This document shows, piece by piece, positions 1-64,000 of a stretch of 64,000 nucleotides of DNA (its first letter is position 1; each line of letters opens with the position of its first letter). The stretch is from Clostridiales bacterium (lineage in GTDB: Bacteria > Bacillota > Clostridia > Peptostreptococcales > Anaerovoracaceae). The stretch spans positions 1 through 64,000 of the forward strand of contig DUVF01000028.1 of NCBI GenBank assembly GCA_012841165.1. Reading direction: 5' to 3'. The notes under the pieces are model-generated. The model searched no databases and had not been told where the DNA came from. It saw only the letters and a list, made by a program, of their open reading frames with translations. A program made the position numbers and the translations under genes.

Positions 1-191
1 AGCCTAAGAATTATGGATAAAATTATATTAAATTAGATTTTCATTATGCCTTGTGCTTTGAAAAGTGTAATTTGATATTTTTCATTGATCTGGAAAAGCA
101 GAAAGCACAAAGTTATTTACACTACCCCAGGTGGCATTTATGCAAATATTTATGTAAAAGCTAAACTTCTCCTCTACTCTTTAAGAAGCAG
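1..191. other. left-edge intergenic region, no gene seen
   Basis: This A+T-rich stretch holds no credible coding region. It contains 9-base inverted arms, TTGTGCTTT at 51-59 and AAAGCACAA at 102-110, separated by 42 bases; they could bind a regulator, but nothing else supports this. It lies downstream of the minus-strand regulator, so it may separate that gene from a neighbour outside the window. Confidence 0.5.
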
Positions 192-234
192 CTATCGATA
201 GAGACTGCGATCAGGCTCTATCCCTAGCTGCTTC
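185..234. terminator. long inverted repeat over the regulator 3' end, possible terminator
   Basis: Arms at 185-203 and 216-234 pair over 19 bases with two mismatches, around a 12-base loop. The last codons and TAG stop (192-194) of the sigma-54 activator lie inside it. On the plus strand the hairpin is followed by ATTTTTCT, a U-rich tail, whereas on the minus strand no U-run follows. It may therefore stop transcripts arriving from the left, or be bidirectional. Confidence 0.4.
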
Positions 235-2263
235 ATTTTTCTGTATAAAGTATTTCTTGATATTCCCAGTGCTTGAGCGGTGGCTTTTACATTTCCCTTT
301 TTCTCACTCAATGTTTTTTTAATGATTTCACCTTCAGTCCGTTTCAATATCTTACTCGGCTTCTGCTCTGGATTCTCCTGTTTCAAATCGGCCTGGTCGT
401 TAAAAGAATGTTGCAGTTCATCAAATCCAAGCATTTCCAGATAATCGCTGATTTCTTTGCGGGTGATTTTATTGGTTCCGTTTGTCTGAGCAATAACGAA
501 GCTGCGTTCCAAAACATTTTCCAATTCTCTCACATTGCCGGGCCAATCATAAGATTTTAGCCTGGCAATCGCGTCTTTTGTAACATATATATTTTGGCGA
601 TACCTCTCTTCCATCTTATGCAGTATGAAATCTGTTAAAACTTCAATGTCTTCTAATCTCTCCCGAAGAGGAGGTATGTGAATACTGATAACATTAATGC
701 GATAATATAGATCTTCTCTGAATTTTTCTTTTTTTACTAATTCCCATAAATCCACATTCGAGGCCGAAATAATCCTTACATCAATGGGCGTCTCAGTATC
801 TGCACCAACTCTAGTTATTCTTTTAGTCTGGATTGCGCGTAAAATTTTAACTTGCATGTCTAAGGGCATGGAATTAATTTCATCAAGGAAAATCGTCCCG
901 CCGGAAGCGATCTCAAACTTCCCTTTGCTGCCATCCTTATGGGCGCCTGTAAAAGCTCCTCCAACATAACCAAAAAGTTCACTTTCCAATAGTCCATGCG
1001 GTATGGCAGCGCAATTAATGCCACAAAAGGTCTGTCTTTTTCGGGGTTGGCGTTATGAATCGCCTGAGCGAAAACCTCTTTACCGGTTCCGCTTTCGCCC
1101 TGTATCAATACATTGTTTTCCATTTTGGCGGTCTCCTGAGCCAACCTGACCGCCTGCTGCATCGCCATACTATTGCCGATTACGTCATCGAACTCGTATT
1201 GAGCTTTCATCGAAGTTTTTTCTTTTTTTAAGTAATTGCCGTTTTTATTATTCTGTTTGATAATGCCTAAAGCACCTAAAATATGACTGTCCTGACCAAA
1301 TATCGGCTTGATCGTGCCTTGAAACGCTTTTCGGTTCCCGTTAATGTCAATGTACATTTCTTTTTCTACAATTGGAGTTTTGCTTTCCAGCACTTCTTGA
1401 AAGGAGTTCCCCTTTCCAAGTATGGTCTCACAAGAAAAACCGAGCACACTCTCCCAATTAGGAAAAAGAAGTTTATAAGCATTGCGATTTGAGAGTACGA
1501 TCTCTCCTTTCCTGTCTACTACTAAAACAGCATCCAAGAGATTTTCTAATAATTCTATGTTGACTTTGGAAATCAATTCTACAGATTCTGACAGTAAAAC
1601 ACCGAATAATCTGGACTCTATTTCTCTCTTCAATGACAAAAGCATTCCCATAGTATGTTTATGGAGCGGCCAGATCCGGCCAAATGATGCGATTATGCCC
1701 ACCAATTTATTTTCATTGCTCATAATAGGCACCGCAGTACAGGAGTAATCGCGCATCATATCCTTATAATGTTCCTTACATGTTGTATACATTGGGCTTT
1801 CCAGTAAAGCGGCCAAACAAATAGCTGTGGTGCCTAAATCACTTTCTTTGGCACTGGCTCCGATTTCAATTTCCCGAATCACCCTGTCCTTGTCTTCCTT
1901 TTTCTTGCCAAACCTCATCAGAAGATTTAATTCTTCATCGTAGAACTCAATCCGGTGGCCGGAAAAAGTGATGGTATCGGCTACTCCATTTATAATGGGA
2001 CCCATTATGTCTAATATATGTTTATTTTTTTTAAGACGGCTCTCTATTTCTTCCGGGGCGAGTATGACCATCTCTTCGCTTTCAGAATCCAGGCCCCGTT
2101 CCCTGCAGCGCCTCCAGGAGCTTAATATTTCTGGCGGAATTAAGCAATCTTGGTCAATGACCTGATTCTGAATGAAGCTGTCCCAGGCTCTCTCAGTCTG
2201 CTCCATTTTCTCACACAATTCATTGCTCTCCTCCAGGAAATACTTAAACCAATCAAAATTCAT
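192..2263 (-). pseudogene. AcoR-type sigma-54-dependent activator, frameshifted
   Basis: This is an enhancer-binding regulator that would activate RNA polymerase-sigma-54. It begins with the AcoR-family N-terminal region (PPEILSSWRRCRERG) and a GAF-like segment, followed by a PAS domain (LLDAVLVVDRKGEIVLSN). The AAA+ domain has Walker A GESGTGKE and the sigma-54 contact motif GAFTGA, and a Fis-type helix-turn-helix closes the protein. The reading frame breaks near 1019-1024: after FVA the frame runs into nonsense, while a one-base shift restores INCAAIPHGLLESELFGY. A single missing base explains this, either a real mutation or a sequencing error. The full length would be about 690 aa, normal for the family. 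The ATG at 2263 has GGAG nine bases upstream; another at 2278 is weaker. The gene overlaps the end of wecB. No cognate -24/-12 promoter was found. Confidence 0.8.
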
Positions 2264-3389
2264 GATATTCTTCTCCATTTTCCATCAACACCCGGACTAT
2301 CCTTTGACAGGCTTGTCCATCCCCGTAGGGGTTGACCGCTTTGGCCATTTGATCATAAACAGCCTGATCAGTCAGCAACTCGGCAGCCATCCGATATATC
2401 GTATCGCGATTCGTGCCAGCCAGCTTGACTGTTCCTGCCTCTACTGCCTCCGGTCTTTCGGTTTCCCGGCGCACAACCAGAACGGGCTTGCCCAAGGCCG
2501 GAGCTTCTTCCTGCATGCCGCCTGAATCGGTGATGATCAGATAGGAGCGGGCCATTAAATTGACAAACGGCTGATAGCCAAGAGGCTCAATCAGGTGCAC
2601 TCTTTCCACTCCGCGCAAAATCCGGTCGGCGATCTCCCGCACTCTGGGGTTCATATGAACAGGGTAAATTACTTCCACATCAGTAAAATTATAGCTGAGG
2701 TCACGAATGGCGCTAAAGATCTGCTCCATGTGCTCTCCTAAATTCTCCCGCCGGTGGCAGGTTACGGTAATGACTCTCCGTCCGTCAAAGTCTATATCTT
2801 TTAAAGTTTCTTCGCTGAATGCGAAGGGTTTGGCAGCTACATCCAGCAGCGCGTCTATCACTGTGTTTCCGGTCTGATGAATTTTCGCCGCCGGCACGCC
2901 TTCAGCTAAAAGATTATTCACATTCCGAATCGTAGGGGCAAAGTGAAGGTCGGCTATATGTCCGGTCAAAACCCGGTTCATTTCTTCCGGATAGGGAGAA
3001 TAACGGTCGTAGGTGCGTAAGCCGGCTTCAATATGTCCGACTGGTATTTTCTGATAAAAAGCGGCCAGAGCTGACGCAAAGGTGGTCGTCGTATCTCCGT
3101 GCACCAGAATGCGGTCAGGTTTTTCCGCAGTCAGTACCTTTTCCATTCCCAGAAGAACATTGGTCGTTATTTGACTGACCGATTGATTGGGTTTCATGAC
3201 GTTCAAATCATGGTCTGGCGTGAGTTCAAACAAATCTAGCACCTGGTCGAGCATTTCCCGGTGCTGAGCAGTGACCGTCAATATCGTTTCAATACCCTCG
3301 GTTTTCTTTAATTGCCTGACCAGCGGTGCCATCTTAATGGCTTCCGGCCGCGTTCCGAATACGACCATTATTCTTTGTTGCGTTCGCAT
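2253..3389 (-). CDS. wecB: UDP-N-acetylglucosamine 2-epimerase (non-hydrolysing)
   Basis: The enzyme interconverts UDP-GlcNAc and UDP-ManNAc in the cytoplasm and supplies ManNAc for wall teichoic acid or other surface polymers. The 378 aa protein has the family landmarks: FGTRPEAIKM at the N terminus, VHGDTTT, GHIEAGLRT, YSPYPEEMNR, TCHRREN and the nucleotide-binding ITDSGGMQEEAP segment. The ATG at 3389 is preceded by GAGGAG at suitable spacing and overlaps the end of tagO by 22 bases, so the two are translationally coupled. This gene order (tagO then mnaA/wecB) fits the first steps of linkage-unit synthesis. Confidence 0.95.
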   Translation of the reverse strand: MRTQQRIMVVFGTRPEAIKMAPLVRQLKKTEGIETILTVTAQHREMLDQVLDLFELTPDHDLNVMKPNQSVSQITTNVLLGMEKVLTAEKPDRILVHGDTTTTFASALAAFYQKIPVGHIEAGLRTYDRYSPYPEEMNRVLTGHIADLHFAPTIRNVNNLLAEGVPAAKIHQTGNTVIDALLDVAAKPFAFSEETLKDIDFDGRRVITVTCHRRENLGEHMEQIFSAIRDLSYNFTDVEVIYPVHMNPRVREIADRILRGVERVHLIEPLGYQPFVNLMARSYLIITDSGGMQEEAPALGKPVLVVRRETERPEAVEAGTVKLAGTNRDTIYRMAAELLTDQAVYDQMAKAVNPYGDGQACQRIVRVLMENGEEYHEF

Positions 3390-4450
3390 GGATTCTCCTC
3401 ACTTAATTTCTGATCTTTCATAAACACATATATCAGCATGACGGCGATGCCGAATAGAACCACGGCCTCTTTCAAAAGATCGCGGCTGATCATCACCGCC
3501 GCCATTCCCATGATGGCGCTTATGCAGTACAGGGTCAGGACCGTCCGGGTGTGGCCAAGCCCGACACTCAGGAGGCGATGGTGAAGATGGCCTTTGTCTG
3601 CCTCCATGATGGACCGGCCGCCACGTCTCCTCCGGATGATCGCTAAAAAAGTATCGATGATAGGCAGCGCCAGAACAAAAACCGGCAGGGCGGTTGCCAG
3701 CAGTGTGTAACTCTTCATCGGTCCGATCAGAGACAGCGCGGCGATCATAAAACCCAGATAAAGCGCGCCGCAATCCCCCATAAAGGTCTTGGCGGGATGG
3801 AAATTAAACGGCAGAAAGCCCAGGCAACTGCCAGCCAGCGCCATAAAAGCAATCGATACTTCGTATCTGCCGTGAATATACGCCATGTATGCGATCGCCA
3901 AAGTGGCTATCAGCGACAGGCCGGCTGCCAGACCATCCAGACCATCGATCAGATTTATGGTATTGGAGATGCCGACGACCCACAGCACGGTGATCAAAAA
4001 GCTGACGACAGTGACAATCTTTACTGCCTGGCCGGTGAACGGGTTCGTGATCCACTGAGTCCGGACGTCAAAGGCAAAGAGCAGGCAGGCGCAGAAGACC
4101 TGACCGATCAATTTATAGCGCGCCGGAAGGTTGCGGATATCATCGACCGCTCCCATGATGAACATGATCGTTCCGCCGATCAGGATGCCTGTCATCATTC
4201 TGCCGCTGATCGACCCGTTGTGGCCATAAGACAACATTATTAAGATGCCTGTCATGCTGCTGATATAAATGGCAAAACCACCGAAACGCGGCATTGTCAC
4301 AGCATGCATGCGACGATTGTCTTCAGGAACGTCAAGCGCGCCTATCGGCCGGGCCAGCTTGATGGCCAGCGGCGTCAAGACAAAGGCCAGGCCGAAGGTA
4401 ATACAAAATATAATGAAATTGCGCATCACCATTTGTTCTTCAAAGATCAT
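3368..4450 (-). CDS. tagO: undecaprenyl-phosphate GlcNAc-1-phosphate transferase
   Basis: This MraY/WecA-family membrane enzyme moves GlcNAc-1-phosphate from UDP-GlcNAc to undecaprenyl phosphate, the committed step for wall teichoic acids and similar polymers. The 360 aa protein is built of about ten hydrophobic segments. The cytoplasmic loops carry RRMHAVTMPRFGG, DDIRNLPARYKLIGQ, the acidic NLIDGLDGLAAG motif, FMGDCGALYLGF and the HLHHRLL histidine motif that marks WecA/TagO rather than MraY. The ATG at 4450 has AAGG eight bases upstream. It follows comEB by 38 bases and overlaps wecB. Whether the product is teichoic acid or another polysaccharide cannot be decided here. Confidence 0.94.
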   Translation of the reverse strand: MIFEEQMVMRNFIIFCITFGLAFVLTPLAIKLARPIGALDVPEDNRRMHAVTMPRFGGFAIYISSMTGILIMLSYGHNGSISGRMMTGILIGGTIMFIMGAVDDIRNLPARYKLIGQVFCACLLFAFDVRTQWITNPFTGQAVKIVTVVSFLITVLWVVGISNTINLIDGLDGLAAGLSLIATLAIAYMAYIHGRYEVSIAFMALAGSCLGFLPFNFHPAKTFMGDCGALYLGFMIAALSLIGPMKSYTLLATALPVFVLALPIIDTFLAIIRRRRGGRSIMEADKGHLHHRLLSVGLGHTRTVLTLYCISAIMGMAAVMISRDLLKEAVVLFGIAVMLIYVFMKDQKLSEENPCERNKE

Positions 4451-4488
4451 CCTCGTTTCCTTTTCTACATAAACCCGCCGCTGCTGTC

Positions 4489-4965
4489 TCAGCGCCGGCT
4501 GGATCGCTCCAGTCTCTCCACCGTCAAGCCGGCTTCTTTAAGCATCTCCTGTGCCAGATCATCGGAGTAACCATCTTGGATCACGATGCGTTTCAATCCG
4601 GCGTTGATGATCATTTTAGCACAGATGACACAGGGCTGATTGGTGCAGTATAGTGTGCCGCCGGCTATGCTCTGTCCCAGATAGGCCGCTTGAATGATTG
4701 CATTCTGTTCGGCGTGCAGGCCCCGGCAAAGCTCATGGTGTTTACCTGACGGCACTTTCAATTGCTCTCTCAGACAACCTCTTTCGACACAATGCTGAAG
4801 GCCGGTCGGAACTCCGTTGTATCCGGTCGCCATGATCCTTTTATCCCTGACTATGATAGCGCCAACCTGACGCCGGATGCAGGTAGATCGTTTCATGGCA
4901 ATTTCTGCCATTTCCATAAAATATTCGTCCCAGTCGGGTCGTATTCTTTCTTCTTTTTCGCTCAT
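4489..4965 (-). CDS. comEB: dCMP deaminase (ComEB-like)
   Basis: The protein deaminates dCMP to dUMP, the substrate of the thymidylate synthase encoded about 5 kb away. The 158 aa zinc enzyme has the deaminase signature HAEQNA (His zinc ligand and catalytic Glu) and PCVICAK with the two zinc cysteines. A Cys/His-rich stretch before the active site is typical of the dCMP deaminase group. Its ATG overlaps the metH stop by four bases (ATGA), showing translational coupling. ComEB is a historical name from the Bacillus com locus; a competence role is not implied. Confidence 0.94.
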
Positions 4966-7382
4966 CCTACTGCTTCCTTTTTGAAAACTGTTTGCGCCAC
5001 CTTAACTGATGCCATAGCATCCTTGCAATAATAGTCGGCTTCGATCCGACGGGCATATTCAGCATCGAGGACCGCGCCGCCGACCATAATTTGACAATCC
5101 AGACCCGCTGCTTTCAGCTCCTGAATCGTCAAAGCCATGTTAGCCACGGTAGTGGTCATCAAAGCAGACAGACCAACCAGCCGAATCTTTTTTTCCCGAA
5201 CAGTTTGAACGATCTTTTCCGGCGGAACATCTTTACCTAAGTCTATCACCTCGTAGCCATAGTTCTCCAAAATTGCGCAGACTATATTTTTGCCGATATC
5301 GTGTATGTCGCCTTTGACAGTCGCCATCACTATTTTACCATAATTCAAAACTTCACCGGAGCGGGCCATCTCTTCTTTCAGAACGGTAAATGCGGCATTC
5401 ACTGTATCGGCCGAACGTACCAGCTCCGGCAAGAAGCAGATCCCTCTCTCATAATCAAGGCCGACTTCCGCCAGAGCCGGAATTACAATGTTTTCCACGA
5501 TTTCCAACGGTCTGTAATCCTGCAGCAGGTCGCGCGTCACCGGTATCGCCCGGTCGCCGAAACCCTGGCGGATATACTTATGCAAACGAGCAGCCGCCCC
5601 TTCGCTGTTTGCTTTTGAAGCCTCCGCCGGCTCCACCGCCGCGGAACTGTCAGATGACTCTTGAGTTTTTCCGGTAAACGCATTTATATAATCCTGCGCG
5701 CCCTGATCTTTTCCGGCTAAGGCCTCATAGCTCCGGATCGTTTCCATGTATTCAGGAACAGTCGGATCGGTGATCGGCGCGTCCAGGCCGGCGGTAAGGG
5801 CCATCGTCAGAAAGGTCCGGTTGAGCAGTTTGCGCTCGGGCAGGCCGAAGGAAACATTGCTGGCGCCCAGGCAAGTGCGCACACCGTAGATCTGTTTGAT
5901 GCTATTTAGCGCCTGTATCGTATCGCTGGGAGCCGTCGGCTCAGTAGCCGCTGTCATCGTCAGACAATCAACCACTATACGATCCCGGTGAATGCCCATT
6001 TTTTCCGCAGCTTTAATGATCTTGCCGGCGATCTCGATCCGCCTTTCTACATCTTCAGGGATTCCCTGATCATCTAATGTCAGCGCAATTACATTGCAGC
6101 CGTATTTCTTGACAATAGGCAGCACCTGACGCAGAGAGTCCTCTTTTCCATTGACCGAATTCAAAATCGGCCGTCCTCTGCAAAGACGAGCGCCGATCTC
6201 CAGCACCTCAGGTTCCGATGAATCGATCTGCAAAGGCACATCTGTGATTGCGGTTAGCCGCTCGACTACCCGGCGCATCATATCAATCTCGTCGATACCC
6301 GGCACACCGACATTTACATCCAGAATATGCGCCCCGGCACGAACCTGCGCCAAAGCTTCATCTTCTACATAAGCAAAATCACCGGCCAGCAAAGCTTCCC
6401 GCAACTTTTTTTTGCCGGTAGGATTCAGGCGCTCTCCGATGACGACCACCCGCTCGTCCAAAACGACAGTTCGGCTGCCTGAGCTGGCAGCGGTCAATCG
6501 AGGGGTAGGCAGGCAGACTTTCTGGCCTTCGCTAGATGACAGCATAGCCGCCAACTCCCGGATAAACTCCGGCGTCGTGCCGCAGCAACCGCCGATCACA
6601 GAGGCCCCTGCTTGAACCATCTCTGTCATGGAACGGCAGAATTCAGCGCTGTTTGTTCTATATTCAACCCGCCCATCAACTTCAACCGGCAGACCGGCAT
6701 TGGGTTGCACCAACACCGGCAGTTTAGAATATTTCAGAAATTGTCTGACCAGAGGCAGCATTTGCTGAGGCCCGAGCGAACAGTTGACGCCTAATGCATC
6801 AATACCCAGATCCTGCAAGCTGTTGACCACCGTTAAAGGATCCGCGCCGGTCAGCATCCGGCCGTTTTCCTCAAATGTGACCGAACAGAAGACCGGCAGG
6901 TCTGTCAGTTCCCGGGCAGCGATTACCGCTGCTTTCAGTTCATGCAGATCGGTGTATGTTTCGAATAAGATTAGATCTACGCCCGCCGACAGTCCCGCCC
7001 TGACCTGCTCCTTATAACTCTGAACGGCTTCTTCAAAATCAAGATCGCCGATGGGTCTGAGCATCCGGCCGATCGGCGCCAGGTCAAGCGCAACCGTGCC
7101 CGCGCCGGCGCTGCGAGCCAGAGCGACAGCCTGCGTGATGGCCTGTTCGACACTGTAATTGAAGCCCTTGAGTCTCCAGCTGTTTACAGGAAAGGTATTG
7201 GTGCAGATGATGTCGGCACCAGCCTCCACATACTGTCTATGGATCTCTCTGACTATTTCAGGATGAGTAAAATTAATCGTTTCAGCAGGAATATCAGGGC
7301 CGATCCCAGCGTTCTGAAGCATGGTTCCCATTGCTCCGTCGCACAGCAATATGCGTTTGGTCAATTGTTCACGGATATCCAA
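4962..7382 (-). CDS. metH: cobalamin-dependent methionine synthase, short form
   Basis: It transfers the methyl group of methyltetrahydrofolate to homocysteine through cobalamin. In order, the protein has a homocysteine methyltransferase domain ([11 protein letters not shown]; zinc ligands GGCC), a pterin-binding domain from about residue 310, a helical B12 cap and a B12-binding domain with the DxHxxG motif (DIHDIGKN). It ends after the B12 domain. The C-terminal SAM-dependent reactivation domain of the E. coli enzyme is missing, as in many anaerobes, so reactivation would need another protein. The start is reassigned to TTG at 7382, where GGAGG lies seven bases upstream; an upstream TTG at 7403 would put this SD inside the gene. 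The resulting length is 806 aa. Confidence 0.94.
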
Positions 7383-7490
7383 GGAAGCCCTCCAGTCTAA
7401 CAACGAATGGCCTATTTTATCATATCCCGCCTTCTATTAAAAGAGCTTGTCCGGTAATAGCTGCCTGTTCGCTTACTCTCCCGGCCATTT

Positions 7491-8120
7491 TCAGTCACTG
7501 TTGATCATGGCGCGCAGCTTCCGCTTCACACGCTGCAGAGAATTTTCGACGCTTTTCGGGCTCTTGTCCACCAGACGGCTGATTTCCTGATTCGATTTAC
7601 CCGTCAGATAATATTGCCAGACTTGATTCTCAAGCTTGCTGAAGCGTGCCTGCCGTTCCCGACCTATACCGTCTATCATCTCTTTGAGGATGGCCAGCGT
7701 CTCCGGATTGTTTTGGCGATTTTCCGACAATCTTTCCACCAGTGTTTGAGACGCGGCCTCGCCCGGCAGGGTCTGATTGAGCGATACTGAATTGTTGAGC
7801 GGATGATGCTTTTTGCGGGCGGCCTGCTTAACGGCAGTCTTCAACTGCCGTTCAATGCAGAGCTCGGCAAAGGTACGGAAGCTGCTGCCCCGCTCTGCGT
7901 CATAGCCGCGCACGGCTTTGAGCAGGCCGATCATCCCTTCCTGTATCAGATCGTCCCGATCCGCGCCCATAATAAAGTAGGATTGCGCCTTGGCGGCCAC
8001 CAAGCCCTTGTATTTTCGCAGCAGAAATTCCTCAGCCGTAGCATCGTGCCGGCCTAATCGTTCGATCAGCTTTTCATCGCTGAACTCCTCAAATCTTAAA
8101 ATCGCTGCTTTTTCTGTCAT
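7491..8120 (-). CDS. sigH: RNA polymerase sigma-H factor
   Basis: This sigma-70 family factor of the SigH/Spo0H group directs transition-state and early sporulation genes in Bacillota. Region 2 is visible as DDLIQEGMIGLLKAVRGYD and region 4 as a helix-turn-helix with KSNQEISRLVDKSPKSVENS. The ATG at 8120 overlaps the rlmB stop by four bases and has GGGAGG just upstream; a longer open frame to 8366 is only the antisense-frame shadow of rlmB. The length of 209 aa matches the family (about 215). The rlmB-sigH order is standard in Firmicutes. It implies, but does not prove, a sporulating ancestry. Confidence 0.94.
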   Translation of the reverse strand: MTEKAAILRFEEFSDEKLIERLGRHDATAEEFLLRKYKGLVAAKAQSYFIMGADRDDLIQEGMIGLLKAVRGYDAERGSSFRTFAELCIERQLKTAVKQAARKKHHPLNNSVSLNQTLPGEAASQTLVERLSENRQNNPETLAILKEMIDGIGRERQARFSKLENQVWQYYLTGKSNQEISRLVDKSPKSVENSLQRVKRKLRAMINSD

Positions 8121-8866
8121 GCCTGCCTCCCTGCCACTGTCCCGAGGCGGCGCTGACGCCTGACTTCGTACATGATTACAGCCGCCGCGTTGGAAGCGTT
8201 CAAGGACTGGATTTTCCCTAACATTGGTATCGAAACTATCTGATCGGCAGCCTCCCGGAGCGACCGGCTGACTCCCTGATCTTCGCCACCGATGACCAAA
8301 GCCAGCGGGCCGGTTAAATCCGCCTGATCGTAAGCCTGCCCGTCCATATCGCAGGCCGTCACCCAATAGCCGGCTTTTTTAAGCTGTTCGACCGCCCCGG
8401 TCAGATTTGACACCCGGGCGACCGGAACAAACTCAGCCGCGCCTGCCGAAACCTTGGTCACCGCATCCGTCACCCCGACCGCCCGGCGGCTTCCGATGAC
8501 AACTCCCTGCACGCCGGCGCCATCCGCGCTGCGCAGAATAGCTCCCAGATTATGCGGATCCTGTATCCCGTCCAAAACCAGGAGAAAAGGCACGTCCGAG
8601 CCGGAAGAAGCGATGCCCATCAATTCATCGAACGCCAGATAGCGATAATCTGAGACCTGTGCCACAACGCCTTGATGAGCGCCGTTGGTCAGCCGATCGA
8701 GTATCGCTTTTTCCACGTATTGAATGGGTATCTTTTTTTCTCTGGCCTGACTGGCGATTTTGCGGGCAGAACCCTCGACATTTTTTTGCAGCAACAGCTT
8801 CTCGAAGGTTCGATCAGCCTTCAGCGCCTCAAAAACCGGATTTCGTCCGTAAATCAACTCGCTCAT
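8117..8866 (-). CDS. rlmB: 23S rRNA 2'-O-methyltransferase, RlmB/TrmH family
   Basis: This SPOUT-class enzyme methylates the ribose of a guanosine in 23S rRNA (G2251 in E. coli numbering). The 249 aa protein has the N-terminal SpoU substrate-binding domain (YGRNPVFEALKADR) and the knotted C-terminal methyltransferase domain. Motifs 1-3 are NLGAILRSADGAG, IGGEDQGVSRSLR and IPMLGKIQSLNASNAAAV. It is translationally coupled to sigH. The ATG at 8866 is chosen from the conserved YGRNPV start context; the exact target base is inferred from the family. Confidence 0.94.
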   Translation of the reverse strand: MSELIYGRNPVFEALKADRTFEKLLLQKNVEGSARKIASQAREKKIPIQYVEKAILDRLTNGAHQGVVAQVSDYRYLAFDELMGIASSGSDVPFLLVLDGIQDPHNLGAILRSADGAGVQGVVIGSRRAVGVTDAVTKVSAGAAEFVPVARVSNLTGAVEQLKKAGYWVTACDMDGQAYDQADLTGPLALVIGGEDQGVSRSLREAADQIVSIPMLGKIQSLNASNAAAVIMYEVRRQRRLGTVAGRQA

Positions 8867-8936
8867 TTCATAACTTCTCTTTTTGTTTGTCTAAATATGT
8901 ATTATATGTCAACATCTGTTAGTCAGTTCAGTCCGG

Positions 8937-8962
8937 GCGGTTTCTCTTAGCGGTTTCTCTTA
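8937..8962. repeat. 13-bp perfect tandem duplication at the folA stop
   Basis: Two identical 13-base units, 8937-8949 and 8950-8962, sit head to tail over the last codons of folA. The stop codon used (8947-8949) lies at the unit junction. A recent slippage duplication at the gene end is the simplest reading. Confidence 0.8.
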
Positions 8963-9435
8963 TATGTAACGAAACGAAAGCGCAAATCCGCCTCCTGTTG
9001 AATTTCCGTTTCCTGCGCTGCCACCCAGTCGGGATCCGCATCAAGGTTGGGAAAGAAGCTGTCGGCCGGAAATTCAGCGTCGATTTTAGTCACATAAACC
9101 GTATCGCAAAAGGGCAGCAGCTGGCGATAGATCGCTTCACCGCCGATCACATAAACCGAATCAGGCGTATATGAAGCAATACAACTTTCTAATTCGGCTA
9201 TAGAATGGCAAACCGAACAGACTGCCCGATAAGCAGGATCGCGCGTCATTACAATATTCGTCCTCTGGTCAAGCGGCTGCCCGCCCGGCAAAGATTCCAG
9301 CGTCTTACGACCCATCACGACAACCTGACCCAGCGTCTGTTTTCGAAAATGAGCCATGTCTTTTTTCAAACGCACCAGCAACTGGTTGTCTCGACCGATG
9401 CCCCAGTTGCGGTCAACTGCTACGATCGCCTTCAT
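8947..9435 (-). CDS. folA: dihydrofolate reductase
   Basis: It reduces the dihydrofolate made by ThyA back to tetrahydrofolate with NADPH. The 162 aa protein starts MKAIVAVDRNWGIGRDNQLL, the classical DHFR N terminus with the Met20-loop Gly residues. It continues with the NADPH-binding VVMGRKTLESLP and VYVIGGEAIYRQLLP. The acidic active-site residue at the Trp/Asp position of the first helix appears as D in LKKDMAHFR. The ATG at 9435 is four bases after the thyA stop, so both are one operon; a longer frame upstream overlaps thyA and is rejected. The 3' end carries a 13-bp duplication. Confidence 0.95.
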   Translation of the reverse strand: MKAIVAVDRNWGIGRDNQLLVRLKKDMAHFRKQTLGQVVVMGRKTLESLPGGQPLDQRTNIVMTRDPAYRAVCSVCHSIAELESCIASYTPDSVYVIGGEAIYRQLLPFCDTVYVTKIDAEFPADSFFPNLDADPDWVAAQETEIQQEADLRFRFVTYKRNR

Positions 9436-9439
9436 TGCG

Positions 9440-10270
9440 CTACACCGCCACCGGTATATTGAGGATCTGCGGATTGGTTTGATAATTCTCGATCCTGACG
9501 GAATCAGGCGTAAACTCGTAGAAATCCCGAATGTCCGGATCAAGCGTCACTGTGGGCGCCGGAAACGCCGGACGGGCGATCAGTTCTTCCACCAGCGGCA
9601 AATGTCGCTCATAGATATGCGCGTCGGCAATGACGTGAATCAATTCGCCGGGCAAAAGATCACTCACCTGCGCGAACATCATCAGCAAAACGGCATACTG
9701 TGTCACGTTCCAGCTATTGGCCACGAGCACATCCTGAGAGCGCTGGTTGAGAATCGCGTTCAGCCGCCGGCCGGTGACATTGAAGGTCATGCTGTAAGCA
9801 CAGGGATAGAGCGCCATTTCGGAAAGGTCGGCGAAATTGTAAATATTTGTCAGGATACGACGGCTGTACGGATTTTTCTTCAGATCATACAGGACACGAT
9901 CGACCTGATCCATCTCGCCTTCCGGATAGCGGTGTTTGACCCCTAACTGATAGCCGTAGGCTTTACCGATGCTCCCGCTTTCGTCGGCCCAGGCATCCCA
10001 GATGTGGCTGCCCAGATCCCGGATATTGTTCGATTTCTTTTGCCAGATCCAAAGCAGCTCGTTGACCGCCAGTTTGATTGGAGTCGGCCGCAGTGTCAAA
10101 GCCGGAAATTCGACTGCCAGATCGTATCGGTTGACGACGCCGAAACGCTTGCGGGTGTGTGCCGGAGTTCCGTCTTCCCACTTGGCCCGGACAATCTCGC
10201 CTTCCGAAGAAAACCCCTCATCAATAATCGTTCGGCACATCGTCCGAAACAGTTCATCAGCCTGGCTCAT
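9440..10270 (-). CDS. thyA: thymidylate synthase ThyA
   Basis: It methylates dUMP to dTMP using methylene-tetrahydrofolate and releases dihydrofolate for FolA. The 276 aa protein has the phosphate-binding SRR, the nucleophile Cys in YPCAYS, the NQRSQD motif and the HIYERH segment. The residue after the catalytic Cys is Ala rather than the His of E. coli, but the Bacillus subtilis ThyA subgroup, which this resembles in length and in GSHIWDAW and AYGYQLG, also lacks that His. The ATG at 10270 overlaps mrnC by 14 bases and follows a strong GGAGGAGGGG SD. Many related Clostridia carry thyX at this place instead. Confidence 0.95.
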   Translation of the reverse strand: MSQADELFRTMCRTIIDEGFSSEGEIVRAKWEDGTPAHTRKRFGVVNRYDLAVEFPALTLRPTPIKLAVNELLWIWQKKSNNIRDLGSHIWDAWADESGSIGKAYGYQLGVKHRYPEGEMDQVDRVLYDLKKNPYSRRILTNIYNFADLSEMALYPCAYSMTFNVTGRRLNAILNQRSQDVLVANSWNVTQYAVLLMMFAQVSDLLPGELIHVIADAHIYERHLPLVEELIARPAFPAPTVTLDPDIRDFYEFTPDSVRIENYQTNPQILNIPVAV

Positions 10271-10661
10271 TTCCCCCTCCTCCTTCGATATAGGCAGCCG
10301 CCTGCTCGAGCAATTCATTCAAGCGTTCAGTTTCGCCTGCCAGATAGAGATATCCCACCAGCGCCTCAAACGCGGTCGCCTTCTTATAGGTTAACGGGTC
10401 GGTGTGGCGCGGTTTTGAAGAAATTCTTTTGTTTCGGGCGCGCCGGGCCAGATCGGCTTCCTGCTCGGTCAAACCCGGCGTCAGAAAGGCTAAGGCGGCC
10501 GCCTGCGCGTCCGCCCTGACATATCGCACGGTCTGCCTGTGCAAGCGATCTATGCTTCCCCACCCGGCTTCAATCAAACGCCGCCGGATCCAGGAACTGA
10601 AAACGGCGTCGCCCAGATATGCCAAAACGCTGGTATCCATTTTTAAGAGGTCGCTTTCCAT
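10257..10661 (-). CDS. mrnC: mini-ribonuclease III
   Basis: MrnC is an RNase III-like dimeric nuclease lacking the dsRNA-binding domain; in Bacillus it matures 23S rRNA. The 134 aa protein has the catalytic motif LAYLGDAVFSSW with the metal-binding Asp and the second acidic motif KKATAFEALVGYLYL. It lies directly downstream of cysS, the conserved position in Bacillota. A gap of 103 bases after cysS holds an AT-rich TATAAAAT stretch but no convincing promoter. Confidence 0.93.
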   Translation of the reverse strand: MESDLLKMDTSVLAYLGDAVFSSWIRRRLIEAGWGSIDRLHRQTVRYVRADAQAAALAFLTPGLTEQEADLARRARNKRISSKPRHTDPLTYKKATAFEALVGYLYLAGETERLNELLEQAAAYIEGGGGNEPG

Positions 10662-10764
10662 AACTACCTCATTTTCACTGGCCGTCGCTATCTGTAAAAT
10701 TTTATATCAAGCGCCCGCCAGCGGTCTCTTCTCTATAAATGCCGACGGCGCGTCTGTTCTCCTG

Positions 10765-12174
10765 TCAGTGAGTATCCCGCAAAACCTGCAAGCCCTGCGG
10801 AGTATCCTTCAGAGTGATCCCCAATTCTTTAAGCTGATCGCGAATGGCGTCGGCCCGCTTGTAATCCTTGTTCGCCCGGGCTGTCTCCCGTTCACTGATC
10901 AACTGACGAATCTCTTCCGAAAGTTCATCGTCGTCCTTTTTCTGTTCCAGCAGGCCCAGAACGCCCGTCAGTTCTTTGATCCGATCGCGGCAGGCGTCGG
11001 CGAACTCTTTTGATGCGCCATCCCTGATCAGATTGTTGATCTCTCTGATCAATTCAAACACCGCAGTGATCGCGTCGGCAGTATTCAGATCATCCTCCAT
11101 CGCTTTTATGAAGTCTTCGCGGTGGACATTGAGTTTATCCAGACTGACGACCTCTTCAGCCGTCATCGCGGTGACAGTAGCTGTCGCCGCCAGATGATCG
11201 AGCGTCTCCAGAACATTCTGTATCCTGGCCAAACTGTGGCTGGCCTGTTCCATCAATTCTTCGCTGAAATTGATAGGATTGCGATAATGTCCGGAAAGCA
11301 AAAACAGCCGGATCACATCACCGCTATATTGACTGAGAATGTCTCTCACCGTGAAAAAATTATTTTTTGACTTGGACATTTTCTCGTTGTCGATCGTAAT
11401 ATAGCCGTTGTGCATCCAGTATCGCGCAAAGGGCTGGCCGGTCATCGCCTCGGTTTGGGCGATCTCGTTTTCGTGGTGCGGAAAGGTCAGGTCCTGGCCG
11501 CCGGCATGGATATCTATCGTTGGTCCGAGATATTTAGTCGACATCACCGAGCACTCAATGTGCCAGCCCGGCCGGCCCATTCCCCAGGGTGATTCCCAGG
11601 CAATTTCCGAATCTTTCTTGCGCGCCTTCCAAAGAGCGAAGTCCAGCGGATCACGTTTCTTTTCTCCAGGCTCTACCCTGGCCCCCGCTTCCAGTTCTTC
11701 AATATTTTGTCGAGACAGTTTTCCATAACCGGGAAAACTGCGCGCGCTGAAATAGACGTCTCCATCCTGTTCATAAGCATGTCCGCGCTCAATCAAGCCC
11801 TGTACAAAAGCAATGATGTCAGCCATATTTTCCGTCACCTTGGGATGCACAGTGGCTGGTTTGACATTCAATGCTGCCGCGTCTTTAAAATACTCTTCAA
11901 TGAAACGTTCGCTGATCTCGGCGGCGCTGACGCCCTCATCTTCCGCCCGATTGATGATCTTATCGTCGACATCAGTAAAATTTTGTACAAAGCGGACATT
12001 ATGACCGCGATATTCCAAATAGCGGCGAAGAGTGTCGAACACAACAAAAGGGCGCGCGTTTCCGATATGGAAAAAATTGTAAACAGTGGGGCCGCAGACA
12101 TAAATCCGCGTCTCCTGATCGGACAGCGGGATGAATTCTTCTTTTTGGCGGCTCAATGTATTATATATTTTCAT
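10765..12174 (-). CDS. cysS: cysteinyl-tRNA synthetase
   Basis: This class Ia synthetase charges tRNA-Cys. The HIGH motif appears as HIGNARP and KMSKS as KMSKSKNN. Zinc ligands include the Cys of YVCGPTVYN, the Cys of WHIECS and His of FPHHENE. The 469 aa length is typical. The ATG at 12174 overlaps cysE by 14 bases with a GGAGGGAG SD; the open frame continuing to 12249 is not used. The coupling cysE-cysS links cysteine synthesis to its use in translation, as in Bacillus. Confidence 0.96.
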
Positions 12175-12820
12175 AATCGTTTTCTCCCTCCATGCTGCGC
12201 AACTTGTTCTCCAGCCAGACGATGCGCCGGCGCAAGCATTCCATTTCAACAGCGATCGGATCCGGTAAGTCGACCTGATTGAGATCTTGAACTGCCGGCG
12301 CTCCCCGTCTGACGATCTTACCGGGGATGCCGACGACCGTGCTGTTGTCCGGTATCTCTTCGAGCACCACCGAGCCGGCGCCTATTTTACAATTATTCCC
12401 AACACGGAAAGGCCCCAGCACTTTCGCGCCGGTGCTGATCACCACATTGTTTCCTATCGTAGGATGTCGTTTTCCGACATCCTTGCCGGTGCCGCCCAGA
12501 GTGACTGCCTGGTAGATAGTAACATCGTCTCCAATCTCGGTGGTCTCACCGATGACCACTGCCATGCCGTGATCGATGAAGCAGCGTCTACCGATGGTCG
12601 CCCCGGGATGGATCTCGATTCCCGTAAAAAACCGGGCCAGCTGCGATAAAAGCCGGGCAAGCAGTTTCAAGCCATGTTTGTGCAGACCGTGTGACACTCT
12701 ATGAAAAATAAGCGCCCAGACGCCCGGATAACAGAGCAGTACCTCGAAACTGTTCCTGGCCGCCGGGTCGCGGGCCAGTACCGCTCGGATATCTTCGCGT
12801 GCTCCTCTGAAAAAAGCCAT
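12161..12820 (-). CDS. cysE: serine O-acetyltransferase
   Basis: The enzyme acetylates L-serine with acetyl-CoA, the first step of cysteine synthesis. The 219 aa protein has a short N-terminal helical domain and a C-terminal left-handed beta helix of hexapeptide repeats, with the catalytic stretch [13 protein letters not shown] and the acetyl-CoA-binding [15 protein letters not shown]. The ATG at 12820 follows AGGAGG by eight bases. It is the Firmicutes-type short SAT. A cysteine synthase gene is not seen in the window. Confidence 0.95.
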
Positions 12821-12909
12821 TGTCTGCGCCTCCTGAACCGTTTTCTATAGAATGTCAGTATACTTTATCCGGCTGTCCTTGGCAAACCTTTCCGGTTCCA
12901 GCGCCCGGT

Positions 12910-13404
12910 CTATTCTTCAGGCAACGGATCAAGGGTGATCTGTTTGATAGCCTGTCGCTCCAGCGGTTTATCCATCTGATTCCGCTTGACGGAAACGATC
13001 GCGTCGGCGGTCTCCATGCCCTCGATTACTTTTCCGAAAGCAGCGTATTGACCATCCAGATGCGGCGCCGCCGCTACCATTATAAAAAACTGACTTCCTG
13101 CCGAATCGGGATTCATCGCTCTGGCCATTGAAAGCACGCCCCGTTCGTGTTTAATCGGGTTGGCGACGCCATTCGCCGAAAACTCACCCGATATGGAATA
13201 TCCCGGGCCGCCCATACCCGTACCGTCAGGGCAGCCGCCCTGAATCATAAAGCCGGGGATTACCCGATGAAAGATCAGCCCGTTGTAAAAGCCCTTCTTG
13301 ACCAGGTCAACAAAGTTGGCGACTGTTTTAGGCGCTGCATCAGGGTAGAGCTCCGCTTTCATCTTCTGTCCGTTTTCCATTTCGATAGTCACTGTCTGGT
13401 TCAT
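12910..13404 (-). CDS. ppiB: cyclophilin-type peptidyl-prolyl isomerase
   Basis: It catalyses cis-trans isomerisation of Xaa-Pro bonds during folding. The 164 aa single-domain protein contains the core FHRVIPGFMIQGG (catalytic Arg) and the SAGSQFFIMV segment. No signal peptide is present, so it is cytoplasmic. The SD AAAGGAG precedes the ATG at 13404. It lies between a Nudix hydrolase gene and cysE, all in the same direction but with gaps of 30-90 bases. Confidence 0.93.
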   Translation of the reverse strand: MNQTVTIEMENGQKMKAELYPDAAPKTVANFVDLVKKGFYNGLIFHRVIPGFMIQGGCPDGTGMGGPGYSISGEFSANGVANPIKHERGVLSMARAMNPDSAGSQFFIMVAAAPHLDGQYAAFGKVIEGMETADAIVSVKRNQMDKPLERQAIKQITLDPLPEE

Positions 13405-13434
13405 CCTGTTTCTCCTTTAACTTATGAATAATAT

Positions 13435-13899
13435 TTATTGGATACCCGAATCACGGATTCGGTAAACCTTTCCGCGCGTGTCGCCGCGGCTCAGTTCAGC
13501 TGCCAGCCAGGCTGGATGAAGCTGTCCATTACCAGCCAGTTCAATCATTTCGTCCAGTGTAAAATAGCGGGCCTGGCGCAGGACCTGATCATCTTCGCTC
13601 AATTCTGGATCGCTTCCCAGCGCAAGGGTTCCGCCGAGCAAACGACTTTCAAAATAGAGCACAAACCGCTGGCCTCTAACTTCCGATACTTCCTCCACAA
13701 ACCAGCGCAGATCCAGGGGCTCAATTATCAACCCGGTTTCTTCGGCCGTTTCTCTGATAGCCGCCGCGCCGGCCGTCTCTCCGGTTTCGATAGCTCCCCC
13801 CGGCAGCAGCCAGAATGATCTTTCTTCGTGCTCCTGACGCAGCAATAAGACCCTGTTGTCTTTATCCCGGATGATGATCCTTACACCACCCTGCCACAT
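13435..13899 (-). CDS. Nudix hydrolase
   Basis: A 154 aa protein with a complete Nudix box: GGAIETGETAGAAAIRET followed by AEETGL (Gly, Glu, Arg-Glu and Glu-Glu positions all kept). The fold hydrolyses nucleoside diphosphates linked to another group, but the substrate cannot be told from the sequence. The ATG at 13899 has GGGAGGGG eight bases upstream. It sits just 17 bases after the chromate transporter gene. Confidence 0.9.
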   Translation of the reverse strand: MWQGGVRIIIRDKDNRVLLLRQEHEERSFWLLPGGAIETGETAGAAAIRETAEETGLIIEPLDLRWFVEEVSEVRGQRFVLYFESRLLGGTLALGSDPELSEDDQVLRQARYFTLDEMIELAGNGQLHPAWLAAELSRGDTRGKVYRIRDSGIQ

Positions 13900-13916
13900 C
13901 TCGATCCCCTCCCTCT

Positions 13917-14453
13917 TCAGCGGATTAGAAACGCACCGGCTGCACCGGCCGCCAGAGTCAGCAAAATCGGATTGATTTTAAACCGGCCATACATGAGAGT
14001 TGCTATGCCCGCCAAGGCAATCGCCGGCCAGCTGATCTGCTGATCGAGCCAGAAACCCTGCTGCCCCAGGAAAACCGCCGCCGAACCAATCAAGCCAATT
14101 GTGGCCGGCCGAATCCCGCCTAGCACGCTCTGAAGACCACGACTTTCCTGAAAGCGCACAAAAAAGTGCAGCACCAGAAGCGCTAAAATAAAGGAGGGAG
14201 CGACAACTCCAATAGTCGCCACCGTTGCGCCGGCAATGCCGGCGTACTGAAAACCGACATAGGTCGCCGCGTTAATGGCGATAGGCCCAGGCGTGACCTG
14301 AGACAAGGCTACCAGATTGGAAAATTCTTCCTCGTCCATGAGGTTAAATTCCTGAATGCTCTGGTAAATAAGCGGCAGCATCGCGTAACCGCCGCCAAAG
14401 CTGAACAATCCGATGCGAAAGAAGATGAGAAACAGCTTCAGCAGTGCGATCAT
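13917..14453 (-). CDS. chromate transporter, half-size subunit 2
   Basis: A 178 aa CHR-family membrane protein with about five to six hydrophobic segments, signature FSFGGGYAMLPLI and the SQVTPGPIAINAATYVG motif. Short CHR proteins are encoded in pairs whose products form a heteromeric transporter; chromate/sulfate anion export is the known activity of the family. The ATG at 14453 overlaps the upstream partner's stop by four bases and has AGGGGAG five bases away, so the in-frame ATG at 14483 is rejected. Confidence 0.88.
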   Translation of the reverse strand: MIALLKLFLIFFRIGLFSFGGGYAMLPLIYQSIQEFNLMDEEEFSNLVALSQVTPGPIAINAATYVGFQYAGIAGATVATIGVVAPSFILALLVLHFFVRFQESRGLQSVLGGIRPATIGLIGSAAVFLGQQGFWLDQQISWPAIALAGIATLMYGRFKINPILLTLAAGAAGAFLIR

Positions 14454-15004
14454 CTGTCTCCCCTCTCTTTTCGACCTGTCCAAAAGTATAAAAGAAAACC
14501 CGCCGCTCCGCTGCCGACCAGTACCAAGATCGCATTGAACTTCAAAAATACAATCAATCCAAAAGACAACAGGGCGATCACCCAGCCGAAAACCTTTAAC
14601 CGAAGGGTCTGCGCCAACTGAAAGATCGTCACCAGAATCAGGGCTACAGAAACAGCCTTGATGCCGGTAAGCGCGCCTACCACATAGATATTGTCCCGCA
14701 CAGTTCTGAGCAAGGCCATCAAAAGCAGAATGGAAAAAAAAGCCGGCAGCACCATACCCAAAGTCGCTGCCAGAGCGCCGGGAAAACCTGCCCGGCGTTT
14801 GCCTATTATAATCGCCAGATTAACCGCAAATGCACCCGGCAAGGCCTGACTGACCGCCACTAAATCCAGCAACTCCTGTTCTTTTATCCATTTACGGGCG
14901 ACCAGAACCTCATGCCGTATCATCGGCAACATGGCATAGCCCCCGCCTAAAACGAAGGTACCGACTTTGCCAAAAGATATGAACAATTGAAACAGTTCTT
15001 TCAT
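14450..15004 (-). CDS. chromate transporter, half-size subunit 1
   Basis: A 184 aa CHR-family membrane protein, paralogue of the next gene, with FVLGGGYAMLPMIRHE and SQALPGAFAVNLAIIIG, the same paired motifs. It starts one base after proS ends on the same strand and is coupled to its partner by an ATGA overlap. Whether the physiological substrate is chromate or sulfate is unknown; chromate resistance should not be assumed. Confidence 0.88.
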   Translation of the reverse strand: MKELFQLFISFGKVGTFVLGGGYAMLPMIRHEVLVARKWIKEQELLDLVAVSQALPGAFAVNLAIIIGKRRAGFPGALAATLGMVLPAFFSILLLMALLRTVRDNIYVVGALTGIKAVSVALILVTIFQLAQTLRLKVFGWVIALLSFGLIVFLKFNAILVLVGSGAAGFLLYFWTGRKERGDR

Positions 15005-15005
15005 C

Positions 15006-16727
15006 TTATTTGTCGATCGCTTTCACCATGTCAATGACCTGGCCGGCCGCCTCTGCCCAAGCCTTCTCGACAGACTGTCCTTCTGCCCGCAGGCGGAATT
15101 CCACCACGCCGTCAGCTGCCGTCCGCCCTACCGTCAAACGAATCGGAATGCCTATCAGATCGGCATCCTTGAATTTAACTCCCGGGCGCTCTTCTCTGTC
15201 ATCCAGCAAGACTTCCACCCCGGCTTCAGCCAAGCGCTGATAGAGCTGCTCGGCCAGCTCCGACTGGATCGGATCCTGCGGACTTATCAGAGTGATGATC
15301 GCGTGATAGGGGGCGACTGCCAAAGGCCAGATAATACCGTCGTCATCATGGTGCTGCTCCACCACGGCGGCCAGAGTGCGACTGACGCCGATGCCGTAGC
15401 AACCCATCACCAAGGGATGCTCCTGCATGTTCTCATCTTTAAAATAGGCATGCATCGACTCGCTGTATTTGGTGCCCAGTTTGAAGACCTGGTCCACCTC
15501 TATGCCCCTGGTTAACTTGACCTTACCGACGCAGTCCGGGCAGGGATCACCGGCAGATATCAGCTTCAGATCCGCTGTCAGATCGGCTTTATAATCGCGT
15601 CCGTAATTTACATTTTTAATATGATGGTCAATTTCACAGGCGCCGGCGACCAGATTCGGACTTTTGATCAGTTCGCTGTCCGCGATAATACGACAGTCAT
15701 GCAGACCGATCGGCCCGGTGAAGCCACCGACTGCGCCGGTTGCTTCACCTATAGCTGTTTCATCGGCAAATTCGATGGCGTGTTCGGGAATGTTCAGAAG
15801 GTTTACCAGCTTAGTCATATTCAACTCGCGATCTCCCCGAATAAACACCGCGGCATAGTCATAGTCTTGATCGTATACCTGAAACAGCAGGGCTTTCATG
15901 GTGCGACTCTCCGGCACGCCAAGAAAACCGGCCACTTCGGCGATCGTCTTGGTCCCCGGCGTATACACCTTTTCCAGCGGAAGCGCCTCTTCAGGAGGAG
16001 CCGGTTGGTCGACCGCCGCTGCTTGTTCGCGAGTCGACGCCAAACCACAATTATCACAATAAACGATCTCACTTTCGCCAAATTCCGAAAGCGCACAGAA
16101 TTCGTGTGATCCGGTTCCGCCGATCGCCCCGTTGTCCGCTTCGACAGCTCTGAATTCGAGTCCACAACGCGTAAAGATGGCAGCGTAAGTTTCGTACATC
16201 TGCTGATAACTTAAATCCAGACCCTCCCAATCGCGGTCAAATGAATAAGCGTCTTTCATGATGAATTCCCGGCTGCGCATCAGTCCGAAGCGGGGCCGCT
16301 TTTCGTCACGATACTTGGTTTGGATCTGATAAAGATTGAGCGGTAGCTGGCGATAAGAATCAACCTCATTGCGCACAATATCGGTGAATATCTCTTCGTG
16401 AGTCGGACCCAGACAGAAATCCCGTTCATGCCTGTCTTTCAGTCTGAACAATTCAGGACCATAGGCATACCAGCGCCCTGATTCTTCCCACAGTTCAGCC
16501 GGCTGCAAGGCCGACATGAGGATCTCCTGCGCTCCCTTTTTATTCATCTCATCACGAATGATGGCTTCAATCTTTTGCAGTGAACGCTTCCCCAAAGGCA
16601 TAAACCCATAGACGCCCGATACGAGCTTACGTATCATACCGGCTCGCAATAGCCAGACATGGCTGGGGATTTCCGCTTCAGCGGGGACTTCTCTTAGAGT
16701 TTTCAAATACATGCGCGACATTCTCAT
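15006..16727 (-). CDS. proS: prolyl-tRNA synthetase, bacterial type
   Basis: This class II enzyme charges tRNA-Pro. The 573 aa protein has motif 1 around IIRDEMNKKGAQEILMSAL, motif 2 in RFGLMRSREFIMKDAYSFD, and motif 3 in MGCYGIGVSRTLAAV. Between motifs 2 and 3 (about residues 225-390) is the INS/YbaK-like editing domain that clears Ala-tRNA-Pro. GGGAGG lies twelve bases before the ATG at 16727, somewhat far; the in-frame ATG at 16721 is the alternative. No T-box leader fits in the 81-base gap before it. Confidence 0.95.
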   Translation of the reverse strand: MRMSRMYLKTLREVPAEAEIPSHVWLLRAGMIRKLVSGVYGFMPLGKRSLQKIEAIIRDEMNKKGAQEILMSALQPAELWEESGRWYAYGPELFRLKDRHERDFCLGPTHEEIFTDIVRNEVDSYRQLPLNLYQIQTKYRDEKRPRFGLMRSREFIMKDAYSFDRDWEGLDLSYQQMYETYAAIFTRCGLEFRAVEADNGAIGGTGSHEFCALSEFGESEIVYCDNCGLASTREQAAAVDQPAPPEEALPLEKVYTPGTKTIAEVAGFLGVPESRTMKALLFQVYDQDYDYAAVFIRGDRELNMTKLVNLLNIPEHAIEFADETAIGEATGAVGGFTGPIGLHDCRIIADSELIKSPNLVAGACEIDHHIKNVNYGRDYKADLTADLKLISAGDPCPDCVGKVKLTRGIEVDQVFKLGTKYSESMHAYFKDENMQEHPLVMGCYGIGVSRTLAAVVEQHHDDDGIIWPLAVAPYHAIITLISPQDPIQSELAEQLYQRLAEAGVEVLLDDREERPGVKFKDADLIGIPIRLTVGRTAADGVVEFRLRAEGQSVEKAWAEAAGQVIDMVKAIDK

Positions 16728-16808
16728 AAGCCGACCTATCCTCCCAAGAATATATTTATATATCTGTCTTCTCTTATACAGTTTATATTATAGCTTATAA
16801 TGCGGCGT

Positions 16809-17984
16809 TTATGGCAAGGTTTGCCGGCTGATCAGGCCGGCCGTTGCCACTGCCGACAGACCCTCACCGCGGCCGCAATAGCCCAGACCTTCGGTCGTCG
16901 TTCCTTTTATGTTGACTGCGGTTCTGGAAACGCCCAACGCCTCCGCGCAGCGTTGCCGCATCTCCTCTGCATGAGGTCGTATCTTCGGCTTTTCGCCTAT
17001 CACAGTAACATCCACATTTTCGATCCGCCAACCGGCTTCCTCTATTATTTTCGCTGTTTGAGACAACAACTTCAAGCTGGAAATATCCTTGTACGCAGGA
17101 TCGGAATCAGGAAACCAGCGGCCGATATCGCCCAGCCCGGCCGCACCTAAAAGCGCGTCCATAATAGCGTGAATGACGACATCAGCGTCGGAATGCCCTG
17201 ATAAGCCCTGCGGAAAATCTATCTTTACCCCGCCCAGCCACAGCGCCCGGCCATTGGTCAGTTTGTGCGTGTCGTGGCCTATCCCCACCCGCCTGGCAGG
17301 CGATGATAGACCGATCAAATCTTCTGGTGTGGTAATTTTGAAGTTCTGCCTCTCGCCTGAAACAACGCGTACCGGATAACCCGCCGCTTCGACAAGCGCG
17401 CTGTCATCCGTGCCGGTTCTGCCGGCAGTTATCGCCTCATTATAGGCAGCCTGGATCCAATCGAAACGAAAACCCTGCGGCGTCTGTATGCTGCTCAGGC
17501 TTGAACGATCAAGTGTTTCTGAAACCAGACCATCCGCTGTCTGACGTTTTATCGTGTCAACCGGCGAAAGGCCGGGAATCGCTGCTCCTATTTCACGCAT
17601 TCCTTCTACTACACGATCAATCAGCGCCGGACTGGTAAAGGGCCGGGCAGCGTCTTGAATCAGAATATAATCCGGCGGAGAAAGAGCTATTGTCGCCAGA
17701 GACAACCTGATAGTTTCCTGACGAGTGGAGCCGCCCGGAAGCACACCCCGGATCTTATCTGTCTTGGCAGCCGGTTTAAGAATTTTCTTCCAGGACGACA
17801 CATCCGGCGGCGGCACCGCCACCCATATTTCATCGACAGCAAAATGATCCTGAAAAACGTCTATCGTCCGTTCGAGGATGGTTCTGCCTTCAATTTCTAT
17901 ATATTGCTTCGGCCTGTCCGTGCCCATGCGGCTGCCTGAACCGGCTGCCGCGATCAATACTGCAATGCGATCCGACCCCTTCAT
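16809..17984 (-). CDS. ispDF: bifunctional IspD-IspF, non-mevalonate isoprenoid enzyme
   Basis: One 391 aa chain carries two enzymes of the MEP pathway. Residues 1-230 are IspD, which makes CDP-methylerythritol: AAAGSGSRMG and the CTP-binding Lys in PKQY are present. Residues about 232-391 are IspF, which makes the cyclic diphosphate: the metal site GHDTHK, GHSDADVVIHAIMDA and the C-terminal KGTTTEGLGYCGRGEGL are intact. Most Bacillota have adjacent separate ispD and ispF genes; the fusion is best known from alpha- and epsilon-proteobacteria. The start overlaps the PIN/TRAM gene's stop by four bases. Confidence 0.95.
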   Translation of the reverse strand: MKGSDRIAVLIAAAGSGSRMGTDRPKQYIEIEGRTILERTIDVFQDHFAVDEIWVAVPPPDVSSWKKILKPAAKTDKIRGVLPGGSTRQETIRLSLATIALSPPDYILIQDAARPFTSPALIDRVVEGMREIGAAIPGLSPVDTIKRQTADGLVSETLDRSSLSSIQTPQGFRFDWIQAAYNEAITAGRTGTDDSALVEAAGYPVRVVSGERQNFKITTPEDLIGLSSPARRVGIGHDTHKLTNGRALWLGGVKIDFPQGLSGHSDADVVIHAIMDALLGAAGLGDIGRWFPDSDPAYKDISSLKLLSQTAKIIEEAGWRIENVDVTVIGEKPKIRPHAEEMRQRCAEALGVSRTAVNIKGTTTEGLGYCGRGEGLSAVATAGLISRQTLP

Positions 17985-19093
17985 TTCACATGACTCCGCT
18001 TCGGCTTGGCAAAGATCATACGGCCGGCGGCGGTTTGCAACACGCTGGTTACTGTAACGTTAATATTTTCGCCGATGTATCGCTTGCCTTCCTCTACCAC
18101 TATCATTGTCCCATCGTCCAGATATGCCACGCCTTGGTTGCTTTCCTTTCCTTCTTTAATAAGGAAGAGTTGCATTTCCTCACCAGGCAGGACGACCGGT
18201 TTCAAAGCGTTGGCCAATTCGTTGATATTGAGAACATCCACTCCTTTGATCAACGCCACTTTGTTCAGGTTGAAATCATTGGTCACTACTTTGCCATTCA
18301 ACATCTGCGCCAGCTTCAACAACTTGACATCGACTTCGGGAATTTCTTCCAGCGCTTTATCGCCGTCAGTATTGTAGATATCGATGCCATGCTCGCTCTG
18401 GATCTTATTCAAGACATCAAGCCCCCGCCGCCCTCGGTTCCGTTTCAGATTGTCGGAGCAGTCTGCGATATGGCGCAACTCAACCAGTATAAATTCCGGT
18501 ATCACGATCGGACCCTCGATAAAGCCCGTCTTCATGATGTCCGCGATCCGGCCATCGATAATCACGCTGGTATCGAGGATCTTCGGCATCGCGTCGCTGC
18601 TTTTACCCTTAGCCTTTCCACCGCTGCTCCGGCGGTTGCTGGAGACCATTGCGATCACTTCCTTGCCTCTGCGAGTAGCGATAAAGACCCCGATATAACC
18701 CAGGAGCAGATAGGTCAAAACCGATAGGGCGACCCCGACAAGCGGCAATTTGATCGCAAGATACAGCTGACTGATTAAATAAGCCAAAAAAAGACCGATC
18801 AGCAGGCCCAGACTTCCCGTAATAAATTCGGTCGTCGATACCTTCTGCAGATCGGATTCAACCTGCTTGACCATGCGTCTGCTGTTGCGGCCAACGGTCG
18901 GGCTGATAATAAAAAATATGATTGCGAAAATTACTGATACACCGATCTTTGCCATCATTTCCTGGGTAGCGCTCAATTCGATCCCCGCTCCCAGTTTAGT
19001 CAGACGGATCAAGTTCATAAATAAAAAAGATACGCCATAGCCTAACAGCGCGCCGCAGATTATCATTATAACGCGAAATAGCTTTTTAATCAT
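17981..19093 (-). CDS. membrane PIN/TRAM domain protein (YacL-like)
   Basis: A 370 aa protein with four hydrophobic segments in residues 1-150, then a PIN nuclease-like domain (ILDTSVIIDGRIADIM, with later acidic residues in VTNDFNLNKVA), and a C-terminal TRAM domain of about 60 residues for RNA binding. The conserved place between carD and ispD matches Bacillus YacL, whose function is unclear; a ribonuclease role at the membrane is only inferred from the fold. The SD AGGAGGTGA is excellent. Confidence 0.92.
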   Translation of the reverse strand: MIKKLFRVIMIICGALLGYGVSFLFMNLIRLTKLGAGIELSATQEMMAKIGVSVIFAIIFFIISPTVGRNSRRMVKQVESDLQKVSTTEFITGSLGLLIGLFLAYLISQLYLAIKLPLVGVALSVLTYLLLGYIGVFIATRRGKEVIAMVSSNRRSSGGKAKGKSSDAMPKILDTSVIIDGRIADIMKTGFIEGPIVIPEFILVELRHIADCSDNLKRNRGRRGLDVLNKIQSEHGIDIYNTDGDKALEEIPEVDVKLLKLAQMLNGKVVTNDFNLNKVALIKGVDVLNINELANALKPVVLPGEEMQLFLIKEGKESNQGVAYLDDGTMIVVEEGKRYIGENINVTVTSVLQTAAGRMIFAKPKRSHVK

Positions 19094-19119
19094 AGATTCA
19101 CCTCCTTTGCACTTGTTTT

Positions 19120-19602
19120 TTATTCATTTAAAACTCTGGACAAGACCTGCTCTTCCGCATCCTCAGGCATACAGCCGAGACACAGCGTAATCTCGCTGAT
19201 GAGGATCTGCTTCGCATTGGTCAGCATCTTTTTTTCGCCGGTCGAAAGCTTTTTTATCTGATCTGCCCGCAAAAGATTACGCACGACTTCCGCTACCTGA
19301 AAAATATCGCCTGTCTTAAGTTTTTCCATGTTCTCCCGATACCGGCGGTTCCAGTTGTCTGGCATGCTGCTCGACGGGCCTTCAAGCATGCTAAACAAAG
19401 GAGCTATCTCCTCCTCGCTTATGACAGAACGAATCCCGATCTCTTCCACATTGTGGACAGGGATCATAATCTTCATATCGCCGCCGGGAACACGCAAAAC
19501 AAAATATTCTTTGGTTTCACCAAGAATTTTCTTTTCCTCGACATCTTCGATAATACCGGCTCCATGCATCGGATATACAATTTTATCGCCAACTACGAAC
19601 AT
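19120..19602 (-). CDS. carD: CarD family transcription regulator
   Basis: CarD/CdnL proteins bind the RNA polymerase beta subunit and stabilise open complexes. The 160 aa protein has the N-terminal RID/Tudor-like domain (GDKIVYPMHGAGIIEDVEE, later IMIPVHNVEEIGIR) and a helical C-terminal DNA-binding domain with WNRRYRENMEKL. It is first in a run carD - PIN/TRAM - ispDF - proS. Two tandem sigma-A promoters lie upstream. SD GGAGG precedes the ATG by nine bases. Confidence 0.94.
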   Translation of the reverse strand: MFVVGDKIVYPMHGAGIIEDVEEKKILGETKEYFVLRVPGGDMKIMIPVHNVEEIGIRSVISEEEIAPLFSMLEGPSSSMPDNWNRRYRENMEKLKTGDIFQVAEVVRNLLRADQIKKLSTGEKKMLTNAKQILISEITLCLGCMPEDAEEQVLSRVLNE

Positions 19603-19625
19603 AAAAAAATGCCTCCAATGTAATC

Positions 19626-19655
19626 AGTATAATATACCGGATTTATTCATGTCAA
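19626..19655 (-). promoter_or_regulatory. carD promoter P2 (proximal)
   Basis: On the minus strand, a perfect -35 TTGACA (19650-19655) is separated by 18 bases from TATACT (19626-19631). The start of transcription would be about 10-20 bases upstream of the SD of carD. Confidence 0.7.
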
Positions 19656-19670
19656 GTAGGCAAAATTGTC

Positions 19671-19699
19671 ATATTATCATAAGGTCTATCTGCTGTCAA
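19671..19699 (-). promoter_or_regulatory. carD promoter P1 (distal)
   Basis: A second perfect TTGACA (19694-19699) lies 17 bases before TAATAT (19671-19676) on the minus strand. With P2 this gives the carD operon two promoters in tandem, 45 bases apart. Confidence 0.6.
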
Positions 19700-19759
19700 C
19701 AAGAAAAGCAAAAACTCTCAGATTGCAAAAACTCAGGTGTCGTATCCTGATTAAGATGT

Positions 19760-21139
19760 CTACCGGCGCAGCAGTGCAACAGCTGAACGAAGGTCAGTCA
19801 AGCCTATCAGTTCTATTTTTTTGACTATATCGGCCAGGCGAGCATAATTTTTTTGCGGCAGCAAGATCCTTGAAAATCCCAGTCGGGCTGCCTCACCGAC
19901 GATTTTATCGGCATTCATGACCATGCGCAGTTCACCAGTCAACCCGATCTCTCCGATGGCCAGCGTGGAGCGTTCATAAGACTTTCCTTTGTGTCCGGAG
20001 ACGATCGCCAGCGCTACTGCCAGGTCGACAGAGGGACAGTCGGCTTTGATTCCGCCGACCACATTGACATAGACATCATGGTCGGACAGAGAGATACCGG
20101 CTTTACGGTCGAGCACCGCCAGTATCATATTCAAGCGTGCGGTTTCAACGCCGATAGCCGTCCGCCTCGGAAAGCCAATTCCTACAGGAGATGTCAACGC
20201 CTGAATCTCAAGCAGGAAGGGGCGAGTGCCCTCAAAGATACCGGTCGTGATCGATCCGGCCGGCTGTTCGTGAATGTCCTCCAGAAAACTTGCCGACAGA
20301 TTGGGAATCTCAACCAGACCGGATGCATTCATATCAAAGGCACCGATTTCACTGGTGGTTCCGAAACGATTTTTATGAGCCCGCAGGATGCGCAATTCCC
20401 GGTCGCGTTCGCCGGTAAACTGCAGTACACAATCAACCAGGTGCTCTATGATTTTGGGGCCGGCCAGATCTCCGCTCTTTGTTACATGCGCGACAATGAA
20501 GATAGGGACATTGCAACCCTTGCCGTAGTTCATCAGACGGGCGGCGCAGGCTCGCACCTGGCCAACGCTGCCGGGGGCCTGTGTCAGATCGGCACTGTAC
20601 ATGGTCTGGATCGAATCGATTATCAAAAAAGCCGGCTTCAGTTTTTCCGCCGCGGCCAGCGCCAAATCAAGATTGGTTTCGGCAAGGATATACAACTCAG
20701 CCGTTGATTCCCGACAGACCCGGTCACTGCGTATGCGAATCTGTTCTTCCGATTCTTCTCCGGTAACATAGAGCACCGGCCCGTTTTGCTTTCCGATACA
20801 AGCCGCCGCTTGCAAAATCAGCGTTGATTTTCCAATGCCCGGTTCTCCGGAAATCAACGTCAAAGAACCTTGCACCAAGCCACCGCCCAGCACCCGGTTA
20901 AGTTCACCGATGCCGGTATTGATCCGGCTGTGTTCTCCTGATCGGATCTCGTGCAGTTGTCTCGGGACAGGCGTTTTTCCAGCCATAGCGCTACGGCTGC
21001 GTGTTTCGTCATGCACATCAACGACCGTTTCTTCAACCATCGTATTCCAGGCACCGCAAATACATTGACCCGACCATTTGGGACTTTCGTAGCCGCATTG
21101 CTGGCAGACGAAAACCGTGCGCGCTTTATTTTTTGCCAT
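19760..21139 (-). CDS. radA: DNA repair protein RadA (Sms)
   Basis: RadA is a RecA-like hexameric helicase that acts in recombination and branch migration. The 459 aa protein has the N-terminal zinc finger CQQCGYESPKWSGQCICGAW, the RecA core with Walker A GEPGIGKST, the RadA-specific KNRFG motif, and the C-terminal Lon-protease-like domain (VNVVGGIKADCPSVDLAVAL). All hallmarks are intact. It precedes the carD promoters and is separated from the upstream EF-G paralogue by a terminator. Confidence 0.96.
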   Translation of the reverse strand: MAKNKARTVFVCQQCGYESPKWSGQCICGAWNTMVEETVVDVHDETRSRSAMAGKTPVPRQLHEIRSGEHSRINTGIGELNRVLGGGLVQGSLTLISGEPGIGKSTLILQAAACIGKQNGPVLYVTGEESEEQIRIRSDRVCRESTAELYILAETNLDLALAAAEKLKPAFLIIDSIQTMYSADLTQAPGSVGQVRACAARLMNYGKGCNVPIFIVAHVTKSGDLAGPKIIEHLVDCVLQFTGERDRELRILRAHKNRFGTTSEIGAFDMNASGLVEIPNLSASFLEDIHEQPAGSITTGIFEGTRPFLLEIQALTSPVGIGFPRRTAIGVETARLNMILAVLDRKAGISLSDHDVYVNVVGGIKADCPSVDLAVALAIVSGHKGKSYERSTLAIGEIGLTGELRMVMNADKIVGEAARLGFSRILLPQKNYARLADIVKKIELIGLTDLRSAVALLRR

Positions 21140-21183
21140 CAGTAACGCCTTTCTCCTTGTAAACCGGCAGTCATATTTCCAGA

Positions 21184-21216
21184 AAACGCTGCTACAGAGG
21201 AACTGCAGCAGCGTTT
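21184..21216 (-). terminator. terminator of the EF-G paralogue gene
   Basis: Ten-base perfect arms at 21184-21193 and 21207-21216 enclose a 13-base loop; on the minus strand the right arm ends in a short U-run (GTTTTCT). It lies between the EF-G-like stop and the radA start. Confidence 0.65.
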
Positions 21217-21261
21217 ATCTTTCAGCAGGGATTCACTTATACATACCGTCCGATACGGCTT

Positions 21262-23217
21262 TTATTCCGCTTCTTTTTGTGCCTCAGCGATGATCTTCTC
21301 CGCCATATGCGCCGGTACTTCTTCATAGCGCTCAAATTCCATGGTGAAACTGCCTCTGGCCTGAGTCATTGAGCGAAGCACAATCGCGTATTTGAACATC
21401 TCCGCCTGCGGCACCTCAGCGATAACTTTCTGGCCGCCGCCCACCTGGGGCTCCATGCCGAGTATCTTGCCGCGACGCTTATTCATGTCTCCCATTATGT
21501 CTCCCATGTACTCATCGGGCACTGTGACTTCAACATGCATAACAGGCTCGAGCAAGATCGGTTTCGCTTCGCTGATGCCTTTTTTAAAGGCCAGGCTGGC
21601 GGCGATCTTAAACGCCATTTCGTTGGAGTCTACATCGTGATAGGAGCCATCATAGAGCACCGCTTTCACATTGACGACCGGATAGCCGGCCAGGGGACCC
21701 TTTTCGAGACATTCGCGCAAGCCTTTTTCGACGGCCGGCACATAATTCTTCGGAACAGAACCGCCGAACAGCTCTTCTGAAAACTCGAAGTGTTCCTGAG
21801 AAGGTGAAAATCTGATATGCACATCGCCGTACTGCCCGGCACCGCCGGTCTGTTTTTTATGCTTGCCTTGCACATCGGAGCTGCCTTTGATCGTTTCGCG
21901 ATAGGGAATACGCATATCGACAGAATCGACCTCGACCCCGTATTTTTCTTTCAGCTTCGCCGCGATGATGCTGATTTGAATCTCACCCTGCGCGCCGATT
22001 AAAGTCTGATGTGTTTCCGCGTTCCGGGTCATTATGAATGAAGGATCTTCCTCCATCAACTTGGTCAGACCGGTGCCGATCTTGTCCTCGTCGCCTTTGG
22101 CTTTCGGTTCGATCGCCATAAAAAGCGAAGGTTGGGGGAAATTGATCGGAGGATATTCGATATAATCTGCTTTATCGCAGAGCGTGTCACCCGTCTGGGT
22201 ATATTGGAGCTTAGATGCCGCTACGATATCACCGGCTACCACCTTATCCGTTTCAATTTGATTCTTACCGCGCAGGAAGAATAGCGAACTCAATTTCTCC
22301 GCTTTTTCTGCCCGGGTATTATAGAGTTCGGCGCCCTGGCTAAGTATTCCGGAAGCGACCTTCAAGAGAGATATCTTGCCAACGAAGGGGTCGGCAATGG
22401 TTTTAAACACAAAGGCAGAAGCCGGCAGGCCGGAATCGCACTTTCTCTCGATCGGTTCATCGTCAGCGTCAACGCCTTTGAATACCAGGCCGTCAGCCGG
22501 AGAGGGAACATACTTAATCAGAGCTTCAAGCAACTCATTGATGCCCTGCCCTTCCGTCACGCTGCCGCTCATTAACGGAGCGATCGAACCGGAAGCAATG
22601 CCGTCGAGCAAACCTTTATTAAATTCTTCATCGGTGAAAGGTTCGCCGCTGAAGTATTTTTCCATCAGCTCTTCATCGTTCTCTGCTATCGCCTCATTGA
22701 GGGCTTCCTTAACGTCTTCGCCGATCGGTTCGGTTATAGGAACGACAGAGGTTCCAAATTTAGCCTTGATTTCACCAATCACCTTTTCGAGATCAACATT
22801 TTCTTTGTCGATTTTATTGACAAAGAAGATGACCGGTGTGTGGTGTTCTTTACAGGAATTCCAGGCTTTTTCTGTTCCGACCTGGACGCCGGCGGAAGCA
22901 TCAACGATCAGAATAGCCGCTTCGACAGCGCGAAGAGCGGAATTGACTTCACCGACGAAATCGAAATAACCCGGGGTATCTACAAAATTGATTTTGACCT
23001 TTTTATATTCCACAGGTACCATCGATGCGCTGATCGAATAGCCTTTGTCGATCTCCATTTTATCGTAATCGGAAACCGTGCTGCCTTCCTCCACTTTTCC
23101 CAGCCGCTTAAGCACGCCGGTCGCCATCAGCGCCGCTTCCAGGAACGTTGTTTTACCGCAGCCCCCGTGTCCTACCAGCGCGACGTTTCTGATCGATTCA
23201 GTAGTAAAACCTTTCAT
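21262..23217 (-). CDS. elongation factor G-like GTPase (paralogue)
   Basis: A 651 aa translational GTPase with the five-domain EF-G layout: GTPase domain 1-260 (G1 GHGGCGKT, G4 NKID), then domains II-V ending in MGDIMGDMNKRRGKILGME. It is shorter than canonical EF-G (about 690 aa). The G3 motif is DTPGYFDF, so the catalytic His after DTPG is replaced by Tyr84, and the switch I sequence is unlike QERGITI. This is the FusA2-like paralogue found in many Clostridia and Actinobacteria. A main fusA is expected elsewhere in the str operon. Its role may be in recycling, stress or antibiotic protection; none is proven here. Confidence 0.88.
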   Translation of the reverse strand: MKGFTTESIRNVALVGHGGCGKTTFLEAALMATGVLKRLGKVEEGSTVSDYDKMEIDKGYSISASMVPVEYKKVKINFVDTPGYFDFVGEVNSALRAVEAAILIVDASAGVQVGTEKAWNSCKEHHTPVIFFVNKIDKENVDLEKVIGEIKAKFGTSVVPITEPIGEDVKEALNEAIAENDEELMEKYFSGEPFTDEEFNKGLLDGIASGSIAPLMSGSVTEGQGINELLEALIKYVPSPADGLVFKGVDADDEPIERKCDSGLPASAFVFKTIADPFVGKISLLKVASGILSQGAELYNTRAEKAEKLSSLFFLRGKNQIETDKVVAGDIVAASKLQYTQTGDTLCDKADYIEYPPINFPQPSLFMAIEPKAKGDEDKIGTGLTKLMEEDPSFIMTRNAETHQTLIGAQGEIQISIIAAKLKEKYGVEVDSVDMRIPYRETIKGSSDVQGKHKKQTGGAGQYGDVHIRFSPSQEHFEFSEELFGGSVPKNYVPAVEKGLRECLEKGPLAGYPVVNVKAVLYDGSYHDVDSNEMAFKIAASLAFKKGISEAKPILLEPVMHVEVTVPDEYMGDIMGDMNKRRGKILGMEPQVGGGQKVIAEVPQAEMFKYAIVLRSMTQARGSFTMEFERYEEVPAHMAEKIIAEAQKEAE

Positions 23218-23279
23218 ATACCGAAACCTCCTCTTAAGGGTTAAATTAGAACAAAAGCGGCCTCCACCGCAGTGCTACA

Positions 23280-23323
23280 AGTATATCATTTCTACTATGG
23301 AATGGCAAAATTTTTTTGCCATT
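23280..23323 (-). promoter_or_regulatory. promoter of the EF-G-like gene with overlapping palindrome
   Basis: On the minus strand TTGCCA (23303-23308), 17 bases, then TATACT (23280-23285) form a good sigma-A promoter. A perfect 10-base inverted repeat, AATGGCAAAA at 23301-23310 and TTTTGCCATT at 23314-23323, covers the -35 box. This looks like an operator. It also lies just after asnS, but no U-run follows it on the minus strand. Confidence 0.6.
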
Positions 23324-23341
23324 GCCTACCGCATAATATTA

Positions 23342-24760
23342 TTAAAAGCTTGCTGTTTTAGGCGTCCGCGGGAAGGGCAGAACATCGCGTATATTGCTCA
23401 TCCCCGTAATATACATTATGATGCGCTCGAAACCCAGGCCATAGCCGGAATGCTTGACTCCGCCGTATTTGCGCAGATCGAGATACCACCGGTAGTCTTC
23501 TTCTTTCAGATCAAACTCCCGGATGCGGCTTATCAACTGGTCGTAGCGCTCCTCGCGCTGACTGCCGCCGACGATCTCGCCAACGCCGGGCACCAGCAGA
23601 TCCATCGCCGCCACCGTTTTTCCGTCTTCGTTCTGCCGCATGTAAAAGGCTTTGATCTCTTTTGGATAATCTGTCACGAATACCGGTTTCTGGAAAATCT
23701 TCTCCGTCAAGTAGCGTTCGTGTTCGGTTTGCAGGTCGATTCCCCATTCGACAGGATATTGGAAGTCTACACCGGCCTTCTTAAGCAGTTCAATCGCCTC
23801 GGTGTAGCTAACGCGAGCGAAGTCAGCTTCCACTATGCGGGTCAGCCGCTCGATCAAGCCCTTATCGATAAAGGAATTGAAAAATTCCATCTCCTGCGGG
23901 GCATTCTCCAAAACATAACGGATGACATATTTGATCATCGCTTCCGCCAAAACCATATTATCGGCCAGGTCGGCAAATGCTACCTCCGGTTCGATCATCC
24001 AAAATTCAGACGCGTGTCTGGCAGTGTTGGAGTTTTCCGCCCGGAAAGTCGGGCCAAAAGTATAGACGCGCCCAAAGGCCAGCGCAAAGGCCTCTGCTTC
24101 AAGCTGCCCCGAGACCGTCAGATTCGTCTCTTTACCAAAAAAATCTTCCGAATAGTCGACGCTGCCATCATCGCAGCGCGGCGGATCGATCGGATCGAGC
24201 GTGGTCACCCGGAACATTTCACCAGCGCCTTCACAGTCACTGCCGGTGATGATAGGCGTGTGAACATAGACAAAGCCATTTTCATTGAAGAAACTGTGCA
24301 ACGCAAACGCTACCAGCGAACGCACCCGAAAGACTGCTGAAAAAGTATTGCTGCGCGGTCGCAGATGTGCAATCTCACGAAGAAACTCCAGACTGTGGCG
24401 TTTTTTTTGCAGTGGATAATCGACCGCCGAAGGGGCCTCTGTCTTGATGTCCGCTGCCTTAATCTCGAAAGGCTGAGGGCTGCCCGGTGTCATTTCCAAC
24501 CGGCCCCGAACAGTTAATCCGGTAGCGATGGCAAGCTTGCTGATGTCGGCGAAATCCGCCAGTTTATCCTGTTCGTAAACTACCTGCAATGATTTGAAGC
24601 TGCTGCCATCGTTGATTTCGATGAAGCCGAAACGATTGGATGCCCGGTTGGTGCGAATCCAGCCGTTGACAACCAGCTCCTTGCCGGCAAAAACTTCAGG
24701 ATCCTGAAAAATCTGGCTGATTCGGACGGTTGTTCCGACCGGATTCTGATTCATGTTCAT
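23342..24760 (-). CDS. asnS: asparaginyl-tRNA synthetase
   Basis: This class IIb synthetase charges tRNA-Asn. The 472 aa protein has an N-terminal OB-fold anticodon domain ([21 protein letters not shown]), motif 2 in [21 protein letters not shown] and motif 3 in [15 protein letters not shown]. The residues after motif 2 follow the AsnRS rather than AspRS pattern. The ATG at 24760 follows CGGAG by eight bases and lies 20 bases after lysS ends, so both are probably one transcript. Confidence 0.95.
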
Positions 24761-24780
24761 GATAATATCTCCGGCTGAAA

Positions 24781-26307
24781 TTAAAGCGGTTTCATGGTCG
24801 GGAAAAGAATGATGTCGCGAATGCTCGGCGAGTTCGTCAAAAGCATGATCACCCGATCTATTCCAATGCCCAGACCGCCAGTCGGCGGCATGCCGACTTC
24901 CAGCGCTGTTACGAAATCTTCGTCCATCGGATGAGCTTCATCGTCGCCCTCGTCCAGTTGTTCCTGCTGCTCTTTGAAACGATTAAACTGGTCGATCGGA
25001 TCATTCAACTCCGAAAAGGCATTCGCGATTTCCCAGGTATTGATATAGGCTTCGAAGCGCCGGGTAATTCGGGGATCATCCGGATCGCGCTTCGCCAGCG
25101 GAGAAATCTCTACCGGATGGCCGATGATGAAGACCGGTCCTTCAAGATAATCTTCGCAATATTCTTCAAACAACTCGGCAATCACCAGGCCGCGGGTCAT
25201 CTTCTGCCAATCTTCGAGATTGTGCTTTTTGGCGATTTTTCTTGCTTCCTCGTCGGTTTGGATCTCTTCGAAATCAACGCCGACCCACTCCTTGACGGCA
25301 TCCTGCATCGTCAGGCGTTTCCAGGGCGGGGTCAGATCGAAGGTCTTTCCCTGATACTCGATGACCATTGTGCCCAATACATTCTGTGCTGCCGTAGCGA
25401 TGACGTTTTCCGTAATGTCGATCATGTCTTCCATGTCGCCGTAGGCTTGATACAGTTCCATTGAAGTAAACTCAGGATTGTGGTTCTTATCCATGCCTTC
25501 GTTGCGGAACATCTTGCCCATCTCGTAGACCCTGTCCAGGCCGCCCACGATCAGGCGCTTAAGGAACAATTCATTGGAGATCCGCAGTTTCAGGTCAATA
25601 TCCAGGGTATTGTGATACGTGTTGAACGGGCGGGCATTAGCGCCGCCGGCAATGGTGGTCAAAATGGGCGTATCAACTTCCAGAAAACCCCTGTCTTCCA
25701 GATATTTTTTGATTTCTTTGATGATGCGGGTGCGCATGACAAAGGTATTGCGAACTTCGGGATTGACGATCAGATCGATATAGCGCTGACGGTAGCGCAT
25801 GTCCATATCCTTTAATCCATGCCATTTATCCGGCAGCGGATGCAGGGATTTGGCCAGCAGTACCAGCTTGTGGCATTTGATCGAAATCTCACCGTGACGG
25901 GTGCGGAAAACTTCGCCCGTCAACCCGACCTGGTCGCCCAGATCATAAGTCAGAAAATATTCGTACTCTTCCGGTCCGATCGCATCCTGACGGACATAGA
26001 CCTGAATACGCCCCTGTTTATCCTGAATGTCTATGAACGAAGCTTTGCCCATTTGGCGTTTTGCCATGATCCGGCCAGCTATCGATACTTCTTTACCTTC
26101 TTTTTCTTCGAAGTTATCCTTGATATCACCGCTGTGATCTGTCACATCCCAAGTCTCGATAATATATGGGTTGCGGCCATCTGCCTGCAGCTTGGCGAGT
26201 TTCTCCCGCCGGATCCTTCTTTGCTCTGGCAAATCCAGTTCCATCTCATCACTGCGGTCTTCGGCTTCTGTCTGTGTTTGCATTTTAGTCTGGCTATCTT
26301 CGCTCAT
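24781..26307 (-). CDS. lysS: lysyl-tRNA synthetase, class II
   Basis: The 508 aa enzyme charges tRNA-Lys. It has the OB-fold anticodon domain (residues 60-160), motif 1 ([20 protein letters not shown]), motif 2 in [20 protein letters not shown] and motif 3 in [17 protein letters not shown]. The first 35 residues are a charged Gln/Glu-rich tail ([18 protein letters not shown]) not needed for catalysis. It follows greA by 43 bases, the usual greA-lysS order. Confidence 0.96.
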
Positions 26308-26350
26308 AGTCGTCCTCTTTTCCCATTTCCCGGCTGCTCGCCGGTTTCAT

Positions 26351-26824
26351 CTAACGGAATATGTCTATAATTTTGTAGCTGACCATACCGTCAGGTACAA
26401 CGATATCCACCTTGTCGCCCACTTTACGACCGATCAGTTGTTTGCCGACTTCTGATTCATTAGAGATCTTGCCTTCAAATGGATCTGCCTCGGTCGATCC
26501 GACAATTGAATATTCAACATCTTCTTTGGCTTTAAGATCCTTCAGCTTGACCTTCAAGCCAACACTAACGCTATCTGCCTTCAGGTTATCATGATCAATC
26601 ACCTTGGCGTTGCGCATTGTGTTTTCGAGCTTCATAATACGTTCTTCCAGTTCAGCCTGTTCATTTTTTGCCGAATCGTACTCAGAGTTCTCAGAAATAT
26701 CGCCATAGGAAATGGCTTCCTTAATGCGCTCCGCGACTTCCTTTCGTTTTACTGTTACCAGTTCGTCATATTCGGCGACAATGTTGTCATAACCTTCCTG
26801 GGTCAGCAAGATGACATCGGACAT
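26351..26824 (-). CDS. greA: transcription elongation factor GreA
   Basis: GreA enters the RNA polymerase secondary channel and stimulates cleavage of backtracked RNA. The 157 aa protein has the N-terminal coiled coil with the acidic tip (ISENSEYDSAKNEQAELEER) and the C-terminal FKBP-like domain (EVGKQLIGRKVGDKVDIVVP). The tip residues D and E typical of GreA are kept. GGAGG precedes the ATG at 26824. Confidence 0.95.
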   Translation of the reverse strand: MSDVILLTQEGYDNIVAEYDELVTVKRKEVAERIKEAISYGDISENSEYDSAKNEQAELEERIMKLENTMRNAKVIDHDNLKADSVSVGLKVKLKDLKAKEDVEYSIVGSTEADPFEGKISNESEVGKQLIGRKVGDKVDIVVPDGMVSYKIIDIFR

Positions 26825-26850
26825 GCTTGAGATCCTCCATTTCCGTCATA

Positions 26851-26877
26851 AAGAAGGCCAACATAGTTGCCCTTCTT
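26851..26877 (-). terminator. hairpin in the greA leader
   Basis: Arms AAGAAGGGCAAC and GTTGGCCTTCTT (minus strand) pair over eleven positions with one mismatch around a three-base loop, 27 bases upstream of the greA ATG. Only UAU follows, so it may be a weak terminator or an attenuator in front of greA. Confidence 0.4.
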
Positions 26878-26895
26878 CACTTGCCCTAATAAAGA

Positions 26896-26913
26896 CAGGC
26901 TTTTTCAAGCCTG
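26896..26913 (-). terminator. terminator after the DUF3842 gene
   Basis: On the minus strand CAGGCTT and AAGCCTG pair around a four-base loop and are followed by TCTTTATT. It lies 47 bases downstream of the DUF3842 stop and separates it from greA. Confidence 0.6.
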
Positions 26914-26959
26914 CATGCTCATTATATGCGGGTTATTCTACTATATGCCCCTTGAAAAG

Positions 26960-27370
26960 TCAAGCAATTGAGCGGACTGCTTCGATTGCCTCATCGATAT
27001 AGGCTGTCAGATTTTTTTCCACTATACCGATCACCTGAATGCCGCAGCGATTGACCGGCAACAATATCTTTTGCGCCGGACTGGCGCCGATCGCTGCCGC
27101 CATTGCCGGCGTCAACTCTCCCAGCATGGCATTAGCGGACAAAATGCCCAGTACTCCAACGATCACATCGACTTTAGATGCATTGAAAACAATCGCGTTT
27201 TCGCCTGTCGCGGCTTCATCCGCACCGGCTCTAAGCATCTGCGCAGTCGCCTCAGAATTGGTCCCCAAACCGACAACGGTCAGGTTGGGTAAGTCGGCCT
27301 GCTTGAGCTTTTCCACTATCGTCCGGCCGATACCGCCGCCCTGGCCGTCAACTACTGCGATACGCATCAT
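26960..27370 (-). CDS. DUF3842 family protein
   Basis: A 136 aa conserved protein of unknown function found in Clostridia. It starts with a Rossmann-like nucleotide-binding loop, VVDGQGGGIGRTIVEKL, and has a second Gly-containing strand (LTVVGLGTNSEAT). The fold suggests binding of a dinucleotide, but no catalytic residue set is recognised. Its start overlaps the stop of the kinase gene by four bases: ATG at 27370 or, with better SD spacing from GGAGG, the adjacent ATG at 27367. The pairing with a uridine kinase-like gene hints at nucleotide or cofactor metabolism. Confidence 0.85.
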   Translation of the reverse strand: MMRIAVVDGQGGGIGRTIVEKLKQADLPNLTVVGLGTNSEATAQMLRAGADEAATGENAIVFNASKVDVIVGVLGILSANAMLGELTPAMAAAIGASPAQKILLPVNRCGIQVIGIVEKNLTAYIDEAIEAVRSIA

Positions 27371-27936
27371 TGAACCTCCAGAATCATATCGCTGTTTGAG
27401 GCGATCTTATGTATTTCAAAGTATTCTTCTTCCATGGGAATCCACTCTCGCAAAAACTGACGGGCTCCCAGCCGACCGTTTCGTTCAAATATACGCCGCT
27501 GCTGTTCGGCGGGATCAACTCGCACAAATAACTTCAGGTCATAGGTTTTTTGCAGTTCAGGGTGCAGGCTATAAGCTCCTTCTATGATGTTCAATTTCTT
27601 AGGCTTGAACAGCCTGGCTTCTTCAAGCCGCTGTTTTTGGCAATCATATTTGCGGCAATAAAAGGGCTCTCCTTTTTTATAATTCTCAAGGATCTCCTGT
27701 TTCAGACGCAACCGATCGACCGGCCCGTTCTGGCTATCAATTGGGTTTTCTTTCCGAAGATCCAGCGGAATAAAATAGTCGTCTGTATGAAAGACATTAG
27801 CATCAAAATTTTGAGAAAGCCTCGCCGCCAAAGTCGTTTTTCCGGCGCCGCTTTGCCCGTCAATACCAATCAGAACATATTCGTTGGTCAGCAGCAGTTC
27901 TTCAATTCGAGCTATTAATTCAGGATCACTTGGCAC
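27367..27936 (-). CDS. uridine kinase-like P-loop protein
   Basis: A 189 aa P-loop kinase with Walker A GIDGQSGAGKTT, the acidic HTDDYFIPLDLR motif of uridine/phosphoribulokinase-like enzymes and the EGAYSLHPEL segment. These features place it with small uridine kinase-like proteins of Clostridia; the substrate (uridine, or another small molecule such as pantothenate) is not determined. It overlaps the ECF gene upstream by 11 bases and DUF3842 downstream by four, so the three are one operon. Confidence 0.85.
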   Translation of the reverse strand: MPSDPELIARIEELLLTNEYVLIGIDGQSGAGKTTLAARLSQNFDANVFHTDDYFIPLDLRKENPIDSQNGPVDRLRLKQEILENYKKGEPFYCRKYDCQKQRLEEARLFKPKKLNIIEGAYSLHPELQKTYDLKLFVRVDPAEQQRRIFERNGRLGARQFLREWIPMEEEYFEIHKIASNSDMILEVQ

Positions 27937-28459
27937 TCCCGGTCACTCCGGCTTTCCCTAATAATATTACGAGGGGCGGTAACAGCGCCAATTGGATGAT
28001 GATGCCCGGCAAAGCGTTGATAAAGGCGCCTGCCATAAAGATCTCCCAGCCAAACGGCATTCCCGCAGCCTTATAGAAGACAGCGGCCGCAAGTCCCCAC
28101 ACGATTCTACCACAAACCATGGCGACCGGCAACGCGATCAACAGCCTCTGCCGCTTATCCCGACCCGGCCGATAGAGCAAACCGCTGACCAGGCCGTAAG
28201 CCGCCAGCTCGAAAGCCATTGTCAGGGCGGTCGGAAACAGCGGAGGCATACCAAACAGCAAACTGCGCAGTAAAGGCAGAATAAAACCTAACATAGCGCC
28301 GGTGCGACCGCCGGCAATCAATCCGCAGAGCAAAACCGGAATGTGCATTAGTAACAGGCGGCTGCCCAAGGCTGGATTTTGAAAGGTCAAAAAGGGGAGC
28401 GCCAGCCCGGCTGCCAGGCACAGAGCGGCAAAAGTCAGGCGATAAGTTGATTTTTGCAT
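27926..28459 (-). CDS. ECF transporter substrate-binding (S) component
   Basis: A 177 aa integral membrane protein with about six hydrophobic segments. It follows the pattern of ECF S components: AALCLAAGLALPFL, the HIPVLLCGLIAGGRTGAMLG segment, and an extended hydrophobic C terminus. S components bind one vitamin or cofactor precursor and share a common energising module, which is not in this window. The substrate is not clear; pantothenate, folate precursors and queuosine precursors are possible. The ATG at 28459 follows GGAG by seven bases; a longer frame to 28507 runs into the leader hairpin and is rejected. Confidence 0.82.
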   Translation of the reverse strand: MQKSTYRLTFAALCLAAGLALPFLTFQNPALGSRLLLMHIPVLLCGLIAGGRTGAMLGFILPLLRSLLFGMPPLFPTALTMAFELAAYGLVSGLLYRPGRDKRQRLLIALPVAMVCGRIVWGLAAAVFYKAAGMPFGWEIFMAGAFINALPGIIIQLALLPPLVILLGKAGVTGSAK

Positions 28460-28579
28460 GTCAAACTCCTTAATCCGGATAATAAAACACGAAGGCTGCC
28501 TCCCCAAACGGAGAAACTTGCCTTCGTGGCATCGATTGATTGCCGGCTTCGACCGACACAGATCGGCTTCAGCCGATTC
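28460..28579 (-). ncRNA. structured leader with terminator hairpin before the ECF gene
   Basis: The 120-nt leader contains, in minus-strand order, a small hairpin ATCGGCT/AGCCGAT and a G+C-rich middle. Next comes a hairpin with 9-base perfect arms at 28488-28496 and 28520-28528 and a nested CTCC/GGAG helix. A U-rich run (TTTTATTAT) follows directly, then the SD and ATG. This is the layout of a transcription attenuator or riboswitch. It matches none of the TPP, FMN, THF, preQ1, cobalamin or SAM consensus motifs that I can recall. Confidence 0.55.
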
Positions 28580-28585
28580 TTTTTA

Positions 28586-28614
28586 ATTATAACTGTCTTT
28601 TATTCGTTGCGCAA
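28586..28614 (-). promoter_or_regulatory. promoter of the ECF-kinase-DUF3842 operon
   Basis: Minus-strand TTGCGC (28609-28614), a 17-base spacer and a perfect TATAAT (28586-28591). The predicted start at about 28579 gives a leader of about 120 nt. Confidence 0.75.
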
Positions 28615-28637
28615 GCTTTCCGGCGCCGAAAGTTTCA

Positions 28638-29939
28638 TCATTCAATTTCAATCAGATGATAGGTCTTTTTTCCTTTTTTCAGCAGCAACCGGCCTTCTGT
28701 GAAATCTTCCGCCCTTATCGCCCGCTTAGCATCGGTTTCTTTTTCGCCGTTCACGCTTAGACCGCCTTGTTCGATCGTGCGGAAACCTTCACCTTTACTT
28801 TTTACCAGGCCGATCTGGGCGAGCAAGGTCACCAGACCGACGCCCTCGCCGGCAAAGACTTCAGCCGACAGAACCGTTTTGGGAACATCATCTGTCAAGC
28901 CTTGGCCGGTAAACAAGGCTCTGGCTGCCTGCTGAGCTTTCTCAGCTTCCTCTTTACCGTGAACCAGACTGGTCACTTCGTAGGCCAGGATTTCCTTGGC
29001 CTGGTTGATTTCCTGATCCTTTAAGCCGCCCAGGCGCTCCACCTCTTCCATCGGCAGGAAGGTCAACATCGCCAGACAGTTGCGCACATCCGCGTCTTCA
29101 ACATTTCGCCAATATTGATAGAACTCGTAGGGTGTGGTTTTCAAAGGATCGAGCCAGAGCGCCCCCTTCTGTGTTTTTCCCATCTTCTTGCCTTCGCTGG
29201 TGGTCAGCAAAGCGAAAGTCATTCCGTATACTTTTTCCTGCTCTTCCCGCCGAACCAGGTCAACGCCGGCCAGAATATTGGACCATTGATCGTCGCCGCC
29301 AAACTGCATTTTGCAATTATGACGCCGGTACAATTCCAGAAAATCATAGCCCTGCATCAGCATGTAATTAAATTCTAAAAAGGTCAGGCCGGTCTCCAGC
29401 CTCTGTTTGTAGCACTCTGCCCTGAGCATGTTGTTGACGGAAAAATGCCGGCCTATCGTGCGGATGAAATTGACATAATTCAAATCCAACAGCCAGTCGG
29501 CATTGTTTTCGATGATCGCCTTTCCGTCGTCAAAGCCTATGAAACGGTCGAACAGCTGCGCAAACTTGCGCGCGTTCTGCATGATGTCGTCCTTGGTCAT
29601 CATCTGCCGCATATCCGTCCGGCCGGAGGGATCCCCCACCATGGTGGTGCCGCCGCCCAGCAAGACAATTGGCCGGTGCCCATATTTCTGCATGTACATC
29701 ATTATAATGACCTGAATGAAGTGGCCGACATGCAGGGAATCGGCCGTCGGATCAAAGCCGATATAAAAAGTTACCTTTTCCTTGCCCAGCAACTCCCGAA
29801 TCTCTTCGGCATAGGTGGTCTGCCGGATAAAGCCTCTTTCTTCAAGTACATCAAAAACATTGCTGTGGCGGCTGACATTATCTGGAATTTCAGGTCGCGC
29901 TGCCTCAGCCGGTAAATTAGAATCCTTCGTAAACGTCAT
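28638..29939 (-). CDS. tyrS: tyrosyl-tRNA synthetase
   Basis: The 433 aa class Ic enzyme charges tRNA-Tyr. It shows HIGH as LHVGHF, KMSKS as KKMGKT and a C-terminal S4 RNA-binding domain ([18 protein letters not shown]). The spacing [21 protein letters not shown] is typical of bacterial TyrRS. An N-terminal extension of about 25 residues precedes the core. The ATG at 29939 has GGAGG eight bases upstream; the longer frame to 29996 is not supported. No T-box is present; instead three 25-bp repeats lie upstream. Confidence 0.95.
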
Positions 29940-29957
29940 ATCGCTATCCTCCAAAGC

Positions 29958-30033
29958 AGGTATTAAACTAAACTGTCGCCGGCAGGTATCAAGCAAGCTA
30001 TTACCGGCAGATATAAAACAAGTTATCGCCGGC
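29958..30033. repeat. three imperfect 25-bp direct repeats
   Basis: Units at 29958-29983, 29984-30008 and 30009-30033 each begin AGRTAT and end with (C/A)CCGGC or GCCGGC on the plus strand. They fill the gap between rpiB and tyrS almost completely. They are too regular to be chance and could be a protein-binding array in the tyrS leader. Confidence 0.7.
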
Positions 30034-30034
30034 T

Positions 30035-30490
30035 TCAGCGAGCTCCGGCTTTTTCTTTCTCAATATCCGAAATCGCGTTTACCCGGCGTTCGTGGCGGCC
30101 GCCTTCAAAGACATTGTCCAGCCAGGCGTCCACTATGGGAATCGCCTGCTCTGGGCTTAAAACACGTCCTCCCAGCGCCAGCAGATTGGCATTATTGTGT
30201 CGGCTCGCCATTTCCGCCATAAAGACATTGGTGCAGAGAGCACAGCGGACGCCCGGTACTTTATTGGCAGAAATCGAAATGCCGACGCCGGTTCCGCAGA
30301 ATACAATCCCTCGATCGGCCCTGCCGGCGGCCACTTCTTCTCCACAGATTTTTCCATAATAGGGATAATCTACCGAATCCTCGCTCTTTGTGCCCAGATC
30401 ACGCCATTCAATGCCGCGTTTTGTCAAGTGTTCCTTTACTGTTTCTTTAAGAATAAACCCGCCATGATCCGCCGCCAATGCGATCAACAT
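30035..30490 (-). CDS. rpiB: ribose-5-phosphate isomerase B
   Basis: It interconverts ribose 5-phosphate and ribulose 5-phosphate. The 151 aa protein has the RpiB/LacAB fold with [10 protein letters not shown], the active-site Cys in [13 protein letters not shown], and the [13 protein letters not shown] motif. The GGAGG SD lies about nine bases before the ATG at 30490. It follows tsaC by 43 bases. Confidence 0.95.
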
Positions 30491-30533
30491 ATAACCCTTA
30501 CCTCCGCTTTAAAATTAAACGTCTATCTCATCC

Positions 30534-31571
30534 TTAAAGGTCTATTACATGATAGCCGGCCGATTTGAGCAAGCGGTTCATGACGGCAAAACTCAGGTCG
30601 CCGTCTGTCTGGCTTACAGTTCCGGCCAATATTATATCGGCGCCTTCAAGATCTGCCCGGCGCAGGCGATCAAATAGCTCAAAAGCTGCCTTTTCCGGCG
30701 ACAGCTCGTTGAGCCGCCATTCGACAACTTGTTTGCCGGCCGCGGTCTCGATCTGGCACAGGCGCTTCATCTCCGGCCCGATCCGCTCCGCCGGCCCGCG
30801 CACAACGATGACCTCGGCCTTGGGCGCGTAATGCCGGTATTTCATTCCCGGAGCTTTTGGTTTCCAGCCGCTCTCCGCGTAATTCTGCCTGGCTGTATTC
30901 AATGCAGGATCCATAGTCACCCGAATTCCTGTTTTCTCAAAAATAACGCCGGCTGTGACAAAACCCGGGCGCAGGATCTCCGGAGTTTCCAGGGTCAGAT
31001 CAAGAACCGTCGATTCGATACCGACACGACAATCTCCGGCAGTGATGATCATAGGCACCTTATCGTTTAAGTCAGCGATAACGTGCTCCGCCCTGGTTGG
31101 GCTGGGCCCGCCGGACAAGTTGGCGCTGGGCGCGGCAATCGGCCGCTCTGCCTGGCTAATCAATGCGCGGGCTACCGGATGGCCGGGCAACCTGAGGCCG
31201 ACTGTTGACAGCCCGGCAGTCGTGATATCGGGGAATCCATCTGCCCGGGGCAGCACTAATGTCAGCGGGCCCGGCCAGAAAGCCGCCGCCAGCCGCTCGG
31301 CTCTGTCGTCCCAGCCGGTGGTCGACGCGGCCGCCTGATCCAGATCGGCCACATGAACGATCAGCGGATTGTCCGCCGGGCGGCCTTTCACAGTGAAAAT
31401 CTGCCCGACCGCTTCCGGATTGAGCGCGTCCGCTCCCAGACCATATACCGTCTCGGTAGGAAAGGCGACCAGACCGCCCCGGCGAATGATGGCCGCCGCT
31501 TTTTCCAATCCGGCTTCGCGTTCCGGTGCAGTCGCTTCGTCATAGTTGAGAATAATCGTACGACAGGTCAC
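30534..31571 (-). CDS. tsaC: threonylcarbamoyl-AMP synthase (Sua5 type)
   Basis: It makes threonylcarbamoyl-AMP from Thr, bicarbonate and ATP for t6A37 in tRNAs. The 345 aa protein has the YrdC domain (AFPTETVYGLGADA, KGRPADNPLIVH, APSANLSGGPSPT) and a C-terminal Sua5 domain of about 130 residues, so it is the long Sua5/YwlC form. The start is GTG at 31571 with a rather distant GAGGA SD; no ATG fits. It follows prfA by 28 bases. Confidence 0.94.
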   Translation of the reverse strand: MTCRTIILNYDEATAPEREAGLEKAAAIIRRGGLVAFPTETVYGLGADALNPEAVGQIFTVKGRPADNPLIVHVADLDQAAASTTGWDDRAERLAAAFWPGPLTLVLPRADGFPDITTAGLSTVGLRLPGHPVARALISQAERPIAAPSANLSGGPSPTRAEHVIADLNDKVPMIITAGDCRVGIESTVLDLTLETPEILRPGFVTAGVIFEKTGIRVTMDPALNTARQNYAESGWKPKAPGMKYRHYAPKAEVIVVRGPAERIGPEMKRLCQIETAAGKQVVEWRLNELSPEKAAFELFDRLRRADLEGADIILAGTVSQTDGDLSFAVMNRLLKSAGYHVIDL

Positions 31572-31599
31572 AGCTGTTCGCTTTCCTCTCCGCTTTATG

Positions 31600-32667
31600 T
31601 TAAAAATTACGCATTTTATCTGCTTGGTCGGAAGTGATCAAACCATCGATGATCTCGTCAATTTCACCATCCAGAAAATAGTCCAGCTTATAGATCGTCA
31701 GCCCTATCCGATGATCCGACACTCTTCCCTGCGGGAAATTATAGGTCCGAATGCGCTCGCTGCGGTCTCCGCTGCCGACCTGATTTTTCCGAATCTCGGA
31801 AACCTCCTGGTTTTGCTCCTGCAGTTTCAGATCATACAACTTGGCCCGCAAAACTTTAAATGCCTTGTCTTTGTTTTTCAGCTGCGACTTCTCATCCTGG
31901 CAGGTGACGACAATCCCGGTCGGTTCGTGAGTCAGGCGGACGGCGGAATCGGTCGTGTTTACAGACTGTCCGCCATTGCCGGATGAACGGTAAACATCGA
32001 CCCGGACGTCATTGGGATTGAGATCGACTTCGACATCGTCAACTTCGGGAAGCACCGCCACAGTTGCCGCCGAGGTGTGAATCCGTCCGCCCGATTCAGT
32101 TTCCGGTACCCGCTGTACCCGATGCACGCCGCTTTCATACTTCAACCGTGAATAAGCGCCTCTGCCCCGGATCAGAACGACTACTTCCTTCACACCGCCA
32201 ATTCCGGTCTCGTTGAGATCCATGATTTCCGATTTCCAGTTCCGCCGCTCGGCGTAACGCAGATACATACGCAGCAGATCACCCGCGAACAGAGCAGCTT
32301 CTTCACCGCCGGTGCCGGCCCTGATTTCAATGATAACGTTCTTTTCATCATTCGGGTCCTTCGGTATCAAAAGAATGCGCAAGGCTTCGCTGCTGGTCTG
32401 CAGGCGTTCTTCCAATTCAGCCAGTTCCTCTTTGACAAGTTCACGCATTTCTTCGTCCATGCCGCCTTCGCCAAGCATTTCCTTAGTTGCCGCCAGATCA
32501 TCCTTCGTCTTTTTATATTCCTGATATTGGTGCACGATCGGTTCCATATCCGACATTTCCTTGACATGGCGCCGCCAGTTCTCCTGATCAGCAATCACAG
32601 CCGGATCGGATACCTTAAGGCTCAATTCGTGATATTTTTCATCCATAAAATCCAGTTTGTCAAACAT
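31600..32667 (-). CDS. prfA: peptide chain release factor 1
   Basis: RF1 reads UAA and UAG and hydrolyses peptidyl-tRNA. The 355 aa protein has the peptide anticodon as PET in [15 protein letters not shown], and the GGQ catalytic motif in [17 protein letters not shown], the substrate of PrmC encoded about 1 kb upstream. The ATG at 32667 (MFDKLDF) gives the family N terminus; an in-frame ATG 15 bases upstream at 32682 cannot be ruled out. A strong hairpin lies just before the start. Confidence 0.95.
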
Positions 32668-32692
32668 TGTCTTTCGTCCCATTTATATGCAA

Positions 32693-32724
32693 GACCGGTC
32701 GGCCGTTCGATCAGCCGGCCGGTC
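32693..32724 (-). promoter_or_regulatory. G+C-rich hairpin just upstream of prfA
   Basis: Minus-strand arms GACCGGCCGGC and GCCGACCGGTC pair over eleven positions with one mismatch. The hairpin ends 10-25 bases before the candidate prfA starts. No U-run follows, so translational control or a processing site is more likely than termination. Confidence 0.4.
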
Positions 32725-32741
32725 AATTGATGCCGCATTCT

Positions 32742-32774
32742 AAAAATGACCGGAACAGTCTTTCCGGTCATTTT
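32742..32774 (-). terminator. rpmE terminator
   Basis: Perfect complementary arms AATGACCGGAA and TTCCGGTCATT on the minus strand are followed by TTTTTAG. This strong intrinsic terminator begins five bases after the rpmE stop. Confidence 0.85.
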
Positions 32775-32778
32775 CTTG

Positions 32779-32979
32779 TTATTCCATGTTGAACTTTTTC
32801 TTAAACTTTTCAACACGCCCGCCCCGGTTGACAAACTTTTGCTGTCCGGTAAAAAACGGATGGCAGGCAGAACAAACATCCAGTCTGATTTCTTCCTTTA
32901 ATGATTTGGTTATAAATTCATTTCCGCAGGCACAGGTAACCTTGCATTCCTTATATCCGGGATGGATTCCTTCTTTCAT
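32779..32979 (-). CDS. rpmE: 50S ribosomal protein L31, zinc-binding form
   Basis: A 66 aa ribosomal protein starting [11 protein letters not shown]. The zinc-ligand cysteines are in TCACGNEF and [10 protein letters not shown], so it is the Cys-containing, zinc-dependent type. The ATG at 32979 has AAGGTG seven bases upstream; a GTG nine bases earlier overlaps that SD. It has its own promoter and terminator, so it can be expressed alone. Confidence 0.95.
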
Positions 32980-33048
32980 TGGTTTCACCTTCTTTCCGTA
33001 TCGGTCGAATCCAAGCTTTATTTTTCATTATTTGTTCAAAGCTATTAC

Positions 33049-33077
33049 ATGTTAGCACAAGGCCTTTGCTCGTGCAA
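33049..33077 (-). promoter_or_regulatory. rpmE promoter
   Basis: Minus-strand TTGCAC (33072-33077), a 17-base spacer and TAACAT (33049-33054), about 70 bases before the rpmE start. The match is 4 of 6 bases in the -10 box. Confidence 0.5.
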
Positions 33078-33099
33078 GTGATTTTTCCGCTTAAACCGC

Positions 33100-33978
33100 T
33101 TAAACAGCGCGGCACTTGAAGATCCGGTCACGACCTGCCAGGTCAGGCAAAACCGATATTTCGTCGTATTTCCCGCTGAATTCAACTATTTCCCTTATAA
33201 TCGCACCTTGATCATAGCCAATTTCCATGATCAGCCAGCCGCCTTTTTGCAGATATTCAGCAGCATCAGCTATGATGCGTTTATAGAAAACAAGTCCATC
33301 GTCTCCGCCATCGAGCGCCAACAACGGCTCATGTTCAACGATCTCGCGCTGCAAAGTTGAGATCACCGCAGTTTTTATGTAAGGCGGATTCGCGGCTATG
33401 GCGTGAAAATCTCTTTTACCAACACGCTTACGAAAGGCGCCGAACAGATCGCTTTCAACAAATTTACAGCGTCTGTCGACACCTAAGGCTTCAGCATTAC
33501 GCCGGGCGATCGCCAGCGCCGCCGGGCTGATGTCTGCCAGAGTCACTTTGGCTTGTTCAAAACGTTTGGCCAGACTCAGGCCGATGACACCGCTGCCGCA
33601 GCAAAGATCCAATATCTGCAGCCCGCCCCAGGGAGACTTTTGCTGTTTCATCTCCTTATACAGCTCAATTACAAGCAGCTCTGTTTCCTGCCGGGGGATC
33701 AAGACATCCGGCGTCACTATAAAGCGTTGATCCAAAAAATCCTGGTATCCGATAATATACTGTACCGGTTTTCCGGCTGCTCTTTCATCTATCAAACTGA
33801 AGTATGCGTCACAGACGCGTTCGTCCTGCATGAGCGGATACTTTAAATACAGCTGGTTGCGATCCAGCTCGAGCAGGTGGCACATGATCAGTTCAGCGTC
33901 GATCCGCGAATCCGGGCAGCCGGCTTCCGCCAGAGCAACTTCACCGATCCGCAGCATTTCTTTAATAATCAGGCTCAT
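33100..33978 (-). CDS. prmC: release factor glutamine methyltransferase
   Basis: PrmC methylates the Gln of the GGQ motif of RF1 and RF2 with SAM. The 292 aa protein has a helical N-terminal domain, the SAM-binding ILDLCCGSGVIGLSLA and the catalytic NPPY in AIAANPPYIKT. The ATG at 33978 overlaps the DUF1385 gene by 17 bases with GAGG upstream. Its substrate prfA follows downstream, separated by rpmE. Confidence 0.95.
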   Translation of the reverse strand: MSLIIKEMLRIGEVALAEAGCPDSRIDAELIMCHLLELDRNQLYLKYPLMQDERVCDAYFSLIDERAAGKPVQYIIGYQDFLDQRFIVTPDVLIPRQETELLVIELYKEMKQQKSPWGGLQILDLCCGSGVIGLSLAKRFEQAKVTLADISPAALAIARRNAEALGVDRRCKFVESDLFGAFRKRVGKRDFHAIAANPPYIKTAVISTLQREIVEHEPLLALDGGDDGLVFYKRIIADAAEYLQKGGWLIMEIGYDQGAIIREIVEFSGKYDEISVLPDLAGRDRIFKCRAV

Positions 33979-34960
33979 TCACACATTCCTCAAAGGACTC
34001 ACATTCTTTGGTGTAAACCGGCGTATCTGCAGGCACCAACACCGCTTTCATAGCCGCTATAGCAACTTCCAGCTGAGGCTCGTCCGGTTCGATCGTAGTG
34101 ATTTTCTGCAATGCCAAGCCGGGCAGACTCAGAAGGCGCACGATCAGCGAGTCGCTGCGTCCCGCCCAGCGCAAAAGTTCATAAGACAAGCCGGCGACTA
34201 AAGGTATCAGCAACAGGCGGGATGTGATCCTCCAGAACAGATCCGGCCAGCCCAGCAGGGAGAACAGAAACAGGCTGATCACCATCACGAACATCAGAAA
34301 GCTGGTGCCGCAGCGCGGATGCAGCGGTAAAAAATCTTTGCAGTTCTCCGGCGTCAAAGCTAAGCCGCTTTCGTAGCAATGGATCGTTTTGTGCTCGGCG
34401 CCATGATACTTAAAGACTGTTTGGATGTCTTTCATTTTAGAGATCAGCACAACGTAGACTATGAACAATATAATCCGGAAAAGACCTTCGGAGATATTGA
34501 GAAAAACCTCATTGGTCGATATGTATTTGAACAGGCTGGCCACTCCGGTAGGGGCGATAATGAAAATACCTACAGTAAATAAAACAGCAATAAAAACCGA
34601 CAAATACATGGCGGCGGTGAATGCCTTTTTTTCTCCAAAGCGTTTTTCCAACCAGATCGTAAGCCGGTCTTTTTCACATTCTTCGCCTTCTGCCTTTTCT
34701 AACACTTCTGCCGAATACAGCAAGGTTTTAGTTCCGCTGACCAGCGCGTCGGCAAACACAAAGATGCCCCGCAGCAAAGGGATCCGGCGCAGGCGGTTGG
34801 GGGTCGTAAGTTTCTCAGTTTTTATATGCAGCTTGTTGTTGGGCAGTCGAATGACAACCGCGGTACGATCCGAACCTTTCATCATGATGCCTTCCAAAAC
34901 CGCTTGGCCCCCTATTTTGGTCGGACAGGCATCCTTGATAAATATCTTGTCTAAATCCAT
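33962..34960 (-). CDS. DUF1385 membrane protein (YqhQ-like)
   Basis: A 332 aa conserved protein of unknown function with the family hallmark GGQAVLEGIMMKG near the N terminus, four to five hydrophobic segments between residues 120 and 275, and FHGAEHKTIHCYESG-type motif (here YHGAEHKTIHCYE). His and Glu of this motif suggest a metal site; this is inference. It starts two bases after the rho stop, and its neighbours rho, prmC and prfA are the conserved context in Clostridia. Confidence 0.9.
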   Translation of the reverse strand: MDLDKIFIKDACPTKIGGQAVLEGIMMKGSDRTAVVIRLPNNKLHIKTEKLTTPNRLRRIPLLRGIFVFADALVSGTKTLLYSAEVLEKAEGEECEKDRLTIWLEKRFGEKKAFTAAMYLSVFIAVLFTVGIFIIAPTGVASLFKYISTNEVFLNISEGLFRIILFIVYVVLISKMKDIQTVFKYHGAEHKTIHCYESGLALTPENCKDFLPLHPRCGTSFLMFVMVISLFLFSLLGWPDLFWRITSRLLLIPLVAGLSYELLRWAGRSDSLIVRLLSLPGLALQKITTIEPDEPQLEVAIAAMKAVLVPADTPVYTKECESFEECVNEPDY

Positions 34961-34962
34961 TT

Positions 34963-36474
34963 TTATTCCAATCGTGTTTTCTTTATAATCTGTATGAAAT
35001 CGGCGTTCGATTTCGTATGCGTCAGATAATCGATGATCAATTCGGTAACTTCCTGCGTATTCTGATTGGCCAACGCCCGGCGCATGTACCAGATGGCCTC
35101 CAGCTCATCTTGCGACATCAGCAGATCTTCTCTTCTGGTTCCCGATTTATTAAGATTGATCGCCGGGAAAATCCGTTTCTCTGAAAGCTTACGGTCGAGA
35201 TGTAATTCCATATTACCGGTGCCTTTAAATTCTTCAAAGATGACATCATCCATCCGGCTGCCGGTTTCGATCAGTGCTGTCGCCAATATAGTTATACTGC
35301 CGCCTTCTTCCATATTTCTGGCTGCGCCGAAGAATTTTTTCGGCTTATGCAGCGCGCCTGGATCCAAACCGCCGGACAGCGTCCGCCCTGTCGGCGGAAT
35401 GACCAGATTATAGGCTCTGGCCAAACGGGTTATGCTGTCTAACAGGATGACGACATCTTTCCCGTGCTCCACCAGCCGCTGTGCCCGGGCCAGCACCATT
35501 TCAGCCACCTTGACATGGTTGTTCGGCAGCTCATCGAAAGTCGAATAGATGACTTCGCCATTTATGGAACGCTGCATATCGGTGACTTCTTCCGGCCTTT
35601 CATCGACCAACAGGACGATCAACTCAATATCCGGATAATGCTTCTCAATGCTTGAGGCAACTTTCTTCAGCAAAACGGTTTTTCCCGCTTTGGGCGGTGC
35701 GACGATCAAACCGCGCTGTCCTTTGCCGATAGGCGCGACCAAGTCGATCAAACGCATCGCCATTTCTGAAGTTCCCGAACCCAAAGTAATGCGCTGATTG
35801 GGGAAAATCGGCGTCAGATCTTCAAAATCAGGCCGGCGCATGGCCACGCCCGGCTCATCCCCATTGACTTCCTTAATAAAGAGGATGGCGCCAAATTTCT
35901 CTCCCTCGTTTGGTTTGCGGGCAATACCCTTGATCTTATCACCTGTCTTAAGATTGAAGCGCCGGATCTGGGCGGGCGAAACATAGACATCCTGATCGCT
36001 TGTCAGGAAATTGTCAAATCGGAGAAAACCGAAGCCGCCGTCGGCCAGATCAAGTACGCCTTCAACTTCGGGTCTGTCTTCGCTCGGCTGGTACACCCGT
36101 TTTTCCCGCTCGCCTGAAGCCGCGGGCGGCGTTTCCATGGACTGTATTTCCATAGGCGGATTTTCCACAAATTGCGTTTCCGCTTCTTCGTTTATCCTTA
36201 AAGTTTCGGCTGAACTCTGACCCGCCGCCTCAGCGGTATGAACAGACGACGCTGTTTCATCGTGGCGGATCTTAGGTGGTCTCCCGCGTCGAACCGGAGC
36301 TTTTTTTTCTTCCGCTTTATCCACGGCTTCAGAAGAAGTCAACGCCTGCAGCAATTCTGCCTTTTTCAGAGTATGGTAACCTTTAATCCCGAAAACTTTG
36401 GCGATCTCGCGCAACTCACTGACTTTTTTTGATTTTAAAATCGATAGATCCATCTCGTTCGTGTTTGCCATCAT
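34963..36474 (-). CDS. rho: transcription termination factor Rho
   Basis: Rho is a hexameric RNA-dependent ATPase that ends transcription. The 503 aa protein has the N-terminal Rho_N domain (LKSKKVSELREIAKVFGIKG), a charged low-complexity insert at about 55-130, the cold-shock-like RNA-binding domain (GVLDLADGGFGFLRFDNFL) and the ATPase core with Walker A APPKAGKTV and the Walker B/R-loop region. The insert makes it longer than the E. coli protein (419 aa). The ATG at 36474 follows AAAGGTG by six bases; an upstream GTG at 36483 is part of that SD. Confidence 0.95.
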   Translation of the reverse strand: MMANTNEMDLSILKSKKVSELREIAKVFGIKGYHTLKKAELLQALTSSEAVDKAEEKKAPVRRGRPPKIRHDETASSVHTAEAAGQSSAETLRINEEAETQFVENPPMEIQSMETPPAASGEREKRVYQPSEDRPEVEGVLDLADGGFGFLRFDNFLTSDQDVYVSPAQIRRFNLKTGDKIKGIARKPNEGEKFGAILFIKEVNGDEPGVAMRRPDFEDLTPIFPNQRITLGSGTSEMAMRLIDLVAPIGKGQRGLIVAPPKAGKTVLLKKVASSIEKHYPDIELIVLLVDERPEEVTDMQRSINGEVIYSTFDELPNNHVKVAEMVLARAQRLVEHGKDVVILLDSITRLARAYNLVIPPTGRTLSGGLDPGALHKPKKFFGAARNMEEGGSITILATALIETGSRMDDVIFEEFKGTGNMELHLDRKLSEKRIFPAINLNKSGTRREDLLMSQDELEAIWYMRRALANQNTQEVTELIIDYLTHTKSNADFIQIIKKTRLE

Positions 36475-36501
36475 ATGATACACCTTTATTGCTCCCTTTT
36501 T

Positions 36502-37497
36502 TTATTTACTTACTTGAGCATAGGCCGGCTTGCGGTCCATGTGGTGAAGCGCTTCCACAAAACGGATAGTTCCCGTCTCGCTGCGCATGACAACGGAATG
36601 TGTTTTGACAACATTGTTGGGCAAGTAACGAACCCCGCGAAGCATATCGCCGTCGGTTACGCCGGTGGCTACAAACAGAGCGGCGTCCCCCTGGACCAGA
36701 TCGTCAAGCGTCAGAATGCGTTCAAACATATCCGGCTGTTTTTCTTTCAACAGTTTTTCTTCCTCAGTTTTCGCGTACAAGCGTCCCTGCATTTCACCGC
36801 CCAGACATTTAATGGCCGCGGCTGCCAAAACACCCTCCGGCGCTCCGCCAATGCCTGTCATAACATCAACACCGCTTTCTTCCATGCAGGTTGCTATGGC
36901 GCCGCCGACGTCGCCGTCACGAAACAGCTTGATCCGACATCCCAGTTCACGGCATTCTTTGATTAAATCGTTATGGCGGTCACGTTCCAGCATGCTAACC
37001 GTCAACTCTTCAATGCGCTTACCTGTAGCCTCAGCAACGCTGATCAAATTCTGTTTAAGAGGTTTGTTCAAATCAATAGCACCCTTAGCTTCCGGCCCGA
37101 CTGCGATTTTTTCCATATAGAAGACCTTGGTTCTAAACAATTGCCCCCGCGGCGCCACAGCGATTACAGAGATGGCGTTACCGATGCCTTTAGCCGTCGA
37201 AGTCGTTCCGTCTAAAGGATCAACCGCTATGTCGACCTGCGGTGCGGCGATACCCGCCTTACCAATCCTTTCTCCGATATACAGCATCGGCGCTTCGTCT
37301 TTTTCGCCTTCCCCTATAACAACTTCACCATCGATCTCGATAGTATCGAACATCAAACGCATACCGTTAACGGCGGATTGATCGGCGGCGTCTTTGTCTC
37401 CTCGTCCCATCCATTTCGCGCAGGCGATGGCGGCATTTTCCGTCACGCGAACGAGGCTCAGACCCAGGTTACGATTCATCTGATGCTTTACGTACAT
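36502..37497 (-). CDS. glpX: fructose-1,6-bisphosphatase, class II
   Basis: It hydrolyses fructose 1,6-bisphosphate to fructose 6-phosphate in gluconeogenesis. The 331 aa protein has the lithium-sensitive phosphatase motif VDPLDGTTSTAKG and the metal-binding GEGEKDEAPML. GGGG lies nine bases before the ATG at 37497. Only 27 bases separate it from rho, so the two may be transcribed together. Confidence 0.95.
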   Translation of the reverse strand: MYVKHQMNRNLGLSLVRVTENAAIACAKWMGRGDKDAADQSAVNGMRLMFDTIEIDGEVVIGEGEKDEAPMLYIGERIGKAGIAAPQVDIAVDPLDGTTSTAKGIGNAISVIAVAPRGQLFRTKVFYMEKIAVGPEAKGAIDLNKPLKQNLISVAEATGKRIEELTVSMLERDRHNDLIKECRELGCRIKLFRDGDVGGAIATCMEESGVDVMTGIGGAPEGVLAAAAIKCLGGEMQGRLYAKTEEEKLLKEKQPDMFERILTLDDLVQGDAALFVATGVTDGDMLRGVRYLPNNVVKTHSVVMRSETGTIRFVEALHHMDRKPAYAQVSK

Positions 37498-37551
37498 TTT
37501 CTTTACCCCTTTCGTCTGTCTAACTCAGGTTCCTCTAGTCTTGCCCTGGCT

Positions 37552-38619
37552 TCAGGGCTCAGTCGTCCCCGATGGTTCTGCCGGGCTGCCGTCGGTCGGC
37601 GCAGGAACACTTATGGAATAGATTTCATCGATTAAGCCGCCGATTGCCTGGTCGTCCGGATATACATAATAAGGCGGAGAGTCCTGCAAGGTGTGCGGCA
37701 TGATAAACGTTTTGATGTCGGAGGTGGAAATACCGATGGCTTTAGTCGCTATCTTGAGTGTCTGAGTTAGCGTTATATCGGATTTGACATTGTCGAAGAT
37801 GACGCCGGCAATTTTCGGAAGATCGAAGCCAATCATCTGATGGAAGGCCGATTTCATGAACTCCTGCTGCGCCTTCACGCGGCCAATGTCGCCATCGGGA
37901 TATCCCCTCCCGCGATTGCTCTTGCGAAAACGGAGAAACTGAACGGCATGTTCACCGTCTAATATCTGGTAGCCCTTCGGTATGTCAATGTAAAGGGGCG
38001 GTTTATCGGAAGGATCGCTGTAAAGCATACGGAAAGGAATATCCATCGGAACGCCGCCCATAGTATCGACGATTTTTTCAATCCCGGCGTAGTCAACCAA
38101 AACATAAGCGTTGATCGGCATACCTTTTAGCAGCTTGCTGACCGCCATAGCTGTCTCCAATGGATTGTCGGTCGCTTGATAGATCGCGTTGATCTTTAAA
38201 TATGACGCCGAGCCGGCATATTTTTCCCGGAAATAATACGTGTCGCGCGGAACGGATATCAGATCCACTTTTTTGGCTTCGTAATCAAAGCTGGCCAGCA
38301 TGATCGTATCCGCTAAGTTATCGTTCAGCCCTAACATCAAGATATTGATCCGGTCGGCGTTTTTAAATGCCGTGAAATAGGGACTGTCTTCATCGTAAAG
38401 AACCGGCATCTCATCTTTCAGGCGCACGGCGGGTCCCTCAAAGACAGATGTTTCACCAATATTATCTTTATCGAAGCCAAGCCGAGGCAGCACGAAAAAA
38501 TATATTGCCAATAACACGGCTACTCCGATGCAAAGTGAGATCAAAAAATATTTGAGAAATACAAGAAGTCCGTTGAGCCAAACTGGCCCATTGAACCTGC
38601 CTTTTTTTGATGACTTCAT
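37552..38619 (-). CDS. LytR-CpsA-Psr family ligase, copy 1
   Basis: LCP proteins transfer undecaprenyl-linked polymers (teichoic acid, capsule) to peptidoglycan. The 355 aa protein has an N-terminal cytoplasmic stretch and a transmembrane helix at about 18-45. The extracellular LCP domain contains DTIMLASF, SVPRDTYYF, GGVPMDI and the Arg-rich FLRFRKSNRGRGYPDGDIGR. It is a close tandem paralogue of the next gene: the whole LCP domain matches motif by motif. The C-terminal tail is Pro/Thr-rich (PAPTDGSPAEPSG). Confidence 0.93.
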   Translation of the reverse strand: MKSSKKGRFNGPVWLNGLLVFLKYFLISLCIGVAVLLAIYFFVLPRLGFDKDNIGETSVFEGPAVRLKDEMPVLYDEDSPYFTAFKNADRINILMLGLNDNLADTIMLASFDYEAKKVDLISVPRDTYYFREKYAGSASYLKINAIYQATDNPLETAMAVSKLLKGMPINAYVLVDYAGIEKIVDTMGGVPMDIPFRMLYSDPSDKPPLYIDIPKGYQILDGEHAVQFLRFRKSNRGRGYPDGDIGRVKAQQEFMKSAFHQMIGFDLPKIAGVIFDNVKSDITLTQTLKIATKAIGISTSDIKTFIMPHTLQDSPPYYVYPDDQAIGGLIDEIYSISVPAPTDGSPAEPSGTTEP

Positions 38620-38734
38620 GAAAAGCTACTTGATCCTATTCGGATTATTGAGATAGAGATATCTGTACTGATAATGCTTATTCTATACCTGAATCGACAA
38701 AAAGAAAACAATATTTGACGATTCTGGTCGTTTT

Positions 38735-39751
38735 TTAATCATTTTGCGTCATTTTGCCATCTTCGGATTCTTCTTTGCTGTAAGAATAAATCTCGTACAA
38801 CATGGTCTCGATACCCACAGAGTCTGGTATCCAATAAGACGTCCCTTTTTTGGTGCGCGCTTCACCTGGAACCGTATAAGTTTCGATCGATGAAGCATCA
38901 AGTCCAACTGCTTTGGCGGCGATCTTCAGCGCCATGCCGGCCGTCAGATCGGAATCGACATTATCAAGGACGGTTTTCGCTACCTTGGGGAAGCCCAAAC
39001 CGAGAGATTCCTTGAAAGCGGATTTGATAAATTTTTGCTGGGCCTTCACGCGTCCGATGTCTCCATCAGGATATCCTTTTCCGCTATTGCTCTTGCGAAA
39101 ACGAAGAAACTGAACGGCATGATCACCGTCTAAAACCTGTTCGCCAGCCGGAATATCGATTCTGAGCGGTGGCTTGTCGGTCGGATCATCGTATCGCATA
39201 CGAAACGGAATATCCATCGGAACACCGCCCATCGAATCAACGATTTTTTCTACTCCATCAAAGGTGACCACCGCGTAATAATGAATCGGCACTCCCATCA
39301 GCAACTGACTGACCGCGGTAGCCGTACCCACCGCACGGCCATTGCGATACACGGCATTGATCTTTCTTGCCGCCGGGCTGTTGGCCTCCGGCCGTTCGAA
39401 ATAAGTATCTCTCGGTATGGATATGATATCGACATGCTGATTTTTCAGATCGAAGCTCCCCAGCATGATGGTGTCGGTCAACTCGTCATGTGTGCCCATG
39501 ACTATGACATTGACGCGTTCAGAGTCATTAAATGTTTCAAAAAATGGACTGTTCGGATCGACGATCGGTTCCATTTGCTCGAACAGATTTTCCTCTCCGG
39601 AAAAAATCCGAATTCCGCCAAACTTTTCAAATAGCATCCGGCCAGGTATCATCACGACCATAAATATCATCAGCCAGATGAAAAACCATTTTATAAAAGT
39701 TGCAAAACCTGTTTTTTTTCTGGCTTTCATATTATTTGAGCGATGAGACAT
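38735..39751 (-). CDS. LytR-CpsA-Psr family ligase, copy 2
   Basis: A 338 aa LCP protein with a short basic cytoplasmic tail, a transmembrane helix at about 18-40 and the LCP domain (DTIMLGSF, SIPRDTYFE, GGVPMDIPFRMRYDDP, FLRFRKSNSGKGYPDGD). It precedes copy 1 on the transcript by 115 bases. An AAAGGAG SD lies 24 bases before the ATG, with a GCTG/CAGC hairpin between, so the effective spacing may depend on folding; ATG at 39730 is an alternative. With TagO and WecB it completes a route to wall-linked polymers. Confidence 0.92.
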   Translation of the reverse strand: MSHRSNNMKARKKTGFATFIKWFFIWLMIFMVVMIPGRMLFEKFGGIRIFSGEENLFEQMEPIVDPNSPFFETFNDSERVNVIVMGTHDELTDTIMLGSFDLKNQHVDIISIPRDTYFERPEANSPAARKINAVYRNGRAVGTATAVSQLLMGVPIHYYAVVTFDGVEKIVDSMGGVPMDIPFRMRYDDPTDKPPLRIDIPAGEQVLDGDHAVQFLRFRKSNSGKGYPDGDIGRVKAQQKFIKSAFKESLGLGFPKVAKTVLDNVDSDLTAGMALKIAAKAVGLDASSIETYTVPGEARTKKGTSYWIPDSVGIETMLYEIYSYSKEESEDGKMTQND

Positions 39752-39831
39752 TGTGTTTGTCAGCTGCCGGCGCAGCTCCTTTCATTTCGGTTTTTAATAA
39801 AGCGCAGCATCAGCCCCCTCTGAAAAACCGC

Positions 39832-39861
39832 ACAAAGGCGAAAGTCTACTTCCGCCTTTGT
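39832..39861 (-). terminator. terminator after hbd
   Basis: Perfect 9-base arms ACAAAGGCG and CGCCTTTGT, extended by an internal AAGT/ACTT pairing, are followed on the minus strand by GCGGTTTTTC. It ends the pgi-crt-hbd transcript before the LCP genes. Confidence 0.8.
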
Positions 39862-39915
39862 CATTCTACTAAATCAAGCCGCTTTATGCAACGACTATCT
39901 TTGTTCAAATTTCAA

Positions 39916-40764
39916 CTATTTATTGTAATCAAAAAAGCCGGCGCCGCTTTTGCGACCCAGTTTTCCGGCCCGAACCATCTTGCGCAGCAAGGGATGCGGC
40001 CGGTATTTAGGGTCACCAAATTCCGTGTGCAAGGTTTCCATGATCGCCAGACAAACATCAAGGCCGACCAGATCGCCCAACGCCAGGGGGCCGAGCGGAT
40101 GACTGGCGCCGAGTTTCATCGCTTCGTCAATGTCTTCCGCCCTTGCGATACCATCCGCCAAAACGCCAACCGCTTCGTTGATCATCGGAATGAGGATACG
40201 GTTAACCACGAAACCGGGCGCTTCTTTTATTTCCACCGGAGTTTTCCCCAGGGCAACCGTCAGCTCAACGATCTGCTCTTTAGTTTCGTCAGACGTCATC
40301 ACGCCCTTGATAATTTCCACCAGCTTCATCATTTGAACAGGATTGAAAAAATGCATCCCGATAACTTTATCGGGGCGTTTGGTCGCTGCCGCAATTTCTG
40401 TGATGGAAAGAGACGAAGTGTTGGTCGCCAGGATCACATCCGGCCGGCAGATCTCATCTAATTCCGCGAAAAGCGCCTTTTTAGCCGCCATTTCTTCAGT
40501 GGCGGCTTCGATGATTACATCAACATCTTTCATGATACCGATATCAGTCGAACTATTGATGCGACCCATGATAAGCGCTTTTTCATCTCCGCTGAGATTT
40601 CCCTTTGCAATCAGGCGATCAAGATTCTTTTCCACTGCAGCGATCCCTTTATCAACTGATGTTTGTCTGCGGGCACGCAGGCTTACCTGATGACCCGACT
40701 GAGCCAGCAGTTGAACAATGCCGGCTCCCATAGTTCCGGATCCCAATACGCCGATATGTTTCAT
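39916..40764 (-). CDS. hbd: 3-hydroxybutyryl-CoA dehydrogenase
   Basis: It interconverts acetoacetyl-CoA and 3-hydroxybutyryl-CoA with NAD(P)(H), either in butyrate synthesis or in butyrate beta-oxidation. The 282 aa protein has the dinucleotide-binding [17 protein letters not shown], the catalytic His in [15 protein letters not shown] with the Glu partner, and [19 protein letters not shown] precedes the ATG. It follows crt by 43 bases. Direction of flux cannot be read from the sequence. Confidence 0.95.
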
Positions 40765-40807
40765 AAAATAATTCTCCCTTTTATATATATATTATTTATC
40801 CTAAGAT

Positions 40808-41587
40808 CTATCTTCCTTTAAAGTCTGCTTTCCGGTTCTCAAGGAAGGCGCCCATGCCTTCCTTCTGATCGGCCGTTTCGAAGCACATGCCGAACAGCTT
40901 CGCTTCCACTTCGATCGCCCGGTCGATCTCCGGGGTTTCGAGGCCCCGTCGAATCGCCTGCTTGGCGTATCGAACCGCCATTGGGGCGTTTTTCAAGATA
41001 CGCGCCGCCAGATGATCAGCGGCATTCATAAGTTCCTCATGTGGTACCACCTGATTGACCAAACCGATCCGCAATGCTTCCTCAGCATCTATGACATCAC
41101 CGGTTAAAATCAGTTCGACGGCTTTTTGCTTACCGATCAGACGAGGCATCCGATGTGTTCCGAAATATCCCGGAATAACACCCAGTCCGACTTCAGGCTG
41201 GCCAAATTTGGCGCGTTCACTGGCGATCCGGATATCACAGGCCATAGCTAATTCACAGCCGCCACCCAACGCATACCCGTTAACCGCCGCGATCGACGGC
41301 TTGCACATCGTCTCTATCCTGCGAAAAACTTTCTGCCCCAAACGGCCCCAGGCAACGCCGCCGGCTTCGTCAAGAGAATGCATTTCCGCGATATCGGCTC
41401 CGGCGACAAAAGCACCCCCTCTTCCGGTGATGACCGTCAAGACCACCGAGTCATCCCGAGCGATCTCTTCAAGCGCTTCCTGCATATCGCGCAACACCGC
41501 TTCGCTGAGCGTATTCATAGCTTGCGGACGATTGATCGTCAACAGCGCCATACCGCTATCTTGTTTGTCCAGTTCTACAAATTCCAC
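40808..41587 (-). CDS. crt: enoyl-CoA hydratase (crotonase)
   Basis: It hydrates crotonyl-CoA to 3-hydroxybutyryl-CoA, the substrate of the adjacent Hbd. The 259 aa protein has the oxyanion-hole segment FVAGADIAEM, the catalytic Glu in GGGCELAMACD and the second Glu in GQPEVGLGVIPG, both intact. The start is GTG at 41587 with GGGAGG nine bases upstream and overlaps pgi by 13 bases. Bcd/EtfAB and thiolase genes, expected for a full C4 cycle, are not in the window. Confidence 0.94.
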   Translation of the reverse strand: MEFVELDKQDSGMALLTINRPQAMNTLSEAVLRDMQEALEEIARDDSVVLTVITGRGGAFVAGADIAEMHSLDEAGGVAWGRLGQKVFRRIETMCKPSIAAVNGYALGGGCELAMACDIRIASERAKFGQPEVGLGVIPGYFGTHRMPRLIGKQKAVELILTGDVIDAEEALRIGLVNQVVPHEELMNAADHLAARILKNAPMAVRYAKQAIRRGLETPEIDRAIEVEAKLFGMCFETADQKEGMGAFLENRKADFKGR

Positions 41588-42864
41588 TTTGCATGACCTC
41601 CCTGCCTTAACTCCAACAATTTACGCATTTCTGCCTTATAATACTCTACTCCAGGCTGGTTAAAGGGATCGACTTTAAGAAGCAAGCCTGATAGGGCACA
41701 GGCATATTCGAAAAAATAGACCAACTGACCAAAGATCGAAGCGGAGAGTTCCGGTAGATTTATTCGAATCATTGGTACCCCCGCTGCCCGATGCGCTGCC
41801 GCAACCCCGTCGGTAGCCGCCTGGTTGATCTGATTGAAACTCAGACCGGCCAAAAGACCGCCGACGGACTCCGGCACTGTCACATCTCCCGGAGGCTCAG
41901 CTACAGAAAGGACGGTCTCAAACACGACAGGATTTCCCTCTTGAAGGAACTGACCCATTGAATGAAGGTCTGTCGTAAATTCAAGCGAGGCCGGGAATAT
42001 GCCCTTGCCCTCCTTTCCTTCGCTTTCGCCGAACAATTGTTTAAGCCATTCTCCAAAATATCGGAATGACGGTTCATAGTACTCAAAGACCTCAATGATG
42101 CGACCCCTGTGATACATAATATTCCGTATCGCCGCATAGCGGGCAGCCGGTTCAAGCAATTCCGCCTGCTTGGCGGCGCCTGCCAGCATCTCCGCGATAT
42201 CGATGCCGGCTGCAGCGATCGGCAGCAAACCGACCGGCGAAAGGACTGAATAACGGCCTCCTATATCATCAGGCACAACAAAACTGACATACCCCTCCTG
42301 ATCGGCCTCCGTTCGCAATTCGCCCTTTACTGCATCTGTAATAGCGTAGATTCTCCCTGCCGCTTCCTTTTTACCATATCTGGCCCGCAGCCATTCCTTC
42401 AACAGCGCAAAGGCGGCCTGTGGTTCGGTTGTCGTACCGGATTTAGAGATCACCAGCAAGCAAACCTCCTTGCCTTCAAGTTTCTCCAGCAAGCGTTTAT
42501 GGTAAGTTCCGCTGAGATTCTGGCCGGCAAAAATTATTTCCGGGCGGCGTTGCCCTTCAGTGCTTGCCCGCGCATTAGTCGTTTCAGAAAGCAGCTCGAT
42601 CGCTGCCCGGGCGCCTATGTAGGACCCCCCTATCCCTATTACTACCAGCACTTCGCACTTTCTTTGAAGATTTTCCGCCGTTTCAATTATTTTCTCAACT
42701 ATCATCGGATCGAGATTTCGCGGCAGATCCACCCAGCCTGTAAAAGGGCCCTGGCCGGAGCGCAGATAGGCATCCGCTTCTTCCAGCGCCGCGTCAAAAT
42801 ATCCGATTTCTTCAGCTGTAACTCTGGCGTCTTCAAATTGAAAGCCAATGTTTTTAATAGTCAT
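41575..42864 (-). CDS. pgi: glucose-6-phosphate isomerase
   Basis: It interconverts glucose 6-phosphate and fructose 6-phosphate. The 429 aa protein belongs to the short bacterial form and shows GGSYIGARAAIELL, SKSGTTTEP and the HSMGQFLQEG segment. GAGGTG lies seven bases before the ATG at 42864. It leads the pgi-crt-hbd run and connects to glpX further downstream. Confidence 0.94.
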   Translation of the reverse strand: MTIKNIGFQFEDARVTAEEIGYFDAALEEADAYLRSGQGPFTGWVDLPRNLDPMIVEKIIETAENLQRKCEVLVVIGIGGSYIGARAAIELLSETTNARASTEGQRRPEIIFAGQNLSGTYHKRLLEKLEGKEVCLLVISKSGTTTEPQAAFALLKEWLRARYGKKEAAGRIYAITDAVKGELRTEADQEGYVSFVVPDDIGGRYSVLSPVGLLPIAAAGIDIAEMLAGAAKQAELLEPAARYAAIRNIMYHRGRIIEVFEYYEPSFRYFGEWLKQLFGESEGKEGKGIFPASLEFTTDLHSMGQFLQEGNPVVFETVLSVAEPPGDVTVPESVGGLLAGLSFNQINQAATDGVAAAHRAAGVPMIRINLPELSASIFGQLVYFFEYACALSGLLLKVDPFNQPGVEYYKAEMRKLLELRQGGHAKWNL

Positions 42865-42947
42865 GACGACACCTCAATGTTTATCCGAGATCAACCAGAT
42901 CGATGAAAACTATCATATTTTTTATTATATATAAATTATACCGTTAT

Positions 42948-43406
42948 TCAAAATAAATATAGCCTGAGATCTGCTTGGTTAAACATCAGCCTCAGGCCAG
43001 CATCCGTTCCGCCGCCTTTATCCTGGCCTTTGCCAAAGCCGACGCCCTCTCCGTTGCCTTTACTTTGAGCTTTGCCACAGCCGGCGCCCATCATGCTGCC
43101 TTTGCTCTGATCTTTACCGAAGTTGGCGCCCACCGCCCGACCCAGCCTGGCTTGACCGGCGCCGTCACAATTTACCTGTTTTTTCTCAAGCGCGGCATAA
43201 ATCTCATCCGCCCGTTCCTTGGTCATCACGCCGGCGTCAACTTTAGCGTCTAACTGAGCACGCTTAACTTTCAGCATCTCAGCCTTAAAGGCGTCCAGAT
43301 TGGCCGCAACTTCCGCCGGGGTGCCGGTAGCGGCAAAGGCTGTCACACCGGTGGCCGCTAAAGCCACTACCATGATGGCTGCTAATATTCCTTTTGAAAT
43401 CTTCAT
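42948..43406 (-). CDS. small secreted Gly/Lys-rich protein, DUF2680-like
   Basis: A 152 aa protein with a clear signal peptide (basic start, GILAAIMVVALAATGVTAFA, cleavage near residue 25). A short helical part, LDAKVDAGVMTKERADEIYAAL, resembles DUF2680-type exported proteins of Clostridia, and a C-terminal half carries repeated GKxQxKG units (GKDQSKGS, GKAQSKGN, GKGQDKGG). The product is unknown; the repeats suggest a flexible, basic, surface or pilus-associated tail. The SD AAAGGAGG is strong. It is divergent from the two-component system, which may control it. Confidence 0.78.
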   Translation of the reverse strand: MKISKGILAAIMVVALAATGVTAFAATGTPAEVAANLDAFKAEMLKVKRAQLDAKVDAGVMTKERADEIYAALEKKQVNCDGAGQARLGRAVGANFGKDQSKGSMMGAGCGKAQSKGNGEGVGFGKGQDKGGGTDAGLRLMFNQADLRLYLF

Positions 43407-43601
43407 TTTTTTCTTCCTCCTTTAGATACTTTCTCTGAATGTTTTTACTGCTGCATCACGCTGCTCGCAATTATTTTTAATTTCTGACGACCGGTCTGCC
43501 GACAGTGGCCGCTATCGGCTTGTCTTAATGATGCCCTTTAATTGTGTCTTTCCTATGTCGATAACTCGCTTTTTCGGTGAATTTATTTCTGCTCGGAGTG
43601 C

Positions 43602-43607
43602 TATAAT
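43602..43607 (+). promoter_or_regulatory. extended -10 promoter of the two-component operon
   Basis: TGCTATAAT at 43599-43607 is an extended -10 box; no good -35 is present. The predicted transcript would start only about 15 bases before the ATG, just covering the AAGGGGG SD. A positive regulator could compensate for the missing -35. Confidence 0.45.
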
Positions 43608-43628
43608 AAAGAGAAGGGGGCGGAAAAA

Positions 43629-44327
43629 ATGGCAAAATTACTGATAGCGGACGATCACCAGCAAATCACCACCGTATTAAAGGACTATGCCCAGCAGGAA
43701 GGCCATAAGACTATTCTGGCGGCCGACGGTCTGACAGCGCTTGAACTGTTCGAGAACGAGAAACCGGATGTTGTTCTGCTGGATGTGATGATGCCGAAGA
43801 TGGACGGATTTGAGGTTTGCCGCAAAATACGCCAGATATCGACGACGCCGGTGATCATGATCACCGCGCGCGGCGAAGACTTTGAAAAGATCATGGGGCT
43901 CGACATCGGTGCCGACGACTATATCGTCAAGCCCTTCTCTCCCGCGGAAGTGATGGCGCGGGTGCGCGCCGTCCTCAGGCGACTGGCACCGGCTGATGAA
44001 AACTCTGAAGCGCGAATCTACCACTATTCAAATCTGACCATCGATTTAGATCGCTTCATCGTCAGTATCAATGATCAAAAAATCGCCTTGACTAAAAAGG
44101 AAACGGAACTTTTGTGGACCCTGGCAACCGGCCGCAACCGGGTTTTTTCAAGAGACAACCTGCTCAACCTCTTGTGGGGCTACGATTACTACGGCGACAG
44201 CCGAACCGTCGATTCCCACATCAAGCGTCTGCGCGCCAAGCTGGATGCGCTGCCTCATCCCGACTGGGATATAAAGACCATCTGGGGCGTCGGCTATCAA
44301 TTCGAGGAGAAAAAACATGAAGCATAG
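43629..44327 (+). CDS. OmpR/PhoB-family response regulator
   Basis: The 232 aa protein has a receiver domain with acidic pocket D8-D9, phosphoacceptor D52, T79 and K101, and a winged-helix DNA-binding domain from about residue 125 (LTKKETELLWTLATG, SRTVDSHIKRLRAKL, GVGYQF). It overlaps the histidine kinase gene by 11 bases, so the pair is co-translated. Its target genes are unknown; the divergent secreted-protein gene is the nearest candidate. Confidence 0.94.
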   Translation: MAKLLIADDHQQITTVLKDYAQQEGHKTILAADGLTALELFENEKPDVVLLDVMMPKMDGFEVCRKIRQISTTPVIMITARGEDFEKIMGLDIGADDYIVKPFSPAEVMARVRAVLRRLAPADENSEARIYHYSNLTIDLDRFIVSINDQKIALTKKETELLWTLATGRNRVFSRDNLLNLLWGYDYYGDSRTVDSHIKRLRAKLDALPHPDWDIKTIWGVGYQFEEKKHEA

Positions 44328-45798
44328 GCTGGCCTGGAAACTGCTTTTGTATTTCTCGATCTCCCTAATCGCCTTCTCGCTGATCATCGGCCTGGTTTTC
44401 ATGACCTTGTTTAAGGACCACACTGTCCGCCTTTACCAAGCGGATTTGGAAAAACGAACGGCAGTGATCGCGGAAGGCTTGTCCGATTATCTCACCGACG
44501 CCGAAAACTTGTCCGCCGACAACAGCAATAGCCCAAACATCAGAAAAGGCGGCAACGGCAACCTGATGGCGCGTTACGGAAGATTTTTACGCCTGATCGA
44601 CAATCTGGCCATGTCAGATGTGTGGATAGTCGACCCGCATTTCAGCATCCTGCGCATCGGCAAATCCGATACCCAGGCTTATGAAAGTCCGGATTTCTCG
44701 GACGAAGCCGTTGAAGTTCTAAAACAGGTCTTCAACGGTCAGTCCGCTGTCAGCCGAAGCTTCAGCGCGCAGCTGAATGCGCCGACGCTGACGGTCGGCG
44801 CTCCCGTCATAGTCAACGATCAGGTGGTAAGCGCGCTTCTTTTGCATGAACCGGTCAAAGGAATGGACGAAGCCGTCAACGAGGGCCTGCGCATGCTGTT
44901 TATCAGCAGCATGGCGGCTTTGGTTCTCTCCATCCTGCTTGCGCTGGGCCTGACTTTCTTGTTTACCCGCCCCCTGGAAAAAATGCGCCAGGCCGCTCTC
45001 CGGCTGGCTGAAGGCGACTACGCCGTTTCAACTGAAGTCAGTCAGAAAGACGAGATCGGCGCCCTCGCCTCAGCTATCGACCATCTCAGCCAGCGCCTGT
45101 CCGCAGTCTCTAAAGAACGGGAAATGTTAGATCAGCTGCGGCAGGATTTCGTGGTCAACATCTCCCATGAACTGCGGACGCCGGTGACGGTTTTACGCAG
45201 CTCTCTGGAAGCCTTAACGGACAAAGTAGTGACCAAACCGGATGAAATCGCGGAATACCACCGCCAGATGCTGCAAGAGAGCAGATCACTGGAACGCTTG
45301 GTGAACGATCTGTTGGAATTATCGAAGCTGCAAAACGCCGATTTTGCCATTCAGAAAGAAGCGCTCAATATCGGAGACGCGCTGACAGACGCTCTGCGCA
45401 GCGTCACCCCTCTGGCTGCGGCCAAAGATGTGACCTTCGAACGCGATATGGCCGGATCAAATCTCCATTTTGAGGGTGACTACGGCCGCCTCCGGCAGAT
45501 GTTCCTCATTATTTTAGATAACGCCATCAAATTTTCACCCGTCGGGGGCAGGATCTTCGTTAGTCTCGACGCTGAAAAAATAACCATCGCCGATCAGGGG
45601 CCGGGCATTGAGGCGGCTGACCTGCCGTATATTTTCGATCGCTTCTATAAGGTTCGTTCTCAGAACAACAAGACAGGCTCCGGCCTGGGGCTGGCCATCG
45701 CCAAGGAAATCGCCCGCCGCCACGGAATTGAGATTAAGGCTGAGAGCCAGGATGGGCAGGGAACCCGGTTTATGTTTTATTTGCCAATAAAAGACTGA
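44317..45798 (+). CDS. sensor histidine kinase, HAMP-containing
   Basis: The 493 aa kinase has two transmembrane helices (about 8-30 and 196-216) around a 165-residue extracytoplasmic sensor. A HAMP domain, HisKA with the phosphorylated H284 in NISHELRTP, and the HATPase domain with N box LDNAIKFSP, G1 ADQGPGIE and G2 GSGLGLAIA follow. The layout is that of PhoR/ResE/WalK-like kinases, but without a cytoplasmic PAS. The signal cannot be deduced. A strong hairpin terminator follows six bases after the stop. Confidence 0.94.
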   Translation: MKHRLAWKLLLYFSISLIAFSLIIGLVFMTLFKDHTVRLYQADLEKRTAVIAEGLSDYLTDAENLSADNSNSPNIRKGGNGNLMARYGRFLRLIDNLAMSDVWIVDPHFSILRIGKSDTQAYESPDFSDEAVEVLKQVFNGQSAVSRSFSAQLNAPTLTVGAPVIVNDQVVSALLLHEPVKGMDEAVNEGLRMLFISSMAALVLSILLALGLTFLFTRPLEKMRQAALRLAEGDYAVSTEVSQKDEIGALASAIDHLSQRLSAVSKEREMLDQLRQDFVVNISHELRTPVTVLRSSLEALTDKVVTKPDEIAEYHRQMLQESRSLERLVNDLLELSKLQNADFAIQKEALNIGDALTDALRSVTPLAAAKDVTFERDMAGSNLHFEGDYGRLRQMFLIILDNAIKFSPVGGRIFVSLDAEKITIADQGPGIEAADLPYIFDRFYKVRSQNNKTGSGLGLAIAKEIARRHGIEIKAESQDGQGTRFMFYLPIKD

Positions 45799-45803
45799 TA
45801 AGC

Positions 45804-45842
45804 GAAGCCGTTGCGAATCGAATGTCGATTCACAACGGCTTC
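45804..45842. terminator. bidirectional terminator between kinase and S-layer genes
   Basis: Arms of 18 bases (45804-45821 and 45825-45842) pair with one mismatch around a three-base loop. It sits between two convergent genes; the plus-strand tail is ATTAGTT and the minus-strand tail has TCTTTTATT, so it can serve both. Confidence 0.8.
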
Positions 45843-45883
45843 ATTAGTTAGAAGGCTATTCGTGTAAATTACTTCTATGCTGA

Positions 45884-48775
45884 CTATGTTCTCTTGAACT
45901 TAACGATATAATTGGCTGATGTCATCCCGTCTTTTGAGGTGATGGTAATCGTATAAACAGTAGTGTCTCCAGGAGCTGCCACACCTATCGTAGCAAAGGT
46001 TTTTTGATTATCGACAAACATCGTTCCATCTGATCCTACAATCGTCGCATCGCTTTCTACGGCGTCTACTGTCATGCGAATCGTGGTGGCGGTAGCATCT
46101 ACTTCATAATCCGGAGAGGTTCCGGGAACATACACGGTTGATTCGATGGTCAGCTTATTCAAGCCCGGATCGGCAAACTGCACGTTGATCAAATAGGTTG
46201 TCGTTACCCCCGCTTTTCCAACTACAGACACCGGGATTGTCTTGGCGATAGTTCCTAATGGAACGTCAACCTGATTTTTGTTCGGAGCATTGTCTCCGTC
46301 CACTTTTACGACTCCTGTCGCATCACCGACAGGATACCCATCGACACCGGCTGTGATTCCTAAATGAGCTGTGCCTTTAGGAACATAGACTGTATAAGAA
46401 AGATTCGTAGGCGCAAAACCTGCGATATTAGTTGGCGCTGTCACAAGCGAATCGAGCAGCAAAGCAGTTGTTGCTCCCTGCCCGGTCAATGAAGCCACCT
46501 GTGACGGCGCATCGCCGATATACAATACCGCGTAGATTTTATACGCCGTGTCGACTGTCAAGCCATCGAAAGTCAAAGCCTGCGCCGTTCCGGCCACCGC
46601 GCCGGGAACCTTAACAGTTTTAATGGTTTCCGGAATGGTATTATCTTTTATCTGGGCCGGGGTAGGCGTTCCGGTGTAAGTGGCAGGCAAAATGATCGCG
46701 TGGATATCGCCTGTCGTATTCGGTGTTATGGAAACCTGTATTTCCGTCTCCGTTCTCTTTACAAACGATATTCCGTTTAAGCCTGCAACGCTTACGGTAT
46801 CAAATGTAGCGGACGAGGCCGGAATATAGTTTCCTTTGTCTGTTCTCAAACGGTTGGCCATGATCCCATAGGTGTATTTAGTGTTCTTTTCCAAATCGGC
46901 CTTTGTCGTAATGGTGATCACTTTGCGAGTGCCATCTATAGTGACGTCATATTGATCTTTAGGAACAGGTGCGGCAGCCTTAAGGCCTCTCTTCTGAATG
47001 AATGTGACCACCGAGTCTTTCAAGTAGGCATCATCGATTGCCTTGCCATCGTTCTTTTTAAGCGGTTCAGAAAAGCTGATGGCCAGCGTTCTCGTATTGG
47101 TAGGAACATTGTTGAGATTGTTTTTCGGGTTGTAAGTGACTACTACAGACGCTATTCCAGTATCAAACCAGGTCACCGACCCCTTATTATAGTTTTTATC
47201 TGCGTCCCTGACCATGTCAGCATTGACCACGACATAATAGCGGGTATTGGCCGCCAGCGGGGAGGTCGGAGTCAAAGTGAGGTACTTCCGGTCTGAACTG
47301 ATAGTCCCGGTATAGGCGACCAGCGCGCCGGTGGCGCTGCCCCGGCGGATCTTGACGGTATTTTGAATGTCGGTCGCATCGACGCTTGTGCCATCTTTAT
47401 AGGTGATAGCAGCGCCGAATTTGACAATGATTGCGGTTTGGGTGTCAACATTTTTAGCGCCATCGGCCGGGGTGACGGTGACTGTCATGCTCGGGCTGGT
47501 CTGCGTCGGCTGTTTCACTCCCGGCGCCACGGCTAAGCTTCTCGGCTTGGTTTCGTAGGTCACGCCGCTGGCGTTCACCTGCATGCTGTTGATAGTACCG
47601 GAACCGCGGAAATAGGCTTCGGCATCAACAGTAGCGCTGCGGATCATGGCGCCGGAATCGGTGTTGACCTCAGACTTTTTGGCCGCCGAGGTGACCTCCA
47701 ACTGGTCTATCGTACCAGAACTCAGCGTCATTTTAGCGCCCGAGCCTTCCTGGCTGACATAGGGGAAACTGCCCGCCAGCGTGCCGGTGGAATTAGCCAT
47801 CTGATGGACACGGACGAAGCCGGCGCCAAATTCGCCGCCGGACAGACCGGCAGTCTGCAATTTGAACAGCTTATAAGCGCTTATGTCGTTCAGACAGCTC
47901 TCGCCGCGCGCAACCAGCGATACCTCAGAGTTCGCCTTATTGACAATTGCATTGACGACACGCGAGTTAAGAACGGTGATCGAATTGGTGCCGCCGCCCA
48001 AAACATTCAGCGTACCCAGAATGACACTGTTTTCGATGCTGGCATCGCCCTCGCCTAATTCTTTAGCGATGGTCACATCGTTAGAATAAATTGTACCGGA
48101 TAAATTTGTTTTATTGGTGCGAACCATCGGATCGCTTTTAACGATTCTTTCGTTTTCTACTATCGAAGTGATGATCTTAGCAACCTGACCCCTGGTAATG
48201 GAATCGAGCGGTCGCATCTTGCCATCGGGAAAGCCCGTGAGGTAACCCTTGCCATTCATACGCGACATGGACTGCACCGCCCAGGAACCGATCTGCGGAG
48301 CATCGGTATAGGCTGCCAGCGTACCGCTGTAACCGTAGGTAGGAATGATGCGCGCCAGCATAGCGGCTGCTTCCTGACGGCTGATATTCTGCTCGGGGCG
48401 GAAGGTTGAATCGGGAAAACCCGCGACATACGCCGCCCGAACAGCCTTCAAAACATCGCTATAATACCATTTGGCCGGCGAAATATCGGAGAAAATATTG
48501 TTGCCCATGCCCATGTTGCCCAATGTGCGATTGAGCATACTGGTGAATTCGGCGCGGGTAACCGGCTGGTTCGGCTTAAACGATCCATCCGGATATCCCT
48601 GGATCAATCCCATTGCCGAAGCTCTCTCAATATACTCTTTCGCCCAGTTGGTCGAAATGTCATTGAAGGTGGCAGCGTGCGATTGCACAGGCAGCATCAA
48701 ACTAAGTGCCAAAACAATAGCCAGAAACACCATTAGAATGTTTCGGCTGGTAGTGCGACGGAGTACATAACTCAT
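45884..48775 (-). CDS. S-layer homology protein with Ig-like domains
   Basis: A 963 aa exported protein with a signal peptide (about residues 1-35, ending in SHAA). Three SLH motifs (about 36-200) bind pyruvylated wall polymer: FNDISTNWAKEYIERA, FSDISPAKWYYSDVLKA and YTDAPQIGSWAVQSM. Then comes a beta-rich region (220-430), two Big_5/SbsA-type Ig-like domains with VTPADGAKNV and ISFSEPL, and C-terminal cadherin-like/beta-sandwich repeats. No enzyme domain is seen; it is a structural surface protein. The ATG at 48775 has GAGAGG eight bases upstream; the longer frame to 48853 is leader sequence. Such proteins usually attach to polymers made via TagO-like enzymes. Confidence 0.88.
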   Translation of the reverse strand: MSYVLRRTTSRNILMVFLAIVLALSLMLPVQSHAATFNDISTNWAKEYIERASAMGLIQGYPDGSFKPNQPVTRAEFTSMLNRTLGNMGMGNNIFSDISPAKWYYSDVLKAVRAAYVAGFPDSTFRPEQNISRQEAAAMLARIIPTYGYSGTLAAYTDAPQIGSWAVQSMSRMNGKGYLTGFPDGKMRPLDSITRGQVAKIITSIVENERIVKSDPMVRTNKTNLSGTIYSNDVTIAKELGEGDASIENSVILGTLNVLGGGTNSITVLNSRVVNAIVNKANSEVSLVARGESCLNDISAYKLFKLQTAGLSGGEFGAGFVRVHQMANSTGTLAGSFPYVSQEGSGAKMTLSSGTIDQLEVTSAAKKSEVNTDSGAMIRSATVDAEAYFRGSGTINSMQVNASGVTYETKPRSLAVAPGVKQPTQTSPSMTVTVTPADGAKNVDTQTAIIVKFGAAITYKDGTSVDATDIQNTVKIRRGSATGALVAYTGTISSDRKYLTLTPTSPLAANTRYYVVVNADMVRDADKNYNKGSVTWFDTGIASVVVTYNPKNNLNNVPTNTRTLAISFSEPLKKNDGKAIDDAYLKDSVVTFIQKRGLKAAAPVPKDQYDVTIDGTRKVITITTKADLEKNTKYTYGIMANRLRTDKGNYIPASSATFDTVSVAGLNGISFVKRTETEIQVSITPNTTGDIHAIILPATYTGTPTPAQIKDNTIPETIKTVKVPGAVAGTAQALTFDGLTVDTAYKIYAVLYIGDAPSQVASLTGQGATTALLLDSLVTAPTNIAGFAPTNLSYTVYVPKGTAHLGITAGVDGYPVGDATGVVKVDGDNAPNKNQVDVPLGTIAKTIPVSVVGKAGVTTTYLINVQFADPGLNKLTIESTVYVPGTSPDYEVDATATTIRMTVDAVESDATIVGSDGTMFVDNQKTFATIGVAAPGDTTVYTITITSKDGMTSANYIVKFKRT

Positions 48776-48883
48776 GATTTGACCTCTCTTCCTAAAAATG
48801 ATTGTATTATCGGGGATTCGGACATTTTCGCTACAACCGCAAAAATACGGCAATTACTACAATTATATATTCATTTACCCCTG

Positions 48884-48912
48884 ATTATATCAATTAGACG
48901 CCGAATGGTAAA
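48884..48912 (-). promoter_or_regulatory. promoter of the S-layer gene
   Basis: Minus-strand TTTACC (48907-48912), 17 bases, and TATAAT (48884-48889) with an extended TGA before it. The leader of about 100 nt is long, as is common for S-layer messages. Confidence 0.65.
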
Positions 48913-48952
48913 TAAGGTTTCGCGAGTTAACAGTATTGCAAAAGAAATTTAA

Positions 48953-50800
48953 TCAGTTCTTAACATTCCGCAGGCCTTCTGCAAAATGTCCGCGCAAGAC
49001 AGCCTTTTCGGTCACAATAGCAGTTATGTATTCGGCAGGAGTGACATCAAACGCCGGATTATAGATTTTCACGCCGGCCGGAGCCATTCTTCCGGCATAC
49101 CAAAGCGTTGTAATCTCGTCGCCCGACCGCTCTTCAATGGGAATATCCGCTCCGGTCGGACAATTCAAATCGATTGTTGAAGTAGGAGCGAAAATATAAA
49201 AAGGTATCCCTAAGCTATGGGCAATTCGGGCGAGACCGGAGGTTCCGATTTTATTTGCGCTGTCACCATTGGCCGCCACCCGATCGCAGCCGACCAATAT
49301 CGCGTCTATCCATCCGTTTTGCATGACTATAGAAGCCATGCTGTCGCAGATCAAAGTCACGTCAACACCGGCGCGCTGCAATTCCCAGGCAGTCAAACGA
49401 GCGCCCTGCAATAACGGTCGTGTTTCATCGGCAAAGACTTTAAAACCATAGCCACGTTCTTCCCCTAAGTAGATCGGCGCCAGGGCAGTGCCATAACGCG
49501 AGGTCGCCAGAGCACCGGCATTGCAATGCGTCAGCAAGCCCATGCCCGGCTTAAGCAGAGTCAGTCCCTGCTCGCCTAAGCCCCGGCAGATTGCCGTATC
49601 TTCGTCATGAATCTGCCGGGCTTCGTTTAGCAATTCCTGAGCCGCCTCCCGGGATGTCAGACCGGATGCCGCTGCCAGACGCGCCTCCATCCGGTCGATC
49701 GCCCATTTTAGATTAACCGCCGTCGGCCTGGTCTTGTTTAAGTTATCGCCTATCATACTCAATAATTCGTCGAAGCGCGGCCTTGGCTCCTCTATATTCT
49801 TTAGCGCGCCCAAATAATACGCATAAGCAGCCGCCACACCGATCGCCGGTGCTCCGCGCACTTCCAGGCGTTTGATCGCTTCCCCGACCCCGGCCGGTTC
49901 ATCATATTCATTGTAAACCAGGCGATTAGGAAGCTGCGTTTGATCCAGCAAAATCAATCGATTGCTGACATCATCAAAGCGCACCGCCAAGAAGCCGCTG
50001 TCAATTTCTTCCAATTCTGCGTTGGGCAGACCTTCTCGGTCTGATAGTCCTCCCTGGCCTAGCACTACTGTCCGGCCGGACTGTCCAATCGCCTGGCCGA
50101 ATCGACTCATTTTTACTCCCAGATCACTCAGACGGCGCGCCTCGGCCTCCGGCAGTTCTTTTACCTTTTCTGTCAAGACTCCTGCTTTCAACAAAATGGT
50201 GGCAGTGTGTTCCAAACTGTCCATCCGGAACCAGGCTTGCTGAAGATCTTCGCCCCAGGTCACCGCCCCGTGATGAGCCAGTAAAACGCCGTTGCAGGCA
50301 GGACAAAACTCCGCCGCGGCAATACCGACCGCTTCTGTTCCCGGAGTGGCGTAAGGGGCCAGCGGAATGGGGCCAAGAGCCATTATCGATTCTGTCAAAA
50401 AAGGCTGATCGAGGGCTTGCCCGGCCAAAGCAAAAGCAGTGGCGGAAGGCGCGTGGCTGTGCACCACCGCCCGGATTTCCGAGCATTTCCGATACAAGCT
50501 CAAATGCAAGCCAATCTCCGAAGACGGACGACCGCTCCCCTCCAGCAGTTTGCCGTTCAAATCGACCACCACCAAAAGATCCGGCTTAAGATCTCCTTTA
50601 TTTAGACCCGATGGCGTGCAAAGAATTCGATTTGTTGCTATACGAACGGAAATATTTCCATCTGTCGCCGCTATGTACCCTTTTGTTTGCATCAGCCGGC
50701 CAATGCGGCAGATCTCCTGGCGAACTGCCTGTTCCTGATTTTCTTTGTCGCTCTGATCGATTATTTCCGACTGCTCCTGAGCGGTTTTGGGCTGTGTCAT
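48953..50800 (-). CDS. fused class II aldolase and methylthioribose-1-P isomerase
   Basis: This is a 615 aa two-domain enzyme. Residues 25-240 are a class II aldolase/adducin domain with catalytic-type E95 and zinc ligands H114, H116 and the HH at 176-177. Residues 265-615 are MtnA, the aldose-ketose isomerase of S-methylthioribose 1-phosphate, with active-site C426 (THCNAGALATS) and D506 (GCDRVAANGD). Both active sites look complete. MtnA makes methylthioribulose 1-phosphate; the fused domain could dehydrate it (MtnB role) or cleave it to dihydroxyacetone phosphate and an aldehyde (DHAP shunt aldolase). No mtnK, mtnC or mtnD is nearby, which favours the shunt. SD AGGG precedes the ATG at 50800 by about eight bases. 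Confidence 0.9.
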   Translation of the reverse strand: MTQPKTAQEQSEIIDQSDKENQEQAVRQEICRIGRLMQTKGYIAATDGNISVRIATNRILCTPSGLNKGDLKPDLLVVVDLNGKLLEGSGRPSSEIGLHLSLYRKCSEIRAVVHSHAPSATAFALAGQALDQPFLTESIMALGPIPLAPYATPGTEAVGIAAAEFCPACNGVLLAHHGAVTWGEDLQQAWFRMDSLEHTATILLKAGVLTEKVKELPEAEARRLSDLGVKMSRFGQAIGQSGRTVVLGQGGLSDREGLPNAELEEIDSGFLAVRFDDVSNRLILLDQTQLPNRLVYNEYDEPAGVGEAIKRLEVRGAPAIGVAAAYAYYLGALKNIEEPRPRFDELLSMIGDNLNKTRPTAVNLKWAIDRMEARLAAASGLTSREAAQELLNEARQIHDEDTAICRGLGEQGLTLLKPGMGLLTHCNAGALATSRYGTALAPIYLGEERGYGFKVFADETRPLLQGARLTAWELQRAGVDVTLICDSMASIVMQNGWIDAILVGCDRVAANGDSANKIGTSGLARIAHSLGIPFYIFAPTSTIDLNCPTGADIPIEERSGDEITTLWYAGRMAPAGVKIYNPAFDVTPAEYITAIVTEKAVLRGHFAEGLRNVKN

Positions 50801-50869
50801 TTTTTGACCCTGCTTTCCTGAACATTGGTGGGTGTTTTATCTTTTTGAAATTAGATTTCTATCAGCTAA

Positions 50870-50898
50870 AGTATATCGAAAGGCATCTGCCGCCGCAA
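50870..50898 (-). promoter_or_regulatory. promoter of the aldolase-MtnA fusion
   Basis: Minus-strand TTGCGG (50893-50898), 17 bases, and TATACT (50870-50875), about 70 bases upstream of the start. The -35 box is only a partial match. Confidence 0.5.
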
Positions 50899-50973
50899 GC
50901 CGTTTCATAACAAACTGGGGCCTACATTCAGAACGAACTGAGGGCCGGCAACTGTTTTAATGTCCGCGAAGAC

Positions 50974-51002
50974 TTGACAGCACGCTCGCTTCGTTTTAAA
51001 CT
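50974..51002 (+). promoter_or_regulatory. promoter of the SCIFF locus
   Basis: A perfect TTGACA (50974-50979) is followed after 17 bases by TAAACT (50997-51002). It gives a leader of about 50 nt before the precursor gene. Confidence 0.65.
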
Positions 51003-51058
51003 GACAACGAAAACAATACGGCTTTATGCTGAATCAACATACAGAGGAGACCAGTCAC

Positions 51059-51214
51059 ATGAAAAGTTCCAAAAACATCCGCACCATTGTCAAGCCCACT
51101 CTTAAAGATACTGCCGGAAAAGGTTGCGGCAACTGCCAGACTTCCTGCCAATCCGCTTGCAAAACCTCCTGCACAGTGGCAAATCAAGAATGTGAGAACA
51201 CGCGCCGGCGTTAA
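51059..51214 (+). CDS. scfA: SCIFF six-cysteine ranthipeptide precursor
   Basis: A 51 aa precursor peptide. Six cysteines at 23, 26, 30, 34, 38 and 45 lie in a core that reads CGNCQTSCQSACKTSC followed by TVANQEC, the standard SCIFF pattern of Clostridia. Leader residues 1-22 (KSSKNIRTIVKPTLKDTA) should recruit the maturase. The maturase, encoded 40 bases downstream, forms thioether bonds from Cys sulfur to carbons of acceptor residues, typically Thr in SCIFF. The ATG at 51059 has AGGAGA about nine bases upstream; an upstream in-frame ATG at 51026 is not used. Its biological role is not settled; signalling roles have been proposed in Clostridium. Confidence 0.95.
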   Translation: MKSSKNIRTIVKPTLKDTAGKGCGNCQTSCQSACKTSCTVANQECENTRRR

Positions 51215-51221
51215 ACCGGCG
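51203..51221 (+). promoter_or_regulatory. hairpin around the SCIFF precursor stop codon
   Basis: Arms CGCCGG (51203-51208) and CCGGCG (51216-51221) enclose a seven-base loop holding the TAA stop. No U-run follows. It could stabilise the 5' part of the mRNA or lower expression of the maturase relative to the peptide. Confidence 0.45.
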
Positions 51222-51253
51222 TTCGTTAAAGTTAGACCGGAAACATTTCACTT

Positions 51254-52642
51254 ATGATTCATAAATATATCTTCCGAGACCGCCCGATTGTGATAGATGT
51301 CAACAGCGGAGCGGTTCATCTTGTTTCGCCGATCATCTACGATCTGCTTGACTTTTATAACGGTAACAAAAACCGTCCTGATCCCGCCGGCCTGAAATCC
51401 CTCGAAAAAACATACGCGACGGCTGAATTGCACGAAGCTATGGCGGAAATCGATGATCTGATCAAGGGGGGTATGTTGTTTACCTCCGATGATGCTCCGG
51501 CCAATATAGCCGAAGGCCGGCAACCCGTCATTAAGGCGCTCTGCCTTCATGTCGCTCATGATTGCAACATGGCCTGCCGCTATTGCTTTGGCGGACAAGG
51601 TCAGTTTTCCGGCCCGCGCGCATTGATGACAGATGAAATAGGTAAAAAAGCTCTCGATTTTCTAATCGATAATTCCGGAAGCCGGAAAAATCTGGAAGTC
51701 GATTTTTTCGGGGGCGAACCTTTATTGAATTGGCAGACTATCAAAAACATCGTTAAATACGGCAGAGAGATTGAAACGATGCACGGAAAGCATTTTCGCT
51801 TTACGTTGACGACCAATGGTTTGCTATTGACCGATGAAGTCGCTGATTTTTTAAACAGGCATATGGACAATGTAATCCTGAGCATCGACGGCCGACCCGA
51901 GGTCAATGATCGTATGCGGCCGCTCATCGGAGGGCAGGGCAGTCATGCCCGGGTTTTAGATAATTTCAAACGCTTTGTAAAGCAGAGGGACGGCTTGTAT
52001 TATGTGCGGGGCACATTCACCCGGCACAACCTCGATTTTGCCAATGATGTCCGCTATTTAGCGGAAGCCGGTTTCCGGAGCATCTCAGTCGAACCGGTGG
52101 TCGCGCCCGAAGACGAAGACTACGCCCTCAGATGTCAGGATCTTACGGCCATCTTAACTGAATACGACCATTTGGCTGATTTTTGGCTGGAACAACGGGC
52201 GCACGGAAAACCCTTTGATTTTTTTCATTTCAAAATCGATCTGGATCAGGGACCTTGTATTTTCAAGAGGATCGCCGGCTGTGGCGCAGGCACTGAATAT
52301 GTCGCGATCAGTCCGGAGGGCGACATTTATCCCTGCCATCAATTTGTCGGAGAAACCGAATTCAAGCTGGGGAGCCTCAACCACCCGCCATTCTCAAACC
52401 ATTTGTTCGATCTATTTAATAAGGCGCATGTATACAATAAAGCGCCTTGTCAGAACTGTTTCGCTCGTTTCTATTGCAGCGGCGGCTGTCACGCCAACGC
52501 CTGGCATGCAAACAAAGACATAATGCTACCCTATGAACTGGGTTGCGACATGCAGCGAAAACGGGTCGAATGCGCGATCGGCATTGCTACGATGGTCGCG
52601 ACAGAAAATGAAACACCGCCAACAGGCCCTGTTCCAGCTTGA
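51254..52642 (+). CDS. scfB: SCIFF radical SAM maturase (thioether-forming)
   Basis: The 462 aa enzyme has an N-terminal peptide-recognition (RRE-like) region (about 1-90), the radical SAM barrel with the [4Fe-4S] motif CNMACRYC (C104, C108, C111) and FFGGEPLL. A C-terminal SPASM domain holds clustered Cys residues: GPCIF, GCGAG, YPCHQF, CQNCFARFYCSGGCHAN and LGCDM. MIHKYIF and DVNSGAVHLV are the family N terminus. The SD before the ATG is weak. Its 3' end overlaps the convergent thiN gene by 56 bases. No exporter or protease is linked, so these are presumably encoded elsewhere. Confidence 0.95.
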   Translation: MIHKYIFRDRPIVIDVNSGAVHLVSPIIYDLLDFYNGNKNRPDPAGLKSLEKTYATAELHEAMAEIDDLIKGGMLFTSDDAPANIAEGRQPVIKALCLHVAHDCNMACRYCFGGQGQFSGPRALMTDEIGKKALDFLIDNSGSRKNLEVDFFGGEPLLNWQTIKNIVKYGREIETMHGKHFRFTLTTNGLLLTDEVADFLNRHMDNVILSIDGRPEVNDRMRPLIGGQGSHARVLDNFKRFVKQRDGLYYVRGTFTRHNLDFANDVRYLAEAGFRSISVEPVVAPEDEDYALRCQDLTAILTEYDHLADFWLEQRAHGKPFDFFHFKIDLDQGPCIFKRIAGCGAGTEYVAISPEGDIYPCHQFVGETEFKLGSLNHPPFSNHLFDLFNKAHVYNKAPCQNCFARFYCSGGCHANAWHANKDIMLPYELGCDMQRKRVECAIGIATMVATENETPPTGPVPA

Positions 52643-53243
52643 TTGCCGGGCAGGGGCCACTTATGACATTCGATACGCCTATAGGCCAGTTCCTCTCCAG
52701 CAGCGCTCCCTCCAGCGGATATGAAAAATCGGTCAGAGTGACACCGCTGGAGACATCTTTCATAGATAAGATAGAAACCGTATCTCCAGGAAAACCTTCC
52801 AGCCTCAACTCATTTCCACTCACTACAAAATGTATCGTCAGTTCGGGAAAAGCAAACCAAACATCCAGCCCCTCTTCTGCCATTCTGCCGGCGCTGAACA
52901 AATTCGCCAAGCTGTGATCCAGGCGTGTGCCTGTGCCGCCAACCAAACAGATCTCACGGCTGCCTTCTTTGCGGGCTGTTTCCAAGGCCAGCTGGGTATC
53001 AGTGTAGTCTTTGTCAGACGGATAACTTATACATGAGGTTGTCTGGTTTTCTTCAAGAGTCTTACGATCAGCAACAGAAATGGAATCCATGTCACCCAAC
53101 AGTACATGGGGCGTGATATTCATGCGAACAGCCGCGGCAGCCGCACCATCAACGCAGTATATCCTATTGAACTGATTGGCCAGGCTGCGATACCAGCTGA
53201 AATTATCGCAATAGTCGCCGTTTGTCATAACAAGGGCTTTCAT
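52587..53243 (-). CDS. thiN: thiamine pyrophosphokinase
   Basis: It makes thiamine diphosphate directly from thiamine and ATP. The 218 aa protein has the TPK catalytic fold with VDGAAAAAVRM, LLGDMDSI, YPSDKDYTDTQLAL and GGTGTRLDHSLAN, and a C-terminal TPK_B1 thiamine-binding domain (ending IGVSNVISG). The gene starts within the last codon of rsgI (ATGA overlap), so it is translated with the sigI-rsgI unit, an odd partner. Its end overlaps the SCIFF maturase gene on the other strand. Confidence 0.92.
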   Translation of the reverse strand: MKALVMTNGDYCDNFSWYRSLANQFNRIYCVDGAAAAAVRMNITPHVLLGDMDSISVADRKTLEENQTTSCISYPSDKDYTDTQLALETARKEGSREICLVGGTGTRLDHSLANLFSAGRMAEEGLDVWFAFPELTIHFVVSGNELRLEGFPGDTVSILSMKDVSSGVTLTDFSYPLEGALLERNWPIGVSNVISGPCPAIKLEQGLLAVFHFLSRPS

Positions 53244-54490
53244 GGCGATGCCGGAGCAGCCGATTCTGGCAAATCAGACTGATCGGCTGAAGTATCAGGG
53301 TTAGCCGGATCTCCCGAATCAGGCGGATTGGCCGGTTGGCCGGGGTTAGCTGGTTGGCCGGGGTTGGCCGGGGTTTCTGAATCGGGCGGATTGGCCGGTT
53401 GGCCGGGGTTAGCCGGATTTTCTGAATCGGGCGGATTAGCCGGTTGGCCGGGGTTGGCCGGATTTTCTGAATCGGGCGGATTGGTCGGTTGGCCTGGGGT
53501 GGCCGGTTGGCCGGGATTAGCCGGGTCTTTTGAAACAGGCGGTTTTGCCGGTTTGTTTGAACCGCCGGGAGAACTTGCCGAAACACTTGACGTTACCCTA
53601 TTTTCAACCTTTTTCGGCGCTGGCGGAACATGTCCCGGCGTGCTCGGCTTCGCCCATTTCGGAGGAGCCGACGCCGGAGGTGTCTCTTTAAGGACGATCA
53701 CCGGAGGCTTGCCGGCCGATGGAGATGGCGCCGCAGCAGATTCTGCTGTCAACTGAGCCGCTTTTCTGCGTTTTGTTTCAAACGATTGATATAGAGCATC
53801 CAGTTCAGCGATGGTCTTATCTTGAAGATCTGCCATCATAATGGTTTCGATGCCGTCTGCCACATTCATCAGCCTGGCAACTAAACTATAACGACCTGGC
53901 GAAAGGCCAAGATTGGCAGCTTCTTTAACGGCGTCATGCGATACCGAAAACGCTTCGACATCAGCTTGGATGCCAAACTCAGCCAGTGCTTCTTCTACCT
54001 TTTTTTGTAAATTGGCCGCCAGCCTGCTGTCCTTCTCCGCCGATCCATAGGTAGCGATCAGGACATCGCCTTTTCCCTTTTTATTTAAATAACCATCTGT
54101 AATCAGTTCATCGATCAATTTTTTGATCGCTGTCTCAACAGATTGATGCCTTAGCTTCAGCTGCTTTACAATCTTTTTCCCATCGTCATTGATCCCCTCG
54201 ACCGAGATAACTCTTTCCAGCCTGTTCAAACTTATCTCAACCGAAGGATTGACATCTACACTGACATATTCGACCGGCATCATATATACAAAAGCACCGA
54301 TCGCGCAAACAACCAGAGCAGCGGCAAGCCCGGTCCCCAGCCGGGCAATGCCGGAAAACGTCTTCCTGTGCTCTGTTACATCGACTACATCGCCGATGTC
54401 ATAACCGCGGTCTTTGACTTCTCTTACTGACCCGTCATCTGTGAGAGCGAAGCAGGTTTTATTCAGTTTGTCTATTATTATCCCCTTCAT
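53240..54490 (-). CDS. rsgI: anti-sigma-I factor RsgI with Pro-rich repeat tail
   Basis: RsgI holds sigma-I inactive at the membrane. The 416 aa protein has the cytoplasmic RsgI_N domain (1-45), a transmembrane helix at 51-71, and the juxtamembrane extracellular domain with VDVNPSVEISLNR. The N81-P82 bond there is the autoproteolysis site known in RsgI. A predicted helical region (about 185-245) follows. From residue about 255 the tail is rich in Pro, Ala, Ser and Asn, with repeated PANPGQPANPPDSE units. No carbohydrate-binding or other sensory domain ends the protein, unlike Clostridium thermocellum RsgIs. The ATG overlaps sigI by four bases. Confidence 0.92.
   Translation of the reverse strand: MKGIIIDKLNKTCFALTDDGSVREVKDRGYDIGDVVDVTEHRKTFSGIARLGTGLAAALVVCAIGAFVYMMPVEYVSVDVNPSVEISLNRLERVISVEGINDDGKKIVKQLKLRHQSVETAIKKLIDELITDGYLNKKGKGDVLIATYGSAEKDSRLAANLQKKVEEALAEFGIQADVEAFSVSHDAVKEAANLGLSPGRYSLVARLMNVADGIETIMMADLQDKTIAELDALYQSFETKRRKAAQLTAESAAAPSPSAGKPPVIVLKETPPASAPPKWAKPSTPGHVPPAPKKVENRVTSSVSASSPGGSNKPAKPPVSKDPANPGQPATPGQPTNPPDSENPANPGQPANPPDSENPANPGQPANPPDSETPANPGQPANPGQPANPPDSGDPANPDTSADQSDLPESAAPASP
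53303..53527. repeat. 45-bp tandem repeat inside rsgI
   Basis: The 3' part of rsgI is a minisatellite of about 45-bp units with a few shorter or diverged copies. Each unit codes for PANPGQPANPPDSE plus one variable residue. The repeats are in frame, so changes in copy number alter only the tail length. Confidence 0.8.
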
Positions 54491-55242
54491 TTAGAAAGCT
54501 CCTCTTTCACCAACGGAAAGTAATTTTTCAGAACCGGAAAATCACCGGTCATGATCTCAACCGCTGCTATTATATATTTTCGATGACGTTCAAGAATTTT
54601 TGGGGGTATTTTAACAAATTTTATGATTTCTGAAGCCGGGAGTCTTTTTTGGCGGCGCAACTGGTCAAGCAGGTCAGGATGACGGCTGATATGAGCGATC
54701 GCCAGGGCACAGGCCCGCTTGGTTTTCATGGCTTTAGGTGAATCAGCCGCTAGATCGGCAAAGCGAAAACCATAATTTTCCAGAATCTTTGCCATCTCCC
54801 TAATCTCAAGTTTACCGTTGAATTCTGATTGAAATTTTTGTTGGGCATCTTTAAAATCATGAGCGGGGTAAAGCCGTCCTTCGCCTTCTATATCTTCCAA
54901 ATCGGCTTCAAAAAAAGCTGGATTGACCGTCAGTTCCCAATCTCGACCGGCCTTTTTCTTAAACTCGTCATAAAGCCGTCGCCGGATGACCAACTCTGCA
55001 AAAGGCAGAAAGTGACCTTTGTCAGGCAAGAAAGTTTGGATGGCTTCGTTAAACGCCAATAAAGCGATCGACCATTCGTCGTCGCTTTTAGTGATGAACT
55101 GCCCTGTCACCTTTGCAGCTGTACGCAATATGTAACCTTCGTACTGCTCAATAAATTTACTGCAATAGACCGGATCGTTCTTAGCCAGGATCGCGTTTTG
55201 ATCGAGCTCGTTTACGATAAGCTCAATATCGCTATCGCTCAT
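54487..55242 (-). CDS. sigI: sigma-I factor
   Basis: A 251 aa member of the SigI branch of sigma-70 factors. Region 2 resembles the SigI form: FIEQYEGYILRTAAKVTGQF, the SDDEWSIALLAFNEAI core and a RRRLYDEFKKKAG segment. The C-terminal DNA-binding part lacks a classical sigma4 signature, as in other SigI proteins. In other Clostridia SigI/RsgI pairs sense wall or polysaccharide signals. It has its own promoter. The SD is GAGGGG, about eleven bases before the ATG. Confidence 0.92.
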   Translation of the reverse strand: MSDSDIELIVNELDQNAILAKNDPVYCSKFIEQYEGYILRTAAKVTGQFITKSDDEWSIALLAFNEAIQTFLPDKGHFLPFAELVIRRRLYDEFKKKAGRDWELTVNPAFFEADLEDIEGEGRLYPAHDFKDAQQKFQSEFNGKLEIREMAKILENYGFRFADLAADSPKAMKTKRACALAIAHISRHPDLLDQLRRQKRLPASEIIKFVKIPPKILERHRKYIIAAVEIMTGDFPVLKNYFPLVKEELSK

Positions 55243-55313
55243 TCAGTGGATGCCGCCCCTCTTGATTTCTAATAATTCGCGCCTTGATTTGCCACGATTG
55301 GTCTAATAGGCTA

Positions 55314-55343
55314 ATTATACTCTAAACCCCTATTGAAATGCAA
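55314..55343 (-). promoter_or_regulatory. promoter of sigI-rsgI-thiN
   Basis: Minus-strand TTGCAT (55338-55343), 18 bases, then a perfect TATAAT (55314-55319). This is a sigma-A type promoter; a separate SigI-type promoter was not identified. Confidence 0.6.
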
Positions 55344-55365
55344 AAATGAACTGCTTTACTAAAAG

Positions 55366-55983
55366 TTAGCTCTCTTTATTAAATCGCTTTCGGTAATAGT
55401 AAATTCCAAAACCAATGCACAGAAGGCCAAGAAGAATCAGTGCGATCCAGCTATAGACCTGGATATAGTCGATGATCTTAGCCCAGGAATTACCGGCCAG
55501 ACGGCCCATATAGAGCAGCGCCGTATTCCAAATAAAAGCTCCGGCTGTGGTAAAGAGCACAAACAGACCCAGAGACATTCGAGCTATTCCGGCAGGGATA
55601 GAAATCAAGCTGCGGACTATGGGGATAAACCGACAAAAGAATACCGTTGAACGCCCTTTCCGGTTGAACCAATCAATAGCTTTTTTAATGTCGCTGTCCT
55701 TCATGTGCAGCGCCCAGCCCAATTGGCCAGCGGCCAGCTTCTCAAGCCGCGCTTCGTTTAAAAAACTCCCCAGCACATAGAGAACCAGCGCACCGACCAC
55801 AGAGCCGGCAGTCGCCGCGATCGCCACACCCCAAAAATCGAGCCCTGCCTGAACCGTCATAAACCCGGCGAATGTAAGTATGACTTCAGAAGGAATCGGC
55901 GGAAAAATATTTTCCACAGCGATCAGTAAAAACACCCCGACATAACCATATTGAGCAATGACCTGAAGCAACCACTCCTGCAC
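55366..55983 (-). CDS. DedA family membrane protein
   Basis: A 205 aa DedA (SNARE-associated/VTT) protein with about five hydrophobic segments. Signature segments are ENIFPPIPSEVILTFAGFM near the N terminus and FFCRFIPIVRSLISIPAGIARM in the centre, with the conserved Arg residues. DedA proteins act in undecaprenyl-phosphate or lipid recycling. The start is GTG at 55983 with AGGAG six bases upstream; a longer frame to 56130 is the shadow of the L25 acidic tail in another frame. It follows ctc by 13 bases. Confidence 0.9.
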   Translation of the reverse strand: MQEWLLQVIAQYGYVGVFLLIAVENIFPPIPSEVILTFAGFMTVQAGLDFWGVAIAATAGSVVGALVLYVLGSFLNEARLEKLAAGQLGWALHMKDSDIKKAIDWFNRKGRSTVFFCRFIPIVRSLISIPAGIARMSLGLFVLFTTAGAFIWNTALLYMGRLAGNSWAKIIDYIQVYSWIALILLGLLCIGFGIYYYRKRFNKES

Positions 55984-55996
55984 GATGTCTCCTTGC

Positions 55997-56662
55997 TTAG
56001 GCTTCAGCTTCCTCTTCGGCCGCTGCTTCAGCTTCTTCTTCGTCTGTACCTTCGCCTTCGCCTTCGACTTCATCTTCGGCCTCAGCGACCGGCTCTTCAA
56101 TCTCGACCTTGGCTTCACCAACAGACGCAATCAATAAGTCGGGATCTAATTCGGTAGTAATCCCTTCCGGCATCTCCAGATCGGACACAAAGAAACGGCC
56201 TTGCTCCATAACAAATTCCGCTTCGATTTCAAACGCAGACGGAATATCGTTCGGCAGGCCTTTAACGGCAATGACGTCCATCTGGGTCATCAGCAGAAGC
56301 CTCTTCATCTCTAACAGTTCTTTATTGAGAAAACGGATAGGAACATCCATGGTGATTTCCTGATTCATCAGTATGTGCTGCAAATCAATATGAATCGGTT
56401 CCCGGGTTACCGGATCATTCTGTATATGACGGATAATGACATTCGTCGGCTTCGCTTTATCGATCGTCAAATAATAGACTGCTGTCAATCCATGTTCAAG
56501 CAGCGCTTTGCGTAAAACATCCTTTCTGATGAGGACCGCTTCAGAATCTTTGCCGTGGCCATAAACGTTTCCCGGCACCAGGCCTTCCCTGCGGTGTCTC
56601 CGGTTTGCCCGGCTGCCTTCAACCGTACGTTTAACTGCGCTGATGTTTGCTTTTTTATCCAT
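55997..56662 (-). CDS. ctc: 50S ribosomal protein L25 / general stress protein Ctc
   Basis: The 221 aa protein has the N-terminal 5S rRNA-binding L25 domain (VEGSRANRRHRREGLVPGNVYG) and the C-terminal TL5/CTC beta domain (DVIAVKGLPNDIPSAFEIEA). The last 30 residues are almost only Glu, Ala, Gly and Asp. This acidic tail gives a length above the usual 190-210 aa. It is transcribed from its own promoter. Confidence 0.94.
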   Translation of the reverse strand: MDKKANISAVKRTVEGSRANRRHRREGLVPGNVYGHGKDSEAVLIRKDVLRKALLEHGLTAVYYLTIDKAKPTNVIIRHIQNDPVTREPIHIDLQHILMNQEITMDVPIRFLNKELLEMKRLLLMTQMDVIAVKGLPNDIPSAFEIEAEFVMEQGRFFVSDLEMPEGITTELDPDLLIASVGEAKVEIEEPVAEAEDEVEGEGEGTDEEEAEAAAEEEAEA

Positions 56663-56704
56663 TCATTAAAACCTCTTTCCTTGGAAAATAAACTTCATCA
56701 AGTT

Positions 56705-56762
56705 ATAATAGCAAACAACAGGCCAAAAGACAAGGTTTTCCGTTGTTTCAGCCTGTTGTTTG
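56705..56762 (-). promoter_or_regulatory. ctc promoter overlapping a 12-bp inverted repeat
   Basis: Minus-strand TTGTCT (56728-56733), 17 bases, and TATTAT (56705-56710) form the promoter. Perfect 12-base arms CAAACAACAGGC and GCCTGTTGTTTG at 56751-56762 and 56712-56723 flank a 27-base loop and cover the spacer and -35 area. The hairpin may also terminate hydCBA transcripts. Confidence 0.5.
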
Positions 56763-56811
56763 TACGGCCATTGGCCTTTTGCCTTTAACGAACTTTTTTA
56801 GGGCCTTTTAA

Positions 56812-58542
56812 TCAGCCTCTCTTTTGATAATGCGTGTGCAACAATTTATGCGACAAGTGTCCGTTCGGCTCCTTCAGGTACTCATCGTACAGGCGTTTAA
56901 CCGAAGGATTCTGGTGCGATTTGCGGTACTCGGCCGCTTTCTCGTCTTCGCTGTACAGCGCTTTTGCCCGCTCAACAGCAACATCGATCTCTGACCGAAC
57001 CTGGTCGCTAACGATAGGTTGGCCGCCACCCATGATGCATCCACCGGGGCAGGCCATCACTTCGATGAAATGGTAGGGCGCTTTGCCGCTCCTCACCTGA
57101 TCCATCAGTTTCTTGATATTGCTTCCGCCATGCGCCAGCGCCACCTTAAGCTTCAGGCCTTCTTTGACTTCTATTTCTGCTTCGCGAACGCCTTCCAGAC
57201 CGCGCACATCATGATATTCGACATTTTGCAGGTCTTTTCCGGACAAAATATCTGCCAGGGTTCGCAAAGCCGCTTCCATGACGCCGCCGGTCACACCAAA
57301 GATAACCGCAGCGCCGGTGGAATCACCGTAAAATTCGTCGAACTTTTCATCCGGCAGTTTAGTGAAATCGATATCTGCTTGCTTGATCATTTTGGCCAGC
57401 TCCCGGGTAGTGATGCTGATGTCGACGTCGCGACGGCCATCGACCTCTAACTCTTCACGGCCGACCTCAAACTTCTTTGCCGTACAGGGCATCACACTGA
57501 CTACCACGATGTCGTCCGGATTTATGCCGGCCATCTCTGCGTAATGACTTTTCAGCAGAGCGCCCATCATGTTCTGCGGACTCTTGCAGGTGGACAGATT
57601 ATCCAGCAGATCGGGATAATTATGTTCACAGAATTTGATCCAACCGGGCGAGCAGCTGGTAATCATCGGCAATACGCCACCTTTTTCGACTCGCCCCAGC
57701 AACTCGGTACCCTCTTCCATGATGGTTACGTCGGCCGCGAAATCCGTATCAAAGACTTTCTTGAAACCCAGCCGGCGCAACGCCGCGGCCATTTTACCGG
57801 TAACCGGTGTGCCAATGGGCATGCCGAACTCTTCGCCCAGAGCCGCCCGCACCGCCGGAGCAGTCTGCACTATGACATATTTGGCAGGGTCGTTCAAAAC
57901 TGCCCACACTTCGGCAGTTTGATCTTTTTCTTTCAGTGCTCCCACCGGACAATTGACTATGCACTGGCCGCAGTTGATGCAGGACAGTTCTTCAAGCGGA
58001 GCATCGTAAAAAGTGCTGACGAACATTTTGTCGCTGCGTCCATTAAAGGCCAGAACGCCGGCTTCCTGAACCTTGTCGCAAACCCGCACACAGCGGCCGC
58101 AGTTGATACAACGGCTGTTGTCGCGAACGATGGTCGGAGAAACAATTTCTTCCTCTTCTGGATAACTCTTCAAATAGGGAGTGGTCTCTACGCCCAGCTC
58201 CTTGCCCAGCCTCTGCAGTTCGCAGTTCAAATTGCGCGCGCAGATCGTACAATCCGCATTATGATTGGCAATGATCAGTTCGAAAATGCCTTTGCGCAGT
58301 TCCCGTACCCGCTTGGTGTTGGTCCGGACGACCATGCCTTCGGAGACTGGATGCACGCAGGCTGTTTGAATTGATTTATTCGCTTCGACCACACAAATAC
58401 GGCAGGAACCGACCTCATTGATTCCCTTCAGGTAGCACAGGGTGGGAATATTGACGCCGGCCTTGCGCGCCGCTTCTAAAACGGTCGTTCCCGCAGGGAC
58501 GGTGACTTGTTGATTGTCTATGGTAAGTGTCACAACGCTCAT
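56812..58542 (-). CDS. hydA: [FeFe] hydrogenase catalytic subunit HydA
   Basis: A 576 aa subunit that reduces protons or oxidises H2. N-terminal 2Fe-2S domain (Cys in CYLKGINEVGSCRICV), a His-Cys3 4Fe-4S segment (HNADCTICARNLNC) and two 4Fe-4S sites (CINCGRCVRVC, CINCGQCIVNCP) pass electrons to the H-cluster domain with TSCSPGW, MPCTAKKFE and MACPGGCIMGGGQP. TSCSPGW has Ser in place of the second Cys of TSCCPGW, as in several NAD-linked enzymes. The C-terminal small subunit is fused. It is last in hydC-hydB-hydA. Maturation genes hydEFG are not in the window. Confidence 0.95.
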   Translation of the reverse strand: MSVVTLTIDNQQVTVPAGTTVLEAARKAGVNIPTLCYLKGINEVGSCRICVVEANKSIQTACVHPVSEGMVVRTNTKRVRELRKGIFELIIANHNADCTICARNLNCELQRLGKELGVETTPYLKSYPEEEEIVSPTIVRDNSRCINCGRCVRVCDKVQEAGVLAFNGRSDKMFVSTFYDAPLEELSCINCGQCIVNCPVGALKEKDQTAEVWAVLNDPAKYVIVQTAPAVRAALGEEFGMPIGTPVTGKMAAALRRLGFKKVFDTDFAADVTIMEEGTELLGRVEKGGVLPMITSCSPGWIKFCEHNYPDLLDNLSTCKSPQNMMGALLKSHYAEMAGINPDDIVVVSVMPCTAKKFEVGREELEVDGRRDVDISITTRELAKMIKQADIDFTKLPDEKFDEFYGDSTGAAVIFGVTGGVMEAALRTLADILSGKDLQNVEYHDVRGLEGVREAEIEVKEGLKLKVALAHGGSNIKKLMDQVRSGKAPYHFIEVMACPGGCIMGGGQPIVSDQVRSEIDVAVERAKALYSEDEKAAEYRKSHQNPSVKRLYDEYLKEPNGHLSHKLLHTHYQKRG

Positions 58543-59790
58543 TTAATTCGCCTCCTCCAGTCTGAACGCTTCAGGGAAATACTTGCGTGCAGTCAGAAAG
58601 GGAACGACTTCCGTTTTTCCGGAACCACACAGAGAACCGCCCTTCATGACATTCATAATCGAATCGTAGCGCTTCAGATCGGCCGCGTCGGCTGTGCCGG
58701 CCGCCAGATTATTCAGCACGAAATGCAACTGACGATTTCCCTCGCGGCAGGGCGTACACTTGCCGCAGCTTTCGTGAAGGAAAAACTCGCCGATAACTTT
58801 CAAATAATCACGGAGATCATTGGTTTCATCTGCCACTACGATAGCACCCGATCCGACGCTGAGTCCTACTGCTTCCAAACCTTCGTAAGTATATCGCGTG
58901 TTCCACATTCCGACCGGCAGCAATCCGCCGGAGGCGCCGCCGATCTGAACAAAGTATCCCTTGCTTCCGTCTTTCATCCCTCCGCCAAAACCATCGATGA
59001 TCTCGCTTATGGTCAAGCCAAACGGAATTTCATATACGCCCGGCTTGTTGACCTTGCCGGAGATGCTGATCACCTTTGTTCCGGTGCTTATCTCGGTTCC
59101 ATATGCCTTGAAGCTGTCGGCGCCCTTCCGCAAAATGCTGGCAATCGCCGACAAGGTTTCAGTATTTATTACCAGGGTTGGCAGCCTGAGGTAACCGGCC
59201 TGCTTGACAAAGGGCGGCTTAGTTCTCGGACGACCGGGCTTGCCTTCCAAACTTTCGCAGAGAGCAAAACCTTCTCCGCAGACATAGGCGCCGGCGCCGC
59301 TGAACAGACGGATATCGAAAGCATATCCCGTGCCCAGGACATTTTCTCCCAACACCTTGCGGTCACGGCATTGGCGGATCGCATCATTGATGGCTTCATG
59401 CTGCCAGGTATATTCTTCCCTGATATATATAATACCTTCTTTGGCATCGGAGCATATTCCAGCTACTATCATGCCTTCGATCACCTGATATATGTTTTGC
59501 TTCAGGAGCTCTCTGTCTTTGAAAGTTCCCGGTTCTCCTTCGTCGGCGTTGCAGACGACAAATTTTCTTTCTCCAATGGCCTCTCTCGCCTGGGTCAGTT
59601 TTATGCCGGTTGGGTAAGCGGCGCCGCCCCGGCCCTGCAGGCCGGATTCAGCGATGATCGCGACCGTCGCTTCAATGCCTCTGTCGGCCAGCTGCCGGAC
59701 AGTTTCGAAACCGCCCAGTTTTATGTAATCGTCAATGTTCTGACCATCATAACGTCCGAACCACTCGGTAATGTAACGCACCTGTTCCAT
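58543..59790 (-). CDS. hydB: NADH-binding hydrogenase subunit HydB (short, NuoF-like)
   Basis: A 415 aa flavoprotein with the NuoF core: FMN/NADH site GLQGRGGAAYPTG, ADEGEPGTFKDR, the GAGAYVCGE segment, and the 4Fe-4S ligands SCGKCTPCREG and SLCGSG. Bifurcating HydB proteins are about 600 aa, with an N-terminal thioredoxin-like 2Fe-2S domain and a C-terminal 2[4Fe-4S] domain. Both are absent here: the chain starts in the core and ends about 20 residues after the last Cys. It would oxidise NADH and feed HydA. One base is shared with the hydC stop. Confidence 0.94.
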   Translation of the reverse strand: MEQVRYITEWFGRYDGQNIDDYIKLGGFETVRQLADRGIEATVAIIAESGLQGRGGAAYPTGIKLTQAREAIGERKFVVCNADEGEPGTFKDRELLKQNIYQVIEGMIVAGICSDAKEGIIYIREEYTWQHEAINDAIRQCRDRKVLGENVLGTGYAFDIRLFSGAGAYVCGEGFALCESLEGKPGRPRTKPPFVKQAGYLRLPTLVINTETLSAIASILRKGADSFKAYGTEISTGTKVISISGKVNKPGVYEIPFGLTISEIIDGFGGGMKDGSKGYFVQIGGASGGLLPVGMWNTRYTYEGLEAVGLSVGSGAIVVADETNDLRDYLKVIGEFFLHESCGKCTPCREGNRQLHFVLNNLAAGTADAADLKRYDSIMNVMKGGSLCGSGKTEVVPFLTARKYFPEAFRLEEAN

Positions 59791-60263
59791 TATCCGGCCC
59801 TCCTTTCGCTGATCAGCTCACGCACCTTCTCGCGGGTCAGGTTACCGAACACCTCGTTGTTGATGCGAACCGCCGGCGCCACATCGCAAGCTCCGATGCA
59901 ATGTGTCGTCGCCAGGGTGAAAAGACCGTCGGCATCAGTCTGTCCGACTTCCAGGCCGAGCTCTTCTTTGAACCAATCCAAAAGAGCATTGTAACCGACA
60001 ACCGAACAAGCCGTTGATTCGCAGATCTGTATCAGATACTTCCCCCGCGGTTTATCGGACAGAGCGGCAAAATAAGTCACAACTTCAAAAACCTGCCCGG
60101 GCGTAACTTCTAATGCCCTGGCTACTTCTTCAGCGATTTCCCGGCTCACATAATGCTTTCCCGATCGTTCCTGCAATTCAAGCAAGACCGGCAGCAGTGC
60201 CGAGGAATCATTGCCGTGCTTGGCGCAAGCTTCGGCTACAAGATTCTGAACCACACCTTCCAT
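59790..60263 (-). CDS. hydC: hydrogenase subunit HydC (NuoE-like)
   Basis: A 157 aa thioredoxin-like protein with a 2Fe-2S cluster: ligands in CESTACSVVG and CIGACDVAP. It completes the trimeric NAD-linked hydrogenase. It is first in the hydCBA run, with GGGAGG upstream of the ATG at 60263. Confidence 0.94.
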   Translation of the reverse strand: MEGVVQNLVAEACAKHGNDSSALLPVLLELQERSGKHYVSREIAEEVARALEVTPGQVFEVVTYFAALSDKPRGKYLIQICESTACSVVGYNALLDWFKEELGLEVGQTDADGLFTLATTHCIGACDVAPAVRINNEVFGNLTREKVRELISERRAG

Positions 60264-60341
60264 ATTGATATTTTCCTCCCTGTCTCGGCCAGGCTCAACG
60301 CTAGCCGCAAAAATATAACCACTTTACAAATACTTTCGTTC

Positions 60342-60371
60342 AGAATATCATACCATAACTCAATGTTACAA
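60342..60371 (-). promoter_or_regulatory. possible hydCBA promoter
   Basis: Minus-strand TTGTAA (60366-60371), 18 bases, TATTCT (60342-60347) with an extended TGA. The match is partial; a 149-base gap before hydC holds no better one. Confidence 0.35.
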
Positions 60372-60412
60372 TTCCACTTTTGATATTTTAAAATTCCATA
60401 AACTTCAAAAAA

Positions 60413-61297
60413 TTAATTCTGGTTATGTTGAAGCGCCATTAAATTTATAATAGAGGCTGCCAGAACGAGTCCTATGCCTAGCAGCCCCATTGGGCCAGGT
60501 TTTTCCTGAAGCACCAGAAAAGCCGCCAGAGGAGCGATTACCGGCTTCAAAAGAAAAGTGACAGAGCCTGTGATCGCATTTGACGCGTCAATCGCCAGAA
60601 AATAAAACAAATATCCCAAGCCGGTCACTATAATCGCGGCATAGAGAACGAGTCCGATATTCTGCAGGTTTATTCCCTGAACTATCGGCCTTTGCAGAAG
60701 CATCAGGCACAACAACAGACCGCCTGAACCCATAATAAAACTCAAACTGGTCTGGGCAAAGGCACCGATCCGGCCGATTTTGACCTTCCCCAACACCGAA
60801 TAGAGACTGAAGACGACTGTTCCAAGCAGCGTCAGCATTATACCGGCGGGCGTATTGCCCGGCGCCAGATCAAAGGGGTTGATCAAAACCAGAATGCCCA
60901 ACAAACCCAGCAGCATCGCCAGCAGATTGTTGCGGTTAATCGGCTCCTTCAAAAACATACGGGCAAATACCATCGTAAAGACTGGGCTCAGACAGATCAT
61001 GATCGCCGCGGTTGTCGCATTGGTTCTCATCAAGCCAAACTGAAAGATCAGCATGCTGATCGGAATGCAAAGAATCCCTAAAATCAAAAGATAACGCAAA
61101 TCGGCAGCGTTCAAACGATGAGCTCCGGGTTTTCGTAGTTCACGAATAGCAAGGGGCAGCAGCACCAAACCGCCGCCAAAGAATCTTAGAAATGTAAGCT
61201 GAAAGGGATCGAGATCGTTGCCACCGATTTTCAAAGCGACTTCCATCGTTCCAAAACAGAATGCCGCTACGCAAATATAAAAAATAACCTTTTTCAT
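60413..61297 (-). CDS. EamA/DMT family transporter
   Basis: A 294 aa membrane protein with ten predicted helices in two EamA repeats: the first begins MKKVIFYICVAAFCFGTMEV and the second near GIMLTLLGTVVFSLYSVLGK. Such carriers export metabolites or amino acids; the substrate is not determinable. The ATG at 61297 follows AAGG by five bases. It precedes hydC by 149 bases on the transcript direction. Confidence 0.87.
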   Translation of the reverse strand: MKKVIFYICVAAFCFGTMEVALKIGGNDLDPFQLTFLRFFGGGLVLLPLAIRELRKPGAHRLNAADLRYLLILGILCIPISMLIFQFGLMRTNATTAAIMICLSPVFTMVFARMFLKEPINRNNLLAMLLGLLGILVLINPFDLAPGNTPAGIMLTLLGTVVFSLYSVLGKVKIGRIGAFAQTSLSFIMGSGGLLLCLMLLQRPIVQGINLQNIGLVLYAAIIVTGLGYLFYFLAIDASNAITGSVTFLLKPVIAPLAAFLVLQEKPGPMGLLGIGLVLAASIINLMALQHNQN

Positions 61298-61334
61298 ATG
61301 GCCTTCGTACTCTACATAATCACTCAAGGAAAAT

Positions 61335-62216
61335 TCAGCGGCCTTTGTACACGATCTGCCCTGCACCCGCTTGGATTCCCTTGGCTTGCATCAGTTCACT
61401 GACCGTCACCAGCTGAAAACCCTTTTCTTTCAGTTTCGGTATCACTGCCGCCGCCGCGGCGCCGGTGGCCGGATAAATATCATGCATCAAAATAATGTCA
61501 CCGTCCCTGACATTGTTGAGGATGATGCTGACGGTCTTTTGACTGTTGCGGGTTTTCCAGTCCTTTGTATCGATCGACCACATGATTAGCGGTCGGTCTA
61601 TATTTTGTTTTACTCTTTCGTTGATCGCGCCATAGGGTGCGCGAACCAGGCGTGGGCGGCTTCCGGTCGCTTCTTCAATCACCGCATCGGACATACTGAT
61701 TTGCGAACGAATATGCGTAGCAGACAGGCGTGCCAGGTTCGGATGGCTGTAGCTATGGTTGGCCACTTCGTTGCCTTCTGCGGCCATTCTCTTTAGAATA
61801 TAGGAAAGCCCCGCCGACCGTTTACCTACTACGAAAAAGGTGGCGTGACCATCAGCTTTCTTCAGCTCATCAAGAATTGCCGGAGTCACCGTGTTATGCG
61901 GCCCATCGTCAAAGGTTAACGCGACCATCGGTTTTTTCGGGTCTACCGCCGGAACTGACGGAACTGCCTGCGCGGCCTGATTCTCGGCGGCCGGTATCGC
62001 AACCGGCTGCTCGTTTACCGCCAGAGCAGTTGCCATCTGCAATGGTTGCATTTGCGGCGACTGGCAGACGGGAAAGTATGATTGCGTAGTATCTTGCGCA
62101 ATTAGAATAACGGAATCTGAGACACAGCGCGTCTCCTGTGATGCGCAGCCGGTCAGAGTGAAAATCAAAAGCAAGAGTAATAGTGCTGTCCGCACCGTTT
62201 TCGGTCTTTTTAACAT
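61335..62216 (-). CDS. polysaccharide deacetylase lipoprotein (NodB homology)
   Basis: A 293 aa surface enzyme with a lipoprotein signal (LLLLLLIFTLTGCASQ; acylated Cys), a Pro/Ala-rich linker and a carbohydrate esterase 4 domain: FDDGPHNT (catalytic and metal Asp), HSYSHP (metal His), RAPYG and the ILMHDIY motif. Substrate could be peptidoglycan or another acetylated wall glycan. The start is ATG at 62216; a TTG just upstream is less likely. The SD is weak. Confidence 0.9.
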   Translation of the reverse strand: MLKRPKTVRTALLLLLLIFTLTGCASQETRCVSDSVILIAQDTTQSYFPVCQSPQMQPLQMATALAVNEQPVAIPAAENQAAQAVPSVPAVDPKKPMVALTFDDGPHNTVTPAILDELKKADGHATFFVVGKRSAGLSYILKRMAAEGNEVANHSYSHPNLARLSATHIRSQISMSDAVIEEATGSRPRLVRAPYGAINERVKQNIDRPLIMWSIDTKDWKTRNSQKTVSIILNNVRDGDIILMHDIYPATGAAAAAVIPKLKEKGFQLVTVSELMQAKGIQAGAGQIVYKGR

Positions 62217-62359
62217 GGTCAAATCTATTTTTCCGTTAATTCTCTTAGGCAGGTTCCATAGTCCTCTTTTTAATTATATTAGACCAGGCCAAAGAGTACA
62301 AGTCTGTTTCCGATTTAGATTTAACCGTTTTTCGACGATAACGCCGTCTGAAATTTATA

Positions 62360-62692
62360 TCAATGAGTATAATCTAGAATAACAATACTTTCTCCCAGGT
62401 CCTCTGCGATTAAATCCTTCATTTTCTTGGCGAACGGACAAGGGTAACCTATTGGCGCACCCTTTTGAATACAGCTTGCAAGGGCAATGGTATCCGCGCC
62501 TCTTTTCACCAGTTCTCTGGCTCTAAGTACTGATTTTTTGGCGGGACAGCCGCCGCAATTTATGAAGCCTACGATTTCAATTTCTTCTTCGACCCCTTCG
62601 AAAACACCTGTTCTATTAGTAATGGCTTTGAAGTCAGATGTTCCGGGACAATAATCTTCTGTTTGCATGCATCTGATAATTCCTACTTTCAC
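62360..62692 (-). CDS. CGGC domain protein
   Basis: A 110 aa protein named from its conserved Cys-Gly-Gly-Cys: here NCGGCPAKK. It also has Cys residues in IRCMQTEDYCPG, SCIQKG and GYPCPFAK, so a metal or redox cluster is likely. The family is frequent in anaerobes and its function is unknown. It starts 11 bases after the amidase gene ends on the minus strand. Confidence 0.87.
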   Translation of the reverse strand: MKVGIIRCMQTEDYCPGTSDFKAITNRTGVFEGVEEEIEIVGFINCGGCPAKKSVLRARELVKRGADTIALASCIQKGAPIGYPCPFAKKMKDLIAEDLGESIVILDYTH

Positions 62693-62703
62693 GATGCCCT
62701 CCC

Positions 62704-64000
62704 CTATTTATATGCGTTTAGAAAGTCTATGATGCCGGTCGCGTCGTAGGTGGCCATCTCTGCCCGCCAGCTATCGCTTTTCAATTTTTCAACTTCATAG
62801 ATATTGGTATAAAACCCATGCTCGATCAGAATTGCCGGCATGGTCGTGTATTTAATCACATAGAAATCAGCAGATTTTACCCCGCGGTTTTTTAATCCGG
62901 CGGCAAAAGCCGGCGCGGTCGCTCTTTCAAGTGATTTGGCGAGCGATTTTCCTAAAATGCTGTTTCCATAATAAAAGGTCTCCCACCCGGCAGGTGTTGT
63001 CCAGTCTTTACCATTACCACTGGCGTTGGCGTGAAAGCTGACGAAGATATCAACCGCATTGGCCGGATCGTTGGCGATCCGGACCCGCTCAGCCAAACTC
63101 GGTTCGGGAGTGGTCCCATTGTCAAGGCTCGCGTCCACCGAGGTCAGAGCAATTATTCCCTGCGCTTCAAGCAAAGCCTTGACCCGACCGACCATGTCCT
63201 GATTGAATTCGTATTCTCGCAGCGATCCGTCAGGACTCCTTTTTCCGGCTGTCGTCGACCAATGTCCCGGATCGAGCATGACGACGAGTTTGCCGTCTTC
63301 CAGCGGTTTAAAATAACCGCTGTACTGCGCAAACTTTAAAACAATGGACAGGCCGTCCGGCGAAACTGTAATCGTAGGTTTAGCGCCTTCCAGTAAATCG
63401 ACGACCACTCGCACAGTATCGGCCGTCATCTGACCGATACGAACGGCTGTCACCGGCGATTTTTCATCCGCATAAGTCTGGTCGGTCACAGCCGGCGTCA
63501 GGCTGAAGCCCGGCAGATCCACCGCAAAGCGATCCGGATCGGTCAAGGCCAGTGTTTTATAGGGAGCCGTAGCGCTCAACGGCGCGCTTAAACCTATAGT
63601 CACAATAGTATTTTCGGTTTTAGACGTACCAGCTTCCACCTTCAAAGAATCAACATCGCCCAGGAGCGGCTGGCTGGGAACCGCCGGCTCATTCACACTC
63701 ACCAGACGCTGCGCACCGTCCCAGTTCACAAGAAAATTCAGCGACTCCGCGACAAAGCGCAAAGGGATCAATGTTCGTTGGTTGATAATCTGCGCCGGTA
63801 CATCCAATACTGCGCCGGCCTCATTCACACTGGCGGCAGTAGAACCGATGGTCAGCAGAACTTTAGTGTCCTGATAAAATACCGTCACCTGCCGCTTAGC
63901 AGCGTCCCATTCGACCTTGCCGCCCAGCGCTTCAAAAACACCGCGTACCGGCACAAGGGTTCGGTTGTCCTTGATGAGGGGCGGGACATCAAGCTTCAAC
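62704..64000 (-). CDS. N-acetylmuramoyl-L-alanine amidase, 3' part
   Basis: A wall hydrolase cut at the right window edge; its true start lies outside. The visible 431 residues hold a copper-amine-oxidase-N-type stalk (two repeats with NRTLVPVRGVFEALGG and QRTLIPLRFVAESL), an AMIN domain (about 115-235) and Amidase_3: metal sites in LDPGHWS, EYEFN and SFHANA with the catalytic Glu in LIEHGFYTN. All four catalytic positions are intact. Stalk and AMIN domains suggest secretion and wall binding, probably at division sites. Confidence 0.9.
   Translation of the reverse strand, partial: LKLDVPPLIKDNRTLVPVRGVFEALGGKVEWDAAKRQVTVFYQDTKVLLTIGSTAASVNEAGAVLDVPAQIINQRTLIPLRFVAESLNFLVNWDGAQRLVSVNEPAVPSQPLLGDVDSLKVEAGTSKTENTIVTIGLSAPLSATAPYKTLALTDPDRFAVDLPGFSLTPAVTDQTYADEKSPVTAVRIGQMTADTVRVVVDLLEGAKPTITVSPDGLSIVLKFAQYSGYFKPLEDGKLVVMLDPGHWSTTAGKRSPDGSLREYEFNQDMVGRVKALLEAQGIIALTSVDASLDNGTTPEPSLAERVRIANDPANAVDIFVSFHANASGNGKDWTTPAGWETFYYGNSILGKSLAKSLERATAPAFAAGLKNRGVKSADFYVIKYTTMPAILIEHGFYTNIYEVEKLKSDSWRAEMATYDATGIIDFLNAYK

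Follow-up and report, generated by a model that had tools for sequence, protein, structure and literature searches.

Does a trimeric [FeFe]-hydrogenase with a short HydB subunit make H2 from NADH without ferredoxin, and does its presence mark the bacterium that carries it as a syntroph? The operon that raises these questions lies on the minus strand of a 64,000-nucleotide stretch of DNA (in its entirety, the window), with the gene order hydC-hydB-hydA running from 60263 down to 56812. The leading gene, hydC (59790..60263), its ATG preceded by a ribosome-binding-site-like GGGAGG, encodes a thioredoxin-like [2Fe-2S] subunit of 157 aa (PF01257, 148 bits). hydB (58543..59790), with an ATG start, encodes a short FMN/NADH-binding beta subunit of 415 aa. 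hydA (56812..58542) encodes a [FeFe]-hydrogenase alpha subunit of 576 aa (NF040763, 885 bits against a cut-off of 765), for which Pfam marks out [2Fe-2S], NADH-G-type [4Fe-4S], 2[4Fe-4S] and H-cluster domains and a small-subunit-like tail. Thus, a HydA with an H-cluster domain is joined with HydB and HydC in one operon, the Hyd1ABC-type arrangement. One base is common to hydC and hydB, hydB abuts hydA, and all three genes are intact. Since, in addition, the same three-gene order recurs in JAAXUP010000049.1 (L009), where HydB has 428 aa, the shortness of the window's HydB does not look like an artefact of assembly or reading frame. The neighbours of the operon, named by eye, are a DedA-like protein, an L25-like ribosomal protein, an EamA-like transporter, a deacetylase and an amidase. 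No tRNA was found near hydCBA, and a promoter and terminator scan there gave consensus matches only.

The initial annotation described HydB as lacking both the N-terminal thioredoxin-like domain and the C-terminal 2[4Fe-4S] domain of bifurcating enzymes, and its domain content bears this out. Pfam recognizes Complex1_51K (residues 46-217), SLBB (240-276) and NADH_4Fe-4S (331-410), and nothing more. The best four solved relatives are chains of 584-630 aa (E ~1e-105), which pair with residues 2-409 of the window protein from their own residue 102-148 and have 74-81 residues left past the match; because they overhang at both ends, both flanking Fe-S domains are missing from the window's HydB. The bifurcating HydABC enzymes of T. 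maritima, A. woodii and T. kivui (PDB 7p5h, 7q4v, 8a6t) have the same three core subunits and a homologous FMN subunit, but their HydB proteins are 599-630 aa long, with extra Fe-S domains, a GGPSG motif and Ala, Met and Phe at the diagnostic sites considered below. Might the missing domains be encoded separately? No separate ferredoxin gene was found near the operon: in stop-to-stop frames of at least 30 aa, from 45 kb to the end of the window, the cysteine motif CxxCxxCxxxC occurs in HydA only.

According to Losey 2020 (PMC7311640), the number of clusters does not by itself discriminate between bifurcating and non-bifurcating enzymes, and cluster content varies in both groups. Cluster count was accordingly not accepted as a sole discriminator, and residues and a tree were used as well. 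The marks of the non-bifurcating type given there are T or S at position 232, K, S or A at 234 and Y at 367 (T. maritima numbering), and absence of GGPSG. With Thr89, Lys91, Tyr169 and GG-Ala286-SG, the window's HydB agrees with the non-bifurcating type on each of the three criteria. Residues were counted in 118 aligned HydB cores (35 long, 60 of the window's clade, 15 other non-bifurcating and 8 of a neighbouring group). All 35 long proteins have Ala, Met, Phe and GGPSG; in the window's clade, Thr and Lys are universal (60/60), Tyr is replaced by Phe in one row (Tyr in 59), and GGPSG never occurs (0/60). At one further column the window's HydB has Glu86, as in complex I, and all 35 long proteins have Asp. 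PMC10482914 discusses an Asp/Glu difference near FMN that sets StnB/HydB apart from Nqo1; we infer that it refers to this column. The NCBIfam model NF040763, 'NADH-dependent [FeFe] hydrogenase, group A6', was tried as a discriminator and rejected: it passes its cut-off not only with the window's HydA but also, at 903 bits, with the HydA (L080:10953-12752) of the bifurcating-type operon that the same genome carries. Since it accepts both kinds of HydA, its name may mislead annotation.

The HydB phylogeny, which the initial annotation had singled out as a check, points the same way. In a 94-row tree (quick IQ-TREE, with SH-aLRT supports and AU tests) the window's HydB sits within a clade of 41 rows (SH-aLRT 98), apart from the 30 long bifurcating proteins, which form a clade of their own (SH-aLRT 100). 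A topology that puts it with these bifurcating proteins is rejected (p-AU 6.5e-5); the grouping tested was chosen once the tree was known. Its nearest kin are the HydB proteins of L009 (69% identity), of DUUE01000122.1 (L010; 66%), of two f88 genomes (66%) and of one f2 genome; identity to the HydB of genome G130 is 60%. L009 and L010, although MAG contigs of other organisms, share the GEGF motif of the window's HydB, and L009 the operon as well. Some HydB/NuoF match is found in 146 of 148 genomes of an order-level sample, and the best 20, the window's own included, are short frames (417-486 aa). A phylum-level sample has matches at E <= 1e-60 in 350 of 398 genomes; the best 15 are again short frames, and further down among the matches listed long frames predominate. 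Within the organism's own family a short HydB is found in 12 of 296 genomes at E <= 1e-105, a threshold at which weaker ones would be missed. Joining the window's HydB with seven other short HydB proteins of that family is rejected (p-AU 2.7e-4). Because this test, too, was framed after the tree had been seen, horizontal gain or differential loss of the short HydB is offered as a lead only. The genes of the hyd operon seem to travel together, to judge by the HydA proteins of the same close relatives, which are also top-scoring (868 bits for L009).

We regard it as very probable that hydCBA encodes a ferredoxin-independent, non-bifurcating, NADH-dependent trimeric [FeFe]-hydrogenase of the S. 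wolfei Hyd1ABC kind. The independence from ferredoxin, proposed in the initial annotation, gains support from the loss of domains, the Losey 2020 residues, the tree and the two purified relatives in which an NADH-specific, ferredoxin-independent activity has been characterized, the enzymes of S. wolfei (PMC5626996) and S. aciditrophicus (PMC7311640). That the window's enzyme is an ordinary member of this described family is well supported. Purified S. wolfei Hyd1ABC (Losey 2017, PMC5626996) is likewise a trimer of HydA, HydC and a short HydB (HydB1, 407 aa) without the N- and C-terminal Fe-S domains. It is reported to catalyse NAD+ reduction by H2 at 94.5 U/mg and H2 formation from NADH at 6.6 U/mg, and ferredoxin did not raise its activity; PMC9304861 places it among non-bifurcating homologues whose BfuB is without clusters B2-B5. 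The S. aciditrophicus HydAB, from which the residue criteria derive, is described as non-bifurcating and NADH-only, with NADP+ activity below detection (PMC7311640). The window's enzyme is, by homology, of the same kind, but in S. aciditrophicus a HydC-like part is fused to the N terminus of HydB, so that there are two genes in place of three. The kinship with the S. wolfei enzyme is not especially close in sequence: HydB proteins of the f50 genomes, probable Syntrophomonadaceae and thus relatives of S. wolfei, are just 45-47% identical to the window's. No maturase was recognized by eye beside the f50 hydCBA, in 9.8 kb.

In the proposed reaction NADH would reduce the single FMN of HydB, and electrons would pass by way of its one [4Fe-4S] cluster and the [4Fe-4S] chain of HydA to the H-cluster, where protons would be reduced to H2. 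Ferredoxin would have no role, since HydB is without the C-terminal ferredoxin-like and N-terminal [2Fe-2S] domains. H2 formation from NADH would be favourable only if H2 were kept low. The direction of the reaction, its cofactor, its independence of ferredoxin and the division of labour with a second hydrogenase (below) are all things that we infer, and three other readings have to be weighed.

The first concerns direction. The enzyme might serve mainly in H2 uptake, with NADH as the product of H2 oxidation, say as a supply for biosynthesis or as a complement to the bifurcating enzyme. The reaction of the S. wolfei enzyme is reversible, and the rates quoted above are higher in the direction of NAD+ reduction (PMC5626996), but rates measured in vitro at high H2 do not decide which way the enzyme runs in the cell, and neither the operon nor the genes around it give any sign of H2 use; we consider this reading quite unlikely.

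The second concerns the cofactor. In A. aeolicus NuoF, as described in PMC11677225, Glu185 and Lys76 hold the adenosine ribose of the nucleotide, with Tyr205 (in T. thermophilus, Phe205) stacked against adenine. The window's HydB has Gly174 at the place of the A. aeolicus and T. thermophilus NuoF Glu185 (minus-strand codon at 59269..59271, a coordinate computed from the residue number) and Phe194 at site 205. In the 118-core alignment site 185 is Glu in all 35 bifurcating and all 15 other non-bifurcating rows. In contrast, Glu is absent from all 60 rows of the window's clade (Gly in 50, Asn in 5, Ser in 3, Thr in 2) against none of the 50 bifurcating and other Glu-type rows, and also from the 8 of the neighbouring group (all Asn); on the tree its absence amounts to one change. 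Arg at site 205 is found in 10 of the 60 window-clade rows and in none of the 58 others, and the tree requires three changes for it; a short HydB of the Ser and Arg type is that of L013. The equivalent Glu of E. coli NuoF (Glu183) reportedly excludes NADPH, a finding attributed to Morina in 2011. T. maritima HydABC uses NAD+. The two sites hold Glu and Phe in the HydB proteins of T. maritima and A. woodii, and Ser and Arg in the bifurcating T. kivui HydB. The T. kivui protein is described as NADP-only, and A. woodii as using NAD+ (PMC8578170). Gly in the place of a ribose-holding Glu might, then, admit NADPH to the window's enzyme and link the NADPH pool to H2. We think it very unlikely, for site 205 is still Phe and the same pair, Gly and Phe, occurs in the f50 genomes, probably of the S. 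wolfei family, whose Hyd1ABC is reported to have used neither NADPH nor NADP+ under any tested condition (PMC5626996). NADH remains the better guess, by analogy with these f50 genomes, which probably include Syntrophomonas and like which the window keeps its Phe.

A broader scenario would have Glu185 lost once in the ancestry of the short-HydB hydrogenases, the lineages with Arg at 205 becoming NADPH-dependent and ferredoxin-independent, and the window's enzyme either relaxed towards NADPH or with a rebuilt NADH site; we put it forward as conjecture, with an outside chance of being right. A literature search, as far as the portions of the sources that it brought up extend, found no confirmed trimeric [FeFe]-hydrogenase that is both NADPH-linked and non-bifurcating. 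PMC5626996 mentions an older report of one from Desulfovibrio fructosivorans, and Losey 2020 (PMC7311640) counts that enzyme as bifurcating. PMC13277313 was considered as a case of a hydrogenase switching cofactor and set aside: the switch that it describes concerns an alcohol dehydrogenase. With Glu185 lost throughout the clade, and Arg present at 205 or not, cofactor choice in these enzymes becomes a two-residue question that can be put to the test at the bench.

The third reading, that the enzyme still bifurcates, ferredoxin docking elsewhere or a distant gene supplying the missing clusters, could draw on the varied cluster content of both groups (PMC7311640), but it is most improbable: no frame resembling a ferredoxin was found around the operon, between 45 kb and the window's end, and all of the residue criteria and the tree are opposed to it.

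What, then, of the way of life? The operon of a non-bifurcating, NADH-dependent hydrogenase had been taken, together with hbd and crt in the same window, to indicate H2 production from NADH in a syntrophic or low-H2 lifestyle. The type of enzyme is upheld by the evidence already given; the case for the lifestyle is weak. Both genes are indeed in the window, but outside the hyd operon and ~17-20 kb from it, on the minus strand: hbd (3-hydroxybutyryl-CoA dehydrogenase, 39916..40764; NF004474, 437 bits against a cut-off of 408) and a crt-like gene for a short-chain enoyl-CoA hydratase (40808..41587; NF004475, 351 bits, below the cut-off of 394). Such genes function both in the formation of butyrate and in its oxidation.

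The rest of the genome (G000; 1,297,038 bases in 74 contigs, 94% complete, so that absences are to be read with the possibly missing 6% in mind) weighs more heavily. PF01512 and the H-cluster domain each have two matches in it, which belong to the window's operon and to a second, full-length hydCBA of the bifurcating type outside the window (contig C66, L080:8613-12752, plus strand). This second operon encodes a HydC of 168 aa, a HydA of 599 aa and a HydB of 605 aa. Unlike the window's, this HydB is of the ~600-aa form with extra Fe-S domains, here C-terminal ferredoxin domains, and GGPSG; it falls within the bifurcating clade of the 94-row tree (L001). The growth of S. wolfei on fatty acids, as reported in PMC5626996, involves no direct formation of reduced ferredoxin. 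The genome does not present a catabolism of that sort, yielding NADH and reduced Etf and no reduced ferredoxin: its POR gamma domains, named by eye, are of PFOR and IOR type, one in a 1181-aa frame resembling PFOR (C63) and one beside an IOR-like alpha subunit (C58). The window's genome thus differs from S. wolfei in having PFOR and the second, bifurcating-type HydABC. PF00384, the domain of molybdopterin formate dehydrogenases, has no match in this 94% complete genome, though such an enzyme could be in the missing part, and RnfC_N likewise has no match in the 94% at hand. A formate dehydrogenase for formate transfer is common, though not universal, in syntrophic fatty-acid oxidizers. Of the genes that were to be looked for elsewhere in the genome, bcd-etfAB and formate dehydrogenase, the search thus found acyl-CoA dehydrogenases with EtfAB (below) and no formate dehydrogenase of the PF00384 type.

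Since catabolism that forms ferredoxin coexists with hydrogenases of both the bifurcating and the ferredoxin-free type, a fermenter with two hydrogenases, and so with two outlets for NADH, is no worse a fit than a syntroph. The window's enzyme would work beside the bifurcating-type HydABC, which would couple the oxidation of reduced ferredoxin with that of NADH, and the cell would dispose of NADH by one or the other according to the level of H2. According to Losey 2020 (PMC7311640), some genomes encode both kinds of hydrogenase, and many genera with no known syntrophs possess the non-bifurcating enzyme, which is unlikely to suffice by itself as a marker of syntrophy. The present case adds a small-genome, Bacillota-type lineage to those with the ferredoxin-independent hydrogenase; this lineage has the bifurcating enzyme too, so that one 1.3-Mb genome holds both NADH outlets. 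It also counsels caution in inferring syntrophy from a short HydB.

A few other genes deserve mention. The CCG domain occurs in the membrane Etf:quinone-type Fe-S oxidoreductase that is linked to reverse electron transport in syntrophs; in this genome it is matched only in one 816-aa Fer4_20/FAD/CCG protein. Beside the gene for that protein, on the minus strand of contig C46 (L138:3577-8996), lies a molybdenum-hydroxylase-like gene (named by eye), and the pair makes possible a use of molybdenum without an enzyme of the PF00384 type. The genome has four ETF domains. On contig C39 (L077:440-9320, plus strand), two acyl-CoA dehydrogenases, etfBA, a DUF6125 gene and two carboxybiotin decarboxylase beta subunits (of Na+-pumping decarboxylases) stand in a row. 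The best NCBIfam match of the first of these acyl-CoA dehydrogenases is glutaryl-CoA dehydrogenase Acd (384 bits, below the cut-off of 470), and the cluster may represent a Na+-pumping pathway that converts glutarate or glutaconate into crotonyl-CoA. A second etfB lies near the end of contig C1 (L078) and an etfA at the start of C45 (L079); the two are perhaps one pair split by the assembly.
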